Assembly (NCBI RefSeq): GCF_013409005.1
Contig: NZ_JACBZO010000001.1
Location: forward strand, 1,860,001-1,924,000
Reading direction: 5' to 3'
Source of the DNA: Demequina lutea
GTDB taxonomy: Bacteria > Actinomycetota > Actinomycetes > Actinomycetales > Demequinaceae
Length of the DNA: 64,000 nt
Of this stretch, positions 1-64,000 are shown piece after piece; position 1 is the first letter of the stretch; each line of letters starts with the position of its first letter. Both the position numbers and the translations under genes were made by a program. The notes under the pieces are model-generated. The model saw only the letters and a program-made list of their open reading frames with translations, made no database searches and was not told the origin of the DNA.

Positions 1-844
1 ACGTCCGTAGGCGCGACTCGACTCCACCAATTTTGAGCCAGAAGCCAGTTCCCTTGCACACCCGGCTGAGGTAGCCGAGCACGTCTGGTTGATCAGGGAG
101 AGCCACGTACCCAAAGTCATCAACGAATGCCAGTGCCATGCCTCCGTGGGATCGCGCCGCAAGGCTCCTCAGGGTGCCCGAGACGCGAGGCACGATCTGC
201 AACAGACGCTCGATCTTCAAAACTTCGAAATCCGAGTAATGCTCCTGCCGCTCCTGCGATTGCCTCGATGCTCTTGCTACACCCGTGACTCCACCCGGGC
301 CACCTGCTAAGCCAGCTACCCCCGTACCCGACAGGCTCTTCTTCGTGTTCCGCTCCCTGTAGACCAGCATCCTGGTTTTAGCCGGGTCAGTAAGGAGCGT
401 ATTGAGTTCACTGCGCATTTTGGACACAGTGATCGACATCCGCAGGTCGGAAGCGGCTTGCTTCCAGCGTATTTTTGCTTTCGCCGAATCAAGCAAGGCA
501 ATGAGTATTTCGATCAAGACGTCCGGATACTCACGACCTGAGAATTGCTCCATGTCAACCAAAGCTGCAGCGGTCCCGTTAGCCATGAGTTTGTGCCGGA
601 GGACATATAGGTGCGTTGACTTGCCGCTTCCTCGTCGTCCCGTAAGCAACTGGTTTCGCCGGGCACCCAGCTTGTCAAGGATTCCCGGACTGAGCTCAAC
701 AAAACGTTTCGCGACCAACTCCACGGACGTTGGATCGGTACGGGAAGCTTCTGCGAGCGCGCTCCGAGCCCAACCGACATTTCCTACAGTTAACTTACCC
801 ACGATGCTCCCCAAGGTGGCAGTACCTGCCTCGCTAACGAGCAT
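1..844 (-). CDS. P-loop ATPase, C-terminus cut by window edge
   Basis: The minus strand is open from the ATG at 844 to the left edge (about 281 codons, no stop). It has a clear Walker A, GRRGSGKST, near 615-640, followed by alternating strand and helix segments. A Walker B-like hydrophobic stretch ending in AFVDDF lies near 115-140. An upstream in-frame TGA at 953-955 bounds the frame, so the start lies between 844 and 952; ATG 844 has no good ribosome-binding site. Codon use is less GC-biased than in the core genes, as in the NTPase gene at 6140. The family cannot be named from this part. The IS110 fragment upstream may have removed the original 5' end. That it encodes an AAA/STAND-like ATPase is a motif reading; its function is unknown. 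Confidence 0.7.
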   Translation of the reverse strand, partial: MLVSEAGTATLGSIVGKLTVGNVGWARSALAEASRTDPTSVELVAKRFVELSPGILDKLGARRNQLLTGRRGSGKSTHLYVLRHKLMANGTAAALVDMEQFSGREYPDVLIEILIALLDSAKAKIRWKQAASDLRMSITVSKMRSELNTLLTDPAKTRMLVYRERNTKKSLSGTGVAGLAGGPGGVTGVARASRQSQERQEHYSDFEVLKIERLLQIVPRVSGTLRSLAARSHGGMALAFVDDFGYVALPDQPDVLGYLSRVCKGTGFWLKIGGVESRLRT

Positions 845-952
845 ATCGTTGGGCGCGAAAATGGGAGTGTGTGCAGACAAACCAGTATCGGAAATGGTAC
901 GCGACGACAATTCTCCTGAACGCCTTCCCGAAGTCGCTCTCAGGCGCAGCAA

Positions 953-1384
953 TCAGGGTGTGCCTCTGGCCCCGCACCTCACCGGACGGCAAATTGTGCC
1001 CGGCCACTGGGCGATGACCCCCAGCGCGGCCTGGTGAGCATCGATCGGGTCCGACTTCCCTTTGAGTCTGCGATGCTGCCTGTTCGGGCGGGCGATTTCC
1101 ATGACAGGGATTCCTGCCATCGCGAGGGCGCGGGCGATGCCGGCGCCGTAGGAGCCGGTGCCCTCGACACCGACACGCTCGACGGTCTCGTGCTCGCGGA
1201 AGAATGCGACGATCTGGGCGTAACCGGCAGGTGTTGTCGTGAACTCCCGATTCTCGACAGGCCGTCCCGTCCCATCGACGATCGCCACGTGATGAGTGTT
1301 CTTGTGAGTGTCGATCCCGCCAAACACAGGACCAGCCAGGCGCTGGGAGTTGGCTGCTTCGCGCAGCAGTCCCCTATCCTGCAC
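953..1384 (-). pseudogene. IS110-family transposase, N-terminal fragment
   Basis: The fragment starts at GTG 1384 and shows the N-terminal DEDD/RuvC-like domain of IS110 (IS1111/IS116) transposases. Seen here: GGIDTHKNTHHVAIVD, the GVEGTGSYGAGIARAL block, and KGKSDPIDAHQAAL. In this family the first Asp, the Glu and the DPIDA Asp belong to the catalytic centre. Homology stops soon after DPIDAHQAAL (near 1020), and the frame then runs through unrelated sequence to a TGA at 953. The middle region and the C-terminal Transposase_20 domain with its catalytic serine are missing, so it should be inactive. No element ends could be drawn. Confidence 0.85.
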
Positions 1385-1762
1385 CGGTAGAAACTATGCA
1401 CCATTCCTGCTACGCCAGTCCGTCGGTGCGTCGGTGCGTCGGTCGGCCGATGTCAGGCGATGGCCTGGTGGACGCAGACGCGGCGGTAGTCCGCTCGATG
1501 GGTCTTGAGGTCGTGCGCTACGTCTAGGGCGTCGTCGATCTCTCCGCGCGTGTTGCTGGCTGGTCGATCCCGATTTTGCGAGCCGACACGGCAGTTGCGC
1601 CGCGGCGTCGGCGTCACGCGGAGCGAGTATCGCACCATCGATCGGAGGCATGGGCGCCGCTCGGCCCGAACCTCACCGTCTCCATCGCTGCCGCCATCGT
1701 CATCACCTAACCAAATACTACTGAGGTTGCCCCTGAGATAGTCCTGGCAGCGAACACAATCG
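1385..1762. other. Gap without a recognisable gene
   Basis: 378 bp between the IS110 fragment and the oxidoreductase. It contains a short GTGCGTCG-type tandem repeat at about 1421-1446. A minus-strand frame (about 1453-1640) could encode a short basic peptide ending in CVHQAIA, but nothing in it was recognised. It may be debris of mobile DNA. Confidence 0.4.
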
Positions 1763-2761
1763 TCACGACGTGGCAAGGCTGACGACGAGCTTGCCTCGGA
1801 CGTGCCCTCCGGAGAGCTCCCTGAATGCGTCGCGCACGGCCTCGATGTCGAAGGGGTACGTATGCGCGATGGCGGTCTTGACGGCACCGCTTGCTACCAA
1901 CGTGGCGACCGCTTCGAGATCCCCAGGCTGTGCATGCCGTGAACCCGTGAACCGCGCGCCGCGGAAGATTGCTCTTGGTGAGGGGACGAGGGTTCCCATG
2001 GCCGAGCCGCGCAAACCGAGAGAGAGTCCGAGCTGAACGTAGTCTCCGCCGTAGCAGTCGAGCAGCTTCGTGACGGAGCCAGGCGCCGCGGCGAGGACTC
2101 GATCTCTGACTCGTGCACCGTGCGCTACGGGAATGACTCCGAGCGAGTGCAGGAAGTCGGCGTTGCTTTCCCCAGCGATACCGACCACCGTTGCGCCGCG
2201 TTGCATCGCGAGCTGCACGGCTAGTGAACCGACACCACCGGCGGCGGCGCTGATGACGATGATGTCGGTGCGCTGCACATCAAGTTCGCGCAGGGCGCCG
2301 CTAGCGGTCTGGGCGACGACGCCGAGCGCCGCGGCGCTCTCAAAGCTCAGGGCCTCTGGCTTGTGGACGACGTCGCTGACGGGCGCCACGAGGTGTTCGG
2401 CGAGCGAGCCGCGCTTCGTCTTCGTCCCTGGTGCGCCCCTCAGCGTTCCGAGGACGGCGTCGCCGACGGCGAAACCGCCCGCTCCACTGCCTACTGCGTC
2501 GACAATCCCCGCAAAATCGTGTCTCACTCGTTTTGGGAAGCCAGGCGAGAACCACTGTGCCGGCTTGGACAGGGCGTCGACGAAGCCGACGAGTCGAAGG
2601 CGCGGATCACCGCTGAAGACCTTCTCGTCCATCGGGTTGAGCCCCGCCGCCTTGACGACGATCCGGAGCTCACCGTCGCCCGGCTCGCGCACGGGTGTGT
2701 CCATCATCTCCAACACCTCCGGGCCACCGAACCTGCGGTACTGGATGGCTCCGCTCATCAC
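1763..2761 (-). CDS. NADP-dependent quinone/zinc-free alcohol dehydrogenase-type oxidoreductase
   Basis: 332 aa, MDR superfamily (quinone-oxidoreductase-like). The N-terminal GroES-like domain contains AAGLNPMDEKVFSGD and a GDAVLGTLRG segment. The Rossmann domain has the nucleotide-binding motif SAAAGGVGSLAVQLA at about residues 150-165. The structural-zinc cysteines and catalytic-zinc ligands of zinc ADHs are absent, as in QOR-type members. These enzymes reduce quinones or enones with NADPH. The gene diverges from a MarR regulator with palindromes in the shared promoter, so MarR control and an electrophile or quinone response are likely (inference). The start is ATG 2761, followed directly by a second ATG. 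Confidence 0.85.
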   Translation of the reverse strand: MMSGAIQYRRFGGPEVLEMMDTPVREPGDGELRIVVKAAGLNPMDEKVFSGDPRLRLVGFVDALSKPAQWFSPGFPKRVRHDFAGIVDAVGSGAGGFAVGDAVLGTLRGAPGTKTKRGSLAEHLVAPVSDVVHKPEALSFESAAALGVVAQTASGALRELDVQRTDIIVISAAAGGVGSLAVQLAMQRGATVVGIAGESNADFLHSLGVIPVAHGARVRDRVLAAAPGSVTKLLDCYGGDYVQLGLSLGLRGSAMGTLVPSPRAIFRGARFTGSRHAQPGDLEAVATLVASGAVKTAIAHTYPFDIEAVRDAFRELSGGHVRGKLVVSLATS

Positions 2762-2828
2762 GTCCTCCTCATCGTCACGTGCGTGCCCGTCAACGCCCGG
2801 CCGTCTCCTTGATGCAGTGACGAGTTAC

Positions 2829-2858
2829 TATGATAACCGTATCATACGAGTATCGTAC
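2829..2858. promoter_or_regulatory. Palindromic operator cluster between oxidoreductase and marR
   Basis: TATGATA at 2829-2835 and TATCATA at 2840-2846 form a perfect inverted repeat with a 4-nt spacer. TACGA (2845-2849) and TCGTA (2853-2857) form a second, overlapping one. GTATCATAC (2839) and GTATCGTAC (2850) are direct repeats 11 bp apart. The AT-rich island stands out in GC-rich DNA and probably binds the MarR protein. Confidence 0.6.
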
Positions 2859-2873
2859 TAGCGGGGAGTATTC

Positions 2874-3374
2874 ATGGACAAGGAGACCACGAGCCTGCGT
2901 CCAGCGGTCGAGCAGGCCATCTTGGCCCTGCGACGGCTGAATAGCGCGCTGATGGTCAGCAACCGTGTGGTCGGGGCTCGGCTCCACATCAACAACGCTG
3001 ATCTCGCTGTACTCGACACACTGCATCAGGACGGCCCTCAGACGCCTACCGAGCTGGCGCACCGCACGCGCACCCATCTCGCGACCATGACCGGGATCCT
3101 GACGCGGTTGGAACGCGATGGGTGGATCGAGCGACGCCTCAACGAGGTCGACCGGCGCTCCGCCAGCATCCACGCGACCGGTGTCGATCGCCTGACTGAT
3201 GCCTACGTGCGAGCCAACGAACGCCTCGCGCGTCTACTGGCCTCGTGGACGCTAGATGAGGTAGCCCTGCTGACGCGCTTCCTCTCGGATGCGAGCGAGA
3301 TCGTCACGACATCCACTGAAGAGACAGACCACGTAAGCTCGTGCCCGCCTCGCGCCTCGGGGGCTAGCGCATGA
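2874..3374 (+). CDS. MarR-family transcriptional regulator
   Basis: 166 aa. The winged helix-turn-helix spans about residues 50-105: TPTELAHRTRTHLATMTGIL (recognition helix region), then LERDGWIERR and the wing with DRRSASI, the usual DRR motif of MarR proteins. ATG 2874 is preceded by GGGGAG six bases upstream. It diverges from the oxidoreductase gene. Its stop overlaps the start of the downstream NAD(P)-binding gene in ATGA (3371-3374), so the two are translationally coupled. The likely role is a ligand- or redox-responsive repressor of the flanking reductase genes; the ligand is unknown. Confidence 0.88.
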   Translation: MDKETTSLRPAVEQAILALRRLNSALMVSNRVVGARLHINNADLAVLDTLHQDGPQTPTELAHRTRTHLATMTGILTRLERDGWIERRLNEVDRRSASIHATGVDRLTDAYVRANERLARLLASWTLDEVALLTRFLSDASEIVTTSTEETDHVSSCPPRASGASA

Positions 3375-4097
3375 ACGACGGGACGCGCACGGTGGCCGTC
3401 TTCGGAGCGAACGGCCCCACCGGCCGCCTCCTCGTCGAACAGCTCCTCAACCGGGGCTGGCGTGTCAGGGCCATTCACTCGACATCCCGAAGCGATCCAG
3501 GTCAGCACACCCTGGCTGGAAGTCGCGCGAGCTGACGCCACCCGTCCTGCCCAGGTTGCCGAGGCGATGCAGGGATGCGATGGCGTGGCGTCCGTACTCG
3601 GGACGAGGTTCAGCAAGCAGCCCATCACGTCCTATTCCGCCTCCGCGCGCGCCATCGTGGAGGCCATGCATGCCCGGGCCATCCGCCGGCTCATCGTGAC
3701 CAGCTCGATGGCCGCGGCCGACTGGCGCGATCCGAAGATGAACTGGCTCGAACGGGCGCTCATCACCCGCATCCTCGACCGCGTCGGGGCCACCCTGTCC
3801 GACGACCTGCGCCGCATGGAACGCATCGTCGCTGGAAGCGGCCTCGACTGGACGATTATGCGACCACTTGGCCTCACGTCTATGGACCCGCCCACGGAAT
3901 ACGCGATAGCCCGCAACCACATTGCCGGCAAGCAGACAGCGCGCCGCGATCTCGCCGCTGCCATCGCCGATCAGCTCGATCGCACGGCCGACCTGCAGGC
4001 CGCGGTCGCCATCGCCACGACGAACAAGACGCAGAGCATCCCAGCGACTATCTGGCGAGAGGGGATCAAGCCCAACCTCTTGGGCCGGAACCAATGA
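3371..4097 (+). pseudogene. NAD(P)H-binding (NmrA-like atypical SDR) gene with a frameshift
   Basis: ATG 3371 overlaps the marR stop. The first frame encodes VAVFGANGPTGRLLVEQLL, a Rossmann GxxGxxG nucleotide-binding motif, and ends at a stop near 3533. The +1 frame continues the same protein from TRHPEA (about 3477) through LIVTSSMAAADW and GLDWTIMRPLGL to the stop at 4095-4097. One extra C near 3476 (ATT-C-ACT) explains the break: removing it joins RVRAI to TRHPEA. About 241 aa if restored. Either a real inactivating mutation or a sequencing error. The family covers NAD(P)H:quinone reductase-like and anchoring proteins, which would suit the neighbouring reductase and MarR. Confidence 0.8.
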
Positions 4098-4140
4098 ACC
4101 GTCGGGCGCGGGCCGACGTTCGCTTCTGCAGGCACGAGCA

Positions 4141-4719
4141 CCCCTTTTGAAGGGGATCCTCTACTGCGCGACCTGCAAGTCCCGGCTCCACCTCGACTTC
4201 GCCAGGAACAAGCAAGGCATCCGCTACGCCCACTATGTCTGCTCCGGCCAGACCAGCAAACGCACCACCTGCACCCGCAAGGCCGTCCCCGTCGGCATCG
4301 CCGAAGAACTCGTCGCCGCCTGCTACGAACGCATCGGGATCAGCGAGCAAACCTTCACCGCGCTCGCAAGACAGGTCAATGCGGCCTTCGCGGAACGCAT
4401 GGCATCCTGCGCCCAAGAACTTGCCGAGCTGACCGACATCGACCGGAAGCTCGAGAGCGACCACGAGCAGGACACGGGCCAGAGGAAGCATCTCGCCAGC
4501 GCCCTGAAGCTGCTCACCTACTGCGCCGCCCCGTACCAGCAGTCCGATGACGAGGCCAAGCGGCTGACGGACCAGGCGTTTTTCGAGAAGATCCACATCG
4601 GCGAGGACGAGCAGGCCGTCGTGGGACGCGCCGCATCGAGAGAACCCCGGGCACGCCTCGGACGCGTCGAAGGGGCGGCCGGAGCACAAAAAAGGGCCGC
4701 CCTTCCGGGCGGCCCTTGA
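4141..4719 (+). pseudogene. Large serine recombinase, C-terminal fragment
   Basis: From about 4144 the frame encodes LLKGILYCATCKSRLHL, then YAHYVCSG and TTCTRKAV. This is the recombinase zinc beta-ribbon (CxxC ... C ... C) of large serine integrases, followed by the coiled-coil C-terminal region to the TGA at 4717. The resolvase catalytic domain with the nucleophilic serine and most of the recombinase domain are missing. Upstream sequence in this frame is the reading-frame shadow of the NAD(P)-binding gene. It is a mobile-element remnant and cannot be active. Confidence 0.8.
4692..4717 (-). terminator. Intrinsic terminator, minus-strand orientation
   Basis: GGGCCGCCC (4694-4702), loop TTCC, GGGCGGCCC (4707-4715), extended by AA/TT. 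A run of six A on the plus-strand 5' side becomes a T-run after the hairpin on the minus strand. No intact minus-strand gene lies directly upstream, so it may be left over from a lost gene. Confidence 0.7.
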
Positions 4720-4837
4720 TGGTGGACCTCACTGAAGCTGACTCGAACAAATGGATCAAGCTGAGCGCCCACATTGCCAGGGGCGAGTCTAGCGGTGAGC
4801 CGACTGGCCGCAACTCGCACGAAGCAGGAGATGGTGA

Positions 4838-5338
4838 TCTCTGGCGACCGATCAAACTGAAGCGCCCCAGGTCTATCACCAGTCGTTCGACGAGCTGGAC
4901 GAGGACGACCTAGACCGCACCATCAAGACCAACCTCTACGCGATGAACTGGATCACCAAGGACGCGCTCCGCCACCTGGGCCCGGGCTCCACGATCATCA
5001 ACAGCACCTCGGTGCAGGGCTACAACCCGTCGCCGATGATCATCAACTACGCGTCCACCAAGTTCGCCATCAACGGCTTCACCAAGGCCCTCGCGCAGGA
5101 CCTGGCGCCGCGCGGTATCCGCGTCAACGCCGTCGCGCCGGGGCCGGTATGGACGCCGCTGCAGGTGTCCGACGGGCAGCCCACGGAGAAGCTCAACGGC
5201 TTCGGCGACAGCTCGTGGCTGGGCCGCACCAGCCAACCGGTGGAGCAGGCGCCCGCGTATGTGTTCCTCGCGTCGCCCGAATCGAGCTTTGTGGTCGGCG
5301 AGGTCATCAACGTGAATGGCGGGGCGAACGTGCCGTGA
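4838..5338 (+). pseudogene. Short-chain dehydrogenase, N-terminally truncated
   Basis: The frame is open from just after a TGA at about 4835. It encodes [20 protein letters not shown], then [38 protein letters not shown] and [16 protein letters not shown], ending in [11 protein letters not shown] at 5338. These are the Asn, Ser, Tyr-x-x-x-Lys catalytic region and the PG motif of classical SDRs. The cofactor-binding half (TGxxxGIG) is missing, so the protein cannot bind NAD(P) normally. The related full-length proteins are about 280-300 aa (YhdF/YghA type). The first ATG in the remaining frame is 4943. Confidence 0.8.
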
Positions 5339-5377
5339 TCGGTTAAGTTGCTCGCCGCGGGTGTGGCGTCGCGCGGA

Positions 5378-5587
5378 CGAGCTGATCGAGATCCCACGGG
5401 CGCGTTCGATCTCGAACCAGTCGAACACGGAGCCCGCGCGGCCGATCCCAGACACGTGTAGGGCAAGCGCCTCGGTCAAGGTTGACTTGCCAGCATCGAG
5501 GTGAGCGATCCCGGCGATGGAGCGCCGACGCCGGGCCCACTGGCGACGGTCGCGTCGCTGAGCGCCGGGGCGCTCACAGGGCATCAT
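5378..5587 (-). pseudogene. N-terminal fragment of an RF3/EF-G-like translational GTPase
   Basis: From ATGATG at 5587 the minus strand reads [19 protein letters not shown], which contains the G1 P-loop AHxDAGKST of translational GTPases. It continues with [20 protein letters not shown], matching the RF3/TetM-type switch I region that ends in RGISI. Homology ends near residue 70; after that the frame is only the antisense of the SDR fragment. The G2-G5 motifs and all later domains are absent. This is a translocated or decayed gene end. Confidence 0.65.
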
Positions 5588-6139
5588 CTCTACGGCTGAG
5601 GCGGACCGTACGTCAGTTACTTCACCTCTCGTGTTGCTGCTCTCACAGATCGCCTGCAGTGCAGTAGCACCTCTTCTTCAAACCGTCCGTCGCGTCACGA
5701 TGGGGCCCGCCCAATTCCAGGGCGCCCGCCGTACGCGAACACCTACGGCCCGTTCGGAGGAGCCGCCACCTCCCGACCCGATCTCCGGACAGCGCCATCA
5801 TTGGGAGGCTTGCGGCGCATTCCCGAATGTCGGCCTGCGCGCGAACCCCGCAGCACACCAGAGCCGAGGCCCGGCTTGCCGTTGGATTGCCTCCCGAAAG
5901 CCAGGCCAATCGACCTGGCAGTCGTCGCGTCGGGGACAACTGCGCGCAACTTGCTTAGAGTCCCCGCCTCATTTGCCGACGGCACTTGATCGACCGGAGA
6001 AGTCCACTACCCTCCTCCTCACGTTCAGAACCTCTGTCCTCGGGCCCACGCACCGAGTCTGTTCGCGCGGCCCCAACGAGCGAAACTCAAGACCTGCCGC
6101 CGTCTAGCGTTACTTGACCTTCACGTATACGTTGGCAAG
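5588..6139. other. 552-bp gap before the NTPase gene
   Basis: No frame here shows recognisable protein features on either strand, and no tRNA or hairpin terminator was seen. It should contain the promoter for the gene at 6140, but no well-spaced -35/-10 pair could be assigned. Confidence 0.4.
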
Positions 6140-8512
6140 GTGTCCAACAGACTTGCAAGCAGCGTCTTCTTCGCATATTCATCTCACTCGCCGCTGATCG
6201 CCGAATCCGTACGGGCGAGCGCGAACATATTGCGCGCCAACATGGAATCCGCGGTCACCTGGGAGGACCTTCCCGTCCCAGGTCGTCACCTAGTGGCCGA
6301 AATCTGCGCGGCTATCGACGGTGTAGACGTGCTGATCGCGGAGGTAAGTTCTCTCAATGAAAACGTGTTGTTCGAGCTTGGCTACGCCATTGGTCGGGGG
6401 AAACACACGGTGCCGGCGCTGGACGAGACCCTCACAACCGCCACACGAAGTTGGAAATCCCTTGGCCTGCTGTCACAGATGGGCCGGATCGACTACAGCG
6501 GGGATGCTTCAAAACTCGCGGCGTTGTTCCTTGCAAGCCGTCCTCGTGTGGGAGAGCCAACCCACCTAGATCGCCTGCTCGCTGACGCAAAGACCAAGAA
6601 GCCGAACTCCCTGTTTGCTCCTCAACCAGCGGTGCCAACGACTGCGTTCTCAAACCTGAAGAAGATGCTGGATCGCGACAGAGGGTGGACCTTGCGCGGC
6701 AGCAGCGAGGACTTGGTTCTGGCCCCTTTGAAGTTCTACGTGGAGGAGATATACCGCTCAACAGCAGCCATTATTCCGTTCCTAGATCCGGACCGAAACC
6801 GCGCGGAAGAACACAACTCCCGAGCAAGTTTGCTCGCTGGTATCGCGCACGGCCTGGACGTTCCGCTCCTGCTCGTGGCGGAGCCGACCTACCAAACTCC
6901 GCTTGACTATTCAGACATGCTGCTGAACTTCCAATCATCGAGTGATCTCCAAGGCCGAGTCAGAATCTGGCTCGACGAACGCCATCTACAAGCCACCACC
7001 ACGGGGAGACGCGCCGGGCGTCTCGCGCTGCAAGTCGAACTCCCGATTCGCTCCTTTGGGCAATACGTCGCAGAGTACGAACGTGACTCTTTGGCCGACT
7101 ATTTTGTGCCAACGAGTGAGTACGAGACCATGCTGCGTGGCGACGCCAAGATCTTTGTCGGACGTAAAGGCACTGGCAAGACCGCCACGATGCAACGACT
7201 CGTCGACGACCTCCGCTCTTCAGGCAAGAACCTTGTGGTCTCCATAAAGCCCGCGAGTTACGAGATAAGTGGCTTGGTCGAAGCGATCGGCAGCGTGGAC
7301 TCGGAAGCAGTGACGGACTACATGTTGCTCAGTCTCTGGAGCTACCTCGTCTACACGGAGATCGCGATGCAAATTGTGCGGCACGCTGACTCACGCCCCG
7401 CCGGTTGGCCGCTGGATGAGGACATTGAAAGGGTTCGCAAAGAACTCGAGAATCTCGGCGTCGAAGTCGACGCAGATTTGAGTTCCAGGCTTGAGCACGC
7501 GGTGAACGACTTCATCACTCCGCAAAAAACGCATACCCGGCGACCCGACGACAGAGAAGCCGTCGCCAAGGCATTCAAGGTGGAACACGTCCGCCGACTC
7601 GTTGCCGCCATGCAACCAAACCTCGCGTCCTATGATCGCGTAGCCGTACTCTTCGACAACCTCGACAAAGCCTGGCAACGCGGCATCAACTACGCCGCGA
7701 TGTCAAGGTTTCTCTTGGCGTTGCTCGTCGCGAGCGGAAAGATCGAGCGCGAACTCAGGCGGTCCAGCGACCACCCGGCGGGCCCAGTCTTCACCTTGGC
7801 AGTTTTTCTTCGCACCGACATTTTTGACATCGTGACAAGATTCGCGCGTGAACCCGACAAGATCGAAACACTCGAAGTCCGTTGGAGCGACGAGGAGCTC
7901 CTGCTTCGTGTACTCGAAGAACGGTACGGCGCGCTCCGCGACGACGATCACTCCGGCGTCGAAGCGGACATGTGGGCGGAGATCTTCGAAACAGAGGTTC
8001 GAAGCACCCAGACTCGCGACTACATACCTTGGCGCGTGCTCCCTCGGCCTCGCGACTTGGTCTATTTCGCAAACGCGGCACTTACTTCGGCAATCAACAA
8101 CAAACACGACTTGGTCAGAGAGACGGATCTCATCGCGGCCGAACAACCGTATTCTGAGTTTGTAGTCGAGGCGCTCCTCGTCGAAGGTCAAGCTGAAGAG
8201 TTTGATCTCGAAGCGGTAATCTACGAGTTCGTCGGGAAGCCCGCGACTTTAGACCAAACTGAGATAATCGCGTTACTCTCGCCCCACGGAGATGCGAACG
8301 ATATTCGAGATTTCCTTGTGCGAAGCACCTTTCTGCAAATCGAAATGAGCGAGGGCACCTTCGAGCACGTCGACGGCGCAGCGCGCGCTCGTCGGCGCCT
8401 CAAGATAGCGGAACAGGGCGCCGCGAACGACGGGCGACCTCTGCACTTCCGAGTACACCCTGCGTACCGACCCTTCCTGGAAATTCCAGACACCGATCTG
8501 CACATCAAGTGA
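6140..8512 (+). CDS. NDT/TIR-like domain fused to Sll1717-type P-loop NTPase; putative defence protein
   Basis: 790 aa from GTG 6140 (AAGG directly upstream; no in-frame ATG before residue 36). Residues 5-90 resemble a nucleoside 2-deoxyribosyltransferase/TIR-like fold: SSVFFAYSSHS, then DVLIAEVSSLNENVLFELGY, in which Glu79 sits at the catalytic-Glu position of that superfamily. Residues 190-300 look like a second, degenerate copy (RASLLAGIAHGLDVPLLLVA). Residues 330-350 carry Walker A GRKGTGKTA. VAVLFDNLDKAW (501-512) is Walker B-like, and FLRTDIFD (557-564) is sensor-like. The C-terminal ~200 residues are unassigned. Proteins of this layout are annotated as Sll1717-family P-loop ATPases. 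Nucleotide or NAD cleavage gated by the NTPase, as in abortive-infection proteins, is inference. It stands alone among mobile-DNA debris. Confidence 0.85.
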   Translation: MSNRLASSVFFAYSSHSPLIAESVRASANILRANMESAVTWEDLPVPGRHLVAEICAAIDGVDVLIAEVSSLNENVLFELGYAIGRGKHTVPALDETLTTATRSWKSLGLLSQMGRIDYSGDASKLAALFLASRPRVGEPTHLDRLLADAKTKKPNSLFAPQPAVPTTAFSNLKKMLDRDRGWTLRGSSEDLVLAPLKFYVEEIYRSTAAIIPFLDPDRNRAEEHNSRASLLAGIAHGLDVPLLLVAEPTYQTPLDYSDMLLNFQSSSDLQGRVRIWLDERHLQATTTGRRAGRLALQVELPIRSFGQYVAEYERDSLADYFVPTSEYETMLRGDAKIFVGRKGTGKTATMQRLVDDLRSSGKNLVVSIKPASYEISGLVEAIGSVDSEAVTDYMLLSLWSYLVYTEIAMQIVRHADSRPAGWPLDEDIERVRKELENLGVEVDADLSSRLEHAVNDFITPQKTHTRRPDDREAVAKAFKVEHVRRLVAAMQPNLASYDRVAVLFDNLDKAWQRGINYAAMSRFLLALLVASGKIERELRRSSDHPAGPVFTLAVFLRTDIFDIVTRFAREPDKIETLEVRWSDEELLLRVLEERYGALRDDDHSGVEADMWAEIFETEVRSTQTRDYIPWRVLPRPRDLVYFANAALTSAINNKHDLVRETDLIAAEQPYSEFVVEALLVEGQAEEFDLEAVIYEFVGKPATLDQTEIIALLSPHGDANDIRDFLVRSTFLQIEMSEGTFEHVDGAARARRRLKIAEQGAANDGRPLHFRVHPAYRPFLEIPDTDLHIK

Positions 8513-8612
8513 CACGACGTGACTGCAGTGGTTTCCTACCTCCGGGAGCCTCCACAAAAAGCGCAATAACGCCCCACTCTGTGGAGCTACCAAACGGCCA
8601 CGGAAAATTCGC

Positions 8613-8822
8613 CTACCTGGGCACCGCACCCAACTGACCCGTAGCCGCCGCGATCACGGCCTCCCGTACACCCAGCACCTCATCGGCACTTAGCGTGTGG
8701 TCCGCCGCGCGCATGCGCACGTTGACGGCCATCGACTTGTGACCGGCCTCGACCTGGGCGCCCTCGTAGACGTCGAATACTCGCGCGTCCGCGACGAGGT
8801 CTCCCCGGCCTCGCGCACGCAT
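8613..8822 (-). pseudogene. Second copy of the 3' end of pheT
   Basis: Reading from 8822 down to a TAG at 8613-8615, this encodes ARVFDVYEGAQVEAGHKSMA, then VNVRMRAADHTLSADEV and GQLGAVPR, the anticodon-binding-like C-terminus of the PheRS beta chain. My alignment of 8621-8818 with 14445-14643 in the intact pheT gives about 13 mismatches and one 1-bp gap in about 200 bp. Identity stops abruptly at about 8819. Both copies end in a stop at the same place. It may mark an integration or recombination boundary at the pheT 3' end. Confidence 0.9.
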
Positions 8823-8864
8823 GCGACCGCCGCAGGGTCACCACACCGTAACCAGCCGAAAGAC

Positions 8865-8878
8865 GTGACAGATGTCAC
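8865..8878. promoter_or_regulatory. Inverted repeat upstream of the ABC exporter
   Basis: GTGACA and TGTCAC flank a 2-bp spacer, 60 bp before the exporter start. It could be the site for the response regulator encoded at 11930; this is unproven. Confidence 0.35.
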
Positions 8879-8937
8879 CGCCACATCGTGACGTCCAAAC
8901 CAGAGCCCTCGACGCCGCGGGCACCACCATGGGAGTC

Positions 8938-9939
8938 ATGATCACAACCAGCACGATGCCTCACACCCCCGGCACCTCCCCACACGGCACGCCCCTAGCG
9001 GTCGACCTCACCGCCGTGACCAAGGACTTCGGCTCCGTCCGCGCCGTGCGCGGAGTCGACCTCCACATCGAGCAGGGCGAGGTAGTCGCATTCCTCGGCC
9101 CCAACGGAGCGGGAAAGACCACCACCATCGACATGGTGCTCGGCCTGTCCCAGCCAACATCGGGCACCGTCCGGGTGCTCGGCCACGAGCCGCGCCACGC
9201 CATCGCGCGCGGCCTGGTCTCCGCCGTGATGCAGACCGGCGGCCTGCTCAAGGACCTCACCGTGCGCGACACGCTGCGCTACACCGCGAGCCTCTTCGCC
9301 GACACTGCCCCCGTGGACGAGGTCCTTGCCACCGCCGGCGTGGCATCGATCGCCGACCGCAAAGTCGGCAAGTGCTCTGGCGGCGAGCAACAGCGGCTGC
9401 GCTTCGCAATGGCCCTGCTTTCCGACCCCGCGCTGCTGATCCTCGACGAACCCACCACCGGGATGGACGTCGAGGGCCGCCGCGGCTTCTGGGAGGCGAT
9501 CCGCAAGGACGCCGAGCGCGGCCGCACAGTCCTGTTCGCCACCCACTACCTCGAGGAGGCCGACAGGTACGCCGACCGGGTGGTGCTGCTCAGCCACGGC
9601 CGCATCGTCGCTGACGGCACGGGCAGCGAGATCAAGGCGCTCACCTCCGGGCGCACCGTGCGGGCCACCCTGCCCAACGCCGACGAGGCCGCCCTGCGCG
9701 CCCTGCCCGGCGTCGACAGCGTCGAGTTTCAGTCCGAACAGGTCTACCTGCGCACCAAGGACAGCGACGCGGTCGCGCGCTGGCTGCTCACCGAGACCGA
9801 CGCACGCGACCTCGAGATCACGTCGAGCGGCCTCGAGGACGCTTTCATCAGCCTGACGTCGGGCGACGACGACGCCACCACCAGCGCCGACGCTGGCAAC
9901 ACCAAACCCACCACCCCCCAGGAAGGAGCACGGCGATGA
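8938..9939 (+). CDS. ABC exporter ATP-binding protein (CcmA/BcrA type)
   Basis: 333 aa from ATG 8938 (GGGAG just upstream; an earlier in-frame ATG exists at 8872, inside the palindrome region). Walker A is GPNGAGKTT and Walker B is LLILDEPTTGMD, followed by an H-loop in FATHYLEEAD. The signature reads GKCSGGEQQR, with Cys in place of the usual Leu. After the ATPase core, about 80 residues form the C-terminal domain usual in ABC-2 drug or lantibiotic exporters. The stop overlaps the permease start (ATGA), and a sensor kinase/response regulator pair follows. Together they look like a self-regulated exporter for an antimicrobial or lipid-active compound; the substrate is unknown. Confidence 0.9.
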   Translation: MITTSTMPHTPGTSPHGTPLAVDLTAVTKDFGSVRAVRGVDLHIEQGEVVAFLGPNGAGKTTTIDMVLGLSQPTSGTVRVLGHEPRHAIARGLVSAVMQTGGLLKDLTVRDTLRYTASLFADTAPVDEVLATAGVASIADRKVGKCSGGEQQRLRFAMALLSDPALLILDEPTTGMDVEGRRGFWEAIRKDAERGRTVLFATHYLEEADRYADRVVLLSHGRIVADGTGSEIKALTSGRTVRATLPNADEAALRALPGVDSVEFQSEQVYLRTKDSDAVARWLLTETDARDLEITSSGLEDAFISLTSGDDDATTSADAGNTKPTTPQEGARR

Positions 9940-10733
9940 CCACCACCACCACCGCGGGCATCAACACCGACCTGTCCACCCGCCGCGTTCCGCCGATGGG
10001 CGGCTTCAACCTCACCGTGCTGTCGATCGAACTCAAGAGGATGCTCAGCAACAAGCGCACGATGGTCTTCACGCTGATTTTCCCGGCGGCGATGTTCTTC
10101 GCGTTCGGCACCGGCACGGGCACCGCCGACCGCGTCGGCTCCGGCAACGTGTCCGCCTACATCCTGGTGTCGATGGCGCTGTACGGCGCGGCCCTCACCG
10201 CGGCCGCCGGGGGTGCGATGGTCGCGCTCGAGCGGTCGCTCGGCTGGTCCCGGCAACTGCGGCTCACGCCACTCAACCCCGTGGCCTACATCCTCATCAA
10301 GGCGCTCGTTGCGCTCTCCATGGGCGCCATCGCCATCGTTGTCGTGAACATCGCCGGGCTAGCCCAGGGCAAGCCCGACATGCCCGCGAGCACGTGGATA
10401 GCGTCGGCCGTTGTCACTCTCCTGTGCACCCTCACGTTCGCGGCGCTTGGAGTGTTCGTGGGCTACATCGTGCCCGGAGAGAACGCGATGCAGATCCTCG
10501 GCCCCGGCCTAGCCCTGCTGTCCTTCCTCGGCGGGCTGTTCATCCCGCTCACCAAGGGCAACGCGATCTGGCACGTGGCGGTCTTCACGCCGATGTACGG
10601 CGTCGCCGAGGTGGCCAGGGCTCCCCTGACCCACGAACTTCCCTGGTACGCCCTCGTCAACGCCGTCGCGTGGTTCGTGGTCTTCGTCGCAGCCGCCGCC
10701 TGGAGAATGTCCAAGGACACGTCCCGTGTGTGA
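9936..10733 (+). CDS. ABC-2 type transporter permease
   Basis: 265 aa with about six hydrophobic segments. An N-terminal cytoplasmic stretch leads into TMVFTLIFPAAMFFAFGTG, then further membrane spans (MALYGAALTAAAGGAMVAL; LGPGLALLSFLGGLFIPL). This is the size and pattern of ABC2_membrane permeases paired with CcmA-type ATPases. Its start overlaps the ATPase stop by 4 bp. It would form the membrane pore as a homodimer with the upstream ATPase. A two-component system follows 24 bp downstream. Confidence 0.9.
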   Translation: MTTTTTAGINTDLSTRRVPPMGGFNLTVLSIELKRMLSNKRTMVFTLIFPAAMFFAFGTGTGTADRVGSGNVSAYILVSMALYGAALTAAAGGAMVALERSLGWSRQLRLTPLNPVAYILIKALVALSMGAIAIVVVNIAGLAQGKPDMPASTWIASAVVTLLCTLTFAALGVFVGYIVPGENAMQILGPGLALLSFLGGLFIPLTKGNAIWHVAVFTPMYGVAEVARAPLTHELPWYALVNAVAWFVVFVAAAAWRMSKDTSRV

Positions 10734-10757
10734 CATGTGCCTGCTAGCGTGACGCGC

Positions 10758-11933
10758 ATGGCCGACCTCGCCGCACCCTCCCGGGATTTCTGGCTACCGA
10801 ACCGGATGAGCGGCACCGGACGGTTCGGGATTTTGTGGGTCACGCTGTGGGCGGTGTTTCTGGTGGAGCCGCTATCGGCCGCATGGGACCGGCGAGCGAC
10901 CGCTCAGGGCTTGGCTGGCATCGCCGTCACCGTGGTCTTCGCAGTCTGGTACGTCGGCTTCTTCGTGGTGGTGCGCCGCCGGAGGATGGAGAACGGCTGG
11001 CTCCCTGAACGTCCCGTCGCGGCAGCCGTGGGTGTCAGCGTCGCGTTGCTGCTCGCGGTCGCCGATAGCGTGTTGCTCGGCCAGATCGGTGACACCACGG
11101 CGGTCTACGTCAGCGTGATGGTGGTCATGACGACTCGCGGGCGACGCTCGCTCGTGCTGGGCTCGCTGCATGCTGGACTGTGGTACCTCACCGGCTTCCT
11201 CGTGCCGGGCTGGCACCCGGACTACGGCCTCCTGCTCGGCATGCTTGCAGCGATGCTCGCGGTCCTCGGTTTCCAACAGACGATGATCGGCAACGTCCGG
11301 CTGCGCGAGGCGCAGCAGGAGAACCAGCGGCTGGCGGTCTCCGAGGAGCGCAACCGCTTCGCCCGCGACCTGCACGACATCCTGGGTCATTCGCTGACCG
11401 TGATCACGGTCAAGGCCGAGCTGGCCGCCCGGCTGATCGACGTCGACCCTGAGCGGGCCAAGGCGGAGGTACTCGACCTCGAGTGGCTGTCCCGAGACGC
11501 TCTGGCCGACGTGCGCCGCGCCGTGGCCGGCTACCGCGAACTGACCCTGCCGGGCGAGCTGTCCCACGCGCGCACCGCCCTCGCCGCCGCAGAGATCGCC
11601 GCCGACCTGCCGAACTCGACCGATGCCGTTGAAGGCGACCTTCGCGAGCTGTTCGCGTGGACGGTGCGGGAGGGCGTCACCAACGTCGTCAGGCACTCCG
11701 GCGCGTCCAACTGCACGGTGCGGCTGACGGCGACGAGCGCCGAGGTGCGTGACGACGGCCGCGGACCTGGCACGATGCACGGCGAGCCCGGGCATGGCCT
11801 GCTCGGCCTGCGTGAGCGGGCTGCGGCTTTCGGTGCGAACGTCACCACGTCCGCCGTCGAGCCGCACGGCTTCTCGCTCACGGTCGCCGTTCCCGCAGAG
11901 CCCGCTGAGCGCACTGGCGAGGCGCAGCGATGA
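10758..11933 (+). CDS. Sensor histidine kinase, NarL/DesK-type (HisKA_3)
   Basis: 391 aa from ATG 10758; GTG codons at 10737 and 10749 are alternative starts in the same frame. About five N-terminal membrane segments precede the HisKA_3 dimerisation domain with H-box RFARDLHDILGHSLT (phospho-acceptor His). A HATPase_c domain follows, with N-box REGVTNVVRHSGASNCTVRL, G1 DDGRGPG and G2 HGLLGLRERA. There is little extracytoplasmic sequence, so it probably senses a membrane-borne cue, as kinases linked to ABC exporters do. It overlaps the response regulator by 4 bp (ATGA at 11930). Confidence 0.92.
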   Translation: MADLAAPSRDFWLPNRMSGTGRFGILWVTLWAVFLVEPLSAAWDRRATAQGLAGIAVTVVFAVWYVGFFVVVRRRRMENGWLPERPVAAAVGVSVALLLAVADSVLLGQIGDTTAVYVSVMVVMTTRGRRSLVLGSLHAGLWYLTGFLVPGWHPDYGLLLGMLAAMLAVLGFQQTMIGNVRLREAQQENQRLAVSEERNRFARDLHDILGHSLTVITVKAELAARLIDVDPERAKAEVLDLEWLSRDALADVRRAVAGYRELTLPGELSHARTALAAAEIAADLPNSTDAVEGDLRELFAWTVREGVTNVVRHSGASNCTVRLTATSAEVRDDGRGPGTMHGEPGHGLLGLRERAAAFGANVTTSAVEPHGFSLTVAVPAEPAERTGEAQR

Positions 11934-12538
11934 CCATACGACTGCTGATTGCCGACGACCAGGCGCTCGTGCGCGGCGCGCTGGCGGCCCTGCTCAACCT
12001 CGAATCCGACCTCGAGGTGGTGGTCGAGGTGGGCGCCGGGGACGAGGTGCTGCCCGCCGCGCTGGAGCATCGGCCGGACGTATGCCTGTTGGACGTGGAG
12101 ATGCCCGGGCTGGACGGTATCGCGGCCGCCGCCCTGCTGCGCGAACGGCTGCCAAGCACCCACGTCCTCATGGTCACGACGTTCGGGCGGCCCGGCTACC
12201 TGCGCCGCGCACTGCAGGCCGGCGCGGCCGGCTTTGTGGTCAAGGACACCCCTGCAGCCAAGCTCGCCGATGCCGTGCGCCGGGTACACCAGGGCCTGCG
12301 GGTGGTCGACCCTGCGCTCGCCACGGACAGCCTGTTCAGCGGCGAGTCCCCGCTCACGCCGCGCGAGACGGAGGTGCTGCGGGCGGCCAGGGACGGCTCG
12401 TCGGTCGCCGCGATCGCGCGCCGGTTGGTCTTGTCGGAGGGCACTGTGCGTAACCACCTGTCTGCGGCGATCGGCAAGACCGACGCGGCCAACCGCGCCG
12501 AGGCGGTGCTGACCGCCGAGAACAACGGCTGGTTGTAG
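11930..12538 (+). CDS. LuxR/NarL-family response regulator
   Basis: 202 aa. The receiver domain has the acidic pair DD (residues 9-10), the phospho-acceptor Asp55 in CLLDVEMPG, the Thr in MVTTFGRPGY and the Lys in VVKDTP. The C-terminal GerE/LuxR HTH contains LTPRETEVLRAARDG and LVLSEGTVRNHLSAAIGKT. It is translationally coupled to the kinase and forms its cognate pair, probably controlling the exporter upstream. It ends 11 bp before the convergent DedA gene. Confidence 0.93.
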   Translation: MTIRLLIADDQALVRGALAALLNLESDLEVVVEVGAGDEVLPAALEHRPDVCLLDVEMPGLDGIAAAALLRERLPSTHVLMVTTFGRPGYLRRALQAGAAGFVVKDTPAAKLADAVRRVHQGLRVVDPALATDSLFSGESPLTPRETEVLRAARDGSSVAAIARRLVLSEGTVRNHLSAAIGKTDAANRAEAVLTAENNGWL

Positions 12539-12549
12539 GGCGGGGCTGG

Positions 12550-13161
12550 CTACTCGGAGACTTCGTTGCGGCGCTTGCGAATCTGCCAGACCGCCACGAC
12601 CACCACGACGATGCCCGCGATGACCAGCGCGCCAACGCGGCCCATCGTCTTCTCTACCTGGGCGTAGGAGCGGCCGGCCAGGTATCCGGCGGTCACCACG
12701 ACGGCGCCCCAGACGATGCCGCCTGTCGCATTGAAGGCGAGGAACTTGGGGTAGGGCATCCGCACGGTGCCGGCCAGGGCGGGCATAACGGCCCGGAAAA
12801 AGGCGGTCCAGCGGCCCAGTAAGACCGCAACGCCGCCGCGGCGGGCCAGGAAATCCTGGGCATTGTCGAGGCTCTTGCGTCGTCGGTCCATAATCTTCAG
12901 GGACAGAATCCGCGGCCCGATGTGGCGACCGACCTCGTAGCCGACGCTGTCGCCGACGATGGCGGCGACGATCACCACGGCGATCACGGCCGCTAGGGGC
13001 ACGTGTCCGAAGCTGGCCGCGACTCCACCGAGAATTGCTGCGGTCTCACCTGGCACGACGAAGCCAACAAAGAGGGCGTCCTCGACGAAGACGACGAGCC
13101 CGACCAGTCCGAGCACGGTCCAGGTGGGGGCGCTGAGGATGTGGTCGATGATGGCGCTCAC
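12550..13161 (-). CDS. DedA-family membrane protein
   Basis: 203 aa from GTG 13161, with AGGCGG upstream. The open frame extends to 13233, but the extra N-terminus is low-complexity and not family-like. Family signatures seen: FVEDALFVGFVVPGE (the E...PGE re-entrant region), GDSVGYEVGRHIG, and GRWTAFFRAVMPALAGTVRM, matching the G-R-F-x-P-x-x-R-x-x-x-P-x-x-A-G motif with changes. These proteins act in the cytoplasmic membrane in phospholipid or undecaprenyl-phosphate translocation. The C-terminal tail is basic. It converges with the response regulator gene. Confidence 0.88.
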   Translation of the reverse strand: MSAIIDHILSAPTWTVLGLVGLVVFVEDALFVGFVVPGETAAILGGVAASFGHVPLAAVIAVVIVAAIVGDSVGYEVGRHIGPRILSLKIMDRRRKSLDNAQDFLARRGGVAVLLGRWTAFFRAVMPALAGTVRMPYPKFLAFNATGGIVWGAVVVTAGYLAGRSYAQVEKTMGRVGALVIAGIVVVVVAVWQIRKRRNEVSE

Positions 13162-13453
13162 GGTAGGGCCGCCTGAAACTCGCCTAATGCTCGGCGGAGG
13201 GCGTCCATGGGAGGTTCCTGTCGGGTCGGGCACGGGCGAGGCTCCGTGCGGTGGGACCGGCAGCGGCCCAAGACGGCAGCCGATGACTGGGGTGTTGACG
13301 CATCAAGTCCGACCGGATCGGTCGTACTACCCGCAGTTTAGTCGACAGCGAATCCTGCGTGCCGTCATCGAGAGCCACGCCAATAGACAAGAATCGGGGG
13401 GTGAGAGTTGAGATATTGCAGTGCATAGGCGCCGGCTGCGCACTGATGGCGCG

Positions 13454-14377
13454 ATGCCTACCCTGACCGTCTGGACGCTCCTGAGCTCTTGGGTGTTCGA
13501 CCCGCTGGGCGTCTCGCTTGCGACGGTTCTTGCATGCCTGTACGGCGCCCTCCTCTGGCAAGCACATCGCCGTGGGATCAGTTGGTCCAAGGCCCGCAGC
13601 ACGGCGTTCTTCGTCATGGGCCCCGCCACCTTGGTCTTCGCCACGTGTGGTGGGCTCGCGGCGTACCGCTCGACGTTGTTCTGGGTAGCGGCGGTCCAAG
13701 CGGGGGTGCTTTCGGCGGTGGTGCCGATGGGCCTCGCGCTCGGGGACCCCCTCGCACTGGCTCGCGCCGCGTGGGGCGAGGTGGGGGCCGGGCGGCTGCT
13801 TCGCTTGTTGCGGTCGCCGGTAGCGCGCGTGCTGATGTTCCCGTTGGTGAGCTCGCTCCTGGCGATGGTTTCGCTCATCGTCGTCTTCCTCACGCGGTAT
13901 TTCGCTTTGTCCACGTCCAGCATGCCCGTGCGAGAACTGCTGTACGCGCAATTGCTGGTCACCGGTTCGCTGGTCGTTCTGCCGATCCTTGGCGAGGAGA
14001 TGTTGCCGGCATGGTGCACGCATCCAGTTCGGGTCTTGTTTGCGTTCGTCGATGGCCTGCTCGACGCGGTCCCCGGCGTCTTCATCTTTTTTGCGCCGAC
14101 GCTCTTGACCCGAGGTGTTCCGGGGCTGACCGACCGGAGCTGGGGGCCCACGCCTGCGTGGGACCAGCAGCTAGGCGGGGGAGCCTTGATCACGGTCACG
14201 GAACTCGTCGGGCTACCGGTGCTCGCGGCGATCATCACGGCCTGGGTCCGCGCGGACAAGGCGGAGGCGCGTGCAGTGGACGCCGCGCTCGACGCGCGCG
14301 ATGCGGCATCCGGCGATTCCGAGCTCACCGCGCCCTGGTGGGCATCCGATCCCCGCTACAGCGACCGAAGCGACTAA
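13454..14377 (+). CDS. CtaG-like multi-pass membrane protein (cytochrome c oxidase assembly family)
   Basis: 307 aa from ATG 13454. Seven or more hydrophobic segments run in the order typical of caa3_CtaG: WVFDPLGVSLATVLACLYGA at the N-terminus, RGISWSKARS, the LFWVAAVQAGVL helix, then VVPMGLALGDPL. In canonical CtaG proteins the helix after LF carries two His in an H-M-V-Q-H pattern; here both positions are Ala (A79 and A83), so copper or haem-related ligand function may be lost. No cytochrome oxidase genes lie nearby. The assignment rests on pattern similarity. Confidence 0.65.
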   Translation: MPTLTVWTLLSSWVFDPLGVSLATVLACLYGALLWQAHRRGISWSKARSTAFFVMGPATLVFATCGGLAAYRSTLFWVAAVQAGVLSAVVPMGLALGDPLALARAAWGEVGAGRLLRLLRSPVARVLMFPLVSSLLAMVSLIVVFLTRYFALSTSSMPVRELLYAQLLVTGSLVVLPILGEEMLPAWCTHPVRVLFAFVDGLLDAVPGVFIFFAPTLLTRGVPGLTDRSWGPTPAWDQQLGGGALITVTELVGLPVLAAIITAWVRADKAEARAVDAALDARDAASGDSELTAPWWASDPRYSDRSD

Positions 14378-14436
14378 ACCGAGATCCGTGTTTGCCGGAT
14401 GCTGGTGACGGCGCTGTGAGGAGTCGCGACGGCGCG

Positions 14437-17058
14437 TTACCGAAGCACCGCGCCCAACTGACCCGTCGCCGCCGCGATCACGGCCTCGCGCACACCGAGC
14501 ACCTCGTCCGCACTGAGCGTGTGGTCCGCCGCGCGCATGCGCACGTTGACGGCCATCGACTTGTGACCGGCCTCGACCTGGGCTCCCTCGTAGACGTCGA
14601 ACACTCGCGCGTCCTCCACCAGGTCTCCCCCGGCCTCGCGCACCGCGGCGACGAGCGCGCCGGCGGTCACCGAAGCGGGGACCACGAACGCGAAGTCCTC
14701 CTTCGCAACCACCTGCTGGCTCACGGCCTCGGCGGCAACGAGCGCGCCCTCGGTGAACGAGATGATCGGGTCCAGCAGCACCTGGAACGCGATCGACCTG
14801 GCCGGGAAGCCCAGCGTCTCGCAGACCTTGGGGTGCAACTCGCCCGCGTGCGCCGCCGGTGTACCGTTTGGCAGCGTGAAGACCGCCGCGCGGCCTGGGT
14901 GCCAGGGGGCGTAGGCGTCGGCGCGGGGCGTCAAGACCACCCCAGCGGCGTGCGCCACGACCTCGACCAGCGCCAAGGCATCGGACCACTCCCACGGCTG
15001 TGCTGCGCCGTTTGCAAGCGCGCGGTTCCAGCCGGCATATATCCGCGAACCCGTCAGCACGCCAGCGACCATGCGCAACTGCTCGGGCAGCGCGGCGTCG
15101 AGCTCCTTGAGCTGAACGTCCGTCACCGAGCCATCGAGCGGCAACCGCGCCGCCACGCCCGTGCCGGTGTCCAGGTACCCGCGGCCCACCTCGAACACGG
15201 CCACGTCTTGCGAGCCGCGACCAAGGTTGACCTTGACCGCGTCGAACAGCGTGAACAGCACGCGCGGGCGCATGACCGGCTTCTCCGCGGCGAGCGGGTT
15301 AGCCAAACGCACCAGCTTGCGGCGCTTGTCGTCGGCGGGAACCAGGCACTCGTCGAGCCGCTCAACAGACATGAACGGGTACGTGAGCACCTCGGTGAGA
15401 CCGGCATCGGCCAGGGCCCTCGCCACCGACCGACGCACGCGCTGGCCGTGAGTCAGCCCGCGCCCTGGGGGCGCCACGGGCAGGATCGACGGCATCTCGG
15501 CGTAGCCGCGCAGGCGCGCGACCTCCTCGACGAGGGTGACCGGAATGTCCAGGTCGGGGCGCCACGTGGGCGGCACCACCGCGAGCTGCTCGCCCAGGCG
15601 AGTCACGTGGCAGCCGATGGCCTCAAGCGACGCGACCACCTCGTCGGCCGGGAAGTCCATGCCGACGATGCGCGTGGGGAAGTCGATCTCCATCGTGACG
15701 GGGGCCAGCTCGGTCGCGTGCCCGGCGTCCGTGAAGACCTCGTCGATCACTCCGCCGCCGAACTCCTGCATGAGCGCAAGTGCCCGCTGCACCGCCGCCG
15801 GCGGAAGGGCAGTGTCCACGCCGCGCTCGAAGCGACGCGACGCCTCCGAACCCAGCTTGTGGCGCCTGGCCGTGCGCGCGATCGTGATGGGGTCAAAATG
15901 CGCGGCCTCGATGAGGATGTCCGTGGTCGCGTCCGAGATCTCGGTATCCTGCCCGCCCATCACACCCGCCATGCCGATGGCGCGGTTGCCGTGGCCTCCG
16001 GCGCCTCCTGAGACGGCGGCGGAGTCGGTGATGAGCAGGTCCTCGGGCGAGAGGTCGCGCGTGGCGTCGTCGAGCGTGACGAGCTTTTCCCCGGGGGCGG
16101 CCCGACGCACGACGATCGGCGCGGTGAGCTTGCCCAGGTCGTAGGCGTGCAGGGGCTGGCCCAGCTCGAGCATCACGTAGTTGGTGACGTCCACCGCGAG
16201 CGAGATCGAGCGCATGCCCGACTGCTCCAGCCTGCGCCTCATCCACGTGGGGCTCGCGGCGGCGGGGTTGAAGCCGCGCAAGGCGCGCGCCACGAAGCGG
16301 TCGCAGCCAACGGTGCCGCGGATGGGCGCCTGGTCCTCGACCACGACCTCGAAACCTGCGGCCGATGCCGCGCCCATCACCGGGATGCCGGCCGGGTCCG
16401 TGAACTCCGCGCCGGTCGAGTGCGAGTACTCGCGCGCCACTCCCCTGATCGAGAAGCAATAGCCGCGGTCGGGCGTGACGGTGATCTCGACCGTCTGCTC
16501 GCCCAACCCGAGAAGCTCAATCGCGTCGTCCCCAGGCGTCAACTCGACGTCCGTACCCACGAGTCCGGCCGAACCGTCGGCGTGGCGCAACACGATGATG
16601 CCAGTGTGGTCCTCGCCAAGGCCCAACTCGCGAGCGGAGCAGATCATGCCATCAGACCAGTGACCGTACGTCTTGCGGCCCGCAATGGGGAACGGGCCAG
16701 GCAGCACGCCGCCTGGAAGCACGACGACGACGTAGTCGCCCTCAACAAAGTTGTGGGCACCACAGACGATGCCGCGACTCGTCGGGTAGTCAACTCCATC
16801 GTCGGGCGCATGACCAGGCCCGGCAGCGTCGTTCAGCCCGCCGACGTCGACGCGGCAGTAGTTGATCGTCTTGCCGTTCTTCTGCGCTTCCTTGACGAGC
16901 GAGAGGACGCGGCCGACGACGAGCGGGCCCTCGACTCCCCCGCCGGAGATGCCCTCCTCTTCGAGGCCCACCTTGACGAGGGCGGCGGCCACCTCTTCGG
17001 GGGTCGCGGAACCGAGGGCGACGGACTCGCCCAGCCATGACATCGGAATCTTAGGCAT
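14437..17058 (-). CDS. pheT: Phenylalanyl-tRNA synthetase beta subunit
   Basis: 873 aa from ATG 17058, which overlaps the pheS stop in TAATG. The order is that of bacterial PheT: N-terminal PKIPMSWLGE; tRNA-binding EMAP/OB domain (VGRVLSLVKEAQKNGKTINY); B3/4 editing domain and B5 domain (RFERGVDTALPP); the catalytic-like core (LTYPFMSVERLDE); and the C-terminal FDX-ACB domain (ARVFDVYEGAQVEAGHKSMA). It forms the alpha2-beta2 enzyme with PheS. The extreme 3' end is duplicated at 8613-8822. Confidence 0.97.
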   Translation of the reverse strand: MPKIPMSWLGESVALGSATPEEVAAALVKVGLEEEGISGGGVEGPLVVGRVLSLVKEAQKNGKTINYCRVDVGGLNDAAGPGHAPDDGVDYPTSRGIVCGAHNFVEGDYVVVVLPGGVLPGPFPIAGRKTYGHWSDGMICSARELGLGEDHTGIIVLRHADGSAGLVGTDVELTPGDDAIELLGLGEQTVEITVTPDRGYCFSIRGVAREYSHSTGAEFTDPAGIPVMGAASAAGFEVVVEDQAPIRGTVGCDRFVARALRGFNPAAASPTWMRRRLEQSGMRSISLAVDVTNYVMLELGQPLHAYDLGKLTAPIVVRRAAPGEKLVTLDDATRDLSPEDLLITDSAAVSGGAGGHGNRAIGMAGVMGGQDTEISDATTDILIEAAHFDPITIARTARRHKLGSEASRRFERGVDTALPPAAVQRALALMQEFGGGVIDEVFTDAGHATELAPVTMEIDFPTRIVGMDFPADEVVASLEAIGCHVTRLGEQLAVVPPTWRPDLDIPVTLVEEVARLRGYAEMPSILPVAPPGRGLTHGQRVRRSVARALADAGLTEVLTYPFMSVERLDECLVPADDKRRKLVRLANPLAAEKPVMRPRVLFTLFDAVKVNLGRGSQDVAVFEVGRGYLDTGTGVAARLPLDGSVTDVQLKELDAALPEQLRMVAGVLTGSRIYAGWNRALANGAAQPWEWSDALALVEVVAHAAGVVLTPRADAYAPWHPGRAAVFTLPNGTPAAHAGELHPKVCETLGFPARSIAFQVLLDPIISFTEGALVAAEAVSQQVVAKEDFAFVVPASVTAGALVAAVREAGGDLVEDARVFDVYEGAQVEAGHKSMAVNVRMRAADHTLSADEVLGVREAVIAAATGQLGAVLR

Positions 17059-18155
17059 TACAGTTCCACTCCAAACTGGGCTGAGAACCGCACATCGCCC
17101 TCGACCATGTCGCGCATGTCCTTGACGCCGTGGCGGAACATGAGCGTGCGCTCGATGCCCATGCCAAAGGCGAACGCCGTGTAGACCTCGGGGTCGATGC
17201 CCGCGGCGCGCAGCACGTTCGGATGCGTCATGCCGCAGCCGCCCCACTCGATCCAGCCCGTGCCTCGACACGTGCGGCACTCCGTGTCGGAGCCGCCGCA
17301 GACGAAGCAGCGCAGGTCGGGTTCGAGCGACGGCTCGGTGAACGGGAAGTACGACGGGCGGAAGCGCATCTCGGCATCGGGCCCGAACATCGCCTTCGCG
17401 AGGTGCTCGAGCGTGCCCTTGAGGTGCGCGAGCGTCAGGCCCTTGTCGATCGCCAGGCCCTCGATCTGGTGGAACACGGGCGTGTGGGTCGCGTCGAGCT
17501 CATCGGTGCGGAACGTCTTCCCGGGGCAGATGACGTAGATGCCGCGGCCCTCGGTGAGGAGGGCGTCGCGGCGCTCGAGCGCTGCGCGTGCCTGGACCGG
17601 GGACGTGTGGGTGCGGAGGACGACGCTGGGCTCGTCGCCCTCGCGCGGCTCCACGAAGAAGGTGTCCTGCATCGCGCGGGCCGGGTGGTCGGGGTCGAAG
17701 TTGAGGGCGTCGAAGTTGAACCACTCGGCCTCGATCTCGGGGCCCTCGGCCACCTCCCAGCCCATGCCGACGAAGATGTCCTCCATGAGCTCCTGCATCG
17801 TCTCCAGGGGGTGCCTGGCGCCGACGGGACCTCTTGTTACCGGAAGCGTGACGTCGACGGACTCCTCGGCCAGCACGCGCGCGTCACGCTCGGCCTCGAG
17901 GGCGTCGGTGCGTGCGGCGAGGGCCTTGCCGATGCTCGCCCTGGCCTTGCCGAGCAGCTGCCCGGCCGTGGCCTTGTCGGGACCGGCGAGCGCGCCGATG
18001 CCCCTGTTGGCAAGCGTCAGCGCGCCCTTGTCGCCCGTGTGGGCAAGGCGCGCCTCCTTGAGCTCGTCCAGGGTGGTGGCGGCGTCGAACGCCTTGGTGG
18101 CGGCGGAGACGGCCGCTTCGATGCCGGCGGCATCGAGCGGAGAAAGATCAGACAT
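17058..18155 (-). CDS. pheS: Phenylalanyl-tRNA synthetase alpha subunit
   Basis: 365 aa. An N-terminal coiled-coil arm (residues 1-90) leads to the class II core: motif 1 region [19 protein letters not shown], motif 2 TSPVQAR ... [20 protein letters not shown], and motif 3 [18 protein letters not shown]. The catalytic subunit charges tRNA-Phe. It is translationally coupled to pheT. No phenylalanine attenuator or T-box was identified upstream; the 492-bp gap upstream instead carries a 42-bp triplicate. Confidence 0.97.
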
Positions 18156-18647
18156 GAAAACCCCTCGAATGGGTTGAAGGCTCGGCCAGAAGTCTATCGG
18201 CGGCGCGGGGCTGAGTTTCCGTTGCTGGGATTCCGAGGCTCACGGGCGTGGTGCACCGACCGTGTTCTTGCGGCTGTCGGTGCCCGGGGCCACTCAGGGC
18301 GGCTCACTCAAGGTCGCGGCGCGCGGGATCAGGCCCGGCGGTCCTCGCCGGGCCTAGTTAAACGAGCGGGCCGTGGTCACGGCACTTACTTTAGCGCGGG
18401 GCAATCGTCGAGCCCGCCCAACGCATCGCCCGCACGTGGCGGCTTGATCTGTACCGGTTTTGGGCGGGTCTGCTTGCGTGGTGGCTTGATCTGTACCGGT
18501 TTTGGGCTTGTCCTGTTGCGTGGTGGCTTGATCTGTACCGTTCGGGGCGGGCTATCGCCTGTCGTGCCCAGGATGTGTGTTGGTGGTGTCTCCACAGGGT
18601 GTTGTGCCTGGTAGGTGGTTGTCTGACCCTGCTGGTTGACTGTTGTT
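18156..18647. other. 492-bp gap between divergent pheS and the DUF222/HNH gene
   Basis: Contains the pheS promoter region and the three-copy 42-bp repeat (separate entry). A minus-strand frame across it encodes a repeated KPVQIKPPR motif but has no plausible gene start or partner, so I treat it as non-coding. Confidence 0.5.
18435..18545. repeat. Three tandem copies of a 42-bp unit
   Basis: Copies begin at 18435, 18477 and 18519; the last is truncated. The conserved core is GGCTTGATCTGTACCG followed by GTTTTGGGC in the first two copies. The period is exactly 42 bp, with only a few substitutions. There are no spacers, so it is not a CRISPR. It lies about 100 bp upstream of the DUF222/HNH gene start. 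Confidence 0.9.
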
Positions 18648-19706
18648 ATGGCCATCGACGCGGCGGAGATTGCCAGGGTGAGTGCCTTGGTGAGTGTGCT
18701 CGCGCGCCGTGACGTGTCGGACCTTCCGGATGCTGCTTTCTTGGAGGCGCACGATGCTTTTGGACGGCTCGAGCGGTTGGTTGGGACGTGGGGGGCGCGT
18801 TTCGCGGGTGATGTCGCGCGCAGGTCCGCCCCCGACCTGCCAGGTGGTGGTTTGGCACGAAGGCAGGGTTTTGGTTCCGCGGGGGCGATGGTTGCCCGGG
18901 TGACGGGTGGGACGACCGCGGGTGCGATGCGCTCCATTGAGGCAGGGCTCGCGCTCATGCCGGCGGTGGTGTTGGTTGCGTCGCCCGATGGGTCCTTACC
19001 CACCCAGTCCACCACCCCACCTGCGCCCCGCTATCCCGCGGTGGCACAGGCCGCCCACGCGGGTGATCTGGCCGTTGATGCGGCGGGGTTGATCACCGCA
19101 GGGCTGGAGACCCTTGCGGAACGGGTGCCGAGTGAACGGTTGCAGGAGTTGGAGCGTCGCCTGGTGGACCGGGCGGTGCATTTGGCGGTGCATGAGGTGC
19201 GGCGCCTGGTCGCCCACGCGGTGGCACGCGCTGACCTTGCCGGCCACGAGGAACGTGAGAGACGCCAACACGCGGAACGGTTCGTGGCGTGGAAGGAAGA
19301 CCACACCGGGATGGTCACCTTCACCGGCAAACTCGACGCCGTCACAGCAGCACCCATTCGTACCGTGATCGAACAAATCGTCACCCATCAGTTCCGTGCC
19401 AGGCGTGACCAAGACCCCACTGAACGTGATCAAAGAACTGTGGGTCAGATGCGGGCCGATGCCTTGTTTGAGGTCTGTCGGCACGCGTTGGGCTGCAAGG
19501 AAACGGACCGGTCGGGGATCCGCACCACCATCATCGTGCGGATGAGCCTGCGCGACCGCGACACGGGGACCGGTTTGGGCAGTATTGACGGCACCAACCA
19601 ACCCGTCTCAGTAGGTCAACTGCGCCGTCTCGCGGGGGATGCGGGCATCATTGCCGAAGTGTTGGGCGGCGAGAGTGAGGTACTCGACCTGGGCCGCAGA
19701 GTCAGG
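18648..19706 (+). pseudogene. DUF222/HNH (13E12-repeat) gene, 5' part, split by IS256 element
   Basis: 353 codons from ATG 18648 to the insertion point. This is the DUF222 region found before HNH nucleases in actinobacteria (ARVSALVSVL near the start; VTFTGKLDAV and EVLDLGRRVR near the end). Joined to 21174-21599, the frame continues as LGRRVR-LFTPAQRLALLERD, giving a 494-aa protein of normal length. As it stands the frame reads a few codons into the element and stops at 19728-19730. These proteins are predicted mobile-type endonucleases that occur in many copies per genome. Confidence 0.9.
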
Positions 19707-21165
19707 GAGGGTGTCAGATGGTTTGTGTAAGGGGTGGGGTTTCTGACTGAAAGTGGAGACACTGATGACCATGATTGATAAGCAGGCGCGTGAGGAACGC
19801 GGTCGGGCTCAACGGGAGGGTGTCCAGGCGCTTGAAGCCTCTGGTGCTCTCGATGACCTCTACGCGAAGATCGATGCGGGCGAGGTCCAATTCGACGGTA
19901 GGGATGGCCTGATCCAACAGTTGATACGGGCGGGCTTGGAACGCGGGTTGCAGGCCGAACTGACTGAGCACGTCGGCTATGACAGGGGCGACCCGGATGC
20001 GTGGTTGCATTCCAACTCACGCAACGGCAGCTTTGCGAAGACCGTCGCGACCAGTGTCGGTGATGTCGATCTGGCGATCCCCAGGGACCGGGACGGGTCG
20101 TTTACCCCGGTGTTGGTCCCCAAGGGCTCCAGGCGGCTTGGTGGCCTTGATGACATGATCATCTCCCTCTACGCAGGCGGGATGACTGTTCGCGATATTG
20201 AGCACCACCTCGTGTCCACGATCGGCACCGAACTCAGCCGGGAGACGATCAGCAAGATCACCGATGAGGTCCTCGACGAAGTCCTCGCATGGCAGCAGCG
20301 ACCGCTCGAGGCGTTCTACCCGGTGATCTACCTGGACGCCTTGGTGGTCAAGGTCCGTGATGGTGCCCACGTGCGCAACAAGGCCGCACACATTGCGGTC
20401 GGTGTTGACCTGGACGGCATCAAGCACGTATTAGGGATCTGGATCCAGGCCACCGAGGGAGCGAAGTTTTGGGCCGGTGTGTGCGCCCAGCTGGCCAACC
20501 GTGGAATCCAGGACGTGCTCATCGTGTGTTGTGACGGGCTGACTGGCTTCCCCGAAGCGATCGAAGCGACCTGGCCGCAGTCGACGGTTCAAACCTGTGT
20601 GGTGCACCTGATCCGCTCCGCGATGAGGTTCGTGAACTACAAGTCCCGCAAAGCCGTCGCTGCCGCGCTCAAGCCCATCTACCAGGCCGCAGACGAAGAC
20701 GCCGCCCTGGCCGCGCTGACCGAGTTCGCGGCCTCCGACCTGGGCATCGCGAACCCGAACACGGTGCGAGTGTTCGAGGACGCCTGGGACAGGTTCACCC
20801 CGTTCCTGGCGTTCCCACCCATGCTAAGGCGGGTGATCTACACGACCAACGCGATCGAGTCGCTCAACTACCAGTTACGCAAAATCATCAAGAACCGAGG
20901 CCACTTCCCCTCCGATGACGCCGTCGTGAAGCTACTTTGGCTCGCGATCTGCAACATCGAAGACAAGCGGGCCCGCGACCGAGCCAAGGAACGCGGACGG
21001 GCGCCAGGCGTCAAACGCAACGCCGAAGGCCGCCTCGTCGAAGGCCAGATCACCACGAACTGGAAGCAAGCCCTCTCACAACTCGCGATCGCCTACCCCG
21101 ACCGCATCCAGCCCTACCTCTAAAAACCGAACCGCACCCGCTTACACAAACAACTTGACAGGCTC
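19707..21165 (+). mobile_element. Complete IS256-family insertion sequence
   Basis: 1459 bp. The 25-bp terminal inverted repeats start GAGGGTGTCAG (19707) and, read from the other end, GAGCCTGTCAA (21165), matching at 20 of 25 positions and sharing GTTTGTGTAAG. It is flanked by the 8-bp direct repeat GAGTCAGG at 19699-19706 and 21166-21173, the usual duplication length for IS256. The single transposase is intact, so the insertion is probably recent and possibly still mobile. Confidence 0.95.
19765..21123 (+). CDS. IS256-family transposase
   Basis: 452 aa from ATG 19765 (GGAG 7 nt upstream; an in-frame GTG at 19753 is an alternative). This is a mutator-type DDE transposase. GLERGLQAELTEHVGY is the N-terminal family block. 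The catalytic acidic residues lie in VIYLDALVVKVRD, VCCDGLTGFPEAI and YTTNAIESLNYQLRK. The CxxH-like element between the second D and E is present (QTCVVHLIR). It is full length with no frameshift, inside an element with matching ends and target duplication. Confidence 0.96.
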   Translation: MTMIDKQAREERGRAQREGVQALEASGALDDLYAKIDAGEVQFDGRDGLIQQLIRAGLERGLQAELTEHVGYDRGDPDAWLHSNSRNGSFAKTVATSVGDVDLAIPRDRDGSFTPVLVPKGSRRLGGLDDMIISLYAGGMTVRDIEHHLVSTIGTELSRETISKITDEVLDEVLAWQQRPLEAFYPVIYLDALVVKVRDGAHVRNKAAHIAVGVDLDGIKHVLGIWIQATEGAKFWAGVCAQLANRGIQDVLIVCCDGLTGFPEAIEATWPQSTVQTCVVHLIRSAMRFVNYKSRKAVAAALKPIYQAADEDAALAALTEFAASDLGIANPNTVRVFEDAWDRFTPFLAFPPMLRRVIYTTNAIESLNYQLRKIIKNRGHFPSDDAVVKLLWLAICNIEDKRARDRAKERGRAPGVKRNAEGRLVEGQITTNWKQALSQLAIAYPDRIQPYL

Positions 21166-21599
21166 GAGTCAGGCTCTTCACACCGGCACAAAGACTCGCG
21201 TTACTCGAACGCGACGGCGGTTGCGCCAAATGTCATGCCCCACCCGAACACTGCGAAGCCCACCACATCCACTGGTGGGAAAGAGGCGGTCCCACAGACC
21301 TTGCCAACGGGGTAATGCTTTGCACCAGATGCCACCACGACATCCACCGCCAAGGCTGGAACATTCAAGTGGAACACGGGCGCGTCAACTTCATCCCCCC
21401 GCCCGAGATTGATCCCGCGCGACGCGCCAGACCAGGAGGACTCGCCGCCATCAACATCGGCAACCTCGCCGGTGGGGGCGACCTGAGCAACATGAGCATC
21501 CCAAGCAACCCAAGCAACCCAAGCAACCCAAGCAACCCGGGCGTCACGGAAGAACTCTGCCCACCCCCCGACAACCCCGCCCGGAACAAAGCCGCCTAG
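21166..21599 (+). pseudogene. DUF222/HNH gene, 3' part with the HNH nuclease domain
   Basis: After the second copy of the 8-bp duplication the frame reads LFTPAQRLALLERDGGCAKC, then EAHHIHWWERGGPTDLANG and MLCTRCHHDIHRQGW. This is a full HNH motif with two CxxC zinc pairs. The tail contains a 9-bp repeat (AGCAACCCA) that encodes four SNP tripeptides, then the stop at 21597-21599. It is separated from its own start by the IS256 element. The first internal ATG (21315) would lose half the nuclease domain. Confidence 0.9.
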
Positions 21600-21758
21600 C
21601 CACGCACCGCGACCCGCCCCGCCCCCACGCGCGGGTGGCGCTGGGCAAGGCGACGGCAAAACTCAGTGGCAACGGCAACGGCAACGGCGCCGCGGAGCCG
21701 AGCACCCGGGGTTCACCGAGCGAAGTTCACCGACCGAAGTTCACCGCAACCGACTCGC

Positions 21759-22229
21759 CTAGTGCTTGGGACCGACCATGCTGGCAAGAGCGATCCATGC
21801 GATCGAAGCCGCGATCGTATTGATGATCGGAATCGCGACACGTAGCGCGCGCGGCATGAGCGGATTCTTGACGATCGGGATGCCCATCATGAACAGTGCG
21901 AGCGAAATCGGCACCAGGAATACCGACACCACCATCAGCAGGAACGGGGCGAACATCGCGATCTTCTCCGGCAAACGCACGTGCGCGCCGAGTTGAAGTG
22001 CCGTGTCGCCATTCCAGGTGAAGCGCTGGAATCCTGGAAGGAAGCCCTTCACCAGAAGCTTGGTCTCGCCGCCCTTTTTGAGCGGAATCGACCACCCGCC
22101 ACGTTGCGGGCGTGCCCGCTCTCCGTCGATTTGAACTCTGGCAATGATGCCAAGGGCACCGGTCACCTCGACCTTGCCTTTGGCACCTACGAGGTCCAGT
22201 GGGATGATGCTGCGCGCGGAATCGGTCAC
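21759..22229 (-). CDS. Conserved hypothetical membrane protein
   Basis: 156 aa from GTG 22229; the open frame reaches 22319, but that would overlap the trmH end and start with non-family-like sequence. The N-terminal ~90 residues are a soluble beta-rich stretch (GKVEVTGALGIIARVQIDGE). Two hydrophobic helices follow (FAPFLLMVVSVFLVPISLAL and AIPIINTIAASIAWIALASM). The family is not recognised. It follows trmH on the same strand after about 50 bp and may be co-transcribed. Confidence 0.65.
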   Translation of the reverse strand: MTDSARSIIPLDLVGAKGKVEVTGALGIIARVQIDGERARPQRGGWSIPLKKGGETKLLVKGFLPGFQRFTWNGDTALQLGAHVRLPEKIAMFAPFLLMVVSVFLVPISLALFMMGIPIVKNPLMPRALRVAIPIINTIAASIAWIALASMVGPKH

Positions 22230-22282
22230 GGCGACGAGGCTACCAGGGCGTAGATGTCGCCTAAGTTTCGCGGAGTGACGAG

Positions 22283-23119
22283 CTAGAGGCGCTGGGCGAA
22301 GGCCGACCAGTAAAGGCATACGGCAACGGCGGTACCGAGGTTGAGGCTCTCGGCCTCACCAAAAATGGGAATACGAACCACGCGGTCCGCCATTGCGAGC
22401 TCATCCGCCGAGAGCCCCCACGCCTCATTGCCAAACACCCAAGCGGTGGGCGAGGCACCCTCGAGCGCGCCGGGAACGCCCAGCTCCACGTCGCCAGACA
22501 CATCGGCAGCGAGCACGGTAAGACCCGCCTCACGCGCGCTGTCTGTGGCGTCGGCGAGCGCGGCGACCTTCATCACGGACACATGGAAGAGCGATCCCGC
22601 GCTCGCGCGAATCACCTTGGGGTTGGCGGGATCGACGCACTCCCCCGCGAGAACCACGGTGGCGACACCTGCGGCATCGGCGGCGCGAATCGCCGCACCG
22701 GCGTTGCCGGGATCGCGCGCGTTGCTCAGGATCGCGACCAAACGGTCTCCTCGCACAACGGGTTCACCGACGATCGCGGCGAGCCCCGCGACGGCGACGA
22801 TGCCTTGAGCGTCGGCTGATAGGGCGTGCGCCACCTCGTCGGTGACCGGGTGTACGGCGAGCCCCTTCTCGAGGGCCGACTCCGCAATCGCCCACAACGG
22901 CCCACGCGTGGCGAGGGCCGACTCGGAGACGTACACGTCGCTCACGTGCTCGGCGCGATGCGCCACCAACTCCCGCACCGCCTGGGGGCCTTCGACAATC
23001 ATCTGCGACGCCCTGCGGCGTGCAGAACGCCCCGCTAGGGCAGCCACTTGCTTCACACGGTCCGCTCGCGGGTTCGCGAGCACCGCGGAAAGGTGGCGCC
23101 CTGCGGGGCGTTCTGTCAT
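22283..23119 (-). CDS. TrmH/SpoU-family RNA 2'-O-methyltransferase
   Basis: 278 aa. An N-terminal SpoU substrate-binding domain is followed by the SPOUT knot. Motif 1 is NARDPGNAGAAIRAADAAG (Asn and Arg). Motif 2 is WVFGNEAWGL (Glu). Motif 3 is IPIFGEAESLNLGTAVAVCL. These proteins use SAM to methylate ribose in 23S rRNA or tRNA; the exact site cannot be told. It lies directly after rplT, the usual actinobacterial place between rplT and pheS. Confidence 0.93.
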   Translation of the reverse strand: MTERPAGRHLSAVLANPRADRVKQVAALAGRSARRRASQMIVEGPQAVRELVAHRAEHVSDVYVSESALATRGPLWAIAESALEKGLAVHPVTDEVAHALSADAQGIVAVAGLAAIVGEPVVRGDRLVAILSNARDPGNAGAAIRAADAAGVATVVLAGECVDPANPKVIRASAGSLFHVSVMKVAALADATDSAREAGLTVLAADVSGDVELGVPGALEGASPTAWVFGNEAWGLSADELAMADRVVRIPIFGEAESLNLGTAVAVCLYWSAFAQRL

Positions 23120-23143
23120 CGCTGAGATGTGACGACGGCGATG

Positions 23144-23524
23144 TTACGCAACCGGCGCGTTGACGTCGGCAGGCAGTGCCTTCTTGGCCAACTCGACGAT
23201 CTGCTTGAAAGCAGGAGCGTCGTTGACGGCCATGTCGGCAAGCATGCGACGGTCGACCTCAATGCCAGCCAGGTTCATGCCCTGGATGAAACGGTTGTAG
23301 GTCATGCCGTTTTCGCGGACCGCAGCGTTAATACGCTGGATCCACAGCTTGCGGAACTCGCCCTTGCGGGCGCGACGGTCCCGGTAGGCGTACATCAAGG
23401 AGTGGGTGACCTGCTCCTTCGCCTTCGTGTACAAACGTGAGCGCTGGCCACGGTAGCCGGACGCGCGCTCGAGGGTAGTACGGCGCTTCTTCTGGGCGTT
23501 AACAGCCCGCTTGACGCGTGCCAT
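23144..23524 (-). CDS. rplT: 50S ribosomal protein L20 (bL20)
   Basis: 126 aa with [15 protein letters not shown] at the start, then [15 protein letters not shown] and [19 protein letters not shown], the classic L20 sequence. It binds 23S rRNA domain I early in assembly. Third gene of the infC-rpmI-rplT operon, 25 bp after rpmI. In other bacteria L20 represses its own operon; no L20 mimic site was identified here. Confidence 0.98.
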
Positions 23525-23549
23525 GGGGTTACTCCTTCAGTCTTTCGGG

Positions 23550-23744
23550 CTACTTGCCCAGCAGCTTCTTGATCTTCTTGGCATCGGCACCGGGCAGGAT
23601 GCCGTCGATGGCAACGCGACGCTTGCGCGACGACGTCTTCTCTTCGAACTTGTGCACGTTCATTGCCGAAGCGTGCTTCACCTTGCCGGTTCCTGTCAGC
23701 GTAAAACGCTTCTTGGCACCCGAGTGGGTCTTGTTCTTGGGCAC
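23550..23744 (-). CDS. rpmI: 50S ribosomal protein L35 (bL35)
   Basis: 64 aa from GTG 23744, the standard size; the open frame runs further upstream to 23819, but family members begin at PKNKTHSGAKKRF. GGAGGGCAAA-type purines lie just upstream of this start. The rest (FTLTGTGKVKHASAMNVHK ... SRKRRVAIDG) is typical. Second gene of the infC operon. Confidence 0.97.
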   Translation of the reverse strand: MPKNKTHSGAKKRFTLTGTGKVKHASAMNVHKFEEKTSSRKRRVAIDGILPGADAKKIKKLLGK

Positions 23745-23837
23745 TTTGCCCTCCTTCACTTCACGTCTGGCCGAGCCATGCGACTCGGCACACACTTCCC
23801 CGGACTGGCGCCCGGACATCTATGGGATCGGTGGCTG

Positions 23838-24899
23838 TTACGCCTCCGTGTCTGCCTTACTTGCCGGCTTACTCACCGGCTTACTCGCCGGCTTAGGTGC
23901 CGGCTTGGGTGCGGCCTTTGGAACCGGCTTGGGTACTGGCTTCTTGGCCGGCGCGGCCTTCTTGACCTCGACCACCTCAGCCTCGACAACCTCAGCCGCT
24001 GCCACCTCAGCCTCGACAACCGGTGCCGCTTCGGGCTCCGACTCGACGACCGGGGCGACTTCAGCCTCAACCGCTTCGGCCTCCGACTCGACGACCGGGG
24101 CGACTTCAGCCTCAACCGCTTCAGCCTCAACCGCTTCAGCCTCAACCACTTCAGCCTCAACCGCTTCGGCCTCGACGGCCGCAGCCTTCGCCTCTTCGGC
24201 CGCAGCTACTTCAACCTCGAACGCTTCGGCAGCTGCCGCGTCGGCCGCGACCTCGTCGACCTTGGTCGGACGCTTCTTCACGGGCGCAGCTGCTTCGGGA
24301 GCAACGCCACCCTCGCGCTCGATCCTCGCCGCGTCGTCTGCCGTCTTCTTGGCCTCGCGAGCCTTGCGCTGCTCTTCCTTGGCTTCCGCCTTCTTCTTGA
24401 CGGGTCCGAGGACGAGCGACATGTTGCGGCCCTCTTGGCTCGGCATGTTCTCGACTATGGCGAACTCGGTGACCTGCTCCGCAAGCTTGAGGAGCAGACG
24501 CCTACCCATTTCTGGACGGGACTGCTCACGACCGCGGAACATGATGGTGACCTTGACCTTGTCGCCGCCCTTAAGGAAGCGAATGACATGGCCCTTTTTC
24601 GTCTCGTAGTCGTGCTCGTCGATCTTGAGACGGAAACGCATCTCCTTGATCTCCGTGTTGGCCTGGTTACGACGCGCCTCGCGCGCCTTCACCGCAGCTT
24701 CGTACTTGAACTTGCCGTAGTCCATGAGTTTGACAACGGGGGGACGCGAATTCGCCGCGACCTCGACCAGGTCGAGGTCGGACTCCTGAGCAAGCCGCAG
24801 CGCATCCTCAATCCTGACGATGCCTACTTGCTCGCCCTGAGGGCCTACTAGTCGGACCTCAGGAACTCGAATGCGTTCGTTGATGCGGGGCTCGTTGAT
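23838..24899 (-). CDS. infC: Translation initiation factor IF-3 with long acidic C-terminal tail
   Basis: 353 aa from the rare start ATC 24899, placed 6 nt after AAGGAG (24906-24911). infC genes commonly use AUU/AUC, which lets IF-3 limit its own translation. Residues 1-75 are the N-domain ([29 protein letters not shown]). Residues 85-175 are the C-domain ([30 protein letters not shown]). About 170 further residues form an Ala/Glu/Val-rich, then Lys/Pro-rich low-complexity tail with EAEAVEAEV repeats. The usual IF-3 length is about 180-220 aa, so the tail is long. Confidence 0.96.
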
Positions 24900-24934
24900 A
24901 ATTCGCTCCTTCGTTGTCGAAAATGTGCCAGGGC

Positions 24935-24970
24935 AAAGAAAAAGGCCCCTGCCGATCACGCGCAGAGGCC
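24935..24970 (-). terminator. Attenuator-like terminator in the infC leader
   Basis: On the minus strand GGCCTCTGC (24970-24962) pairs with GCAGGGGCC (24952-24944) around a 9-nt loop, with one T-G pair. TTTTTCTTT follows. It ends about 35 nt before the IF-3 start, so it would stop transcription in the leader of the infC-rpmI-rplT operon unless an alternative fold forms. Confidence 0.65.
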
Positions 24971-25103
24971 ACCCAGGTACGAGCAAACGCATGGCGTTCG
25001 CCCAGACCAAAACCCCGGTCCATGTGCTGGTCCAAGGGTGGGAAGTGACTCCACTTGCGAGCCGCAGAAAGCCCACGGCCGGTCGGCGTACAAGAATAGC
25101 ACC

Positions 25104-25466
25104 ATGACGCCCTCAACGACCAGCCCCGAGTCCCAAGACCCCAGCACCACCCTCGCGCGCGACATTGCGGACGTGAGCGCGGTGGAACTCATCACCACCG
25201 TCAGTGTGCACCTCATGTCGGCCGCCGCGCTCCGATGCGGCCTCGCGGAGGAGGGAGAGGACCTCAAGGACCTGGACGAGGCCCGCACCCTCATCACGGC
25301 GCTTGCCGCCTTGGTAACAGGTGCGGCGCCCGATTTGGGCGACACCCACGCCCGAGCGCTGCGCGACGGACTCCGAAGCGTACAGTTGGCCTTTCGAGAG
25401 GCATCCGTGGTGCCTGACGCACCTGGGGAGGGGCCCGGAGAGAAGTACACCGGAGCAGTGAGTTAA
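25104..25466 (+). CDS. DUF1844 domain protein
   Basis: 120 aa from ATG 25104. Family-like core: [20 protein letters not shown], then [17 protein letters not shown]. It diverges from infC, a common actinobacterial arrangement, and in related genomes usually lies next to the SseB-family gene as well. Its function is unknown; it is small, alpha-helical and soluble. It ends 1 bp before the start of the next gene (25467). Confidence 0.85.
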
Positions 25467-26108
25467 ATGACGACCACACCACCAAACGGGCCCTTCAATG
25501 TGCACCGCGTCGCGGCCAACGAAGAGACCACCGTCCTGACGCCCGTCACCGAGGGTAGCACCGCACTCGACCGCATACCGGTGTCGCGGCAGCGGTTGTG
25601 GATCGCCGTCACGGCCGTAGGGGTCATCCTCCTTGCCGTGGCCATCGGCCTCATCGTCCACCTGCGCAACGTGTCTCTCAAATGGGAGCAGCAGGTCACG
25701 GAAGTCAAGGCCCAGAATTACGACCTCGGGCAGCGCGTCGCCAGTGAGCAGGCCCAGGTGGTCAACCTTCACGGTGAGAACGACCAGCTCGCGAGCCAGC
25801 TCAAGACGGTTCAGCAGAAGGTCCTCGACCTCGGTGCCAGCGCGGCCCAGCAGGGCGACAACGTCCAGTTTTACGCGAGGCAAATCGACCAGCTCACCAC
25901 CACGTTGTCCACCGCGAAGGGCGTCGCCAACGCCCTCGATCGGTGCATCGAAGGAAAGACTCAACTCATCGGCTACCTGAAGGACGCTGCCAGCGCCACT
26001 CCTACCTACGACCCCGCCCAAATCACCGACTTCGAGGCGAGCCTCAAGATCAAGTGCGACAACGCGGTCACCTCCAACGTTCAGCTCCAGCAAGTTCTCA
26101 CCCCATGA
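25467..26108 (+). CDS. Membrane-anchored coiled-coil protein, module copy 1
   Basis: 213 aa. A ~45-residue cytoplasmic head precedes one transmembrane helix (LWIAVTAVGVILLAVAIGLI). A long heptad-rich coiled coil follows (VKAQNYDLGQRVASEQAQV onward, to about residue 150). The C-terminal domain has two Cys, in ALDRCIEGK and KIKCDNAV, likely a disulfide outside the cell. ATG 25467 follows the DUF1844 stop directly. Its stop overlaps the protease start (ATGA). The gene at 26980 has the same plan and partner. No family recognised; perhaps a scaffold or regulator for the lipoprotein protease (inference). Confidence 0.8.
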   Translation: MTTTPPNGPFNVHRVAANEETTVLTPVTEGSTALDRIPVSRQRLWIAVTAVGVILLAVAIGLIVHLRNVSLKWEQQVTEVKAQNYDLGQRVASEQAQVVNLHGENDQLASQLKTVQQKVLDLGASAAQQGDNVQFYARQIDQLTTTLSTAKGVANALDRCIEGKTQLIGYLKDAASATPTYDPAQITDFEASLKIKCDNAVTSNVQLQQVLTP

Positions 26109-26863
26109 GGTTTTCGTATCGCGTTCTCGCCCTGGCGGCAACGGCGGCACTCGTCGCTGCGTGTGGAGTACTTCCCGCCAGTCCGAGCCCTCTCCCGAGC
26201 GACTACGTGCCGGCGACCCCGTCGGAGGTCGCCGCACCCCAAGGAAATCTCTCCCCCGACGGCTTCTCAGCGGCCCAACGCATGACAGTGCGAGTCCGCA
26301 ACGTGGGATGCGACTCGCCCAACACGGGCACCGCGTTTGTCATCAAGACGGGCACGGGTTTTGCGGTAGACGCCCACACCCTCGTCACCAACAGGCACGT
26401 GATTGAGGGCTCCAAGGAACTCCAGGTGACCACCTACGACGGCCGCACGATTGCCGTGACGGCGGCCTCCGCCACTGCGGTGGCAGACCTCGCGATCATC
26501 ACCACCGAACAGTCGATCGGCGGCTTCGCCGTGCTCGCCCAATCCGACCCCGTGGAGGGCGACGCGATCACGGTCATCGGCTATCCCCTCGGCGGAAAAC
26601 CCACAACCGTGACCGGCGTGGTGCTCGGGAGTGTTGCGGACCCGCTCGGCGCGTCGCTCGGCACCGTCATGGTGACGACGGCGCCGGTGGAGCCAGGCTC
26701 GAGCGGCTCCCCTGTGCTCAACGAGAAGGGTGAAGTGGTGGGCGTCATTTACGCGAAGAACGAGTCCAACCAGTCATTCATGGTGCCCGTCTCCTTGCTG
26801 CGTACGCTGATCGCCGAGGACCAACTGCTGGTCCCCCAGGCAAACAACTGCGGGAAAGCCTAA
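26105..26863 (+). CDS. Trypsin-like serine protease lipoprotein, module copy 1
   Basis: 252 aa from ATG 26105. A signal peptide ends in the lipobox LVAAC (Cys20), so the mature protein should be lipid-anchored outside the membrane. The S1C-type fold has His98 in VTNRHVIEG, Asp128 in AVADLAII and Ser200 in PGSSGSPVL. Cys69 and a Cys five residues from the C-terminus could form a disulfide. There is no PDZ domain, unlike HtrA/DegP. It overlaps the coiled-coil gene upstream by 4 bp, so the pair is translationally coupled. Confidence 0.88.
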   Translation: MRFSYRVLALAATAALVAACGVLPASPSPLPSDYVPATPSEVAAPQGNLSPDGFSAAQRMTVRVRNVGCDSPNTGTAFVIKTGTGFAVDAHTLVTNRHVIEGSKELQVTTYDGRTIAVTAASATAVADLAIITTEQSIGGFAVLAQSDPVEGDAITVIGYPLGGKPTTVTGVVLGSVADPLGASLGTVMVTTAPVEPGSSGSPVLNEKGEVVGVIYAKNESNQSFMVPVSLLRTLIAEDQLLVPQANNCGKA

Positions 26864-26979
26864 GCGCATTGCACGCGCGCGGATCCGTCGATGGCTTCCT
26901 CCGACGGGTTGTGGGCACCTCTCGCTCGGGCAGCGTCCTGCCACTCCGGTAGGGTCCTGAGGCGAGGAACAGGAGAATC

Positions 26980-27612
26980 ATGAGCGAGGATTCCGCCGCC
27001 GTGCCGGCACCAGTGTCATCACCCGAGGCGGAGCCGACGTTCGCTTTGGAGGCGGGCGGCACGCCCGCGTTCGCTCCCTACACGGCCCCCTACACCGCTC
27101 ACGAATCGCCCCGAGAGGCCGATGCCCTACGGCCCAAGCCGACGCGTCGGCGTCTGCGCTGGTTGTGGTGGACGGCGGGTTCGCTCGCGGTCGCCTCGCT
27201 CGCGGGCCTGTGCGTGTACTTGGCGGTGGTTGCCCATGAGTGGAGCAATCGCGTGGACGACCTCACTGCGATCTCTCAAGACCTCGGTACCCAGGTCGCG
27301 GACCAGACCGCCGCACGGAAGACCGCCGAGGCGCACGCGGCCGTGCTGCAGTCTCAACTCGACACCGCAACCACGCGGATCTCGACCCTCGCCAACGATG
27401 AGGCGAACGCCGTCGACCACGAGGCCGTCTGGATCAACCTGGTCGACTCCATGGTCACCTGCGCCGACCAGCGCCAGCGAGTGATCGACGCCTACATCCA
27501 GGGCACTGGCTTCAGGGGCCTGAGCAACGCCGGTTACGCCGCCGAGATCACCACCTATTGCAACGGCATCAAGAACGACTACACCAACTTCAAGGCGGAG
27601 ATCGGCAAATGA
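26980..27612 (+). CDS. Membrane-anchored coiled-coil protein, module copy 2
   Basis: 210 aa from ATG 26980. The order is that of the gene at 25467: a cytoplasmic head of about 60 residues, one transmembrane helix (LWWTAGSLAVASLAGLCVYL), a shorter coiled coil (AISQDLGTQVADQTAARKTA) and a C-terminal domain with two Cys (MVTCADQRQ and TTYCNGIK). Sequence identity with copy 1 is low outside this layout. Its stop overlaps the next protease start in ATGA (27609-27612). Function unknown. Confidence 0.8.
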   Translation: MSEDSAAVPAPVSSPEAEPTFALEAGGTPAFAPYTAPYTAHESPREADALRPKPTRRRLRWLWWTAGSLAVASLAGLCVYLAVVAHEWSNRVDDLTAISQDLGTQVADQTAARKTAEAHAAVLQSQLDTATTRISTLANDEANAVDHEAVWINLVDSMVTCADQRQRVIDAYIQGTGFRGLSNAGYAAEITTYCNGIKNDYTNFKAEIGK

Positions 27613-28325
27613 GGCTCGCTGTTGGCGCGGGCGCGATCCTCGCAGCGGCAGCAGTTGCCGCGTGCGGCGTCATCCCCGCACCTCCAGGTCCGCTCAAGAC
27701 CACATTCATTCCAGAAGCCACCCCCGTGGCCGCGACCGCCACCCCCTCATCGGACGGATTCACGACAGAGCAACACCTGGCCGTGCGAATCCGCGTCGCC
27801 ACGTGCCAAGGCTGGGCCACCGGTTCGGGTTGGATCCTCAACTCGCACGAGGTGATCACGAACAGACACGTCGCGGAGGGCGCGACGCACATCGAGGTGA
27901 CGACCTACGACGGCCACGACTACGTGGTCAACTCCTCGCTGATCGCCAAGACCCCCGACCTGGCACTTCTCAACCTGGACGATGTCTTTACCGAGTCGGC
28001 GACGATGGCCGAGATCGTACCCACCAACGGCGCTCCGATGACGGTTGTCGGGTACCCATTGGGCCAGGCGCTCACGGTCGCGCAGGGTCACTTCATCGGC
28101 ACCGAGGTCGACTCTTTGGGCGATTCCGGTCAAAACGTGTGGCTGATTAACGCGCACATCGACCACGGAAGCTCCGGCTCCCCCGTCTACGACGCGGCCG
28201 GAAAGGTCGTCGCGATCGTCTACGCGGGCGATCCCGAGTGGGATGCCCTCGCGTGGCCGGCGTCGTCGCTCCAGGGGCTCCTGGATGACCCGACGGGCTG
28301 GACGAACAACTCCGCCGCCTGCTAG
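27609..28325 (+). CDS. Trypsin-like serine protease lipoprotein, module copy 2
   Basis: 238 aa from ATG 27609. Lipobox AVAAC (Cys19). Triad: His87 in VITNRHVAEG, Asp117 in KTPDLALL, Ser189 in DHGSSGSPVY. One Cys at residue 66 and a Cys as the very last residue mirror the Cys pair of copy 1. It shares VTTYDG and VGYPLG/IGYPLG blocks with copy 1, so the two are paralogues. It ends 7 bp before the convergent sseB-family gene. Confidence 0.88.
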   Translation: MRLAVGAGAILAAAAVAACGVIPAPPGPLKTTFIPEATPVAATATPSSDGFTTEQHLAVRIRVATCQGWATGSGWILNSHEVITNRHVAEGATHIEVTTYDGHDYVVNSSLIAKTPDLALLNLDDVFTESATMAEIVPTNGAPMTVVGYPLGQALTVAQGHFIGTEVDSLGDSGQNVWLINAHIDHGSSGSPVYDAAGKVVAIVYAGDPEWDALAWPASSLQGLLDDPTGWTNNSAAC

Positions 28326-28332
28326 GGCGTGT

Positions 28333-29076
28333 CTACGCGGTCGCGAGCCTCAGCTCGAGGCTATCGACGCGATCCGCGATGACGGCCGACGCGGCGAGGG
28401 CCTCATGGACGTTCCGCACCGCATCGTCGAGCCCTGCGCGGTCGAGCCCCGGCTCGAGAGAAAGCACCACGGCCACCTCCGCCCCGCGCCCTGGCAGTGC
28501 ATCCACCGCGCGCACGACGCCCGCCACCGGTATCGCGTCGGCGATAGCGTCCCTGACCTCGGCAACCACCGCGCCATCGACGACGGCGGGTCGCCACGGC
28601 TCCCCCTTGCCGAGCGCCCACACGGCGGGTCGCGGAATCAGCACGGTCTCCATCCCTGGGTTCAGGATGAGCACACTCCAGCCCTCCGCCACCGCGGCGA
28701 GCGCCGCGCGCGGCCCCTCTGCGGGAATGGGGCGGGCGTCGGCATTCCAGGCACGCATCGCATCCACGTCGGTGAAGATCGGTAGCGCCATGCGCCCGTC
28801 CGGTGCCTGCAGCGCCACCACCCCCGTCGAAGCCACGTGGTCTTGTTCCACGCCATGCTTGCCGACGACGCGCTCCTCGCCCTCGGCGACGACCGGCACC
28901 AACACGCGCGCGTAGGCAAGAGAGTCGACCACCTCCGCGAGGGGCGCCTTGCCGCGAGAGAAACGAATGAGCGACTGGGCCAGGTGGGCATCGGCGCTGC
29001 CGTCGTCGTCCGCGAAGACGGACGCGGGGATCTCCTTGAGGGGGTCGCCCTGCGCCCAGTCCTCGTGATCCGTCAT
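28333..29076 (-). CDS. SseB-family protein
   Basis: 247 aa. Family blocks: LAEVVDSLAYARVLVPVVAE, ALPIFTDVDAMRAWNADARP, and AALAAVAEGWSVLILNPG. The N-terminal SseB domain is followed by a C-terminal domain with RNVHEALAASAVIADRVDSL. Function is not established in actinobacteria. It is usually found between hisA/priA and DUF1844-infC; here the protease modules and a lipoprotein gene are inserted into that order. Confidence 0.85.
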   Translation of the reverse strand: MTDHEDWAQGDPLKEIPASVFADDDGSADAHLAQSLIRFSRGKAPLAEVVDSLAYARVLVPVVAEGEERVVGKHGVEQDHVASTGVVALQAPDGRMALPIFTDVDAMRAWNADARPIPAEGPRAALAAVAEGWSVLILNPGMETVLIPRPAVWALGKGEPWRPAVVDGAVVAEVRDAIADAIPVAGVVRAVDALPGRGAEVAVVLSLEPGLDRAGLDDAVRNVHEALAASAVIADRVDSLELRLATA

Positions 29077-29105
29077 GGCTCCAGCCTACTGAGCCCCGCT
29101 GACAG

Positions 29106-29714
29106 TCAGGCCAGACCCGCGGCGGCCTTGAGGTCATCCAGGACGCCCGTGGGCGGCCGCAGCGACCCTTGCACCAGGCGTGGGTCATCGGAGTGGCCGG
29201 CCGCGACCGTGAATGGGTCCTCGGTCAGACGCGTCCAGCGACATCCGTACTCGTCGATCGTCGCTCCCCACACCTCATCGCCCACCTGGAACGCCACGAG
29301 CCACCGTGGGCCAAGGTCGGCCGTACAGACCATGCCGTCGGGAAAGACGGTGAGGTCGTTGAGCAGGCCGGCCACGACGTCCAGCCCCGCGCCCTCAAGC
29401 CGCTTCGGTTCACCGTCGCGAGACCACACCCAGTCCGACGGATGGTTGACGGCCGTCCCAGCGTCTTTCTGTATGTACTTGCACAGCCACGCGGCCGAAG
29501 CCTTAGGAAGATCAGGCGCGTCTGTTGCGAGGTCCCAGGACTCGGTCGAGCCCTCGGGCAGCGGTGGCAACTCCTCGGGACACACCCGGGCGGGTGTCGC
29601 GAAGGTCTGAGTCGGTGCCGGCGCCTCGGAATCGCCATTGTCTCCCGTGCAACCAGCAAGTGCGAGAGCCGCCGAAGCCATGACGAATGTTGCGACCGTG
29701 CGCGCGATCCCCAT
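29106..29714 (-). CDS. Putative lipoprotein of unknown function
   Basis: 202 aa from ATG 29714; the open frame extends to 29756, but the signal peptide starts at MGIARTVATFVMASA. The lipobox is LALAGC, followed by an Asp/Glu/Pro-rich linker (TGDNGDSEAPAPTQTFATPA). The mature part contains three Cys and has Trp-rich segments. Family not recognised. It lies between hisA and sseB on the same strand. Confidence 0.75.
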   Translation of the reverse strand: MGIARTVATFVMASAALALAGCTGDNGDSEAPAPTQTFATPARVCPEELPPLPEGSTESWDLATDAPDLPKASAAWLCKYIQKDAGTAVNHPSDWVWSRDGEPKRLEGAGLDVVAGLLNDLTVFPDGMVCTADLGPRWLVAFQVGDEVWGATIDEYGCRWTRLTEDPFTVAAGHSDDPRLVQGSLRPPTGVLDDLKAAAGLA

Positions 29715-29829
29715 GTGCCCTCCCCCATCGACGATGCGTAGATGCCGGTCTCTCACATTAACGCTCGGAGTGCTTCCCGCGTTGGGTCACGCAAGCCCTG
29801 GCTAGCGAGAATGCTGGGCAACGAAAACT

Positions 29830-30567
29830 CTAGGGTCGGCCCGCGACGTCGAGCGCCTGCGGCAGCGTGAAGTTCCCGTTGTACAACGCCTTGCCAACGA
29901 TCGCGCCCTCGACGCCCAAGGGAGTAAGGGTGCGGATGGCCTCGATGTCGGCGAGCGAGCTCACGCCACCGGAGGCCACCACGGGCGCCTTGGTGGCCGC
30001 GCACATCTGCGCGAGCAGCTCGAGGTTGGGGCCATTGAGCATGCCGTCCTTGTTGACGTCGGTGACCACGTATCGCGAGCAGCCCGCGGCGTCGAGGCGC
30101 GCGAGCACCTCCCACAGGTCGCCGCCCTCCTTGGTCCACCCGCGAGCCGCCAGCGTCGTGCCGCGCACGTCGAGGCCCACGGCCACACGGTCGCCGTAGC
30201 GATCGATGGCCGATGCGGTCCACTCGGGGTTCTCGAGCGCGGCCGTACCCAGGTTCACGCGGGCGCAGCCCGTGGCCATGGCGCGCTCGAGGCTTTCGTC
30301 GTCGCGGATGCCGCCCGACATCTCAACCCTGACGTCCACTGCCTTGACCACCTGCGCCAGGAGCTCGGCGTTCGAGCCGCGACCGAACGCCGCGTCGAGG
30401 TCAACCAAGTGAATCCACTCGGCTCCACCCCTGACCCAGTCGAGGGCCGCGCTGAGCGGGTCGCCGTATCCCGTCTCGGAGCCGGCTGCACCCTGCGTGA
30501 GGCGCACGGCCTGCCCGTCGGCCACGTCGACGGCGGGAAGAAGCTCGAGGCGGGGCAGGTCGGTCAT
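29830..30567 (-). CDS. priA: Phosphoribosyl isomerase HisA/PriA
   Basis: 245 aa (beta-alpha)8 barrel: [20 protein letters not shown] at the N-terminus with the catalytic Asp, [17 protein letters not shown], and [15 protein letters not shown] with the second catalytic Asp. The segment [14 protein letters not shown] matches actinobacterial PriA, which also does the TrpF reaction in tryptophan synthesis; bifunctionality is inference. Last his gene of this cluster, separated from hisH by 358 bp. No hisF follows it, unlike many actinobacterial clusters. Confidence 0.93.
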
Positions 30568-30925
30568 GTCTCTCCTTGGGCGGGGCCGGGCGGGCGCCCG
30601 GCGTCGCGGTGCGGGTGGTGCGGGTGGTGCAGGCGGTGCAGGCGGTGCGGGGCGGCACAGCGTTGATCCGCAGCGGGCTGAACTGCGTCATGCGGATCTA
30701 AGGGTACCGGCGCAGCCCATGAGTGCCGTTCCGCGCCTGGCTCGGGAGGCCTGCCGCTCGCCCTCGTCAAAAACTCACTACCAGATTGACTTGGACGAGC
30801 GCATTCAGGAGTGCGCCGGAAGGTCAACGTCGCGCCAGTAGTGAGTTATCGACGCGACGCAGATCCCGCGCCAACCGAAATCGCCCCGCGCACGCCGAGG
30901 CCACCCCGCGCCCGGAGGCATCGGC
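30568..30925. other. 358-bp gap between hisH and priA with repeats and palindromes
   Basis: Holds a run of 9-bp GCGGGTGGT/GCAGGCGGT units (about 30607-30654) and a long inverted repeat (30772-30847, listed separately). No gene seen. Confidence 0.6.
30772..30847. repeat. Long interrupted inverted repeat between hisH and priA
   Basis: AACTCACTAC (30772-30781) and GTAGTGAGTT (30838-30847) are perfect inverted arms. Partial similarity continues inward (ATTGACTTGGAC against a GACGTTGACC-type complement). The centre has a small hairpin GCGCA/TGCGC. It could be a bidirectional terminator-like structure, a regulator site or a small mobile repeat. Confidence 0.6.
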
Positions 30926-31573
30926 TCAGAGTGTGGCAACCCAGTTGCGCAGCAGTTGCAACCCAGCTTCACCCGACTTTTCGGGGTGGAACTGCGTGGC
31001 GCACAGGGGCCCGTTCTCGACGGCCGCGACGAAGCGGTCGGCATTGGCGCCATCCCCCGCCTCCGACCAGGTCACGAGCGGTCGCTTGAGCCTGCCCGTG
31101 TCGTCGTGTTCAAGCGGGAACTCGCGCGCGCCATACGAGTGCACAAAGTAGAAGCGCTCGTCCTCGACTCCTTTGAATAGCACTGTCTCGGCTGGTGGCG
31201 TCACCTGCGCCCAACCCATGTTGGGGATCACGGGGGCCTGCAACAGCTCGATCGTGCCGGGCCACTCGTGCAGGCCTGCCGCCTCCTCGCCGTGCTCGAC
31301 GCCGCGCTCGAACATGATCTGCATCCCCACGCAGATGCCCAGCACCGGGCGGCCTCCTGCGAGGCGCCTGCCGACGATTTGGTCGCCTCGGGCGGCGCGC
31401 AGGCCCTCCATGCACGCGGCGAATGCGCCCACGCCTGGCACTACCAGTCCGTCGGCGTTCTCGGCCGTAGCGCGATCGGAGGTAAGGGTGACATCGGCGC
31501 CTACGTGCTCGAGCGCGCGCACCGCAGAGCGGACGTTGCCAAAGCCGTAGTCGAAGACGGTGACGGTGGGCAT
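30926..31573 (-). CDS. hisH: Imidazole glycerol phosphate synthase, glutamine amidotransferase subunit
   Basis: 215 aa class I glutamine amidotransferase: [20 protein letters not shown] at the start, VVPGVGAF, nucleophile Cys in [12 protein letters not shown], and the His-Glu pair in [13 protein letters not shown]. It supplies ammonia to HisF, which is not in this window. Same strand as hisB and hisC. The next gene upstream is the conserved 157-aa protein. Confidence 0.96.
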
Positions 31574-31582
31574 GCGGCAATT

Positions 31583-32056
31583 CTACGGACGCTGGCGCTT
31601 GGCTAACTTCGCCGACGCCCGCAGCAGCCGGAACGCCGCAAACCTGCCCATGTGGGCATCGAACACCTTGTCGGGGTGGGTGGCGGCGACATCATCGATC
31701 GTTTGCGCGCCGGACATGATGGTGCTGACCACTCCCGGTGCCTCGTTAAGGATCAGGCCCGGAGCCTGCGTGTCCCCGCGCTCGCCCGCGAGGTACCGCC
31801 ACGCCGTAATCTGACCGTCGCGCCTCACGAGGGCGACGAGCGGCGCGTCCTTGGCAAAGTTCGAGATGATGGCGGCCGCGGCGTGAAGCGCGCGGTCCGA
31901 CGGGTCGTCAAGCACCGCGAGCGTGCCCGCCGAGTTCTCGAGAACCCGGCCCTTGATGCCATTGACGCCGAACAGCGCGGCCAGCACCTTCCCATTGGGG
32001 ATCGGCGTGAGCAGCGCCGCAGTAGCCGCGGACGTCGAAGGAAAGTCATCGCTCAC
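31583..32056 (-). CDS. Conserved protein of the his cluster, unknown function
   Basis: 157 aa from GTG 32056 with GGAG 5 nt upstream; the ORF extends to 32113, but that part overlaps hisB. It contains ALFGVNGIKGRVLENSAGTL, then ALHAAAAIISNFAKDAPLVA, and a basic C-terminus (RASAKLAKRQRP). No motif recognised. It lies between hisB and hisH, a position where many Micrococcales carry a small hypothetical gene, and is probably co-transcribed with them. Confidence 0.75.
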   Translation of the reverse strand: MSDDFPSTSAATAALLTPIPNGKVLAALFGVNGIKGRVLENSAGTLAVLDDPSDRALHAAAAIISNFAKDAPLVALVRRDGQITAWRYLAGERGDTQAPGLILNEAPGVVSTIMSGAQTIDDVAATHPDKVFDAHMGRFAAFRLLRASAKLAKRQRP

Positions 32057-32069
32057 GGCTTCTCCACTT

Positions 32070-32684
32070 CTACAAGGCGCCCTTCGTGGACGGAATGCCA
32101 GTGACCCGGGCATCGGGAGCTACGGCGGCCCGCAGCGCCCGCGCAAGGGCCTTGAACTGGGCCTCGACGATGTGGTGCGGATCGCGCCCCGCGAGCACCC
32201 GCATGTGCACGCAAACCCCGGCGTGGTGGGCGATCGACTCCAAGGCGTGCGCCGTAAGCGAACCCGCGAAGTTGCCCCCGATGAGGTGCGTTGCCTGGCC
32301 TGCAGGCTCGCCGGTGTGCACAAAGTAGGGACGTCCCGAGACGTCGACGACGCACTGGGCGAGGGCCTCGTCAAGCGGAACCATCGCGTCGCCAAACCGC
32401 GAGATGCCCGCCTTATCGCCGAGCGCTTGCTTGAGGGCCTCGCCGATGCAGATCGCGACGTCCTCGACCGTGTGGTGCGAATCGATGTGCACATCGCCCG
32501 TGGCCTGGACCTTGAGGTCCATGAGCGAGTGTTTGCCGAGCGCCGTGAGCATGTGGTCGTAGAACGGCACGCCCGTGCTGATCTCGGTGACTCCCGAACC
32601 GTCGAGGTCGAGTTCAACCAGGACGCTCGACTCGCTCGTGGCGCGCTCGACGCGGCCCGTGCGTCCGGTGCCGTTGCTAGTCAT
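32070..32684 (-). CDS. hisB: Imidazoleglycerol-phosphate dehydratase
   Basis: 204 aa monofunctional dehydratase. The metal-binding repeats are [17 protein letters not shown] and [20 protein letters not shown], plus [13 protein letters not shown] and [15 protein letters not shown]. It lacks the phosphatase domain of enterobacterial HisB, as expected in actinobacteria. The stop-start junction with hisC overlaps (32681-32684). Confidence 0.97.
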
Positions 32685-33775
32685 GAGGTGACCTCCAGGA
32701 GTGCGTTGCGGAACATCGCCATTTCCCTCGCGGTGCCGATCGTGACACGCATCCAGCCCTCCGGGCCAACGACGCGGATGAGCACTCCGCGATCGAGCAG
32801 GCCCCTGAACACGGCGTCGCGGTCCTTCAGCGGTCCAAAATAGGCGAAATTGGCGTCCGTCTCGGGCACCGTGTATCCCTGGGCGCGTAGCCAGTCGACG
32901 GTATCGTCGCGCTCGGCTCGGATCTCGTCCACCTGTGCCTGGAGCTCCAAGTGGTGAGCGAGAGCGGCGCGAGCGGCCGCCTGAGTGATCGAACTCAAGT
33001 GATACGGCAAGCGCACAACCGTCAGCGCGTTGACCACCTCTCGACTCGCCGCAAGATAGCCCAAACGCCCGCCTGCAAGGCCAAACGCCTTCGACATCGT
33101 GCGAGTGACCACCAGGTGCGGGGTCTCCGGCAAGAGCGAGGCCGCGCTCGGCACTCCCCTGCGCCGGAACTCCGCGTAAGCCTCATCGACCACGAGCACA
33201 CTGCCGCCGGGCACCTCGGCGCACGCGGCCGCGAGCGCCTTGACGTCGTCCAACGCAAGGGCGGTGCCGCTTGGGTTATTCGGGCTCGCCACGATCACGA
33301 GCGTCGGCTTGTGTTCCCTGATCGCGGCGACTGACAGGTCGATATCGAGGTGGAAGTCCTCGCGGCGCGGGAGGCTCAAATACTCCGTGAGGGTGTCGCG
33401 CGCGTACTCGGGGTACATCGAATACGTGGGCGAGAACGTGAGTGTGATGCGACCCGGCCCACCGAAGGCTTGGTGCAGGTGCAGCATCACCTCGTTGGAG
33501 CCGTTGGCCGCCCAAATGTTGTGGGGCTCAAGGAAGTCAACGTGACTCTCGGCGCCCAGATAGCGAGCCAAGTCGACGCGCAAAGCCATGAAATCGCGGT
33601 CGGGATACCGGTTCAGCCCCCTGGCCGCCTTGTGCACGGCATTGGCGATCGCGTCAACAACGGCAGGCGGGGGTGAATATGGGTTCTCATTGACGTTCAG
33701 CCTGGCGGCCACCTCCTCTTGAGGTGCTCCGTACGGTGACAGTCCCTTGAGTTCTGGGCGCAGCGGCAAGGTCAT
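32681..33775 (-). CDS. hisC: Histidinol-phosphate aminotransferase
   Basis: 364 aa, class II PLP aminotransferase. [18 protein letters not shown] near the N-terminus; [19 protein letters not shown] (cofactor-phosphate region); [19 protein letters not shown]; and the PLP lysine in [15 protein letters not shown]. It converts imidazole acetol phosphate to histidinol phosphate. Between hisD (35 bp away) and hisB (4-bp overlap). Confidence 0.96.
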
Positions 33776-33810
33776 GGGCGTGAGTCTACTGGCGCGCTGA
33801 GGGCCGATGC

Positions 33811-35139
33811 TCAGTCGCTCGTCGGACTGAGCCGCGCGGCGATCGCCTCGCCGTGGGCGGGAAGGTCCTCGGCGTTCGCGAGCGCAATTACCTTGTGGCC
33901 CACCTGGGCCAGTGCGGCCTCGTCGTACTCGATCACGGAGACCGCCCGCAGAAAGCTCGTGACGCCCAGGCCGCTCGCGAATCGCGCGGTGCCTCCCGTG
34001 GGGAGGACGTGATTGGAACCGGCCATGTAGTCGCCCAAGGGGACCGGGCTGTAGGGCCCCACGAAGATCGCTCCCGCGTTGCGAATGCGGCCCGCGACGG
34101 CTGCCGCGTCGCGGGTGTGGATCTCAAGGTGCTCGGCGCCATACGCGTCGGCCACCCTGATGGACTGCTCCAGATTGTCGGTGAGGATGATCGCGCTCTG
34201 GACTCCGCCGAGGGCCTCCTTGGCTCGCACGTCGTGTTTGGTCACCCCCACGATGCTCGCGAGCCTTTCGCCCACCGCTTCGGCCAGTTCTGCGCTGTCG
34301 GTGATGAGGACCGAGCCCGCCATAGGGTCGTGCTCCGCTTGGCTGAGGAGGTCATACGCGATGAAGCCCGGGTTTGCGGAATCGTCCGCGATGACGGCGA
34401 TCTCCGTCGGACCCGCTTCCGAGTCGATCCCCACGGTGCCATTGACCGCGCGCTTCGCGGCGGCCACATAGACGTTTCCCGGCCCGGTGATCACGTCAAC
34501 CGGATCGCACAGCACAGAGCCGTCCGTGCGGGTCGCCCCATACGCGAGCATGCCGATCGCCTGAGCCCCGCCGACCGCGTAGACCTCGGTCACCCCGAGC
34601 AGCGCGCACGCCGCGAGGATCGAGGGGTGCGGGGCGCCTGCGAAGGCCTTCTGTGGCGGCGTCGTGACCGCGATTTCGGTCACGCCCGCGGCCTGTGCGG
34701 CCACCACGTTCATGACCACCGAACTGGGGTAGACGGCCAGCCCTCCCGGCACGTAGAGCCCCACACGCGCCACGGGCACCCAGCGCTGGCTCACGCGCGC
34801 ACCCGGCGCAAGGTCGACGCTGACGGCAGGAGGCACCGTGGCCTCGTGGAACTGGCGCACCCGGCGGATGGCCTCTTCCAGGCTCTCCCGCACCGCGGGG
34901 TCGAGCGTCGCCAGCGCGGACTCGATGTCGGCGGGCGCGATTCGCAGGTTCGCTGGCGATCCGCTGTCAAAGCGGTCGCCGTACTCACGGAGCGCGACCT
35001 CTCCCCTGGCGCGCACATCGGCCAGAATGGGGCGCACGGTTTCGAGCGCGGCATCGATGTCTATCTCGGCGCGCGGCACCACCTCCAGGAGCTGCCTGGT
35101 GGACAGGTTCTGACCTCGAATATCGATGCGCCTCAACAC
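33811..35139 (-). CDS. hisD: Histidinol dehydrogenase
   Basis: 442 aa from GTG 35139; the open frame extends to 35340 but lacks family similarity there, while RRIDIRGQNLS is the normal N-terminus. Conserved blocks: VGLYVPGGLAVYPSSVVMNV, YAVGGAQAIGMLAYG, DVITGPGNVYVAAAKR, LSQAEHDPMAGSVL and AEHLEIHT. It catalyses the last two NAD-dependent oxidations to histidine with a zinc ion. First gene of the his operon. Confidence 0.96.
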   Translation of the reverse strand: MLRRIDIRGQNLSTRQLLEVVPRAEIDIDAALETVRPILADVRARGEVALREYGDRFDSGSPANLRIAPADIESALATLDPAVRESLEEAIRRVRQFHEATVPPAVSVDLAPGARVSQRWVPVARVGLYVPGGLAVYPSSVVMNVVAAQAAGVTEIAVTTPPQKAFAGAPHPSILAACALLGVTEVYAVGGAQAIGMLAYGATRTDGSVLCDPVDVITGPGNVYVAAAKRAVNGTVGIDSEAGPTEIAVIADDSANPGFIAYDLLSQAEHDPMAGSVLITDSAELAEAVGERLASIVGVTKHDVRAKEALGGVQSAIILTDNLEQSIRVADAYGAEHLEIHTRDAAAVAGRIRNAGAIFVGPYSPVPLGDYMAGSNHVLPTGGTARFASGLGVTSFLRAVSVIEYDEAALAQVGHKVIALANAEDLPAHGEAIAARLSPTSD

Positions 35140-35267
35140 GCCCGCCAGCCTACCGGCGACAGCCGCTCGTCCCCGTCCTTGAGCGCGCCACCGGTACGCA
35201 TCGGCCACTGAGCAAACTCCCAGGATGCTCTGACGGAGTTCACAGCGACCCTGCAAAGACTGTTCGC

Positions 35268-36656
35268 ATGGCCGAAGCAAAGTACGGCGCGCCCTCCGGC
35301 GCATTCCAACCTCACGACGAGGTGCACGGCCTGCGTGCATCAGCGGGTCCGGTTCTTGATTTGGTGATCCCTGTTTTCAATGAGGTGGCGGGGCTTGAGG
35401 CTTCGGTTCGGGCTGTGTGTGCCTATCTCGAGGACACGTTGCCGTTCACGTGGCGGGTGACGATCGCCGATAACGCGTCGACGGATGGCACCCATGCGGT
35501 TGCCGGGCGTCTTGCCGCCGAGCTGCCGCAGGTTCGGGTGGTCCGCCTTGAGGCGAAGGGTCGCGGTCGGGCCCTCAGCACGGTGTGGTCTACGTCGGAT
35601 GCCCAGGTGTTGGCGTATTGCGACGTGGACCTCTCGACCAACCTGTCCGCACTGCTGCCCCTCGTGGCCCCGCTTGTTTCTGGCCACTCCCATGTGGCGA
35701 TCGGCACACGTCTGGCACGCTCCTCCCGGGTGGTGCGCGGGCCCAAGCGCGAATTCATCTCCCGCTCCTACAACCTCCTGTTGCGCACCTCGCTTGCCGC
35801 ACGGTTCTCCGACGCACAATGCGGGTTCAAGGCCATCCGTGCCGATGTGGCCCGCGAGTTACTCCCGCTCGTCCAGGACACCGGATGGTTCTTCGACACC
35901 GAACTCCTGGTGCTGGCCGAGCGGGCCGGGCTGCGCATCCACGAGGTCCCCGTCGACTGGGTCGACGACCCCGACTCGCGCGTCGACATCGTCGCCACCG
36001 CCATGGCGGACCTCAAGGGTGTTATTCGCGTGGGCCGCGAACTGATGAGCGGAGCGCTGCCGCTTCGCGAAATCGGTCAACACCTGCCGCTCGTCGGAGA
36101 CTCGCAAACACGCATCGTCCAAGGCGTCGTCGTGCCTCCCGACGCGCCCCCACAAACCGCGCTGTTGCACCAGCTCGTACGGTTCGCGGTCGTCGGCATC
36201 GCCTCAACCCTCGCGTTCGCGTTGCTCTTCCTCCTGCTGCGCGGCCCCATGGGCGCTCAGGCGGCGAATTTCAGCGCGCTCCTGCTGACCGCGATTGCGA
36301 ACACGGCCGCGAACAGGCGAGTGACGTTCGGGTTCCGCGGTTCGACAAACGCGGCCCGCCATCAAGGCCAAGGCCTGCTCGTGTTCTTCTTCGGCTGGGC
36401 ACTCACCTCCGGCTCCCTCGCACTTCTCACTGCAACGGCACCCACGGCACCCCACTCCGTTGAACTCGCCGTCCTCGTCATCGCCAACCTCGCAGCGACC
36501 GTGCTGCGCTTCGTCCTCCTGAGGCGTTGGGTCTTCCGCCCCCGCCCAGCGGCCACCCCCACCGGCGCCCGCGCCACCCTTGAACCGACCGGCGCGCGCG
36601 CCGAGACTCACCTCACCGAAGGAGCACTCCGATTACTGCTACCCCCCGCGCCGTAG
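35268..36656 (+). CDS. Family 2 glycosyltransferase fused to a GtrA-like membrane domain
   Basis: 462 aa. Residues 25-240 are a GT2 catalytic domain like dolichyl/polyprenyl-phosphate mannosyl- or glucosyltransferases: DLVIPVFNEVAGLEASVRAV, IADNASTDGTH, and CDVDLSTNL (DxD). GWFFDTELLVLAERAG follows. Residues 300-430 form four membrane helices of the GtrA family (LLHQLVRFAVVGIASTLAFA; NRRVTFGFRG). It should charge a polyprenyl phosphate with sugar and help move it across the membrane for the GT39-type enzyme encoded next. It diverges from hisD. Confidence 0.9.
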   Translation: MAEAKYGAPSGAFQPHDEVHGLRASAGPVLDLVIPVFNEVAGLEASVRAVCAYLEDTLPFTWRVTIADNASTDGTHAVAGRLAAELPQVRVVRLEAKGRGRALSTVWSTSDAQVLAYCDVDLSTNLSALLPLVAPLVSGHSHVAIGTRLARSSRVVRGPKREFISRSYNLLLRTSLAARFSDAQCGFKAIRADVARELLPLVQDTGWFFDTELLVLAERAGLRIHEVPVDWVDDPDSRVDIVATAMADLKGVIRVGRELMSGALPLREIGQHLPLVGDSQTRIVQGVVVPPDAPPQTALLHQLVRFAVVGIASTLAFALLFLLLRGPMGAQAANFSALLLTAIANTAANRRVTFGFRGSTNAARHQGQGLLVFFFGWALTSGSLALLTATAPTAPHSVELAVLVIANLAATVLRFVLLRRWVFRPRPAATPTGARATLEPTGARAETHLTEGALRLLLPPAP

Positions 36657-36691
36657 CCCTCGAAGGCGAAGCGCCGTCGCCGGTCCTACGC

Positions 36692-38617
36692 GTGGAGTCC
36701 TCGGCTCCCGCCGTGCCCGATGTGCCGGCGGTGCCGGCGGTGCCGCCCGCCGAGATCATCGACGAGAGGTTCAGCCCCTCTCCGAGGAAGCGCTGGGAGC
36801 GTCCGGCCCTTTTTGTTCTGCTGGTCGTGACCGGCGCGTTGTACCTGTGGGAATTGTCCGCGTCAGGCTGGGCCAACTGGTTCTACGCTGCCGCCGTGCA
36901 GGCCGGGTCGGTGAGTTGGAAGGCCTTCCTCTTCGGCGCATCGGACGCGGGGGCGTCGATCACTGTTGACAAACCTCCCGCGTCCTTGTGGGTCATGGCG
37001 CTGTCCGCTCGGGTGTTCGGGCTCAACTCCTGGTCGATGCTCGTGCCTCAAGCCCTGATGGGCGTGGCCACCGTCGGGCTCGTGTACGCCTCGGTGCGCC
37101 GCTACTTCAGCGCACAAGCCGGGCTCATCGCAGGTGCCGTGCTGGCCCTCACGCCGGTCGCGGCACTGATGTTCCGCTTCAACAACCCCGACGCGCTCCT
37201 CGTGCTACTGCTCACGGGCGCCGTCGTCGCGACCCTGCGAGCCGTCGAGAACGGACGCACCCGCTGGATGGTGCTCGCGGGCGTTCTCGTCGGGCTCGGT
37301 TTCCTCACCAAGCAACTTCAAGCCGTCCTCGTGCTTCCCGGGATCGCGGCCGTCTACCTCATCGCCGCGCCCGTGTCGCTATGGCGGCGCCTTCGCGACG
37401 GCCTCATCGCCGTCGTCGCGATGATCGTTTCCGCAGGTTGGTGGGTTGCGATTGTCGAACTCACCCCAGCCGCGAACCGTCCCTACGTCGGCAGCTCGAC
37501 CGACAACTCCTTCCTCAACCTCACCTTCGGATACAACGGCCTCAGCCGCATCCTCGGCCACTCGGCGCCCACCACTCACACAGGTACCGCGCTCGGCGGG
37601 GCCGCCTCGGAAAACTCAGGTGGCCACCCAGGCGGCGCAGTGTCGCACTTCAACGCCGGCTTGCTGCGGATGTTCGCGGGTGACTTCGGCGGCCACATCG
37701 CGTGGCTCATCCCTGCCGCACTGCTCCTCGGACTCGCTGGCCTGCTGATCGTCGGGCGCGCGAAGCGCACCGACGTTCGCCGCGCCGCCCTGTTGATCTG
37801 GGGTGCGACGCTCCTGGTCACCGGCCTCACGTTCTCCCTAATGAACGGCATGGCCCACGAGTACTACACGGTCGCCCTCGCGCCATCGATCGGCGCCCTT
37901 GTTGGCATCGGCGGTTGGCTCGTGTGGACGCGTCGCACCGAGCGCTGGGCCATGCCCGTGCTCGCGGCGGTTTCTCTCGTCACGACCGGCTGGGCATTCG
38001 TGGTCCTGGGAAGGTCCCCTGAATGGAACCCCTGGTTGCCCTGGGTCGTGCTCGTGGTGGGTCTCGTCGCCGCGGCGGGCCTCATGTTGGGCCGACGCTT
38101 GGGAACGAAAGTTCTCCGCACGGGCGTCGTGCTCGCCATGGTCGCAGCCCTCGCGGGACCCACGGCCTGGACCGTGCAGACGGTCGTCACGCCCCACGAG
38201 GGCGGAGGAGTGAAAACCGGGCCCGCGGTCGTGGGCGGCACCTCGCGTGGTCCCGGCGCCTTCCACGGCTTGACTGGGAGCGACGTGGTGATCGCGCTCC
38301 TCTTGAAGGACGCGGCCTCCTACACGTGGGTCGCCGCCACAGGCTCGGAAACCGCTGCGACCTACCAATTGCTCACCGACAAGTCGGTCATGCCGATCGG
38401 CGGATTCAGCGGTGGTGACCCCTCCCCGACGCTGGCACAGTTCCAGGCGTATGTAGCGGATGGCAAGATCCATTACTACATCGTCGGCAGGTCCGGTTCT
38501 GGTGGCCGAGGCGGCAAACGGGTTTTCGCGTCAATCGAGACCTGGGTACGCCACAACTTCTCCGCACAGACCGTCGACGGTGTGACGATGTACGACCTCA
38601 CCAAGCCGACCGGTTGA
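36692..38617 (+). CDS. Family 39 (ArnT/PMT-like) polyprenyl-phosphate glycosyltransferase
   Basis: 641 aa from GTG 36692; an ATT codon at 36632, 7 nt after GAAGGAG and in frame, may be the true start (+20 aa). After a Pro/Val-rich cytoplasmic head come about ten membrane helices. The first outer loop carries SWKAFLFGASDAGASITVDK followed by PPAS, the acidic DKPP motif typical of these lipid-sugar-dependent transferases. A C-terminal outer domain of about 130 residues follows. It likely transfers sugar from the lipid carrier made by the preceding gene to an envelope target. Confidence 0.9.
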   Translation: MESSAPAVPDVPAVPAVPPAEIIDERFSPSPRKRWERPALFVLLVVTGALYLWELSASGWANWFYAAAVQAGSVSWKAFLFGASDAGASITVDKPPASLWVMALSARVFGLNSWSMLVPQALMGVATVGLVYASVRRYFSAQAGLIAGAVLALTPVAALMFRFNNPDALLVLLLTGAVVATLRAVENGRTRWMVLAGVLVGLGFLTKQLQAVLVLPGIAAVYLIAAPVSLWRRLRDGLIAVVAMIVSAGWWVAIVELTPAANRPYVGSSTDNSFLNLTFGYNGLSRILGHSAPTTHTGTALGGAASENSGGHPGGAVSHFNAGLLRMFAGDFGGHIAWLIPAALLLGLAGLLIVGRAKRTDVRRAALLIWGATLLVTGLTFSLMNGMAHEYYTVALAPSIGALVGIGGWLVWTRRTERWAMPVLAAVSLVTTGWAFVVLGRSPEWNPWLPWVVLVVGLVAAAGLMLGRRLGTKVLRTGVVLAMVAALAGPTAWTVQTVVTPHEGGGVKTGPAVVGGTSRGPGAFHGLTGSDVVIALLLKDAASYTWVAATGSETAATYQLLTDKSVMPIGGFSGGDPSPTLAQFQAYVADGKIHYYIVGRSGSGGRGGKRVFASIETWVRHNFSAQTVDGVTMYDLTKPTG

Positions 38618-38636
38618 TCAACCCGTGGCCGCTCGG

Positions 38637-38701
38637 CCTCCCCCGTAAGAGTGACGAGCCGCACGCCCTCCCCCGCAAGAGTGACGGGACGTACGCCCTC
38701 C
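38637..38701. repeat. Two-copy 30-bp tandem repeat
   Basis: Units around CCCCGTAAGAGTGACGAGCC (38641) and CCCCGCAAGAGTGACGGGAC (38671), period 30 bp, with a third partial CCCTCC. Lies between the GT39 stop and the next promoter. Confidence 0.8.
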
Positions 38702-38715
38702 CTACCTACGGTTGC

Positions 38716-38734
38716 GTAGGTTACCCTAACCAAA
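38716..38734. promoter_or_regulatory. DtxR/IdeR-like iron-box candidate
   Basis: GTAGGTTACCCTAACCAAA matches the classical DtxR consensus (TTAGGTTAGCCTAACCTAA) at 16 of 19 positions and contains the perfect inverted repeat GGTTA-CCC-TAACC. It begins 38 bp before the nitronate monooxygenase ATG. It overlaps a second palindrome, ACCTACG-GTTG-CGTAGGT (38704-38721). Confidence 0.5.
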
Positions 38735-38753
38735 AGGATTGGAGAGGCTCGCC

Positions 38754-40226
38754 ATGACGATCAGCACCGCAGCATCACAGCAAGCCGACTCCGTGGAGAG
38801 TCGCAAGCTTCCACGCATCATCCAGGGCGGCATGGGCGCAGCCGTGTCCTCGTGGCGGCTCGCCTCGCAGGTCGCCCAGGCCGGGCAGTTGGGCGTCGTG
38901 TCAGGCATCGGCCTCGACATGGTGCTCGCACGCAGGCTCCAGGATGGCGACAAGGGCGGTCACATGCGTCGCGCACTCGCGGCGTTCCCCGTGCCCTCCA
39001 TGGCCGCCCGTGCCGTCGAGGAATACTTCCTGCCCGACGGCCGCACTTCCGGCGAGCCATACGCCGCCGTTCCCAAGCTTGTCGTCGCGCAGGAACGGCC
39101 GTCCCAAGAACTCGCGGTACTTGGCAACTTCGTCGAGGTGTGGCTCGCGAAAGAGGGCCATTCCGGCTTGGTGGGGGTCAACTACCTCGAAAAGGTACAG
39201 ATGGCCACCCCTGCGGCGGCCTATGGCGCCATGCTCGCGGGCGTCGACTACGTGGTGATGGGCGCGGGCCTCCCCCGCGAGATTCCTCGCCTGCTGAACC
39301 AGCTCGCCACACACTCCTCGGTGAAGTTTCCGGTAGACGTGCAGGGTGCGGAGTATGGAACTTTCTCCGTCTCGCTCGACCCATCGGAACTGCTCGGCGT
39401 CACCTTGCCGCCGCTCAAGCGCCCGCTCTTCCTCGCGGTCATTTCCGCCCACGTGCTCGCCGAGTACCTCGCGCGCGATGAGGCGATTCGTCCCGACGGT
39501 TTCGTGATCGAGGGCCCGCAGGCGGGCGGCCACAACGCGCCGCCGCGTGGAAAGGTCGTCCTCGACGAGTCGGGAGAGCCTCAGTTCGGCCCTCGCGACT
39601 ACGCGGACATTGCGAAGGTCGCCGCGATCGGGCTGCCGTTCTGGTTGGCAGGCTCCTATGGCACCCCCGAGGGACTCGTTGCCGCGCAGGCGGCGGGTGC
39701 CGCCGGCGTTCAAGTCGGAACCCTCTTCGCCCTGAGCCACGACGCGAACTTCGAGCCCGCCATTCGCGACGCCCTCGTTGCCGGGGTGGCGGACGGAACG
39801 CTGCGGGTGACCACCGACCTGCGCGCCTCACCCACCGGCTTCCCCTTCAAGGTGGTCGAGTTGGCGGGCTCCCTGACGGATCCCGGCGCGGTCGAGGAGC
39901 GCCCCCGCCTGTGCGACCTCGGTTTTCTGGGCGTTCCCTACGTGCGCGACAACGACGCCGTGGGCTACCGGTGCCCGGCCGAGCCGGTCAGACCCTTCGC
40001 ACGCAAGGGCGGCGGCGCGGATGACACCGCCGGTCGCCTGTGCCTGTGCAACGCCCTCATGGCCAACGTCGGCCTCGGGCAGACGCGCGCCACAGGCTAT
40101 GTCGAGAAGCCCCTCATCACGCTCGGAGCCAACCTCGACGGGCCTCGGCGCCTCGCCGCGCTCCACCCGGGCGGCTGGACCGCCCGCCAAGCCCTCGACT
40201 GGTTGCTCGCGCCCAGCGACAACTAG
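38754..40226 (+). CDS. Nitronate monooxygenase (NAD(P)H-dependent flavin oxidoreductase)
   Basis: 490 aa from ATG 38754, with GGAGAGG 7 nt upstream. The FMN-binding TIM barrel of the 2-nitropropane dioxygenase/PfaD group: IIQGGMGAAVSSWRLASQVA, YVVMGAGLPREIPRLL, VIEGPQAGGHNAPPRG (His region), and GSYGTPEGLVAAQAAGAAGV with the FMN-phosphate loop. It is the long (~480-500 aa) form, with the C-terminal block DTAGRLCLCNALMANVGLGQ. It oxidises nitronates or related substrates. Its stop TAG shares a CTAG tetranucleotide with the convergent dnaE stop. Confidence 0.9.
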   Translation: MTISTAASQQADSVESRKLPRIIQGGMGAAVSSWRLASQVAQAGQLGVVSGIGLDMVLARRLQDGDKGGHMRRALAAFPVPSMAARAVEEYFLPDGRTSGEPYAAVPKLVVAQERPSQELAVLGNFVEVWLAKEGHSGLVGVNYLEKVQMATPAAAYGAMLAGVDYVVMGAGLPREIPRLLNQLATHSSVKFPVDVQGAEYGTFSVSLDPSELLGVTLPPLKRPLFLAVISAHVLAEYLARDEAIRPDGFVIEGPQAGGHNAPPRGKVVLDESGEPQFGPRDYADIAKVAAIGLPFWLAGSYGTPEGLVAAQAAGAAGVQVGTLFALSHDANFEPAIRDALVAGVADGTLRVTTDLRASPTGFPFKVVELAGSLTDPGAVEERPRLCDLGFLGVPYVRDNDAVGYRCPAEPVRPFARKGGGADDTAGRLCLCNALMANVGLGQTRATGYVEKPLITLGANLDGPRRLAALHPGGWTARQALDWLLAPSDN

Positions 40227-43200
40227 CTCGACAGGCAGTTGGGGCCGAGCGCGGCCTTCAGGTCGCCGTAGAGCGCCGATGTCTTGGCAACCCTAAACTC
40301 GTTGCCGAGCCGCATCGTGAGCGGCTTCTCCCCACCCGTGAGCACCATCCGAACCTCCACGGGGCCAGGGTGCGAGCGCAAGATGGCCTTCACCTCGTCG
40401 ACCAAAGGAGGCGTGACGCGCGCAGCGGGCACGGTGATCGCCACCGGCGTGTTGTCTTGCGCGGTGATGTTGGGCATGCGGAGCTCCACCGCAGAGAATT
40501 GCATACCGCCGTCGCCACGCTCACGCGCACGCACCTTGATGGTCACCACGGCGTCGTCCACTAGGTCGCGGGCGTAGGTGTCGTACGTCTTGGCAAAGAA
40601 CGAGACCTCGACCTCGCCCGTCATGTCCTCGAGAACCACGAGCGCGTAGGCGTTGCCGGAGCGCGCAATGCGCCGATCCACGCGAGTGATGAGGCCCGCG
40701 AAGGTGATCTGCTCACCGTCTCCGACCGCACCGGGCGCCGTCGCCGACAGAATCTGGTGGCTCGCCTCGGATCGGAGCACATGGTCCAACCCCGACAAGG
40801 GGTGGTCGGAGACGTACAGGCCGAGCATCTCCCGCTCGAGGTTCAGTAGCGTCTTCTTGTCCCATTCGGGGATGTCGGGCACCTCGACGCGCACGCCTCC
40901 GCCCAGTTCCTTGTCGTCGCCGAACAGGTCAAACTGACCGGTTGCCTCCTGGCGTTTGACTCCCACCACGGAGTCGACCGCCTGCTCGTGGATCACGGAC
41001 AGCGAGCGCCGCGTGTGCCCCAGCGAGTCGAACGCCCCCGCCTTCACGAGGGAGTCGATCGTGCGCTTGTTGCACACCGAGGCGGGCACCTTATCGAGGA
41101 AGTCGGGGAACGATGCGTAGCGGCCCTTCGCCTCTCGCGCCTTCATGAGCTCTGCCACCACGTTCGCGCCCACGTTGCGCACGGCAGTCAGGCCAAAGCG
41201 AATGTCGTTCCCGACAGCAGAGAAGTTGGCCTTGGAATCGTTCACATCCGGCGGCAGCACCGTGGTGCCCATGCGGCGACATTCGGCCAGGTAGAGCGCC
41301 ATCTTGTCCTTGTCGGTGCCCACCGAGGTGAGCAGAGCCGCCATGAACTCGACCGGGTAGTGCGCCTTGAGGTACGCCGTCCAGAACGACAGCACTCCGT
41401 AGGCGGCCGTGTGCGCCTTGTTGAAGGCGTAGTCGGCGAAGGGCACCAGGATGTCCCACAGCGCCTTGATAGCCGCCTCCGAGTAGCCGCGCTCTAGGGC
41501 TCCGGCCTTGAAGGGCTCATACTCCTTTGCGAGAATCTCGGGCTTCTTCTTGCCCATCGCACGACGCAACAGATCTGCCGCGCCGAGCGTGTACCCGGCG
41601 ACGATCTGCGCGATGCGCTGGACCTGCTCTTGGTACACGATGAGGCCATACGTGACGTCGAGAACCTCCCGCAGCGGCTCCTCGAGCTCGGGGTGAATCG
41701 GGACGATCTGCTGGCGGCCGTTCTTGCGTTCGGCGTAGTTCAGGTGTGAGTTAGCGCCCATGGGGCCCGGACGGTACAGAGCGAGCACGGCCGAGATGTC
41801 CTCGAACGTGTCGGGGCGCATCTGTCGCAGGAGCTGGCGCATCGCCACGCCGTCGAGCTGGAAGACGCCGAGTGTGTCGCCGCGGCCCAAGAGGTCGAAC
41901 GCGTCCTGGTCCTCAAGCGCGAGGTCCTCGAGCACCAGCGGCGACTTGCCATTGTCGACGATGTTGTCGAGGGCGTCGTCCAGGATCGTGAGGTTGCGCA
42001 GGCCCAAGAAGTCCATCTTGACCAGGCCGAGCGCCTCGCACGTCGGATAGTCGAACTGCGTGATCATCGCGCCGTCTTGCTCGCGCCGCATGATCGGGAT
42101 GATGTCGATCAACGGATCCGACGACATGATCACACCAGCCGCGTGGACACCCCACTGGCGCTTGAGCCCCTCGAGGCCGAGCGCCATGTCGGTGACCTCG
42201 CGCGCGTCGGGGTCCGAATCGACCAAGGCGCGGAAGTCGCCGCCCTCGTTGTAGCGCTCGTGCTTCTCGTCGAAGACCGAGGCAAGTGAGAGGTCGCGCC
42301 CTTGTTGCGGCTCGGGGTACGCCTTGGTGAGCTGCTCGCCGAGCGCATAGGGCTTGCCCAGCACCCTCGCGGAGTCCTTGAGCGCTTGCTTGGCCTTGAT
42401 GGTGCCGTATGTGACGATCTGGGCGACCTTGTCCTCGCCATACTTGTCCGTGACGTAGCGGATCACCTCGCCGCGACGACGCTCATCAAAGTCGATATCG
42501 AAGTCGGGCTTGGACTCGCGTTCCGGGTTCAGGAAGCGCTCGAAGTAGAGCTGGTGAACGATCGGGTCGAGATCCGTGATGCCCATCGCGTAAGCGGCCA
42601 TCGAGCCTGCGCCCGAGCCACGCCCTGGCCCCACGCGAATCTTGTTGTCCTTGGACCACTTCACAAAGTCGGCAACTACCAGGAAGTATCCCGGGTAGCC
42701 CTTGTCGGCAATGACCTCAATCTCAAAGTCGGCGCGGGCCTGGACGTGCGCGGGAATCTGTTCGCCAAAACGATCGTGCAGGCCGCGTTGGACCTCCTTG
42801 ACGAACCACGAGTGCTCGTCCTCGCCTGCGGGACAGGCATAACGCGGCATGTAGTCCGCCGCGGTGTTGAAGGCGACCTCGCACTGGTCCGCGATCTCAA
42901 GGGTGTTGGTGAGGGCCTCTGGGTAGTCGCCCCACAGCGCCCACATCTCCTCGGCCGTCTTGACGTAGTACCCGTCGCCGTTGAAGGCGAATCGCTTGCC
43001 GCCCTGGTCATACGTCGGCTCGTTGAGCGTGGATCCAGACTGGATGCACAGCAGCGCCTCGTGGGTGTGAGCGTCTTCCTTGGCCGCGTAGTGCAGGTCG
43101 TTCGTGGCCACGAGCGGCGCACCCAGGTCCTTCGAGATGCGCAGCAGGTCCTCGAACACGCGCTTCTCGATGTCGAGATCGTGATCCATGAGCTCGACGT

Positions 43201-43762
43201 AATACGAGTCCTTGCCAAAGATCTCCTGAAACTCCCCCGCCGCCTTGAGCGCGGCGTCGTACTGGCCGAGGCGGAGTCGGGTCTGCACCTCGCCAGATGG
43301 GCAGCCGGTGGTCGCGATGATTCCCTTCGAGTAGCGCTGCAGAAGGTCGCGGTCCATGCGTGGCTTGAAGTATTGGCCCTCAAGGCTCGCGTATGAGGCC
43401 AAACGGAACAGGTTGTGCATCCCTGCGGTGTCTCGCGCCCACATCGTCGCGTGCGTATACGCGCCCCCCGAGCTCACGTCGTCGCCAGCCTGACCCTCTT
43501 GGCCCCACTTGACGCGCGAGCGATCCGAGCGCGCGGTGCCGGGAGTGAGGTAGGCCTCTAGGCCGATGATCGGCTTGACGCCCGCCTTGGTGGCCTGGGA
43601 CCAGAACTCGTAGGCACCAAAGAGGTAGCCGTGATCGGTGGTCGCCATGGCCTTTTGGCCGAGCTCGTTTGCCCGCTTCATGAGGTCGCCGATGCGGGCC
43701 GCGCCGTCGAGCATCGAGTATTCCGTGTGCACGTGGAGGTGAACGAAATCGCGCGACGGCAT
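40223..43762 (-). CDS. dnaE: DNA polymerase III alpha subunit
   Basis: 1179 aa from ATG 43762; the ORF extends to 44350 through non-homologous sequence, while FVHLHVHTEYSMLDGAARI is the normal N-terminus. An N-terminal PHP domain is followed by the family C palm with catalytic Asp residues in KPDFDIDFDERRRGEVIRYV and GRGSGAGSMAAYAMGITDLD. Fingers, tandem HhH and C-terminal OB domain (ITFAGLITRVDRRI) follow. The length is normal for DnaE1, the replicative polymerase. It converges with nitronate monooxygenase and diverges from hrpA. Confidence 0.97.
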   Translation of the reverse strand: MPSRDFVHLHVHTEYSMLDGAARIGDLMKRANELGQKAMATTDHGYLFGAYEFWSQATKAGVKPIIGLEAYLTPGTARSDRSRVKWGQEGQAGDDVSSGGAYTHATMWARDTAGMHNLFRLASYASLEGQYFKPRMDRDLLQRYSKGIIATTGCPSGEVQTRLRLGQYDAALKAAGEFQEIFGKDSYYVELMDHDLDIEKRVFEDLLRISKDLGAPLVATNDLHYAAKEDAHTHEALLCIQSGSTLNEPTYDQGGKRFAFNGDGYYVKTAEEMWALWGDYPEALTNTLEIADQCEVAFNTAADYMPRYACPAGEDEHSWFVKEVQRGLHDRFGEQIPAHVQARADFEIEVIADKGYPGYFLVVADFVKWSKDNKIRVGPGRGSGAGSMAAYAMGITDLDPIVHQLYFERFLNPERESKPDFDIDFDERRRGEVIRYVTDKYGEDKVAQIVTYGTIKAKQALKDSARVLGKPYALGEQLTKAYPEPQQGRDLSLASVFDEKHERYNEGGDFRALVDSDPDAREVTDMALGLEGLKRQWGVHAAGVIMSSDPLIDIIPIMRREQDGAMITQFDYPTCEALGLVKMDFLGLRNLTILDDALDNIVDNGKSPLVLEDLALEDQDAFDLLGRGDTLGVFQLDGVAMRQLLRQMRPDTFEDISAVLALYRPGPMGANSHLNYAERKNGRQQIVPIHPELEEPLREVLDVTYGLIVYQEQVQRIAQIVAGYTLGAADLLRRAMGKKKPEILAKEYEPFKAGALERGYSEAAIKALWDILVPFADYAFNKAHTAAYGVLSFWTAYLKAHYPVEFMAALLTSVGTDKDKMALYLAECRRMGTTVLPPDVNDSKANFSAVGNDIRFGLTAVRNVGANVVAELMKAREAKGRYASFPDFLDKVPASVCNKRTIDSLVKAGAFDSLGHTRRSLSVIHEQAVDSVVGVKRQEATGQFDLFGDDKELGGGVRVEVPDIPEWDKKTLLNLEREMLGLYVSDHPLSGLDHVLRSEASHQILSATAPGAVGDGEQITFAGLITRVDRRIARSGNAYALVVLEDMTGEVEVSFFAKTYDTYARDLVDDAVVTIKVRARERGDGGMQFSAVELRMPNITAQDNTPVAITVPAARVTPPLVDEVKAILRSHPGPVEVRMVLTGGEKPLTMRLGNEFRVAKTSALYGDLKAALGPNCLSS

Positions 43763-43930
43763 GGAGACGATTCTAGGCGCGTGCCCGGACACCGCGGTCC
43801 GCCGACTCGCGTCCCTGACCACTAGCCACCGCGGTTTCGCGACGGCCGTTTCCGGCGCCCCCGCACCGTCCTTGACACCCGCCCGGCGGCCAGCGACGCC
43901 GTGTCGGCGTGTCGCCGGGCGCGTCGCGCC

Positions 43931-43972
43931 ACGGTGTGTCAGGGACGGTGTGTCGGGGACGGTACGTCCGGT
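43931..43972. repeat. Three 14-bp tandem units in the dnaE-hrpA gap
   Basis: ACGGTGTGTCAGGG, ACGGTGTGTCGGGG and ACGGTACGTCCGGT follow each other at 43931, 43945 and 43959, inside the 253-bp divergent promoter region. Confidence 0.75.
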
Positions 43973-44015
43973 GCCCGCGCAAGAATGCCGACGCCGTGAC
44001 CGCGACAATGGAGAC

Positions 44016-47000
44016 ATGACCTCCACACGCCGCGCGGGATCAACCGCGAGCAAGCGGCCCGAGGTCGACCGACAAAAGGCGGCCGCCGCGCGTGCCCTCG
44101 TCGCGCTTCCCCCGATCACTTTCCCCGAGGACCTGCCCGTTTCGGCTCGACGCGCGGACATCGCGGCCGCGATCCGGGACCACCAAGTGGTGATCGTCGC
44201 GGGAGAGACGGGATCCGGGAAGACGACCCAGATTCCCAAGATTGCTCTTGAATTGGGCAGGGGCCGCACCGGGCAAATAGGCCATACCCAGCCGCGACGA
44301 ATAGCGGCGCGCTCAGTAGCGGAACGCATCGCGGAGGAGCTCGGCACCACCCTGGGCGACGTGGTCGGCTACCAGGTGCGATTCACTCAACAGTCCTCCG
44401 AACGCACTCTCGTCAAGGTCATGACCGACGGGATTTTGCTCGCCCAAATCCAGCACGATCCCGAGCTGCGTGCGTACGACACCCTGATCATCGACGAGGC
44501 CCACGAGCGCAGCCTCAACATCGACTTCCTCCTCGGCTACCTCACCAACCTGCTCCCCCGTCGCCCCGATCTCAAGATCATCATCACGTCCGCCACCATC
44601 GATTCGGAGCGCTTCGCGCGTCACTTTGCGCCCCGTGGGGTGCAAAGCAATCAGCACAGTGCGCCCCGTGGGGTGCAAAGCAATCAGCACAGTGCGCCCC
44701 GTGGGGTGCAAAGCAATCAGCACAGTGCGCCCCGTGGGGTGCAAAGCAATCAGCACAGCGCTCCGGGCGGGCCCATCGCCGACGGCGGTGCGGCGGCTGA
44801 AACCCAGCCCGTCGCGCCCGTCGTCGAGGTCACGGGCCGCACCTACCCCATCGAGGTGCGGTACCGACCCCTCGCGGGCCCAACCAAGGGCGAGGAGAGG
44901 GACCTCATGACGGGCATCGTCGAGGCTTGCGACGAGCTCATGCGCGAGGGTCACGGCGACATCCTCGTGTTCCTCTCTGGCGAACGCGAGATCCGCGACG
45001 CCGTGGAGGCCCTCGAGGGACACCTGGGCGCTCGCGTAAGGGACGCGCGCCACCCCCAGGCCGTCGAGTTGCTCCCCCTGTATTCCAGGCTCTCAGCGGC
45101 CGAGCAGCACCGCGTCTTCGCCTCGCATGCGGCCAGGCGCATCGTGCTCGCCACCAATGTCGCCGAGACCTCCCTCACGGTGCCAGGCGTCCATTACGTG
45201 GTCGACCCAGGCACCGCGCGCATCTCGCGCTACTCGAAGGCCACCAAGGTCCAGCGCCTCCCGATCGAGCCCATCTCCCAGGCGAGCGCTCGCCAACGCG
45301 CGGGTCGTGCGGGGCGCCTCGCGAATGGCATCGCGATCAGGCTCTACGCGGAGGACGACTTCGAGTCCAGGCCCGCATTCACCGAGCCCGAGATTTTGCG
45401 TACCTCGCTCGCCTCGGTGCTGCTGCACATGATCAGCGTGGGTGTGGTCTCTTCACCGGACGACGTCGCGTCCTTCCCCTTCGTCGAGTCGCCGGACATC
45501 AGGTCGATCCGTGACGGCCTCCAGCTGCTCACCGACCTCGGCGCCGTGACCACCGGCCGCGGGGGCAAGACCAGGCTTACCGAGGTGGGCCGCGCGCTCG
45601 CCCGGTTGCCCCTCGACCCCCGCCAGGCGCGGATGATCGTCGAGGGCGCGAAGCACTCGGTCGCCTACGAATGCGCGATTATCGCGGCCGCCCTCTCGAT
45701 TCAGGACCCGCGTGAGCGCCCCTCGGAGAAGCGTGCGGAGGCCGATCTGCAGCACCGGCGCTTCTCCACCCCCAAGTCCGACCTGCTCGCGTACCTCAAC
45801 CTGTGGGCGTATCTGCGCGAACAGCAGCGCGAGCTCTCCGGGAGCGCGTTCAGGCGGTTGTGCCGCTCCGAGTACCTGAACTACCTGAGGGTGCGCGAGT
45901 GGCAGGACCTCGTGCAGCAGTTGCGCGACGCCGCGAAGCCCGTCGGCATCACCATCAAGCCCCGCCGTCACGAGCGGGCCAGCAGCCCGGCCGATGCGGG
46001 GATTGGCGTTGCAGGGGCCAGCGGTGCAGGGGCCAGCGGTGCAGGGGCCGGCGGTGCAGGGGCCGGCAATGCGGGCGGCGCCCCTTCCTCACCCGCGCCC
46101 GCCACCAAGATGGAGCCCACGTTCACCCACTCGTGGAACGAGGACGCAATCCATCGCTCGGTGCTCGCGGGCCTGCTGACCCAAATCGGCATCCAGGACG
46201 TCTCCCCGCCCAAGGCTTCGAGCTTCTCGCACCTCAGGGGCGACGCTCGGGCATCGGCCATGCGCAAAGCCTCAAGGAGGGCGCCCAACGAGTTCCTGGG
46301 TGCGCGCGGCGCCAGATTCGCGATCCAGCCCAACTCCCCCCTAGCCAAGAAGCCGCCCGCTTTCGTGATGGCCGCGGAACTGGTCGAGACCAACAGGTTG
46401 TGGGCAAGGGACGTGGCCGAGATCGACCCCGCGTGGGCCGAGGAACTCGCGGGCAGCCTCGCCAAGCGCTCCTACTCCGAGCCGCACTGGTCAACGCGCC
46501 AGGGTGCCGCCATGGCTCAAGAACGGGTGACGCTTTACGGCGTCCCCCTGGTCGCCGACAGGGCCGTGTTGTGGGCCAAGGTCAACCCGGTTGAGGCGCG
46601 CGAGCTGTTCATCAGGAACGCCCTCATCGAGGGAGAGTGGACCACGCACCACGCCTTCTTCGCCGAGAACAGCCGCCTGCTGGATGAGGCCTCCGAGATC
46701 GAGGCGCGCTCGCGCACGCGAGGGCTCGTGGCCGACGAGGAGGCTCTGTTCGAGTTCTACGACGACAGGATCCCCGACGAGGTGGTGTCCGCCAGGCACT
46801 TCGACTCATGGTGGAAGGGCGCCAGGCGCGCCACCCCCGATCTGCTGACCTTTACGCAGGACCTGTTGCTGCCGGAGGCACCATCGTTCGACCCCGGGGC
46901 CTTTCCCGATGCCTGGCCGCATGGAGGCCTCACGCTGCCAGTCACGTACCAGTTCGCCCCGGGCAGCGATGCCGATGGCGTCACCGTCCACGTGCCCCTC

Positions 47001-48458
47001 GCGGTGCTCCCTCGCGTGAGCGAAGACGGCTTCGACTGGCTCGTGCCGGGGCTCCTCACCGAGCTCACGACGGCCACCATCAGGGCGCTGCCGAAGACCG
47101 TGCGCCGTCTCTTGGTGCCCGCCCCCGACGTGGCGAGGGACATCGTCGCGAGGATCGAGGCCCACGGCCCGTCTTGGGAGGACCGAGTGCGCTCACGTGG
47201 CGAGGCCGAGTCGTACAGGACCGAGTTCACGAGGGCCGCCCGCGACCTGCGCGCCGTCGACATCCCGGCCGATGCCTGGGCGGACGTGGACGAACGCCTC
47301 CCCTCGCACCTGCGCATCACCTTCCGGGTCACCGAGAACACCGACGGTCGCGAAGAGACGATCGAGGAATCGCGCAACCTTGCCCTCATTCAGCGAAACC
47401 TTGCGGCGCGGACCGCCCAGGCGGTGCGCAATGCCGTGTCTAGCAGCGCCGTGCGTAGTGCCCTTCCCGGCGCGGCGGCATCGGCCCCTGGGAGCGGAGC
47501 GCCGCCCAAGGGAGCGACCCCCGGTCCGCGGCCATCGGCACCCCCCATGGGCACGGGCGGAATCCACGAGCGCGAGTCCTTGACCACCTGGCCAACGGAT
47601 CTCCCTTCGGGCGCCCTTCCCGAGGTGGTCGAGAGCGACATCGGCGGGGGCACCATCGCGCGCGGCTATCCCGGGCTCGTTGACGAGGGCGCGTCCGCCG
47701 CGCTCCGGATAGCGGCCGACGCACGAGTGCGGGACGCCCTCCACGCCGACGGGGTGCGACGCCTGCTCCTCACGGAGTGCGGCCTCGCGACCAAACGCGT
47801 CACTTCACGCTGGTCGGGCACGCAGTCGCTCGCCCTCGCCGCGTCGGGATACCGCAACACGGATTCGCTCGTGACCGATCTTCAACTTTCGGCGATCCGC
47901 TCGCTCACGCCCTCCGGCGGCGACACCGACGCCGGCGCTGTGCGCGACGCCGAGCGGTACGGGGCGCTGCGGGACACCGTCAGGGGTAAGCTCGAGGACG
48001 AGGTGTTGCGTCTCGCGGTCATCGCCGTCTCGGTCGCCGAGCAGGCACGGGCTCTCGACACCGACATCCGCTCGACCACGTCGATGGCGCTTCTCGCGAC
48101 GCTTGCAGAGGCACGAGCCCTCGCCACGGACCTTGCGGGGGACGGCTTCCTGTCGCGCACCCCGCCGGAGCGCCTTCGGCACGTGCCGCGATACCTGAAG
48201 GCCGCCCGCCACCGGATTGAGAAGGCACAATCGGAGCCCGCGAGGGACGCGGAGCTGGCTTGGCGCGTGCGCGAGTTGGTCTCCGAACTCGATCGCGAAC
48301 GGGCCGCCGTCGGCGCGAGCGGCCCCGATCTCGAGGCGACCACGCGCCTGGAGCGGGCGAGATGGATGATCGAGGAGTTCAGGGTGTCGCTGTTTGCGCA
48401 GCAACTGGGAACCGACGAGCCGGTGAGCGAGAAGCGTATCCGCGCCGTTCTCGGGTGA
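44016..48458 (+). CDS. hrpA: ATP-dependent RNA helicase HrpA (DEAH box)
   Basis: 1480 aa from ATG 44016; the open frame extends upstream to 43761 without family similarity. Motifs: Walker A GETGSGKTTQIPK, DEAH in IIDEAHERS, SAT in TSATID, motif VI QRAGRAGR. HA2/OB regions and the large DUF3418 C-terminal domain follow, as in the ~1300-aa HrpA group. Two low-complexity inserts are unusual: APRGVQSNQHS repeated four times just after the SAT motif region (near residue 205) and a Gly/Ala/Ser repeat near residue 670. HrpA unwinds structured RNA and rescues stalled ribosomes. Confidence 0.95.
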   Translation: MTSTRRAGSTASKRPEVDRQKAAAARALVALPPITFPEDLPVSARRADIAAAIRDHQVVIVAGETGSGKTTQIPKIALELGRGRTGQIGHTQPRRIAARSVAERIAEELGTTLGDVVGYQVRFTQQSSERTLVKVMTDGILLAQIQHDPELRAYDTLIIDEAHERSLNIDFLLGYLTNLLPRRPDLKIIITSATIDSERFARHFAPRGVQSNQHSAPRGVQSNQHSAPRGVQSNQHSAPRGVQSNQHSAPGGPIADGGAAAETQPVAPVVEVTGRTYPIEVRYRPLAGPTKGEERDLMTGIVEACDELMREGHGDILVFLSGEREIRDAVEALEGHLGARVRDARHPQAVELLPLYSRLSAAEQHRVFASHAARRIVLATNVAETSLTVPGVHYVVDPGTARISRYSKATKVQRLPIEPISQASARQRAGRAGRLANGIAIRLYAEDDFESRPAFTEPEILRTSLASVLLHMISVGVVSSPDDVASFPFVESPDIRSIRDGLQLLTDLGAVTTGRGGKTRLTEVGRALARLPLDPRQARMIVEGAKHSVAYECAIIAAALSIQDPRERPSEKRAEADLQHRRFSTPKSDLLAYLNLWAYLREQQRELSGSAFRRLCRSEYLNYLRVREWQDLVQQLRDAAKPVGITIKPRRHERASSPADAGIGVAGASGAGASGAGAGGAGAGNAGGAPSSPAPATKMEPTFTHSWNEDAIHRSVLAGLLTQIGIQDVSPPKASSFSHLRGDARASAMRKASRRAPNEFLGARGARFAIQPNSPLAKKPPAFVMAAELVETNRLWARDVAEIDPAWAEELAGSLAKRSYSEPHWSTRQGAAMAQERVTLYGVPLVADRAVLWAKVNPVEARELFIRNALIEGEWTTHHAFFAENSRLLDEASEIEARSRTRGLVADEEALFEFYDDRIPDEVVSARHFDSWWKGARRATPDLLTFTQDLLLPEAPSFDPGAFPDAWPHGGLTLPVTYQFAPGSDADGVTVHVPLAVLPRVSEDGFDWLVPGLLTELTTATIRALPKTVRRLLVPAPDVARDIVARIEAHGPSWEDRVRSRGEAESYRTEFTRAARDLRAVDIPADAWADVDERLPSHLRITFRVTENTDGREETIEESRNLALIQRNLAARTAQAVRNAVSSSAVRSALPGAAASAPGSGAPPKGATPGPRPSAPPMGTGGIHERESLTTWPTDLPSGALPEVVESDIGGGTIARGYPGLVDEGASAALRIAADARVRDALHADGVRRLLLTECGLATKRVTSRWSGTQSLALAASGYRNTDSLVTDLQLSAIRSLTPSGGDTDAGAVRDAERYGALRDTVRGKLEDEVLRLAVIAVSVAEQARALDTDIRSTTSMALLATLAEARALATDLAGDGFLSRTPPERLRHVPRYLKAARHRIEKAQSEPARDAELAWRVRELVSELDRERAAVGASGPDLEATTRLERARWMIEEFRVSLFAQQLGTDEPVSEKRIRAVLG
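44628..44759. repeat. Four-copy 33-bp minisatellite inside hrpA
   Basis: Four nearly perfect 33-bp units start at 44628, 44661, 44694 and 44727, each beginning GCGCCCCGTGGGGTGCAAAG and encoding APRGVQSNQHS. Each has the short palindrome CCCC-GT-GGGG. The copies are almost identical, so the array is young or homogenised. Confidence 0.95.
46011..46070. repeat. Four-copy 15-bp repeat inside hrpA
   Basis: GCAGGGGCCAGCGGT twice, then GCAGGGGCCGGCGGT and GCAGGGGCCGGCAAT, encoding an Ala-Gly-Ser/Gly linker between helicase and C-terminal domains. Confidence 0.9.
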
Positions 48459-48572
48459 CCCGCGGAGCCAGTCCGCGCCGCCTGGCGGCTCCCTCTCGTC
48501 GTGGGCCGCGCGGTAAGGTGGCCCGGTCCGGCGCCCCGCGCCGAGAATCACCACCCGCGAGAAGGGGAAGTC

Positions 48573-49172
48573 GTGCCGAAGATCGTGGAAGCGACGGTGG
48601 CCGAGCACAGGGCGGCCCGCCGCGCCGCCCTACTCGACGCCGCCGTCACCCTGCTGCACGAGCGCCCCGAAGAAATCCCCGGCCTCGCGGCGGTGGGCAA
48701 GCGCGCCGGCCTGTCCCGCTCGAGCGTCTATCACTACTTTTCTTCACGCGAGGACCTGCTGGCGCAGGTGGTCGAGCACACGTTCCCGCGATGGGAGCAG
48801 CGCTTTCAGGCCGCCTACGCCGCCGAGCCCACCTCCGCTGGACGCGTTCGCGCCTTCGTCAGGGAGAACATTGGCCTGGTTTCCGACGGAGAGCACGCCC
48901 TGGCGCGCACACTCGCCGCGATCGCGCCCGCCGAACACATGGGCCGCCACTCGGCCGACTTTCACCAACGCCTGGTCGAGCCGCTCACCGAGGCCCTCGC
49001 CGAGATAGGTAGCACCGACGCCGAGCTCACGGCCCAACTCGTCAACGCTCTCGTACACTCCGGCGCCCGCCAGGTGGAATCGGGCGCCGACGCCCACGCG
49101 GTGATGGCGGGCATCCTGGAGATTCTGGACCCATACCTCGCCGCCCGCGGCGACACCGCCTCCTCAATCTGA
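48573..49172 (+). CDS. TetR-family transcriptional regulator
   Basis: 199 aa from GTG 48573, preceded by AAGGGGAAG; the frame opens earlier (48501) without family similarity. The N-terminal HTH is RRAALLDAAVTLLHERP ... IPGLAAVGKRAGLSRSSVYH, then YFSSREDLLAQVVEH. The C-terminal ligand domain contains several short helices. It precedes an ABC transporter pair on the same strand, and a perfect 9-bp inverted repeat lies in the gap between them, so it probably represses that transporter. Confidence 0.9.
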   Translation: MPKIVEATVAEHRAARRAALLDAAVTLLHERPEEIPGLAAVGKRAGLSRSSVYHYFSSREDLLAQVVEHTFPRWEQRFQAAYAAEPTSAGRVRAFVRENIGLVSDGEHALARTLAAIAPAEHMGRHSADFHQRLVEPLTEALAEIGSTDAELTAQLVNALVHSGARQVESGADAHAVMAGILEILDPYLAARGDTASSI

Positions 49173-49231
49173 CGACGACGCACCGGCGCGGTTCCGCGAC
49201 GACTCACATGCCCGACAGCGTCGAACTTGCC

Positions 49232-49285
49232 CTTATCGGTTTACCGACATATAGTCGCTAACGTTATCGACACCGAGTCGATAAC
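49232..49285. promoter_or_regulatory. TetR-type operator and promoter of the ABC transporter
   Basis: GTTATCGAC (49263-49271) and GTCGATAAC (49277-49285) form a perfect inverted repeat with a 5-bp spacer. Upstream lie TCGGT-TT-ACCGA and CGAC-ATATA-GTCG. The AT-rich ATATAGT could be the -10 region. It ends about 30 bp before the permease start. Confidence 0.65.
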
Positions 49286-49315
49286 ATCGCCCATGTCAAA
49301 GCCCGAAGGAGCCCC

Positions 49316-50458
49316 ATGTTCCTCGCCCTGCGCTCGCTGGGTTTCCAGCGCGGCCGATTCGTCCTCATCGGCCTGGTGATCAGCCTCCTTGCGCTGCTCA
49401 CCGTCATGCTTTCCGGTCTGTCTACCGGCCTGGTGAATGATGGCGTCTCCGGCCTCAAGCGCCTGCCCGCCACCGCGTTTGCCTTCGCGGCGGGAACCAA
49501 GACCGACAACGCGTTCATGCGCTCGGTCGTCGACGACTCCCAACGCGCCACGTGGGCGGCACAACCAGGAATCTCCGACGCCGAACTCTTCGGGGTGTCG
49601 ATCGTGAACACCCACACCGCAGGTGGTGCCGCGCTGGACGTCACGCTCTTCGGCGTCGGCCCCGCGTCCTTCCTGGCTCCCGAGATCGGCAGCGGCGCGA
49701 AGCTCGGGCCGACCGACGGCATCGTCCTGTCAGCCACGGCCCGCGACCGCGGAGTCGCCCTGGGCGACGTGATCACCCTCGATCGGGTCGGCACCCAACT
49801 GCGGGTGATCGGGTTCACGACCGGCCAGGACACCTTCGGCCACGTCGACGTCGGCTACGTCCCACTCGCGACCTGGCAATACCTCTCCACGGGCCGCTCC
49901 GCCGCGGGCGCGCCCACCACCGCGGACGTCGCGAACGCCGCTCACGACACCGCGAGCGCCATCGCATTGCGCGCCAGGCCGGGTGCGGGATGGGACGCCA
50001 CGCGAGGCGACGCCGCGGCCGGAACCACCACACGGTCCCTCACCGACTCGTTCGGAGCCTCGCCGGGATATACCGCCGAGACGACGACGATCACGCTCAT
50101 CCAGGCGTTCCTCTACGTGATCGTCGCGCTCGTCATCGGCGCATTCTTCACCGTGTGGACGGTGCAGCGATCCCACGAACTCGCGGTGCTGCGGGCGGTC
50201 GGCGCCTCGTCCGGCTTCCTGCTCCGCGATAGCCTTATCCAGGCCGCCGCGCTGCTGCTTACCTTCACCGGCGTCGGCGTCGGCGCGGGACTCTTTCTCG
50301 CCGCAATCATGCCCAGCGCGGTGCCCTTCGCCATCGAGGCGTCGCCCGTGGCCGCCGCCAGCGCCGTGATGGTCACTCTTGGACTCGCCGGTGCGGCACT
50401 CGCCGTGATCCGCATCGTGCGCATCGACCCCCTCACGGCCCTCGGAGGACAGCGATGA
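49316..50458 (+). CDS. ABC transporter permease, FtsX/MacB type
   Basis: 380 aa from ATG 49316, with AAGGAG upstream. An N-terminal helix (LIGLVISLLALLTVMLSGL), a ~210-residue extracytoplasmic domain, then three C-terminal helices in the FtsX domain (LIQAFLYVIVALVIGAFFTV; ELAVLRAVGASSGFLLRDSL). This is the DevC/LolC-like layout. It overlaps the ATPase start by 4 bp. With the next gene it forms an exporter or lipoprotein/antibiotic-handling machine of unknown substrate, under likely TetR control. Confidence 0.9.
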   Translation: MFLALRSLGFQRGRFVLIGLVISLLALLTVMLSGLSTGLVNDGVSGLKRLPATAFAFAAGTKTDNAFMRSVVDDSQRATWAAQPGISDAELFGVSIVNTHTAGGAALDVTLFGVGPASFLAPEIGSGAKLGPTDGIVLSATARDRGVALGDVITLDRVGTQLRVIGFTTGQDTFGHVDVGYVPLATWQYLSTGRSAAGAPTTADVANAAHDTASAIALRARPGAGWDATRGDAAAGTTTRSLTDSFGASPGYTAETTTITLIQAFLYVIVALVIGAFFTVWTVQRSHELAVLRAVGASSGFLLRDSLIQAAALLLTFTGVGVGAGLFLAAIMPSAVPFAIEASPVAAASAVMVTLGLAGAALAVIRIVRIDPLTALGGQR

Positions 50459-51168
50459 CCACACACGACGCCACCAGCACCACCACAGCGGGCATTTCCA
50501 TGACGGGCGTCACCCTCGAACTCGGGGACGGCGACCGCACCGTGCGTGCGCTCGACTCCGTCGACCTTCGCGTGGGCGCGGGCGAGTTCTTGGCGATCGT
50601 CGGCCCCTCGGGAGCCGGCAAGTCCAGCCTGCTCGCCATCGCCGGCGCGCTCGCCGCCCCCACGTCCGGTTCCGTGCGCGTGCACGGCCAAGATCTGGCC
50701 TCGCTGTCACGCCGGGCGCAGGCACGGTTTCGCCTGCACGAGATCGGCTTCGTGTTCCAGAGCGGCAACCTGGTGCCCGCCCTCACGGTCGCCGACCAAC
50801 TGAGGCTTGTCCACCGCCTTGCCGGCGGACGCACCTTCGATCCGACGAGCCTGCTTGAGCAGGTCGGCATGGCGCACAAGGCGAACCGAAGGCCCCACGA
50901 ACTCTCGGGCGGTGAGCGACAGCGAGTCGGCATCGCGCGGGCCTTGGTCAACTCCCCTTCGCTGCTGCTCGTGGACGAGCCAACTTCGTCGCTCGACCGC
51001 CAACGCAGTCAGGACATCGTGGGCCTCCTGAGTGAGGAGACACATCTCTCGAGCGTCGCGACAGTCATGGTCACCCACGACCACGACGTGCTGCACCACT
51101 GTGACAGGGTCCTCACCATGGAGGACGGGCGGCTCGATCCCGAGAGCCCGATCGTCACGGCCCGATGA
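50455..51168 (+). CDS. ABC transporter ATP-binding protein, LolD/MacB type
   Basis: 237 aa. Walker A GPSGAGKSS, Q-loop in IGFVFQSGNLVPALTV, signature LSGGERQRVGIARAL, Walker B LLLVDEPTSSLD, H-loop MVTHDHDVL. Partner of the FtsX-type permease with which it overlaps by 4 bp. It converges with the GNAT gene. Confidence 0.93.
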   Translation: MTTHDATSTTTAGISMTGVTLELGDGDRTVRALDSVDLRVGAGEFLAIVGPSGAGKSSLLAIAGALAAPTSGSVRVHGQDLASLSRRAQARFRLHEIGFVFQSGNLVPALTVADQLRLVHRLAGGRTFDPTSLLEQVGMAHKANRRPHELSGGERQRVGIARALVNSPSLLLVDEPTSSLDRQRSQDIVGLLSEETHLSSVATVMVTHDHDVLHHCDRVLTMEDGRLDPESPIVTAR

Positions 51169-51184
51169 CGGGGCGAGACTCTCG

Positions 51185-51685
51185 CTAGCGAGGCACCACG
51201 ATCTTGAAGGCGTCGTGATGTGGGATGCCCTCATCGAGGTAGCCGTCGCCGAACGTCGTGTAACCGAGCTTCTTGTAGAACGCAAGCGCGTGGTCCTGGG
51301 CGCTGAGTTCGACCCTGATGCGCCTCCCCTCACCGAACAGCGCAAGCGCCTGCCGCTCGAGTTCGATCATGAGCGCCTTGCCCGCTCCGGCGCCTCTGGC
51401 ACTCGACAGGACCGCCAAGCGACCGATGTGGGGGTGGGAGGGATCCATGTTGCCGAAGCCCACCGCAGCACCGTGTGCCGCATCGGAATGCGGTGCCACG
51501 AGGCGCCCCGTGCCAAGCACCTCGCCTTCGTCGCTGTACGCGAGTACGTGAAGCGTCCGCGGATCAATATCAATCCCGTCTCGCTCGGCGTCGGGGCTTA
51601 CTCCTTGCTCGCCGACAAAGACGGCGAACCGCACGGCCAACGCCTCGGCGAACTCCTCGGGGGTGGTGATGGAAATCACGCGCAT
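51185..51685 (-). CDS. GNAT-family N-acetyltransferase
   Basis: 166 aa, resembling the ElaA-type GNAT group: RFAVFVGEQGVSPDAERDGI near the N-terminus. The acetyl-CoA-binding motif A is IGRLAVLSSARGAGAGKALM (R/QxxGxG/A), and the last motif is AQDHALAFYKKLGYTTFGD. The substrate is unknown. Located 4 bp after rluD on the same strand, so probably co-transcribed. Confidence 0.9.
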   Translation of the reverse strand: MRVISITTPEEFAEALAVRFAVFVGEQGVSPDAERDGIDIDPRTLHVLAYSDEGEVLGTGRLVAPHSDAAHGAAVGFGNMDPSHPHIGRLAVLSSARGAGAGKALMIELERQALALFGEGRRIRVELSAQDHALAFYKKLGYTTFGDGYLDEGIPHHDAFKIVVPR

Positions 51686-51689
51686 CGTT

Positions 51690-52607
51690 CTAACCTCTCA
51701 ACTTCCCCAGGGCGTGCGCAAGATCATCGGGGTACTCGGTCGTCACCCTCACTTCTCCGTGACGCGTCGGGTGCTCGAAGGCGAGCTCCTTCGCGTGGAG
51801 CCACTGGCGCTTGAGTCCCAGTCTCTGGGCCATGACCGGGTCGCCGCCATAAGTGATGTCACCCGCGAGCGGGTGCTTGATGGCGGCCATGTGGACACGA
51901 ATCTGGTGGGTGCGGCCCGTTTCGAGGTGGACCTCGACGAGTGTCGCACCGGGGAACATCTCGAGGACCTTGTAGTGAGTGATCGAATCCCGCCCACCTT
52001 CGACCACGGCGAATTTGTAGTCAGCGGTGGGGTGGCGCCCGATCGGAGCGTCGATCGTTCCCTGAGTCGGCTCCACGTGGCCTTGAGCAACCGCGTGGTA
52101 CACCTTCTCAACGGTGCGTTCCTTGAAGGCGTGCTTGAGCGCCGAATACGCCGGCGCGGTCTTGGCGACAACCATGAGGCCCGAGGTCCCCACGTCGAGC
52201 CGGTGCACAATCCCTTGGCGCTCCGCGGCGCCCACTGGAGCGAGCGTGATCCCCGCCGAGGCAAGCGCTCCCGTGACTGTGGGCCCCTCCCATCCGGGAG
52301 AGGGGTGCGCCGCCACGCCAACTGGCTTATCGATGACGATGATGTCTTCGTCCTCATAGACGGCCACCAGGCCGCCGGGAATCGACGGCTCGGGGACCGC
52401 ACCGCGCTCGTTGGGCAGGTCTACCGCGAGAACGCCGTCGGCCAAAAGGTCCGACTTGCCGAGCGTGTTGCCGTTGAGGCTCACTCCCCCGGCCTCAACA
52501 ATGTCGGCCGCCTTGGAGCGGCTCAGGCCAAGCATTCGCGCGAGCGCGACATCGGCGCGCTGGCCTACGAGTGCGTCAGGAACTGGAAGGTAGCGAGTGT
52601 CACTCAC
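51690..52607 (-). CDS. rluD: 23S rRNA pseudouridine synthase, RluD type
   Basis: 305 aa. The N-terminal S4 RNA-binding domain (RADVALARMLGLSRSKAADI ... SLNG) is followed by the RsuA/RluA catalytic domain: IVHRLDVGTSGLMVVAKT with the catalytic Asp, and TGRTHQIRVHMAAIKHPLAG. It makes pseudouridines in 23S rRNA helix 69 if truly RluD; the RluA/RluC subtype cannot be excluded. It overlaps lspA by 4 bp, the usual lspA-rluD pairing. Confidence 0.94.
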   Translation of the reverse strand: MSDTRYLPVPDALVGQRADVALARMLGLSRSKAADIVEAGGVSLNGNTLGKSDLLADGVLAVDLPNERGAVPEPSIPGGLVAVYEDEDIIVIDKPVGVAAHPSPGWEGPTVTGALASAGITLAPVGAAERQGIVHRLDVGTSGLMVVAKTAPAYSALKHAFKERTVEKVYHAVAQGHVEPTQGTIDAPIGRHPTADYKFAVVEGGRDSITHYKVLEMFPGATLVEVHLETGRTHQIRVHMAAIKHPLAGDITYGGDPVMAQRLGLKRQWLHAKELAFEHPTRHGEVRVTTEYPDDLAHALGKLRG

Positions 52608-53134
52608 GAGGAGGCATCTTCGAAGGCGTCCGCCTTCCCCTTCGACGAAGACGGACCTTCCGGGAGAGGCATCAACGGTTTGCGTCCCAGCATGCTCATC
52701 ACCATAAATGTCACGGCCGAGCCAACGATCGCCATGTCAGCCACATTGCCGACGAAAAAGTTGTGATAGTTGATCATGTCGACCACGTGCCCGCGCCCAA
52801 ATCCCGGCGCCCGGAAGAGCCTGTCAAGGAGGTTGCCTAGGGCCCCGCCCAAGGCGATCCCAAAGAGTCCGACCGACCACCACGTCCGCGCCCGTCGGGC
52901 GTAGTAGGCGATTCCGACGGTGACAACGGCGGCCACCACCGTGAGCACCCACGTGTAGTTCTCGCCCAGCGAGAACGCGGCGCCCGAGTTGAAGACCAGC
53001 TGGAACGAAATCACGCCGTCAATGACGTGGTGACGCACTCCGGGTGTGAGAGAACTCAGCGCCCACTGCTTGGTGAAGACATCGAGGGCGACTACGAGGA
53101 CCGCGGCCAGCCACACGGCCGGCCGCACGGTCAA
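52604..53134 (-). CDS. lspA: Signal peptidase II (lipoprotein signal peptidase)
   Basis: 176 aa from TTG 53134, whose TTGA overlaps the stop of the upstream gene and lies 5 nt after GGAG; GTG 53128 is the alternative. The open frame extends to 53230 within the previous gene. Four membrane helices. Conserved blocks: FNSGAAFSLGENYTW, GGALGNLLDRLFRAPGFGRG (first catalytic Asp), VVDMI, and VGNVADMAIV (second catalytic Asp). It cleaves prolipoproteins such as the three encoded at 26105, 27609 and 29714. Confidence 0.94.
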   Translation of the reverse strand: MTVRPAVWLAAVLVVALDVFTKQWALSSLTPGVRHHVIDGVISFQLVFNSGAAFSLGENYTWVLTVVAAVVTVGIAYYARRARTWWSVGLFGIALGGALGNLLDRLFRAPGFGRGHVVDMINYHNFFVGNVADMAIVGSAVTFMVMSMLGRKPLMPLPEGPSSSKGKADAFEDASS

Positions 53135-53583
53135 CGGCGCTCCTCGCGCTGCTTGCAAGCGACGCAGTGGGTGGCGCGCGGGAACGCCTGCAGGCGCGCC
53201 TTGCCGATGCCCTGAGAACACGAGATGCACGCGCCGAAGGCGTGGTTCTGGATGCGCCGCAACGCGTCTACAGACTCCTCAAGCATTTCGCGGGTGTTGT
53301 TGACGATCGACATCTCCTGCTCGCGCTCGAGTGCGGTCGAGCCGGCGTCGGCTTGGTCATCGCCCGAGCCCTCGGAGGTGTGAAGAAGGTCATCGAGGTC
53401 AACCTCGTTGGCACGGAACTCGACAAGCAGTCGCTCGACGTCGGCATTGAGGGTCACGACAATGTCGCGAAGCTCGCCTATCTTCCACGGCTCGTCTCCG
53501 TCGCGTACTGCGACAGCCTTGGCATCGGCCGCCTTCAAGTCCGCGGGGTCCACCTTAACGATGGGAACGTCTGTGCTCGTCAT
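53131..53583 (-). CDS. TraR/DksA-family zinc-finger protein
   Basis: 150 aa from ATG 53583 with GAGG upstream. A long N-terminal coiled coil (EQEMSIVNNTREMLEESVDA) leads to the zinc finger CISCSQGIGKARLQAFPRAT-HCVACK (CxxC...CxxC). DksA-like proteins act in the RNA polymerase secondary channel. Located between divIVA and lspA in many actinobacteria. Confidence 0.92.
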   Translation of the reverse strand: MTSTDVPIVKVDPADLKAADAKAVAVRDGDEPWKIGELRDIVVTLNADVERLLVEFRANEVDLDDLLHTSEGSGDDQADAGSTALEREQEMSIVNNTREMLEESVDALRRIQNHAFGACISCSQGIGKARLQAFPRATHCVACKQREERR

Positions 53584-53635
53584 GAGGTCCTCACTTGGGT
53601 AACGGAGCGAGAGTAGTCGCACTCTCGAGTAAAGG

Positions 53636-53678
53636 CAACGCGCCGCGCTGGGACAACAGTCCCAAGCCCGGCGCGTTG
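53636..53678 (-). terminator. Strong hairpin between divIVA and the DksA-like gene
   Basis: CAACGCGCCG (53636-53645) pairs perfectly with CGGCGCGTTG (53669-53678), and inside it TGGGAC (53649) pairs with GTCCCA (53659). There is no T-run on either side, so it may be a T-less actinobacterial terminator or a processing site 12 bp after the divIVA stop. Confidence 0.6.
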
Positions 53679-53689
53679 CGGTGACGCTG

Positions 53690-54841
53690 TTAGAAGTTCC
53701 AGCGAGGTGCTTCCTCTTCTGGGTCCGCCTCTGCTGGTGCGGCTGGCGTCGAGGAGCCGTCGGCTGGAATCTCCGCCGCCTTGGGCGTCGCCGAGGGCGC
53801 AAACGGGTTGGCGTCCTTAAACGGCGAGGCAAAAGGGCTCGCGGACTGAGGCATCCCGGGGAAGGGTGGCAACTCTTCGGCGAACGACGGAACCGGTACG
53901 GCTTCGCTCACGTGAAAGCCCTGAGCACGGATTTCCGGCTCGGCCGTCGGCGCGAAAGGTTCCGGCGCGGCAACAGCGCCGACCGATGGCTGCGGCTCGG
54001 CGCTGAGGTCCACCCCGGGCACCGCGACGGGCTCTTTGGGAGCCACGGGCTGCTCGGCCGCGAACCCGCCGCCGAAGAGCGGTGGTTCTGGGGTCATGGA
54101 CGGAGCATCGTCACCGGGCGCATCGTCACCGGGCGCATCGTCACCGGGCGCATCGTCACCGGGCGCACCGACACCGGGCGCACCGACACCGGGCGCACCG
54201 ACACCGGGCGCACCGACACCGGGCGCACCGACACCGGGCGCACCGACTCCCGGCGCACCGACACCGCCTCGTGCAGAATTGTGCTCGAGATCTCCCAGGA
54301 GGTTCTCGAGGTAGTTGCGCAGGTGACCCCGGTAGTCCCGCTCGAACCGCCTGAGGTCGTCGATGCGCCGCTCAAGGTCCGCTCGCTCGGAATCGAGCGA
54401 CTGCATCCGCACACGCGCGTCGGTCGCCGCCTGCTCGACAATTGACTCGGCCTTGGACTTGCCCTCGTCGATGATGCGGTCTCGCTCAGCCTCGCCCGCC
54501 TGGACATAGTCGTCATGGAGCTTCTGCGCCATAGACAACATCGTGGTGGCCGACGGCGGGTTCGGGTCGGTGGCCGCAGCGAGGAGGTCGGCGGAGGCGG
54601 ATGACACGCCGCCCGGCCGCTCGGCTGCTGGGGCCGGCGCGGCGGCTGCGGCAACTGGTGCACCGCCCGCCTGATACTGCGACAGGCGCGCCTGCAACTC
54701 GTCGCGCTCGGCGGTGAGCGCGGAGATGGCGTTCGCGACCTCATCGAGGAAGTCGTCGACCTCGTCCTGATCAAAACCTTCGCGGTACTTCGTCTTGGAG
54801 AACGCCTTGTTCAGAACGTCCTCAGCGGTGAGCAACGCCAT
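53690..54841 (-). CDS. wag31: DivIVA/Wag31-family polar growth and septum protein
   Basis: 383 aa. The N-terminal DivIVA membrane-binding domain is ALLTAEDVLNKAFSKTKYRE and GFDQDEVDDFLDEVANAIS. A coiled coil follows (VQAGEAERDRIIDEGKSKAE; RRIDDLRRFERDYRGHLRNY). The region between the coiled coil and the C-terminus holds GVGAP and GDDAP pentapeptide repeats. Wag31 directs cell-wall synthesis to poles and septum in actinobacteria. It is the lowest-coordinate gene of the division cluster, downstream of yggT. Confidence 0.95.
   Translation of the reverse strand: MALLTAEDVLNKAFSKTKYREGFDQDEVDDFLDEVANAISALTAERDELQARLSQYQAGGAPVAAAAAPAPAAERPGGVSSASADLLAAATDPNPPSATTMLSMAQKLHDDYVQAGEAERDRIIDEGKSKAESIVEQAATDARVRMQSLDSERADLERRIDDLRRFERDYRGHLRNYLENLLGDLEHNSARGGVGAPGVGAPGVGAPGVGAPGVGAPGVGAPGVGAPGDDAPGDDAPGDDAPGDDAPSMTPEPPLFGGGFAAEQPVAPKEPVAVPGVDLSAEPQPSVGAVAAPEPFAPTAEPEIRAQGFHVSEAVPVPSFAEELPPFPGMPQSASPFASPFKDANPFAPSATPKAAEIPADGSSTPAAPAEADPEEEAPRWNF
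54105..54264. repeat. 15-bp tandem array inside divIVA
   Basis: Four GCATCGTCACCGGGC units (54105-54164), then about seven GCACCGACACCGGGC-like units to 54264. On the minus strand they encode GVGAP and GDDAP repeats in the Pro/Asp-rich tail. Confidence 0.93.
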
Positions 54842-54953
54842 GCGTCATCCCTCCTCGCGTCGCGGAACGCGCAGCGCGCGTGCCTCGTGTGCAGTGGTCA
54901 CGTATTCCCCCTACGTATCGGCGGGGGCTTGAGTTCCTCACGCGCGTAGCCAC

Positions 54954-55253
54954 CTAACCAATCTGTGTCTTCAGCGCCGTCAGGAGCTGTTGAAGCGCCA
55001 TCACCGCGATAAAGACGATGAGAAACGCCACGTCCAATCGGATCGCGCCGATGCTAATCGGAGGAATAACTCTCCGCAACGGCTTGATTAGCGGGTCGGT
55101 CACGGTGTACACCGATTCGACCAACAGCGCTGGCACTCCAGCCGGGCGCCAGTCGTGCGCGAAGGAGAGCACGAAAGACAGAACAATCCGTGCGATCAGC
55201 ATGATCCAGACGATCCACAGCACGAAAAGGGCGAGATCAATTGCGAAGGGCAC
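54954..55253 (-). CDS. YggT-family membrane protein
   Basis: 99 aa. Two YggT-type hydrophobic segments: LALFVLWIVWIMLIARIVLS and IRLDVAFLIVFIAVMALQQL. They are separated by the conserved loop YTVTDPLIKPLRRVIPPISI. It lies between sepF and divIVA as in most Gram-positive division clusters. Its role is unsettled; proposed in membrane or osmotic functions. Confidence 0.93.
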   Translation of the reverse strand: MPFAIDLALFVLWIVWIMLIARIVLSFVLSFAHDWRPAGVPALLVESVYTVTDPLIKPLRRVIPPISIGAIRLDVAFLIVFIAVMALQQLLTALKTQIG

Positions 55254-55301
55254 CGAACTAGGCTACCTGAGGTACCGCGGAACTTATCCCTCGAACGCCG
55301 A

Positions 55302-55778
55302 TTAGCCTGTGAAGAAACCGTCGCGTGCGGGCGCCTGCTCCGTGTCCACGGCAATCTCGACGTGGGCTGGCGACAACAGGAAGACCGCCGTCGTGACCCG
55401 CTCAAGGGATCCGCGAAGACCAAACGCCAGGCCCGCCGAGAAGTCGACGAGACGCTTCGCATCGCCCTCAGCCATCTCGGTAAGGTTCATGATGACCGGA
55501 ACACCCTGTCGGAAGGCCTCGCCAATGAGTCTGGCGTCGTTGTAGGTGCGCGGCTTGATCGTCTGAATACGACGGAGGTCGCCTGGCTCGCTCGCGCGCG
55601 GACGGTGCTGCCGCACCGCGTCGGTGCGCGGCCGCGAGTCGCGGTGCTCGCGCACGGCCGCGACGTCGTGCAGGTTCGTCACCGGCGCCAGCTCTTCGTC
55701 GGCGTAGTAGTCGTCGTAGTCGTCTCTATCGGCGACATCGAAGCCGAAGTACTGCATCGCCTTGCGCATGGCGCTCAT
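55302..55778 (-). CDS. sepF: Cell division protein SepF
   Basis: 158 aa. The N-terminal amphipathic membrane-binding helix is MSAMRKAMQYFGF, followed by an acidic and Arg-rich linker. The SepF core is IKPRTYNDARLIGEAFRQGV and VIMNLTEMAEGDAKRLVDFS, ending in RVTTAVFLLSPAHVEI. SepF anchors FtsZ to the membrane; actinobacteria lack FtsA. It lies 163 bp downstream of the pgeF gene. Confidence 0.95.
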   Translation of the reverse strand: MSAMRKAMQYFGFDVADRDDYDDYYADEELAPVTNLHDVAAVREHRDSRPRTDAVRQHRPRASEPGDLRRIQTIKPRTYNDARLIGEAFRQGVPVIMNLTEMAEGDAKRLVDFSAGLAFGLRGSLERVTTAVFLLSPAHVEIAVDTEQAPARDGFFTG

Positions 55779-55841
55779 GTTAATGCTCCGCTCTCACACT
55801 TGGATCTTGCTTCCACCACGGTAAGCGCGGCACTGCGGGGC

Positions 55842-55934
55842 CGCGATGATCGACACGCCGTGGCCTCAATGCCGCGTGGTCGCGATGATCGACACGCCGC
55901 GGTCTCGATGCCGCGGTCTCGATGCCGCGGTCTC
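55842..55934. repeat. Tandem repeat between pgeF and sepF
   Basis: Two 39-bp units beginning CGCGATGATCGACACGCCG at 55842 and 55881, followed by two 14-bp CGATGCCGCGGTCT units (55906, 55920). It lies in the sepF upstream region and touches the promoter. Confidence 0.85.
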
Positions 55935-55941
55935 GACGTCG

Positions 55942-56670
55942 TCACGTTCTCGCCTCGCACAACACCACACCCGCCTGCCGTCCCGTCACCTTGTCACGGC
56001 GATACGAGAAGAGGTTCGAGTCCTCGAAAGTGCAGTAGCGGTGCCTGAAGACGTTCGTCATGCCGAGTTCGGCGAGCCGCTCGGCCACGGCACCGGGCAG
56101 GTCGAGAGCCGGGCTGCCCCAGCTCGTTGTGGCGGCGGCCGTGGGGTGGAACTTGGTGACGCCGGCCCGCAGCTCACCCGATACCTCGTAGCAGTGGCCA
56201 CAAATGGCGGGTCCGATGCTCGCGGTGATCATCTCCTCGTGGCGCCAACCGCGGCGAAGATCAATGAGAGCGGCAACGGCCGTGTCGACGATGCCCCTGC
56301 GAAGGCCCTCGCGACCGATGTGCACGGCGGCGACCGCACCCGACAGACCGTCGTGGATCAAGAGCGGTACGCAGTCGGCCGCGAGGGTAGCGAGAGCCAG
56401 TCCTGGAACGGTCGTGATGAGCGCGTCGGCCTCGGGCGGCTCCCGTCCATCCAGGTAGTCGTCACCAAGCACGGCCACCTTCGTCCCGTGCTGCGGCCGC
56501 ATGAACACGACCGTGCCGCCCGCGCGCTCTTCCACGACCTTGCGGTTGGCGGCAACAGCGGAGGGGTCGTCACCAACGTGTTCTGCCAGGTTGAGCTGGT
56601 CAAACGGCTTGGCGCTGACTCCCCCGTATCGATCCGTGAAGAATGCCCTGACTGGTAGTCGGGCATCCAT
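55942..56670 (-). CDS. pgeF: Peptidoglycan editing factor PgeF (laccase-domain, YlmD type)
   Basis: 242 aa from ATG 56670; a GTG at 56673, overlapping the ftsZ stop, is an alternative. FFTDRYGGVSAKPFDQLNLA at the N-terminus, MRPQHGTKVAVL (His), TLAADCVPLLIHD (Cys), VAAVHIGREGLRRGIV (His) and IGPAICGHCYEV: the zinc/copper ligand set of the DUF152 family. Known members act as multicopper-type phenol oxidase, purine nucleosidase or peptidoglycan-precursor editor. Follows ftsZ directly, as in other Gram-positive dcw clusters. Confidence 0.93.
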   Translation of the reverse strand: MDARLPVRAFFTDRYGGVSAKPFDQLNLAEHVGDDPSAVAANRKVVEERAGGTVVFMRPQHGTKVAVLGDDYLDGREPPEADALITTVPGLALATLAADCVPLLIHDGLSGAVAAVHIGREGLRRGIVDTAVAALIDLRRGWRHEEMITASIGPAICGHCYEVSGELRAGVTKFHPTAAATTSWGSPALDLPGAVAERLAELGMTNVFRHRYCTFEDSNLFSYRRDKVTGRQAGVVLCEART

Positions 56671-56672
56671 CA

Positions 56673-57833
56673 CTACTTCAGAAACTCCGGAACATCGAGC
56701 GCGTCTTCGTCCACCCACCGAGGACGCACGTCGATCGCGGCCGTGTGCGCCTCGGGCTCCCGCACCTGAACCGGCGCCACATCGTCCTCCACGGGGGCGT
56801 CGATGGGCTCCAGCACGGCGGTCGACGGCGTGGGAACCGCTGCCGGCACCGTGCCCAGCGCCCCAAGGTGGCGGCGAATCGGCGGAGCGCCACCATCGAA
56901 GCCTGCGGCGATGACGGTGATACGGAGTTCGTCACCCAAGGCATCGTCGATGACGGTCCCGAAGATGATGTTGGCCTCGGGGTGAGCAGCCTCGCGCACC
57001 AGGCGCGCGGCGACCTCGACCTCCTTGATGCCGAGGTTTGATCCGCCCGCGATGCTGAGCAGCACGCCGTGTGCGCCCTCGATCGAGGCCTCGAGAAGCG
57101 GCGAGGAGATGGCGCCCTCTGCAGCAGTGAGCGCCCTGTTTTCGCCACGCGCGCTCGACACACCCATGAGTGCCGTACCAGCACCCTTCATGACGGACTT
57201 CACGTCGTTGAAGTCGACGTTGATGAGGCCTGGGGTGGTGATGAGGTCGGTGATGCCCTGAACGCCGCCCTGCAGGACCTGATCGGCGGCGGCGAAGGCT
57301 CCCAGGACGGACAGGCTCGCGTCGTCGATGTCGAGAAGCCTGTCGTTGGGGATAACGATGAGGGTGTCAACCTCTTCGCGCAAGCGCTCGATGCCGGAAT
57401 CGGCCTGATCGGAACGACGACGGCCCTCGAAGCTAAACGGGCGCGTCACCACACCGACGGTGAGCGCGCCGAGGCCGCGAGCTATGCGCGCCACCACGGG
57501 TGCGCCCCCGGTGCCCGTGCCGCCGCCCTCTCCCGCCGTGACGAAGACCATGTCGGCACCGCGAAGGGCCTCGGCCACCTCGTCCTCGTGATCCTCGGCG
57601 GCCTTGCGCCCGACCTCGGGATCGGCTCCTGCGCCCAGACCGCGAGTCAGTTCCCTGCCGATGTCGAGCTTGACGTCGGCATCGGACATGAGCAACGCCT
57701 GAGCGTCGGTGTTGATCGCGATGAACTCGGCGCCCTTAAGGCCCACCTCGATCATGCGATTGACGGCGTTGACTCCGCCGCCGCCGACGCCGACGACCTT
57801 GATCGCCGTAATGTAGTTCTGCGGTGCGGCCAT
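56673..57833 (-). CDS. ftsZ: Cell division GTPase FtsZ
   Basis: 386 aa from ATG 57833 with GGGAAGG upstream; the open frame extends nine codons further. Tubulin-type core: [18 protein letters not shown], signature [18 protein letters not shown] (T4), [10 protein letters not shown], and the T7 loop [15 protein letters not shown]. The variable acidic linker has Pro/Val repeats. The conserved C-terminal tail ends DVPEFLK, the SepF-binding peptide. Confidence 0.98.
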
Positions 57834-57956
57834 GGCCTTCCCTTCAACATTAACGTTCAACTTGAGGGTCAGAGTTATGTCAAGTTGACCTGTGTAGACG
57901 GTACGTGGAGTGACGGTCGAACCTGCGGACGTGCGCTCGCGTGTCGCGCGACTTCG

Positions 57957-58979
57957 CTAACCTGCGGCCCGTGTGATGGGCAGCGTTGGCGCGGAAACAT
58001 CGATCACACCCGCGGTCGCCGCAGAGGGCGAGGCGAGCATCACCTCGAGCACTTGAGCCTTCAACGCCGAGTCACCCGAACTCCCCCACTCGACATGTGG
58101 CCCGCCCTTCAAGTCGAATGACACCGTGTCCTCGGTCTGGGCGCCGATGCCACTCACCTTCCCCAGAAGGTCGGCCGGCAGGTTGCGAATTACTTCGAGG
58201 ACCGCCGCAAGGACGCGGTTGTCACCCACGGGAACGGTCACGAGGGGCAGGTCCGCCGGCGCCTGATCCGCGAGACCCACCTGAATCGCGTCGGCATCGA
58301 GAAGAGCGAAGCCCGTGCCACTAGCGATTGCCGCCACCGGGTGACGTGCCACGAGAGTGACGCGCAGTCCCGCGGGCCACACCCGTTCGACCTTCGCATC
58401 GAGCACACCCTTGATGTCGCGCAACTGATCCGCGACGTGCGGAACATTGAGCAACGCAAGGGATTCGCCGTCGTGGGACGCAAGAACGCCGGTGACCGCG
58501 GTCGCGTCGATCTCGTTTGACATCCCCGAAAGCTCAACCTTGGCGGGATCAAGAGCAAAGAGCGGCGACATGAAGAATGCCCAGAGCGCACCCGCGGCAA
58601 CCGCGACCACCGCGGCCCAACGCCCGAATCGCGCGAGCGCACGCCTTCTCTCGGTGCGCTTGCGCTCCGCCAAACGCTCGCTCATCCGATGAGTGACGGT
58701 ATCGATCGGCGCACTCTTGGGGTCGACGCGGGTCCATGTCGATGCGGCGGGCGAGTGGGCCTCTCGAGGCGAGACGGGCCGCTCGTTGCGGGGCTCTTCG
58801 ATATCGCGACGCGACCGGGTCTCTACCTGTCCCGTCGAGCGACGCCTTGGGGCTTCCCTCCGCGGCAGCTGACCACCGCCGACGTCGGGCTTGGGTGCGC
58901 GACCGCGTGCGGAGGGGCGAGCCGCTTCGGGTTCCCGCTTTTGCGAATTGCCCACGCTTGGGGGCCTGCGTTCAGCCAC
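57957..58979 (-). CDS. ftsQ: Cell division protein FtsQ
   Basis: 340 aa from GTG 58979, overlapping the murC stop by 8 bp. A long (~120 aa) charged cytoplasmic tail rich in Arg/Pro precedes one transmembrane helix (WAAVVAVAAGALWAFFMSPL). The POTRA domain (VELSGMSNEIDATAVTGVLA) and the FtsQ beta domain (RVWPAGLRVTLVARHPVAAI) follow. Divisome assembly protein. Gap to ftsZ 123 bp. Confidence 0.94.
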   Translation of the reverse strand: MAERRPPSVGNSQKREPEAARPSARGRAPKPDVGGGQLPRREAPRRRSTGQVETRSRRDIEEPRNERPVSPREAHSPAASTWTRVDPKSAPIDTVTHRMSERLAERKRTERRRALARFGRWAAVVAVAAGALWAFFMSPLFALDPAKVELSGMSNEIDATAVTGVLASHDGESLALLNVPHVADQLRDIKGVLDAKVERVWPAGLRVTLVARHPVAAIASGTGFALLDADAIQVGLADQAPADLPLVTVPVGDNRVLAAVLEVIRNLPADLLGKVSGIGAQTEDTVSFDLKGGPHVEWGSSGDSALKAQVLEVMLASPSAATAGVIDVSAPTLPITRAAG

Positions 58980-60336
58980 GGCGTGCCTCCAAGGCCGATA
59001 CGATCCACCCGGCCGCCTCGGTGACGGTGCCTGACCCGATCGTCATGATCGTGTCCCCCGGACGCGCCGCGGCAGCCGCCCTGCTCGCCGCATCCGCAAG
59101 GTCGTCCGCGAGTTCAAGTGTGGTGCCGAAACCCAGCGTCACGGCGTCGGCGATGAGCTGCGACGATACCCCCGGGATAGGGTCTTCGCGATCCCCATGA
59201 ACCGGGGCCAGGATGAGTGCCGCGTCGTCAATCGACAGCGCCCTGCCGAACTCAGCACCGAGCGCTTGGGTTCGGGTGAACAACGCGGGTTGGAAGAGCA
59301 CGACAAGACGTCCGGCGCCGGCGGACCGCGCGGCGGCCAGCACCGCGGCCACCTCTGTGGGGTGGTGTGCGTAGTCGTCAATCACACGCACTCCATCCAC
59401 CTCGCCGCGCAACTCGAAGCGCCGGCCGGTGCCCGCGAAGGACGCGATCGCCGCGGCCGCACGGCCAGGCTCGACGCCAAGTTCAACGACAGCGGCCCAC
59501 GCGGCCGCCGCGTTCAGCCTCTGGTGGGCGCCCGGAATGGGAACCATCAATGGCACCGAGACATCACCCCACGTCACAGAGTCGACGTCGACCTGGACAT
59601 CGGCAAGCTTGGCCGGGGTGCGTAGCGACGATGCTGCGTAACGAATCACTCGCGAGCCCGCCGCCTCGGCGGCGTCCGCCACTCGCGCGGATCCGGCGTC
59701 GTCGGCGCACGCAATCACCACGGGTGCCTTGGAGGCGAAGTCGACGAACGCCCTCTCGACCGCCTCGAACGATCCGTAGAAGTCCAGGTGATCGGACTCA
59801 ACGTTGAGGACGATCGCGATGGCGGTGTCGTAGCGCATGAAGGAGCCGTCGGACTCATCGGCCTCAACAACGGCCTCCATCGCGGACCCTCCGTATCCAC
59901 CCGCAACGGCGCCCTCCACGCCGTACACACGGGCGCCGACCGCATAGCTCGCGTCGACTCCGCAGGTGTGCAACACGTGGGCAACGAGCGCCGACGTCGT
60001 GGTTTTCCCGTGGGATCCCGCAACGGAAACCAATCGCTTGCCCGCGAGGGCCCACGCGAGGGCCTCCGAGCGATGCCACACGTCGATCCCAAGGCTCCTG
60101 GCCCGCTCTAGTTCGGGATTCGACTCGCGCACCGCGGTAGAAATAACGACCACGTCGGCGCCCACGACCAGATCGGGATCGTGGCCCACGCGGACGTCGA
60201 CGCCGGCGGCTTCGAGGGCAGAAAAGTACGCGCTGCGCTTCTTGTCGGTGCCGGTGACAGTCACTCCACGCGCGGCGACAAGGCGCGCGACGGCGGACAT
60301 TCCCGAGCCACCCACTCCAATGAAATGAAACCTCAT
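58972..60336 (-). CDS. murC: UDP-N-acetylmuramate-L-alanine ligase
   Basis: 454 aa. The N-terminal Rossmann motif is FHIGVGGSGMSAVARL-like (FIGVGGSGMSAVA), the ATP P-loop GSHGKTTTSALVAHVL, and the central DESDGSF and NVESDHLDFYGS carbamylated-Lys/metal region. The C-terminal domain has DDYAHHPTEVAAVLAAAR. It adds L-Ala to UDP-MurNAc. Its start overlaps the murG stop by 4 bp. Confidence 0.97.
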   Translation of the reverse strand: MRFHFIGVGGSGMSAVARLVAARGVTVTGTDKKRSAYFSALEAAGVDVRVGHDPDLVVGADVVVISTAVRESNPELERARSLGIDVWHRSEALAWALAGKRLVSVAGSHGKTTTSALVAHVLHTCGVDASYAVGARVYGVEGAVAGGYGGSAMEAVVEADESDGSFMRYDTAIAIVLNVESDHLDFYGSFEAVERAFVDFASKAPVVIACADDAGSARVADAAEAAGSRVIRYAASSLRTPAKLADVQVDVDSVTWGDVSVPLMVPIPGAHQRLNAAAAWAAVVELGVEPGRAAAAIASFAGTGRRFELRGEVDGVRVIDDYAHHPTEVAAVLAAARSAGAGRLVVLFQPALFTRTQALGAEFGRALSIDDAALILAPVHGDREDPIPGVSSQLIADAVTLGFGTTLELADDLADAASRAAAAARPGDTIMTIGSGTVTEAAGWIVSALEARRG

Positions 60337-61451
60337 GCCTTCACCACACGTTCGACAATATTCGCGAGCCTCGCGGCGCCGTCGACGATGCCCACGGTCG
60401 CGGCGGCCGCTCGCGCCGCCTCCTGAGTCGTGGCGTCGAGAACGAGCGGTTCCGCGGCCAATTCAAGAGAGGTGGCATTGAGATCGCCGTCACGAATCAG
60501 CGTGGCTGCTCCCGCCTCGACTGCTCCCTTGGCATTGAGCGCCTGCTCGCCGTTGCCATGCGGCAAGGGCACATACACCGCGGGAAGTCCCAGCGCGGAA
60601 ATCTCGCACACCGTGCCCGCGCCCGCGCGACACACGACCGCATCGGCGGCGGCAAACGCCGTCTCCATGTCGTGCACATACTCCCGTATGACGTACATGT
60701 CGCGGTGCCTGGCAGCCAGATTGCCGCGAGCGCGCTCGGCGCCTTCGGACTTGCCCCTGCCGGTGAGGTGGATCACGTGAACCCCGTGCTGTACCAAGTG
60801 TTCGATCGCCCCCGCCGTGGCCGCGTTGAGGTTGGCCGCACCCGTGGAGCCTCCGGTGATGAGCAAGGTGGGAGCATCCGCGTCCCAACCCCAGGACTCG
60901 CGCGCTCGCGCTCGAAGTTCGGTTCTCGTCCGGCCGTCGGAGAGCCTCCCCGCGAGCTCCGTGATTGCCAGACGCATCGGAAGGCCCGTGACCTCCGCTC
61001 CGCGCAAGGGCGTTCCCTCGAAGGTCACCGCGACCGCGGCGGCCCAGCGCGCACCGAGCCTGTTCGCGATCCCGGGTGAGACGTTGCCCTCATGCACCAC
61101 GATCGGCACCTTGCGCCGGCGCGCGGCGAGGTAGGCAGGGGTCGAGACGTAGCCGCCGAAGCCCACGACTGCCTGAGCCTCGATCGCGTCAATCGCGCGA
61201 GTGCCTGCGCGAACCGCCGAGCCCAATCGCGAGGGAAGCTTCAGCAAATCGAGCGATGGCCTGCGGGGCAAGGGCACCTTGGGGACCACGTAGAAGTCGA
61301 TCCCTGCCCGAGCAACCAACTCCGCCTCGAGGCCCTCGGCCGTGCCCAGGGCCGCGACGTCGTGGCCCCTCGACAAGAGTTCCTCGGCGGTCGCGAGCAG
61401 CGGATTGGCGTGACCTGCAGTGCCGCCGCCTGCGAGCAGGATCCTAGCCAC
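60333..61451 (-). CDS. murG: UDP-GlcNAc:undecaprenyl-pyrophosphoryl-MurNAc-pentapeptide transferase
   Basis: 372 aa GT-B enzyme: ILLAGGGTAGHANPLLATAE (first Gly loop), VGFGGYVSTPAYLAARRRKV, HEGNVSPGIANRLGA, TGGSTGAANLNAAT (third Gly loop), and VCRAGAGTVCEISALGLPAV with HGNGEQALNA (UDP-GlcNAc binding). Makes lipid II at the inner face of the membrane. Overlaps ftsW by 8 bp. Confidence 0.97.
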   Translation of the reverse strand: MARILLAGGGTAGHANPLLATAEELLSRGHDVAALGTAEGLEAELVARAGIDFYVVPKVPLPRRPSLDLLKLPSRLGSAVRAGTRAIDAIEAQAVVGFGGYVSTPAYLAARRRKVPIVVHEGNVSPGIANRLGARWAAAVAVTFEGTPLRGAEVTGLPMRLAITELAGRLSDGRTRTELRARARESWGWDADAPTLLITGGSTGAANLNAATAGAIEHLVQHGVHVIHLTGRGKSEGAERARGNLAARHRDMYVIREYVHDMETAFAAADAVVCRAGAGTVCEISALGLPAVYVPLPHGNGEQALNAKGAVEAGAATLIRDGDLNATSLELAAEPLVLDATTQEAARAAAATVGIVDGAARLANIVERVVKA

Positions 61452-62667
61452 GGTTCCCCCTCAACACGCGCCCCCTTGCCATCACTGCGATCGAGCGCCG
61501 CATGACCGACGGTCGAGCGGAGAATGCCTGTTTCGCACCGGGTTCGGAGCGCGCGAAAGCCATCAGTGCCCCGATCGCGGCTAGCGAGGCGACGAGGGAC
61601 GAACCCCCGGAAGATACAAGCGGCAGCGGAATGCCGGTGACCGGCAGGAGTTCGAGTACGACCGCAATGTTGACGAAGGCCTGACCAATGAGCCAGGCGC
61701 CGATGGCGGCGGAAGCTATTTGCGCGAAGGTGTCCTTGTGGCGGCGCACGATGCGGCTTACGGCGATCAGCATCATCGTGAACGCCACCAGCACCAGCAG
61801 GGTGCCGATGAGCCCGAACTCCTCGCCGAGGATCGCAAAGATGAAGTCGTTGTCGGCCGCGGGAAGGTATCCCCACTTCTCCCGACTCATCCCGGGGCCC
61901 ACACCCCACAGCCCGCCCGAGGCAAGCGCCCACGTGCCGTGCGTCTGCTGATAGCAAGCGGCGGTGGGATCGCAATTGGGTGAAGCCCACGTCAGGATGC
62001 GCGCCACCCTCGAACTGGCGGCGAAGACCAGCACCGTCATCGCGGCCGCCGCGGCAACGCCTCCTACCGCGAAGAAGCGGAAAGGGAGGCCCGCAACCCA
62101 GAACGCCGCGGCAACGAGCATCGCCAGGATAATCGCGGTTCCCATGTCCTTGCCCGCCAGCACCAGTCCAAGGACTACCAACGCGGCGACCCCACCCGGA
62201 ACCATGATTCGCTTGAACGTGGTGAGGTGTTTCCTGAAGGTTGAGAGGACGATTCCAAGGTAGAGCGCGAGCCCCAACTTGGCCATCTCGGAGGGCTGCA
62301 CGGTCACGGGGCCAAGCTTGACCCAGTTGCGGTTACCTCCGATTGCCAAACCGGAAGTCATCACGATGACGAGCAGCCCAATCGCTCCATAGAACACCCA
62401 TGGAGTCACACGCTTCCACCCGGCGACCGACAGGCGCGAGCCGACGACGAGTGCGCCGAGGCCTGCCGCTAGCGCCGCAAGCTGGATGAGAAAGAGCGCC
62501 CATGGATTGCCGTTTTGTTGACGGATGGACGCGATCGAAGAACTCGACAACACCACTGCTAGGCCGAGCAGAAGGAGTATCGACGTCGAGGCAACCAGCA
62601 AGTAGTAACTCATGGCCGGGGAGGACCAGAGGTTCGCGCGTACGACGCGATTCGGCTCAGCCGTCAC
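61444..62667 (-). CDS. ftsW: SEDS-family peptidoglycan polymerase FtsW
   Basis: 407 aa with about ten membrane helices. SEDS motifs: GGNRNWVKLGPVTVQPSEMA, then KDMGTAIILAMLVAAAFWVA, the catalytic-Asp-bearing loop SGGLWGVGPGMSREKWGYLP followed by AADNDFIFAILGEEFG, and TGIPLPLVSSGGSSLVASLA. Polymerises lipid II at the septum with its class B PBP. Starts 1 bp after the murD end. Confidence 0.96.
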   Translation of the reverse strand: MTAEPNRVVRANLWSSPAMSYYLLVASTSILLLLGLAVVLSSSSIASIRQQNGNPWALFLIQLAALAAGLGALVVGSRLSVAGWKRVTPWVFYGAIGLLVIVMTSGLAIGGNRNWVKLGPVTVQPSEMAKLGLALYLGIVLSTFRKHLTTFKRIMVPGGVAALVVLGLVLAGKDMGTAIILAMLVAAAFWVAGLPFRFFAVGGVAAAAAMTVLVFAASSRVARILTWASPNCDPTAACYQQTHGTWALASGGLWGVGPGMSREKWGYLPAADNDFIFAILGEEFGLIGTLLVLVAFTMMLIAVSRIVRRHKDTFAQIASAAIGAWLIGQAFVNIAVVLELLPVTGIPLPLVSSGGSSLVASLAAIGALMAFARSEPGAKQAFSARPSVMRRSIAVMARGRVLRGNRG

Positions 62668-62668
62668 C

Positions 62669-64000
62669 TCAGCTCCCTTCCAGCGACCTCACCCTCTCGG
62701 CAAAGGCCTCGCCTCGGTCCGCGTAGTCGCGGAATTGATCCATCGATGCGCACGCGGGAGACAACAGCACGGTGTCGCCAGGGTGAGCGAGTTCTCGTGC
62801 CGCCTCAACGGCGTCACTCATCACAGTTTCACCCGGGCCGATGCGCTTCACGGGGACGTCTGCGGCGTGTTCGGCGAGCGCGGCGGCCAGCGGCTCCGCT
62901 TCCACGCCGATGAGGACAACCGCCCGCAGTCGATCACGAACCTCCGCTACGAGCGAGTCGAAGGTCTGACCCTTTGCGAGTCCTCCCGCGATCCACACGA
63001 CGGAGCGGGCCGGCCTGCCGCCGAAGGCCGCGATGGCCGCGTGCGCGTTCGTTGCCTTCGAGTCGTCCACGTAGGCCACATCGTCCAGCCACCTCACGAA
63101 AGCCGTGCGGTGGTGGTCAAGCGAGAAGGCACGAAGCCCTGCGCCGACTGCCTCGGGCGACCCGCCCACCGCGCGTACGAGCGCGGCGGCGCTGAGCGCG
63201 TTCGTGACGAGGTAGGGCGGAACATCACCGGAGACCAGATGCTGCAGGTCACTCACATGGCCGATCTCGATGGCCTGGCGGTGACGGGCGTCGCCGAAGG
63301 ACCTGTCAAGCAGGATTCCGTCGACGACTCCTAGCTGGGAGATCGATGGGGCGCCGAGGGTCACGCCTACCGCCCTGCACCCCTCGATGACGTCCGCCTC
63401 CTCGACCATCGCCTCGACCAGGCGATCACGTGCGGGGTAGACGGCGGCGGTGCGCACATGCCTGTAGACGCGGGCCTTGTCGGCGCGGTACGCCTCGAGC
63501 GAGCCATGCCAATCGAGGTGATCGCTGTCGACGTTGAGGCACACGGTGGCTGCCGGCGAAATCGTCGAGGTGAAGTGAAGCTGGAGGCTCGCAATCTCGA
63601 CCGCCAGAAGGCCGTGACCGGCCCGTGCGGCGTCGATCACGGGTTCGCCCATGTTGCCGCACACCTTGACATCGAGTCCCGCTGCGGTCGCGATGGAGCC
63701 CACCATTTGGGTCGTGGTGGTCTTGCCGTTGGTGCCCGTGACCATGACCCATGGCGCATCGCTTGCGCGTACTCGCCAGGCGAACTCCATCTCAGACCAC
63801 AACGGGAGGCCCGCCGCTTGGCAAGCGAGAACGGGAGCACTGTGGGGGGCGAATGCCGCGGAGACCATGACGGCGTCGAATTCGCCGAGCCTCAGCCCCT
63901 CGATCGACGTGGCATCGGCGCCACCGTTCGCGTCCACAGAAACGGCGCTTGCACCGACCTCGTCGAGTGCCCGCACGGTGGAGGTTCCACCGACGCCCAT
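62669..64000 (-). CDS. murD: UDP-N-acetylmuramoylalanine-D-glutamate ligase, 5' end cut by window edge
   Basis: At least 443 aa. The frame runs to the right edge, where MGVGGTSTVRAL is the second half of the N-terminal G-x-G-x-x-G motif, so the start lies just beyond the window. Mur ligase P-loop GTNGKTTTTQMVG, VCLNVDSDHLDWHGSLEAYR (metal and carbamyl-Lys region), DDSKATNAHAA and LLSPACASMDQFRDYADRGE at the C-terminus. Adds D-Glu to UDP-MurNAc-L-Ala. Confidence 0.97.
   Translation of the reverse strand: MGVGGTSTVRALDEVGASAVSVDANGGADATSIEGLRLGEFDAVMVSAAFAPHSAPVLACQAAGLPLWSEMEFAWRVRASDAPWVMVTGTNGKTTTTQMVGSIATAAGLDVKVCGNMGEPVIDAARAGHGLLAVEIASLQLHFTSTISPAATVCLNVDSDHLDWHGSLEAYRADKARVYRHVRTAAVYPARDRLVEAMVEEADVIEGCRAVGVTLGAPSISQLGVVDGILLDRSFGDARHRQAIEIGHVSDLQHLVSGDVPPYLVTNALSAAALVRAVGGSPEAVGAGLRAFSLDHHRTAFVRWLDDVAYVDDSKATNAHAAIAAFGGRPARSVVWIAGGLAKGQTFDSLVAEVRDRLRAVVLIGVEAEPLAAALAEHAADVPVKRIGPGETVMSDAVEAARELAHPGDTVLLSPACASMDQFRDYADRGEAFAERVRSLEGS

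Follow-up and report, generated by a model that had tools for sequence, protein, structure and literature searches.

The gene at positions 6140–8512 of the window (the whole stretch of Demequina lutea DNA that was analysed, 64,000 nucleotides) encodes a 790-aa protein that is probably a single-gene abortive-infection protein, directed against phages or plasmids, and part of the cargo of a defence hotspot that the chromosome has at the pheT 3′ end. The chain combines an N-terminal domain of the nucleoside deoxyribosyltransferase (NDT)/TIR fold, a second copy of this fold and an Sll1717-family ATPase; given its place at a site where related species have other anti-phage genes, the unit is probably a single-gene anti-phage system known elsewhere only as separate pieces. 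Coordinates of all features are given in Table 1.

Table 1 Features of the 790-aa gene and its surroundings (positions in the window)
Feature	Position	Strand	Description or basis
Gene	6140..8512	+	790 aa, GTG start; GC 57.8% vs 66.3% for the window
Domain 1, residues 5–135, NDT/DNPH1/TIR-fold candidate glycohydrolase	6152..6544	+	Structure prediction, fold match, profile search
Codon of Glu79, catalytic-type glutamate	6374..6376	+	Invariant in 22/22 homologues; aligns with DNPH1 nucleophile Glu
Domain 2, residues 150–282, fold as in domain 1, every homologue lacking the Glu (putative pseudo-enzyme)	6587..6985	+	Alignment and fold match
Residues 306–780, Sll1717-family ORC/CDC6–STAND-type AAA+ ATPase with C-terminal winged-helix-like part	7055..8479	+	NCBIfam and fold match
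Walker A, GRKGTGKTA (341–349)	7160..7186	+	Motif
Walker B region, VLFDNLD (503–509)	7646..7666	+	Motif
Duplicated pheT 3′ end, insertion-site boundary	8621..8818	-	93% identical to 14445–14643, ends in pheT stop
Segment between true pheT and pheT 3′ copy: ABC transporter, two-component system, VTT/DedA-like protein, membrane protein	8872..14377	.	
pheT (listed ORF over-extended at 5′ end); 3′ end is the hotspot	14437..17280	-	ORF list and comparison
Start of ORC-CDC6-like P-loop ATPase	1..952	-	582-aa ORF running to −796, outside the window
IS110 piece	953–1384		Fragment
Recombinase piece	within 3922–4716		Zn-ribbon only

Gene and reading frame

A single ORF was recovered at exactly 6140..8512 (+), in agreement with the intact 790-aa gene of the first-pass annotation, and its motifs were located at residues 73–81 (NENVLFELG, with Glu79), 341–349 (GRKGTGKTA) and 505–509 (FDNLD). 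The gene is present once in the genome (3.10 Mb, two contigs). It was aligned end to end with 15 full-length homologues of 50–23% identity; 22 sequences were compared in total. A chance ORF is excluded by the full-length homologues and by a score of 264.5 bits (cut-off 75) against NF047389 (ATPase_Sll1717) over model positions 1–454 of 454, which also bears out the earlier assignment to the Sll1717-type P-loop NTPases. The intactness of the frame had been taken as a sign of selection; the frame is intact, whereas the argument for selection is weak, as a recent arrival would likewise be intact and there are no close relatives for dN/dS, the nearest homologue being 50% identical.

N-terminal NDT/TIR-fold domains

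Structure prediction with AlphaFold2 for residues 1–282 (pLDDT 89, pTM 0.90) returned the NDT/TIR fold that had been proposed for the N-terminus. Using VIA-align, residues 4–140 were matched to the SARM1 TIR domain (Z 10.8; superposition at 2.6 Å over 122 residues), DNPH1 (10.7), the CMP N-glycosidase MilB (10.5) and NDT (10.1), the NDT/DNPH1 fold being found at Z 10–11 with rmsd 2.2–3.0 over 112–130 residues; Foldseek E-values were modest on their own (DNPH1 8e-3, probability 1.00).

At the level of the single protein, the Pfam scan gave sub-threshold values for Nuc_deoxyrib_tr (0.087) and CAP12-PCTIR_TIR (0.14), as did the PADLOC scan for the TIR model (0.0045), and no PADLOC or Pfam model reached its cut-off in these scans (PF05014 13.4 vs a gathering score of 28.8; CAP12-PCTIR 12.6 vs 24.7 bits). 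A phmmer search of the single sequence against the PDB gave no relevant match. When the whole family was scanned, PF05014 (NDT) matched 16/16 full-length members (best 1.5e-6; best score among homologues 28.8) and the PADLOC TIR model 11/16, and the domain 1 profile retrieved human and rat DNPH1 (E 1.1e-6), CMP N-glycosidase (0.0045) and NDTs (0.005) from the PDB.

The degenerate second copy of the fold was also recovered. Domains 1 and 2 were aligned in register by hhalign (P 8e-4), and the residue opposite Glu79 is L, V, F, M, A or I, never Glu, in all homologues; Asn226, Gly234 and Asp256 are invariant in domain 2. Residues 153–282 were matched by VIA-align to DNPH1 (11.3), RPS4 TIR (10.3) and TIR-STING, the domain 2 profile having relatives by fold only and none by sequence. 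On these alignments domain 2 is read as a conserved pseudo-enzyme, which makes a structural or regulatory role probable.

Active site and predicted substrate

Glu79 is invariant in 22/22 sequences, together with Trp41, Gly48 and Asn75, and stands opposite the Glu of YELG in DNPH1, as its earlier description as a catalytic-type residue would have it. The combination looked for in TIR NADases, a TIR fold with a catalytic Glu, is thus present (SARM1 TIR Z 10.8; Glu79 invariant). The second catalytic Asp of DNPH1/NDT (Asp80 in DNPH1) is absent from the query: its column, which was located via the DNPH1 chains D80A and D80N, with Ala and Asn against Asp in another DNPH1 chain, holds Ile55 in the domain 1 profile alignment, and Ile is found at this position in at least 90% of the homologues. 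To our knowledge, TIR NADases have no Asp at the position of DNPH1 Asp80. NAD+ is therefore the more likely predicted substrate, rather than nucleotides, both because of this replacement and in view of the NAD+ hydrolysis described for NDT- and DUF4062-type effectors of other defence systems. The choice is weak, since in sequence domain 1 resembles nucleotide hydrolases more than TIR.

The same defence logic could also operate with domain 1 cutting deoxynucleotides in the manner of DNPH1/NDT, or bases in DNA, instead of NAD+, so that phage replication would be starved or DNA damaged. The closest solved sequence relatives, DNPH1 and CMP N-glycosidase, the PF05014 match in every full-length member, and the proposal that NDTs fused to Abi proteins act on DNA (PMC3710099) all point this way, but the Ile at the Asp80 position and the NADase activity of other NDT-like defence effectors (PMC13174449; for Retron-Eco1, a paper cited in PMC12548924) make cleavage of nucleotides or DNA rather unlikely.

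ATPase half

The full-length model (pLDDT 82.5, pTM 0.58) was usable for the domain folds, not for their mutual placement. For residues 300–782, the nearest solved folds were the archaeal STAND-type ATPases 2fna (Z 13.2) and 2qen and the CDC6/ORC structures 1fnn and 1w5t (both 12.9); further matches comprised CED-4 (4m9s, 11.7), TnsC and plant NLRs, with Z 13.2 to 11 across the set. The modelled fold places the ATPase half in the ORC/CDC6–STAND branch of AAA+, for which the joint label is kept. GK(T/S)A and DN(L/I)D are retained in 22/22 sequences. The same region was weakly matched to DS41_1_antiphage (NF053860; 8.6e-11), at 41.5 bits against an equivalog cut-off of 370.

On the E. coli plasmid p5Y (L033:1154-3253), an Sll1717-family ATPase adjoining tet(M) was observed with a C-terminal stretch that is PD-(D/E)XK-like by eye, which suggests that the Sll1717 ATPase swaps effectors.

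Distribution

The architecture is kept across actinobacteria, cyanobacteria, spirochaetes and proteobacteria, and its genes reside on chromosomes and plasmids as well as within phage contigs. Of 395 genomes sampled across the class, about seven have full-length copies, and Agromyces, Curtobacterium and Georgenia hold full-length homologues of 50–44% identity. Plasmid homologues occur in Rhodococcus, Leptolyngbya, Leptospira, Ochrobactrum, Paraburkholderia, Mesorhizobium and Ensifer. Six IMG/VR contigs carry near-full-length homologues; one homologue (L045) is flanked by phage connector and tail genes, a second contig (L042) also holds a phage primase and a terminase, and a third (L046) a tail gene. 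No match was obtained by tblastn against phage records, nor by megablast of the own locus against plasmids. Phage-contig, plasmid and chromosomal copies are intermixed in the tree, and copies of different families are joined (L034/L035, L038/L039), a topology that would be expected from horizontal spread.

Own locus

Everything to the left of the gene had been described as broken. This holds for the pieces of IS110, recombinase, SDR and prfC, but not for the ORFs 1763–2761 and 2874–3374 and the ORC-like ATPase, which are open over their full length; the ATPase straddling the start of the window (−796 to 952) is homologous to pheT-site ATPases of other species (25–26% identity, E 1e-18). Several partial gene duplications lie within this one island: the 3′ half of the SDR gene (4943–5338) has a near-identical intact copy 10 kb leftward, at about −4958..−4062, and prfC (release factor 3) is represented by pieces at about 5470–5587 (-) and about −1100, with intact prfC at −18.5 kb. 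Further left, a HepT-like and MntA-like nucleotidyltransferase pair, a lone second nucleotidyltransferase and an XRE/HigB-like pair were seen at −11.0..−10.1 kb and −4.0..−2.6 kb; a gene with a macro domain lies at −6.9 kb. The 68-kb second contig encodes a 326-aa protein (L093:9999-10976 +, on G000:C2) with an NDT-like motif (DLSDANPNVYYELAIAHAFAKPV), otherwise unrelated, which is a possible second NDT-type effector. No intact integrase was recognised among the listed ORFs. A tRNA attachment site was considered and rejected, as the window contains no tRNA.

To the right, the 3′ end of the gene was newly found to lie 109 bp from the copy of the pheT 3′ end; the GC content of pheT is 69.6%. A clean empty site was not found among the ten congener loci compared, the DNA left of pheT having nothing in common with them beyond the ends of pheT and some distant or paralogous patches.

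The pheT 3′ end as a defence hotspot

Also new is the finding that, in this genus, the pheT 3′ end serves as an insertion site of variable content that is rich in defence genes. In the pheT-site loci of congeners (L083–L092, L108–L127), the DNA directly after pheT varies from genome to genome, and the pheT 3′ end is duplicated in at least two species, the present one and G759. Pfam matches downstream of pheT comprised an AIPR gene at 1.3 kb, after the duplicated 3′ end (G759); SIR2 (SIR2_2) at 2.1 kb, adjoining a HerA-like gene recognised by eye (G765); an N6-methylase (HsdM, N6_Mtase) at 2.1 kb and SIR2 at 4.7 kb (G761); an N6-methylase at 0.3 kb (G766); GmrSD_N at 1.6 kb (G767); two C5-methylases at 0.3 and 1.4 kb (G754); and two reverse transcriptases at 0.7 and 2.2 kb (G760). 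Altogether, one or more genes for AIPR, SIR2, type I R-M, C5-methylase, GmrSD, tandem RTs or ORC-like ATPases lie no further than 5 kb from the pheT 3′ end in ten congeners; empty-looking sites are also present (e.g. G778, G776).

Ten family matches were seen against 0.21 expected from genome-wide density (six families, 30 loci × 6 kb), an excess that is real and whose size is inflated because the families were mostly picked after by-eye reading of the loci. A less biased check was provided by the Sll1717 model, which had been chosen for the query protein: four of its six matches outside the own genome are ORC-like ATPases 1.0–2.4 kb from the pheT 3′ end (G758, G759:C11, G764, G782), two of which had been noticed by eye beforehand.

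Some pheT sites hold further candidates. ORC-CDC6-like ATPases of about 530–580 aa recur (L115, L122, L113 and −796..952 of the window), preceded by a HEPN-like gene (by eye) in L115 and L122, and this family is a candidate second system. Two adjacent reverse-transcriptase genes directly after pheT (L119, G760:C8:48961-50899) are a possible DRT-type (two-RT) defence system. After pheT in L085:3202-8150 (-), a row of genes for an N6-methylase and, recognised by eye, a GHKL ATPase, a small protein of receiver type and an MBL-fold protein has the appearance of a defence operon.

The hotspot makes a defence role of the 790-aa protein more probable and supports this interpretation independently. 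Counted against it is the position of the gene, which lies beyond the ABC transporter/two-component segment and adjoins decayed DNA, making its expression less certain. The protein might instead be a passenger that serves its mobile element (in plasmid or prophage maintenance, or in exclusion) without acting directly against phages in this host. Many homologues do reside on plasmids or in phage contigs, and the own copy lies among mobile-gene fragments; its chromosomal position at a site that repeatedly acquired defence genes and the conserved catalytic residues nevertheless render such a role improbable.

Homologue neighbourhoods

No partner gene is conserved across the eight annotated homologue neighbourhoods, and the protein is therefore taken as a single-gene unit, as the first-pass annotation had proposed; the refuting case it had named, homologues in housekeeping settings, did not arise, since they were found in plasmid, phage and defence contexts. 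Individual neighbours, given as examples rather than as an enrichment, included a TIR gene, a DUF4062 gene, a ThsB-like TIR, a Dodola-like AAA+, MazF/PemK and AbiEi toxin–antitoxin genes, a HEPN/Toprim-associated gene and TIGR02391. The homologue on a Rhodococcus plasmid (L024:9980-12373) has an in-frame stop and is flanked by a TIR gene and a DUF4062 gene.

TIR-fold enzymes can generate signals, and domain 1 might accordingly make or bind a signalling nucleotide (Thoeris-like cADPR, or as a sensor), with the ATPase as effector. The homologue next to the ThsB-like TIR gene and one with TIR and DUF4062 genes as neighbours would fit such a division of labour, but a conserved signal-receiving partner is missing from the eight neighbourhoods and we regard it as very unlikely. 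A housekeeping protein of nucleotide metabolism or regulation, as the generally metabolic NDT/DNPH1 relatives might suggest, is hardly credible for a gene that is absent from 36/36 congeners searched, patchy across phyla, lower in GC than its surroundings (57.8 vs 66.3%) and fused to an ORC/STAND-type ATPase.

Proposed mode of action

We infer an antiphage function for the 790-aa protein, and for its trigger, oligomerisation, substrate and the arrest of the cell we infer the following course. The ATPase half would keep the protein off until an invasion signal appears, possibly a nucleic-acid structure in view of the ORC/CDC6 and winged-helix kinship. On this signal, the ATPase would bind or exchange nucleotide and oligomerise, whereby the N-terminal NDT/TIR-fold domains would be brought together. 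Domain 1, with Glu79 as nucleophile, would then cut an N-glycosidic bond, most likely in NAD+ and less likely in (deoxy)nucleotides, and the cell would be stopped before phage release. Domain 2 probably provides the contact surface of a dimer or filament, or else makes the active site complete.

In its fullest form the proposal is more tentative: the protein may represent an unnamed, widespread single-gene immune system, NLR-like without a repeat sensor, in which an ORC/CDC6–STAND ATPase itself reads invasion and activates an NDT/TIR NADase made up of an active and a pseudo copy in tandem. Phages and plasmids would have spread this system, and the pheT 3′ hotspot of an actinobacterial genus would be a store of it. 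If true, this would be a compact single-gene newcomer among the TIR/NDT-NADase defence proteins, its effector being intermediate in type between NDT and TIR. It would also concern an ATPase family for whose only tested relative, DS-41, no worked-out mechanism was found in the literature consulted. In that case the protein would allow a direct test of which substrate, NAD+ or nucleotides, is used by NDT-type effectors in defence, and the pheT hotspot is a place to seek further systems in the genus.

Comparison with known systems

The tandem NDT/pseudo-NDT plus Sll1717 ATPase unit matched no PADLOC model and no named system that we found. By its ATPase half the protein is a member of the Sll1717-family P-loop ATPases (NF047389), whose other members seen are mostly ATPase-only proteins of about 480–510 aa, whereas NDT domains are added here; the 700-aa Sll1717 protein of the E. 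coli plasmid has a C-terminal extension instead, PD-(D/E)XK-like by eye only. DS-41/DS41_1 (NF053860), an experimentally protective antiphage protein from DefensePredictor (PMC13092281), is a distantly related ATPase, and its model of 448 positions leaves no room for NDT domains.

The hotspot has a striking parallel in core defence hotspot 1 of P. aeruginosa, which is marked by pheS/pheT/ihfA/tRNA-Pro (PMC10250203). That site also lies beside pheT, but belongs to another phylum and is tRNA-flanked, whereas the present window lacks tRNAs and it is the 3′ end of pheT that occurs in two copies.

On the effector side, Retron-Eco1 is reported, in a paper cited in PMC12548924, to have an NDT-like effector that hydrolyses NAD+ in phage defence; the likeness is in the effector, the 790-aa protein having no reverse transcriptase or ncRNA and joining its ATPase to the effector in one chain. 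DUF4062 acts in defence as an NADase of TIR-like type (PMC13174449), and the Swarozyc/DUF4062 proteins share an NDT/TIR-intermediate sequence and a catalytic Glu with the present protein, their architectures including NACHT ATPases; the Pfam scan of the 790-aa protein to E 1 gave no DUF4062 match. The TIR-Orc/CDC6 fusions that computational work placed in mobile neighbourhoods (PMC10853773) likewise join a TIR-like NADase-type domain to an ORC/CDC6 ATPase, but are reported alongside partner genes, whereas the 790-aa protein has an NDT-type effector with a tandem pseudo-copy and no partner. Each piece thus has a known defence counterpart, in the retron NDT effectors, the DUF4062 Swarozyc proteins, the TIR-Orc/CDC6 fusions and DS-41.
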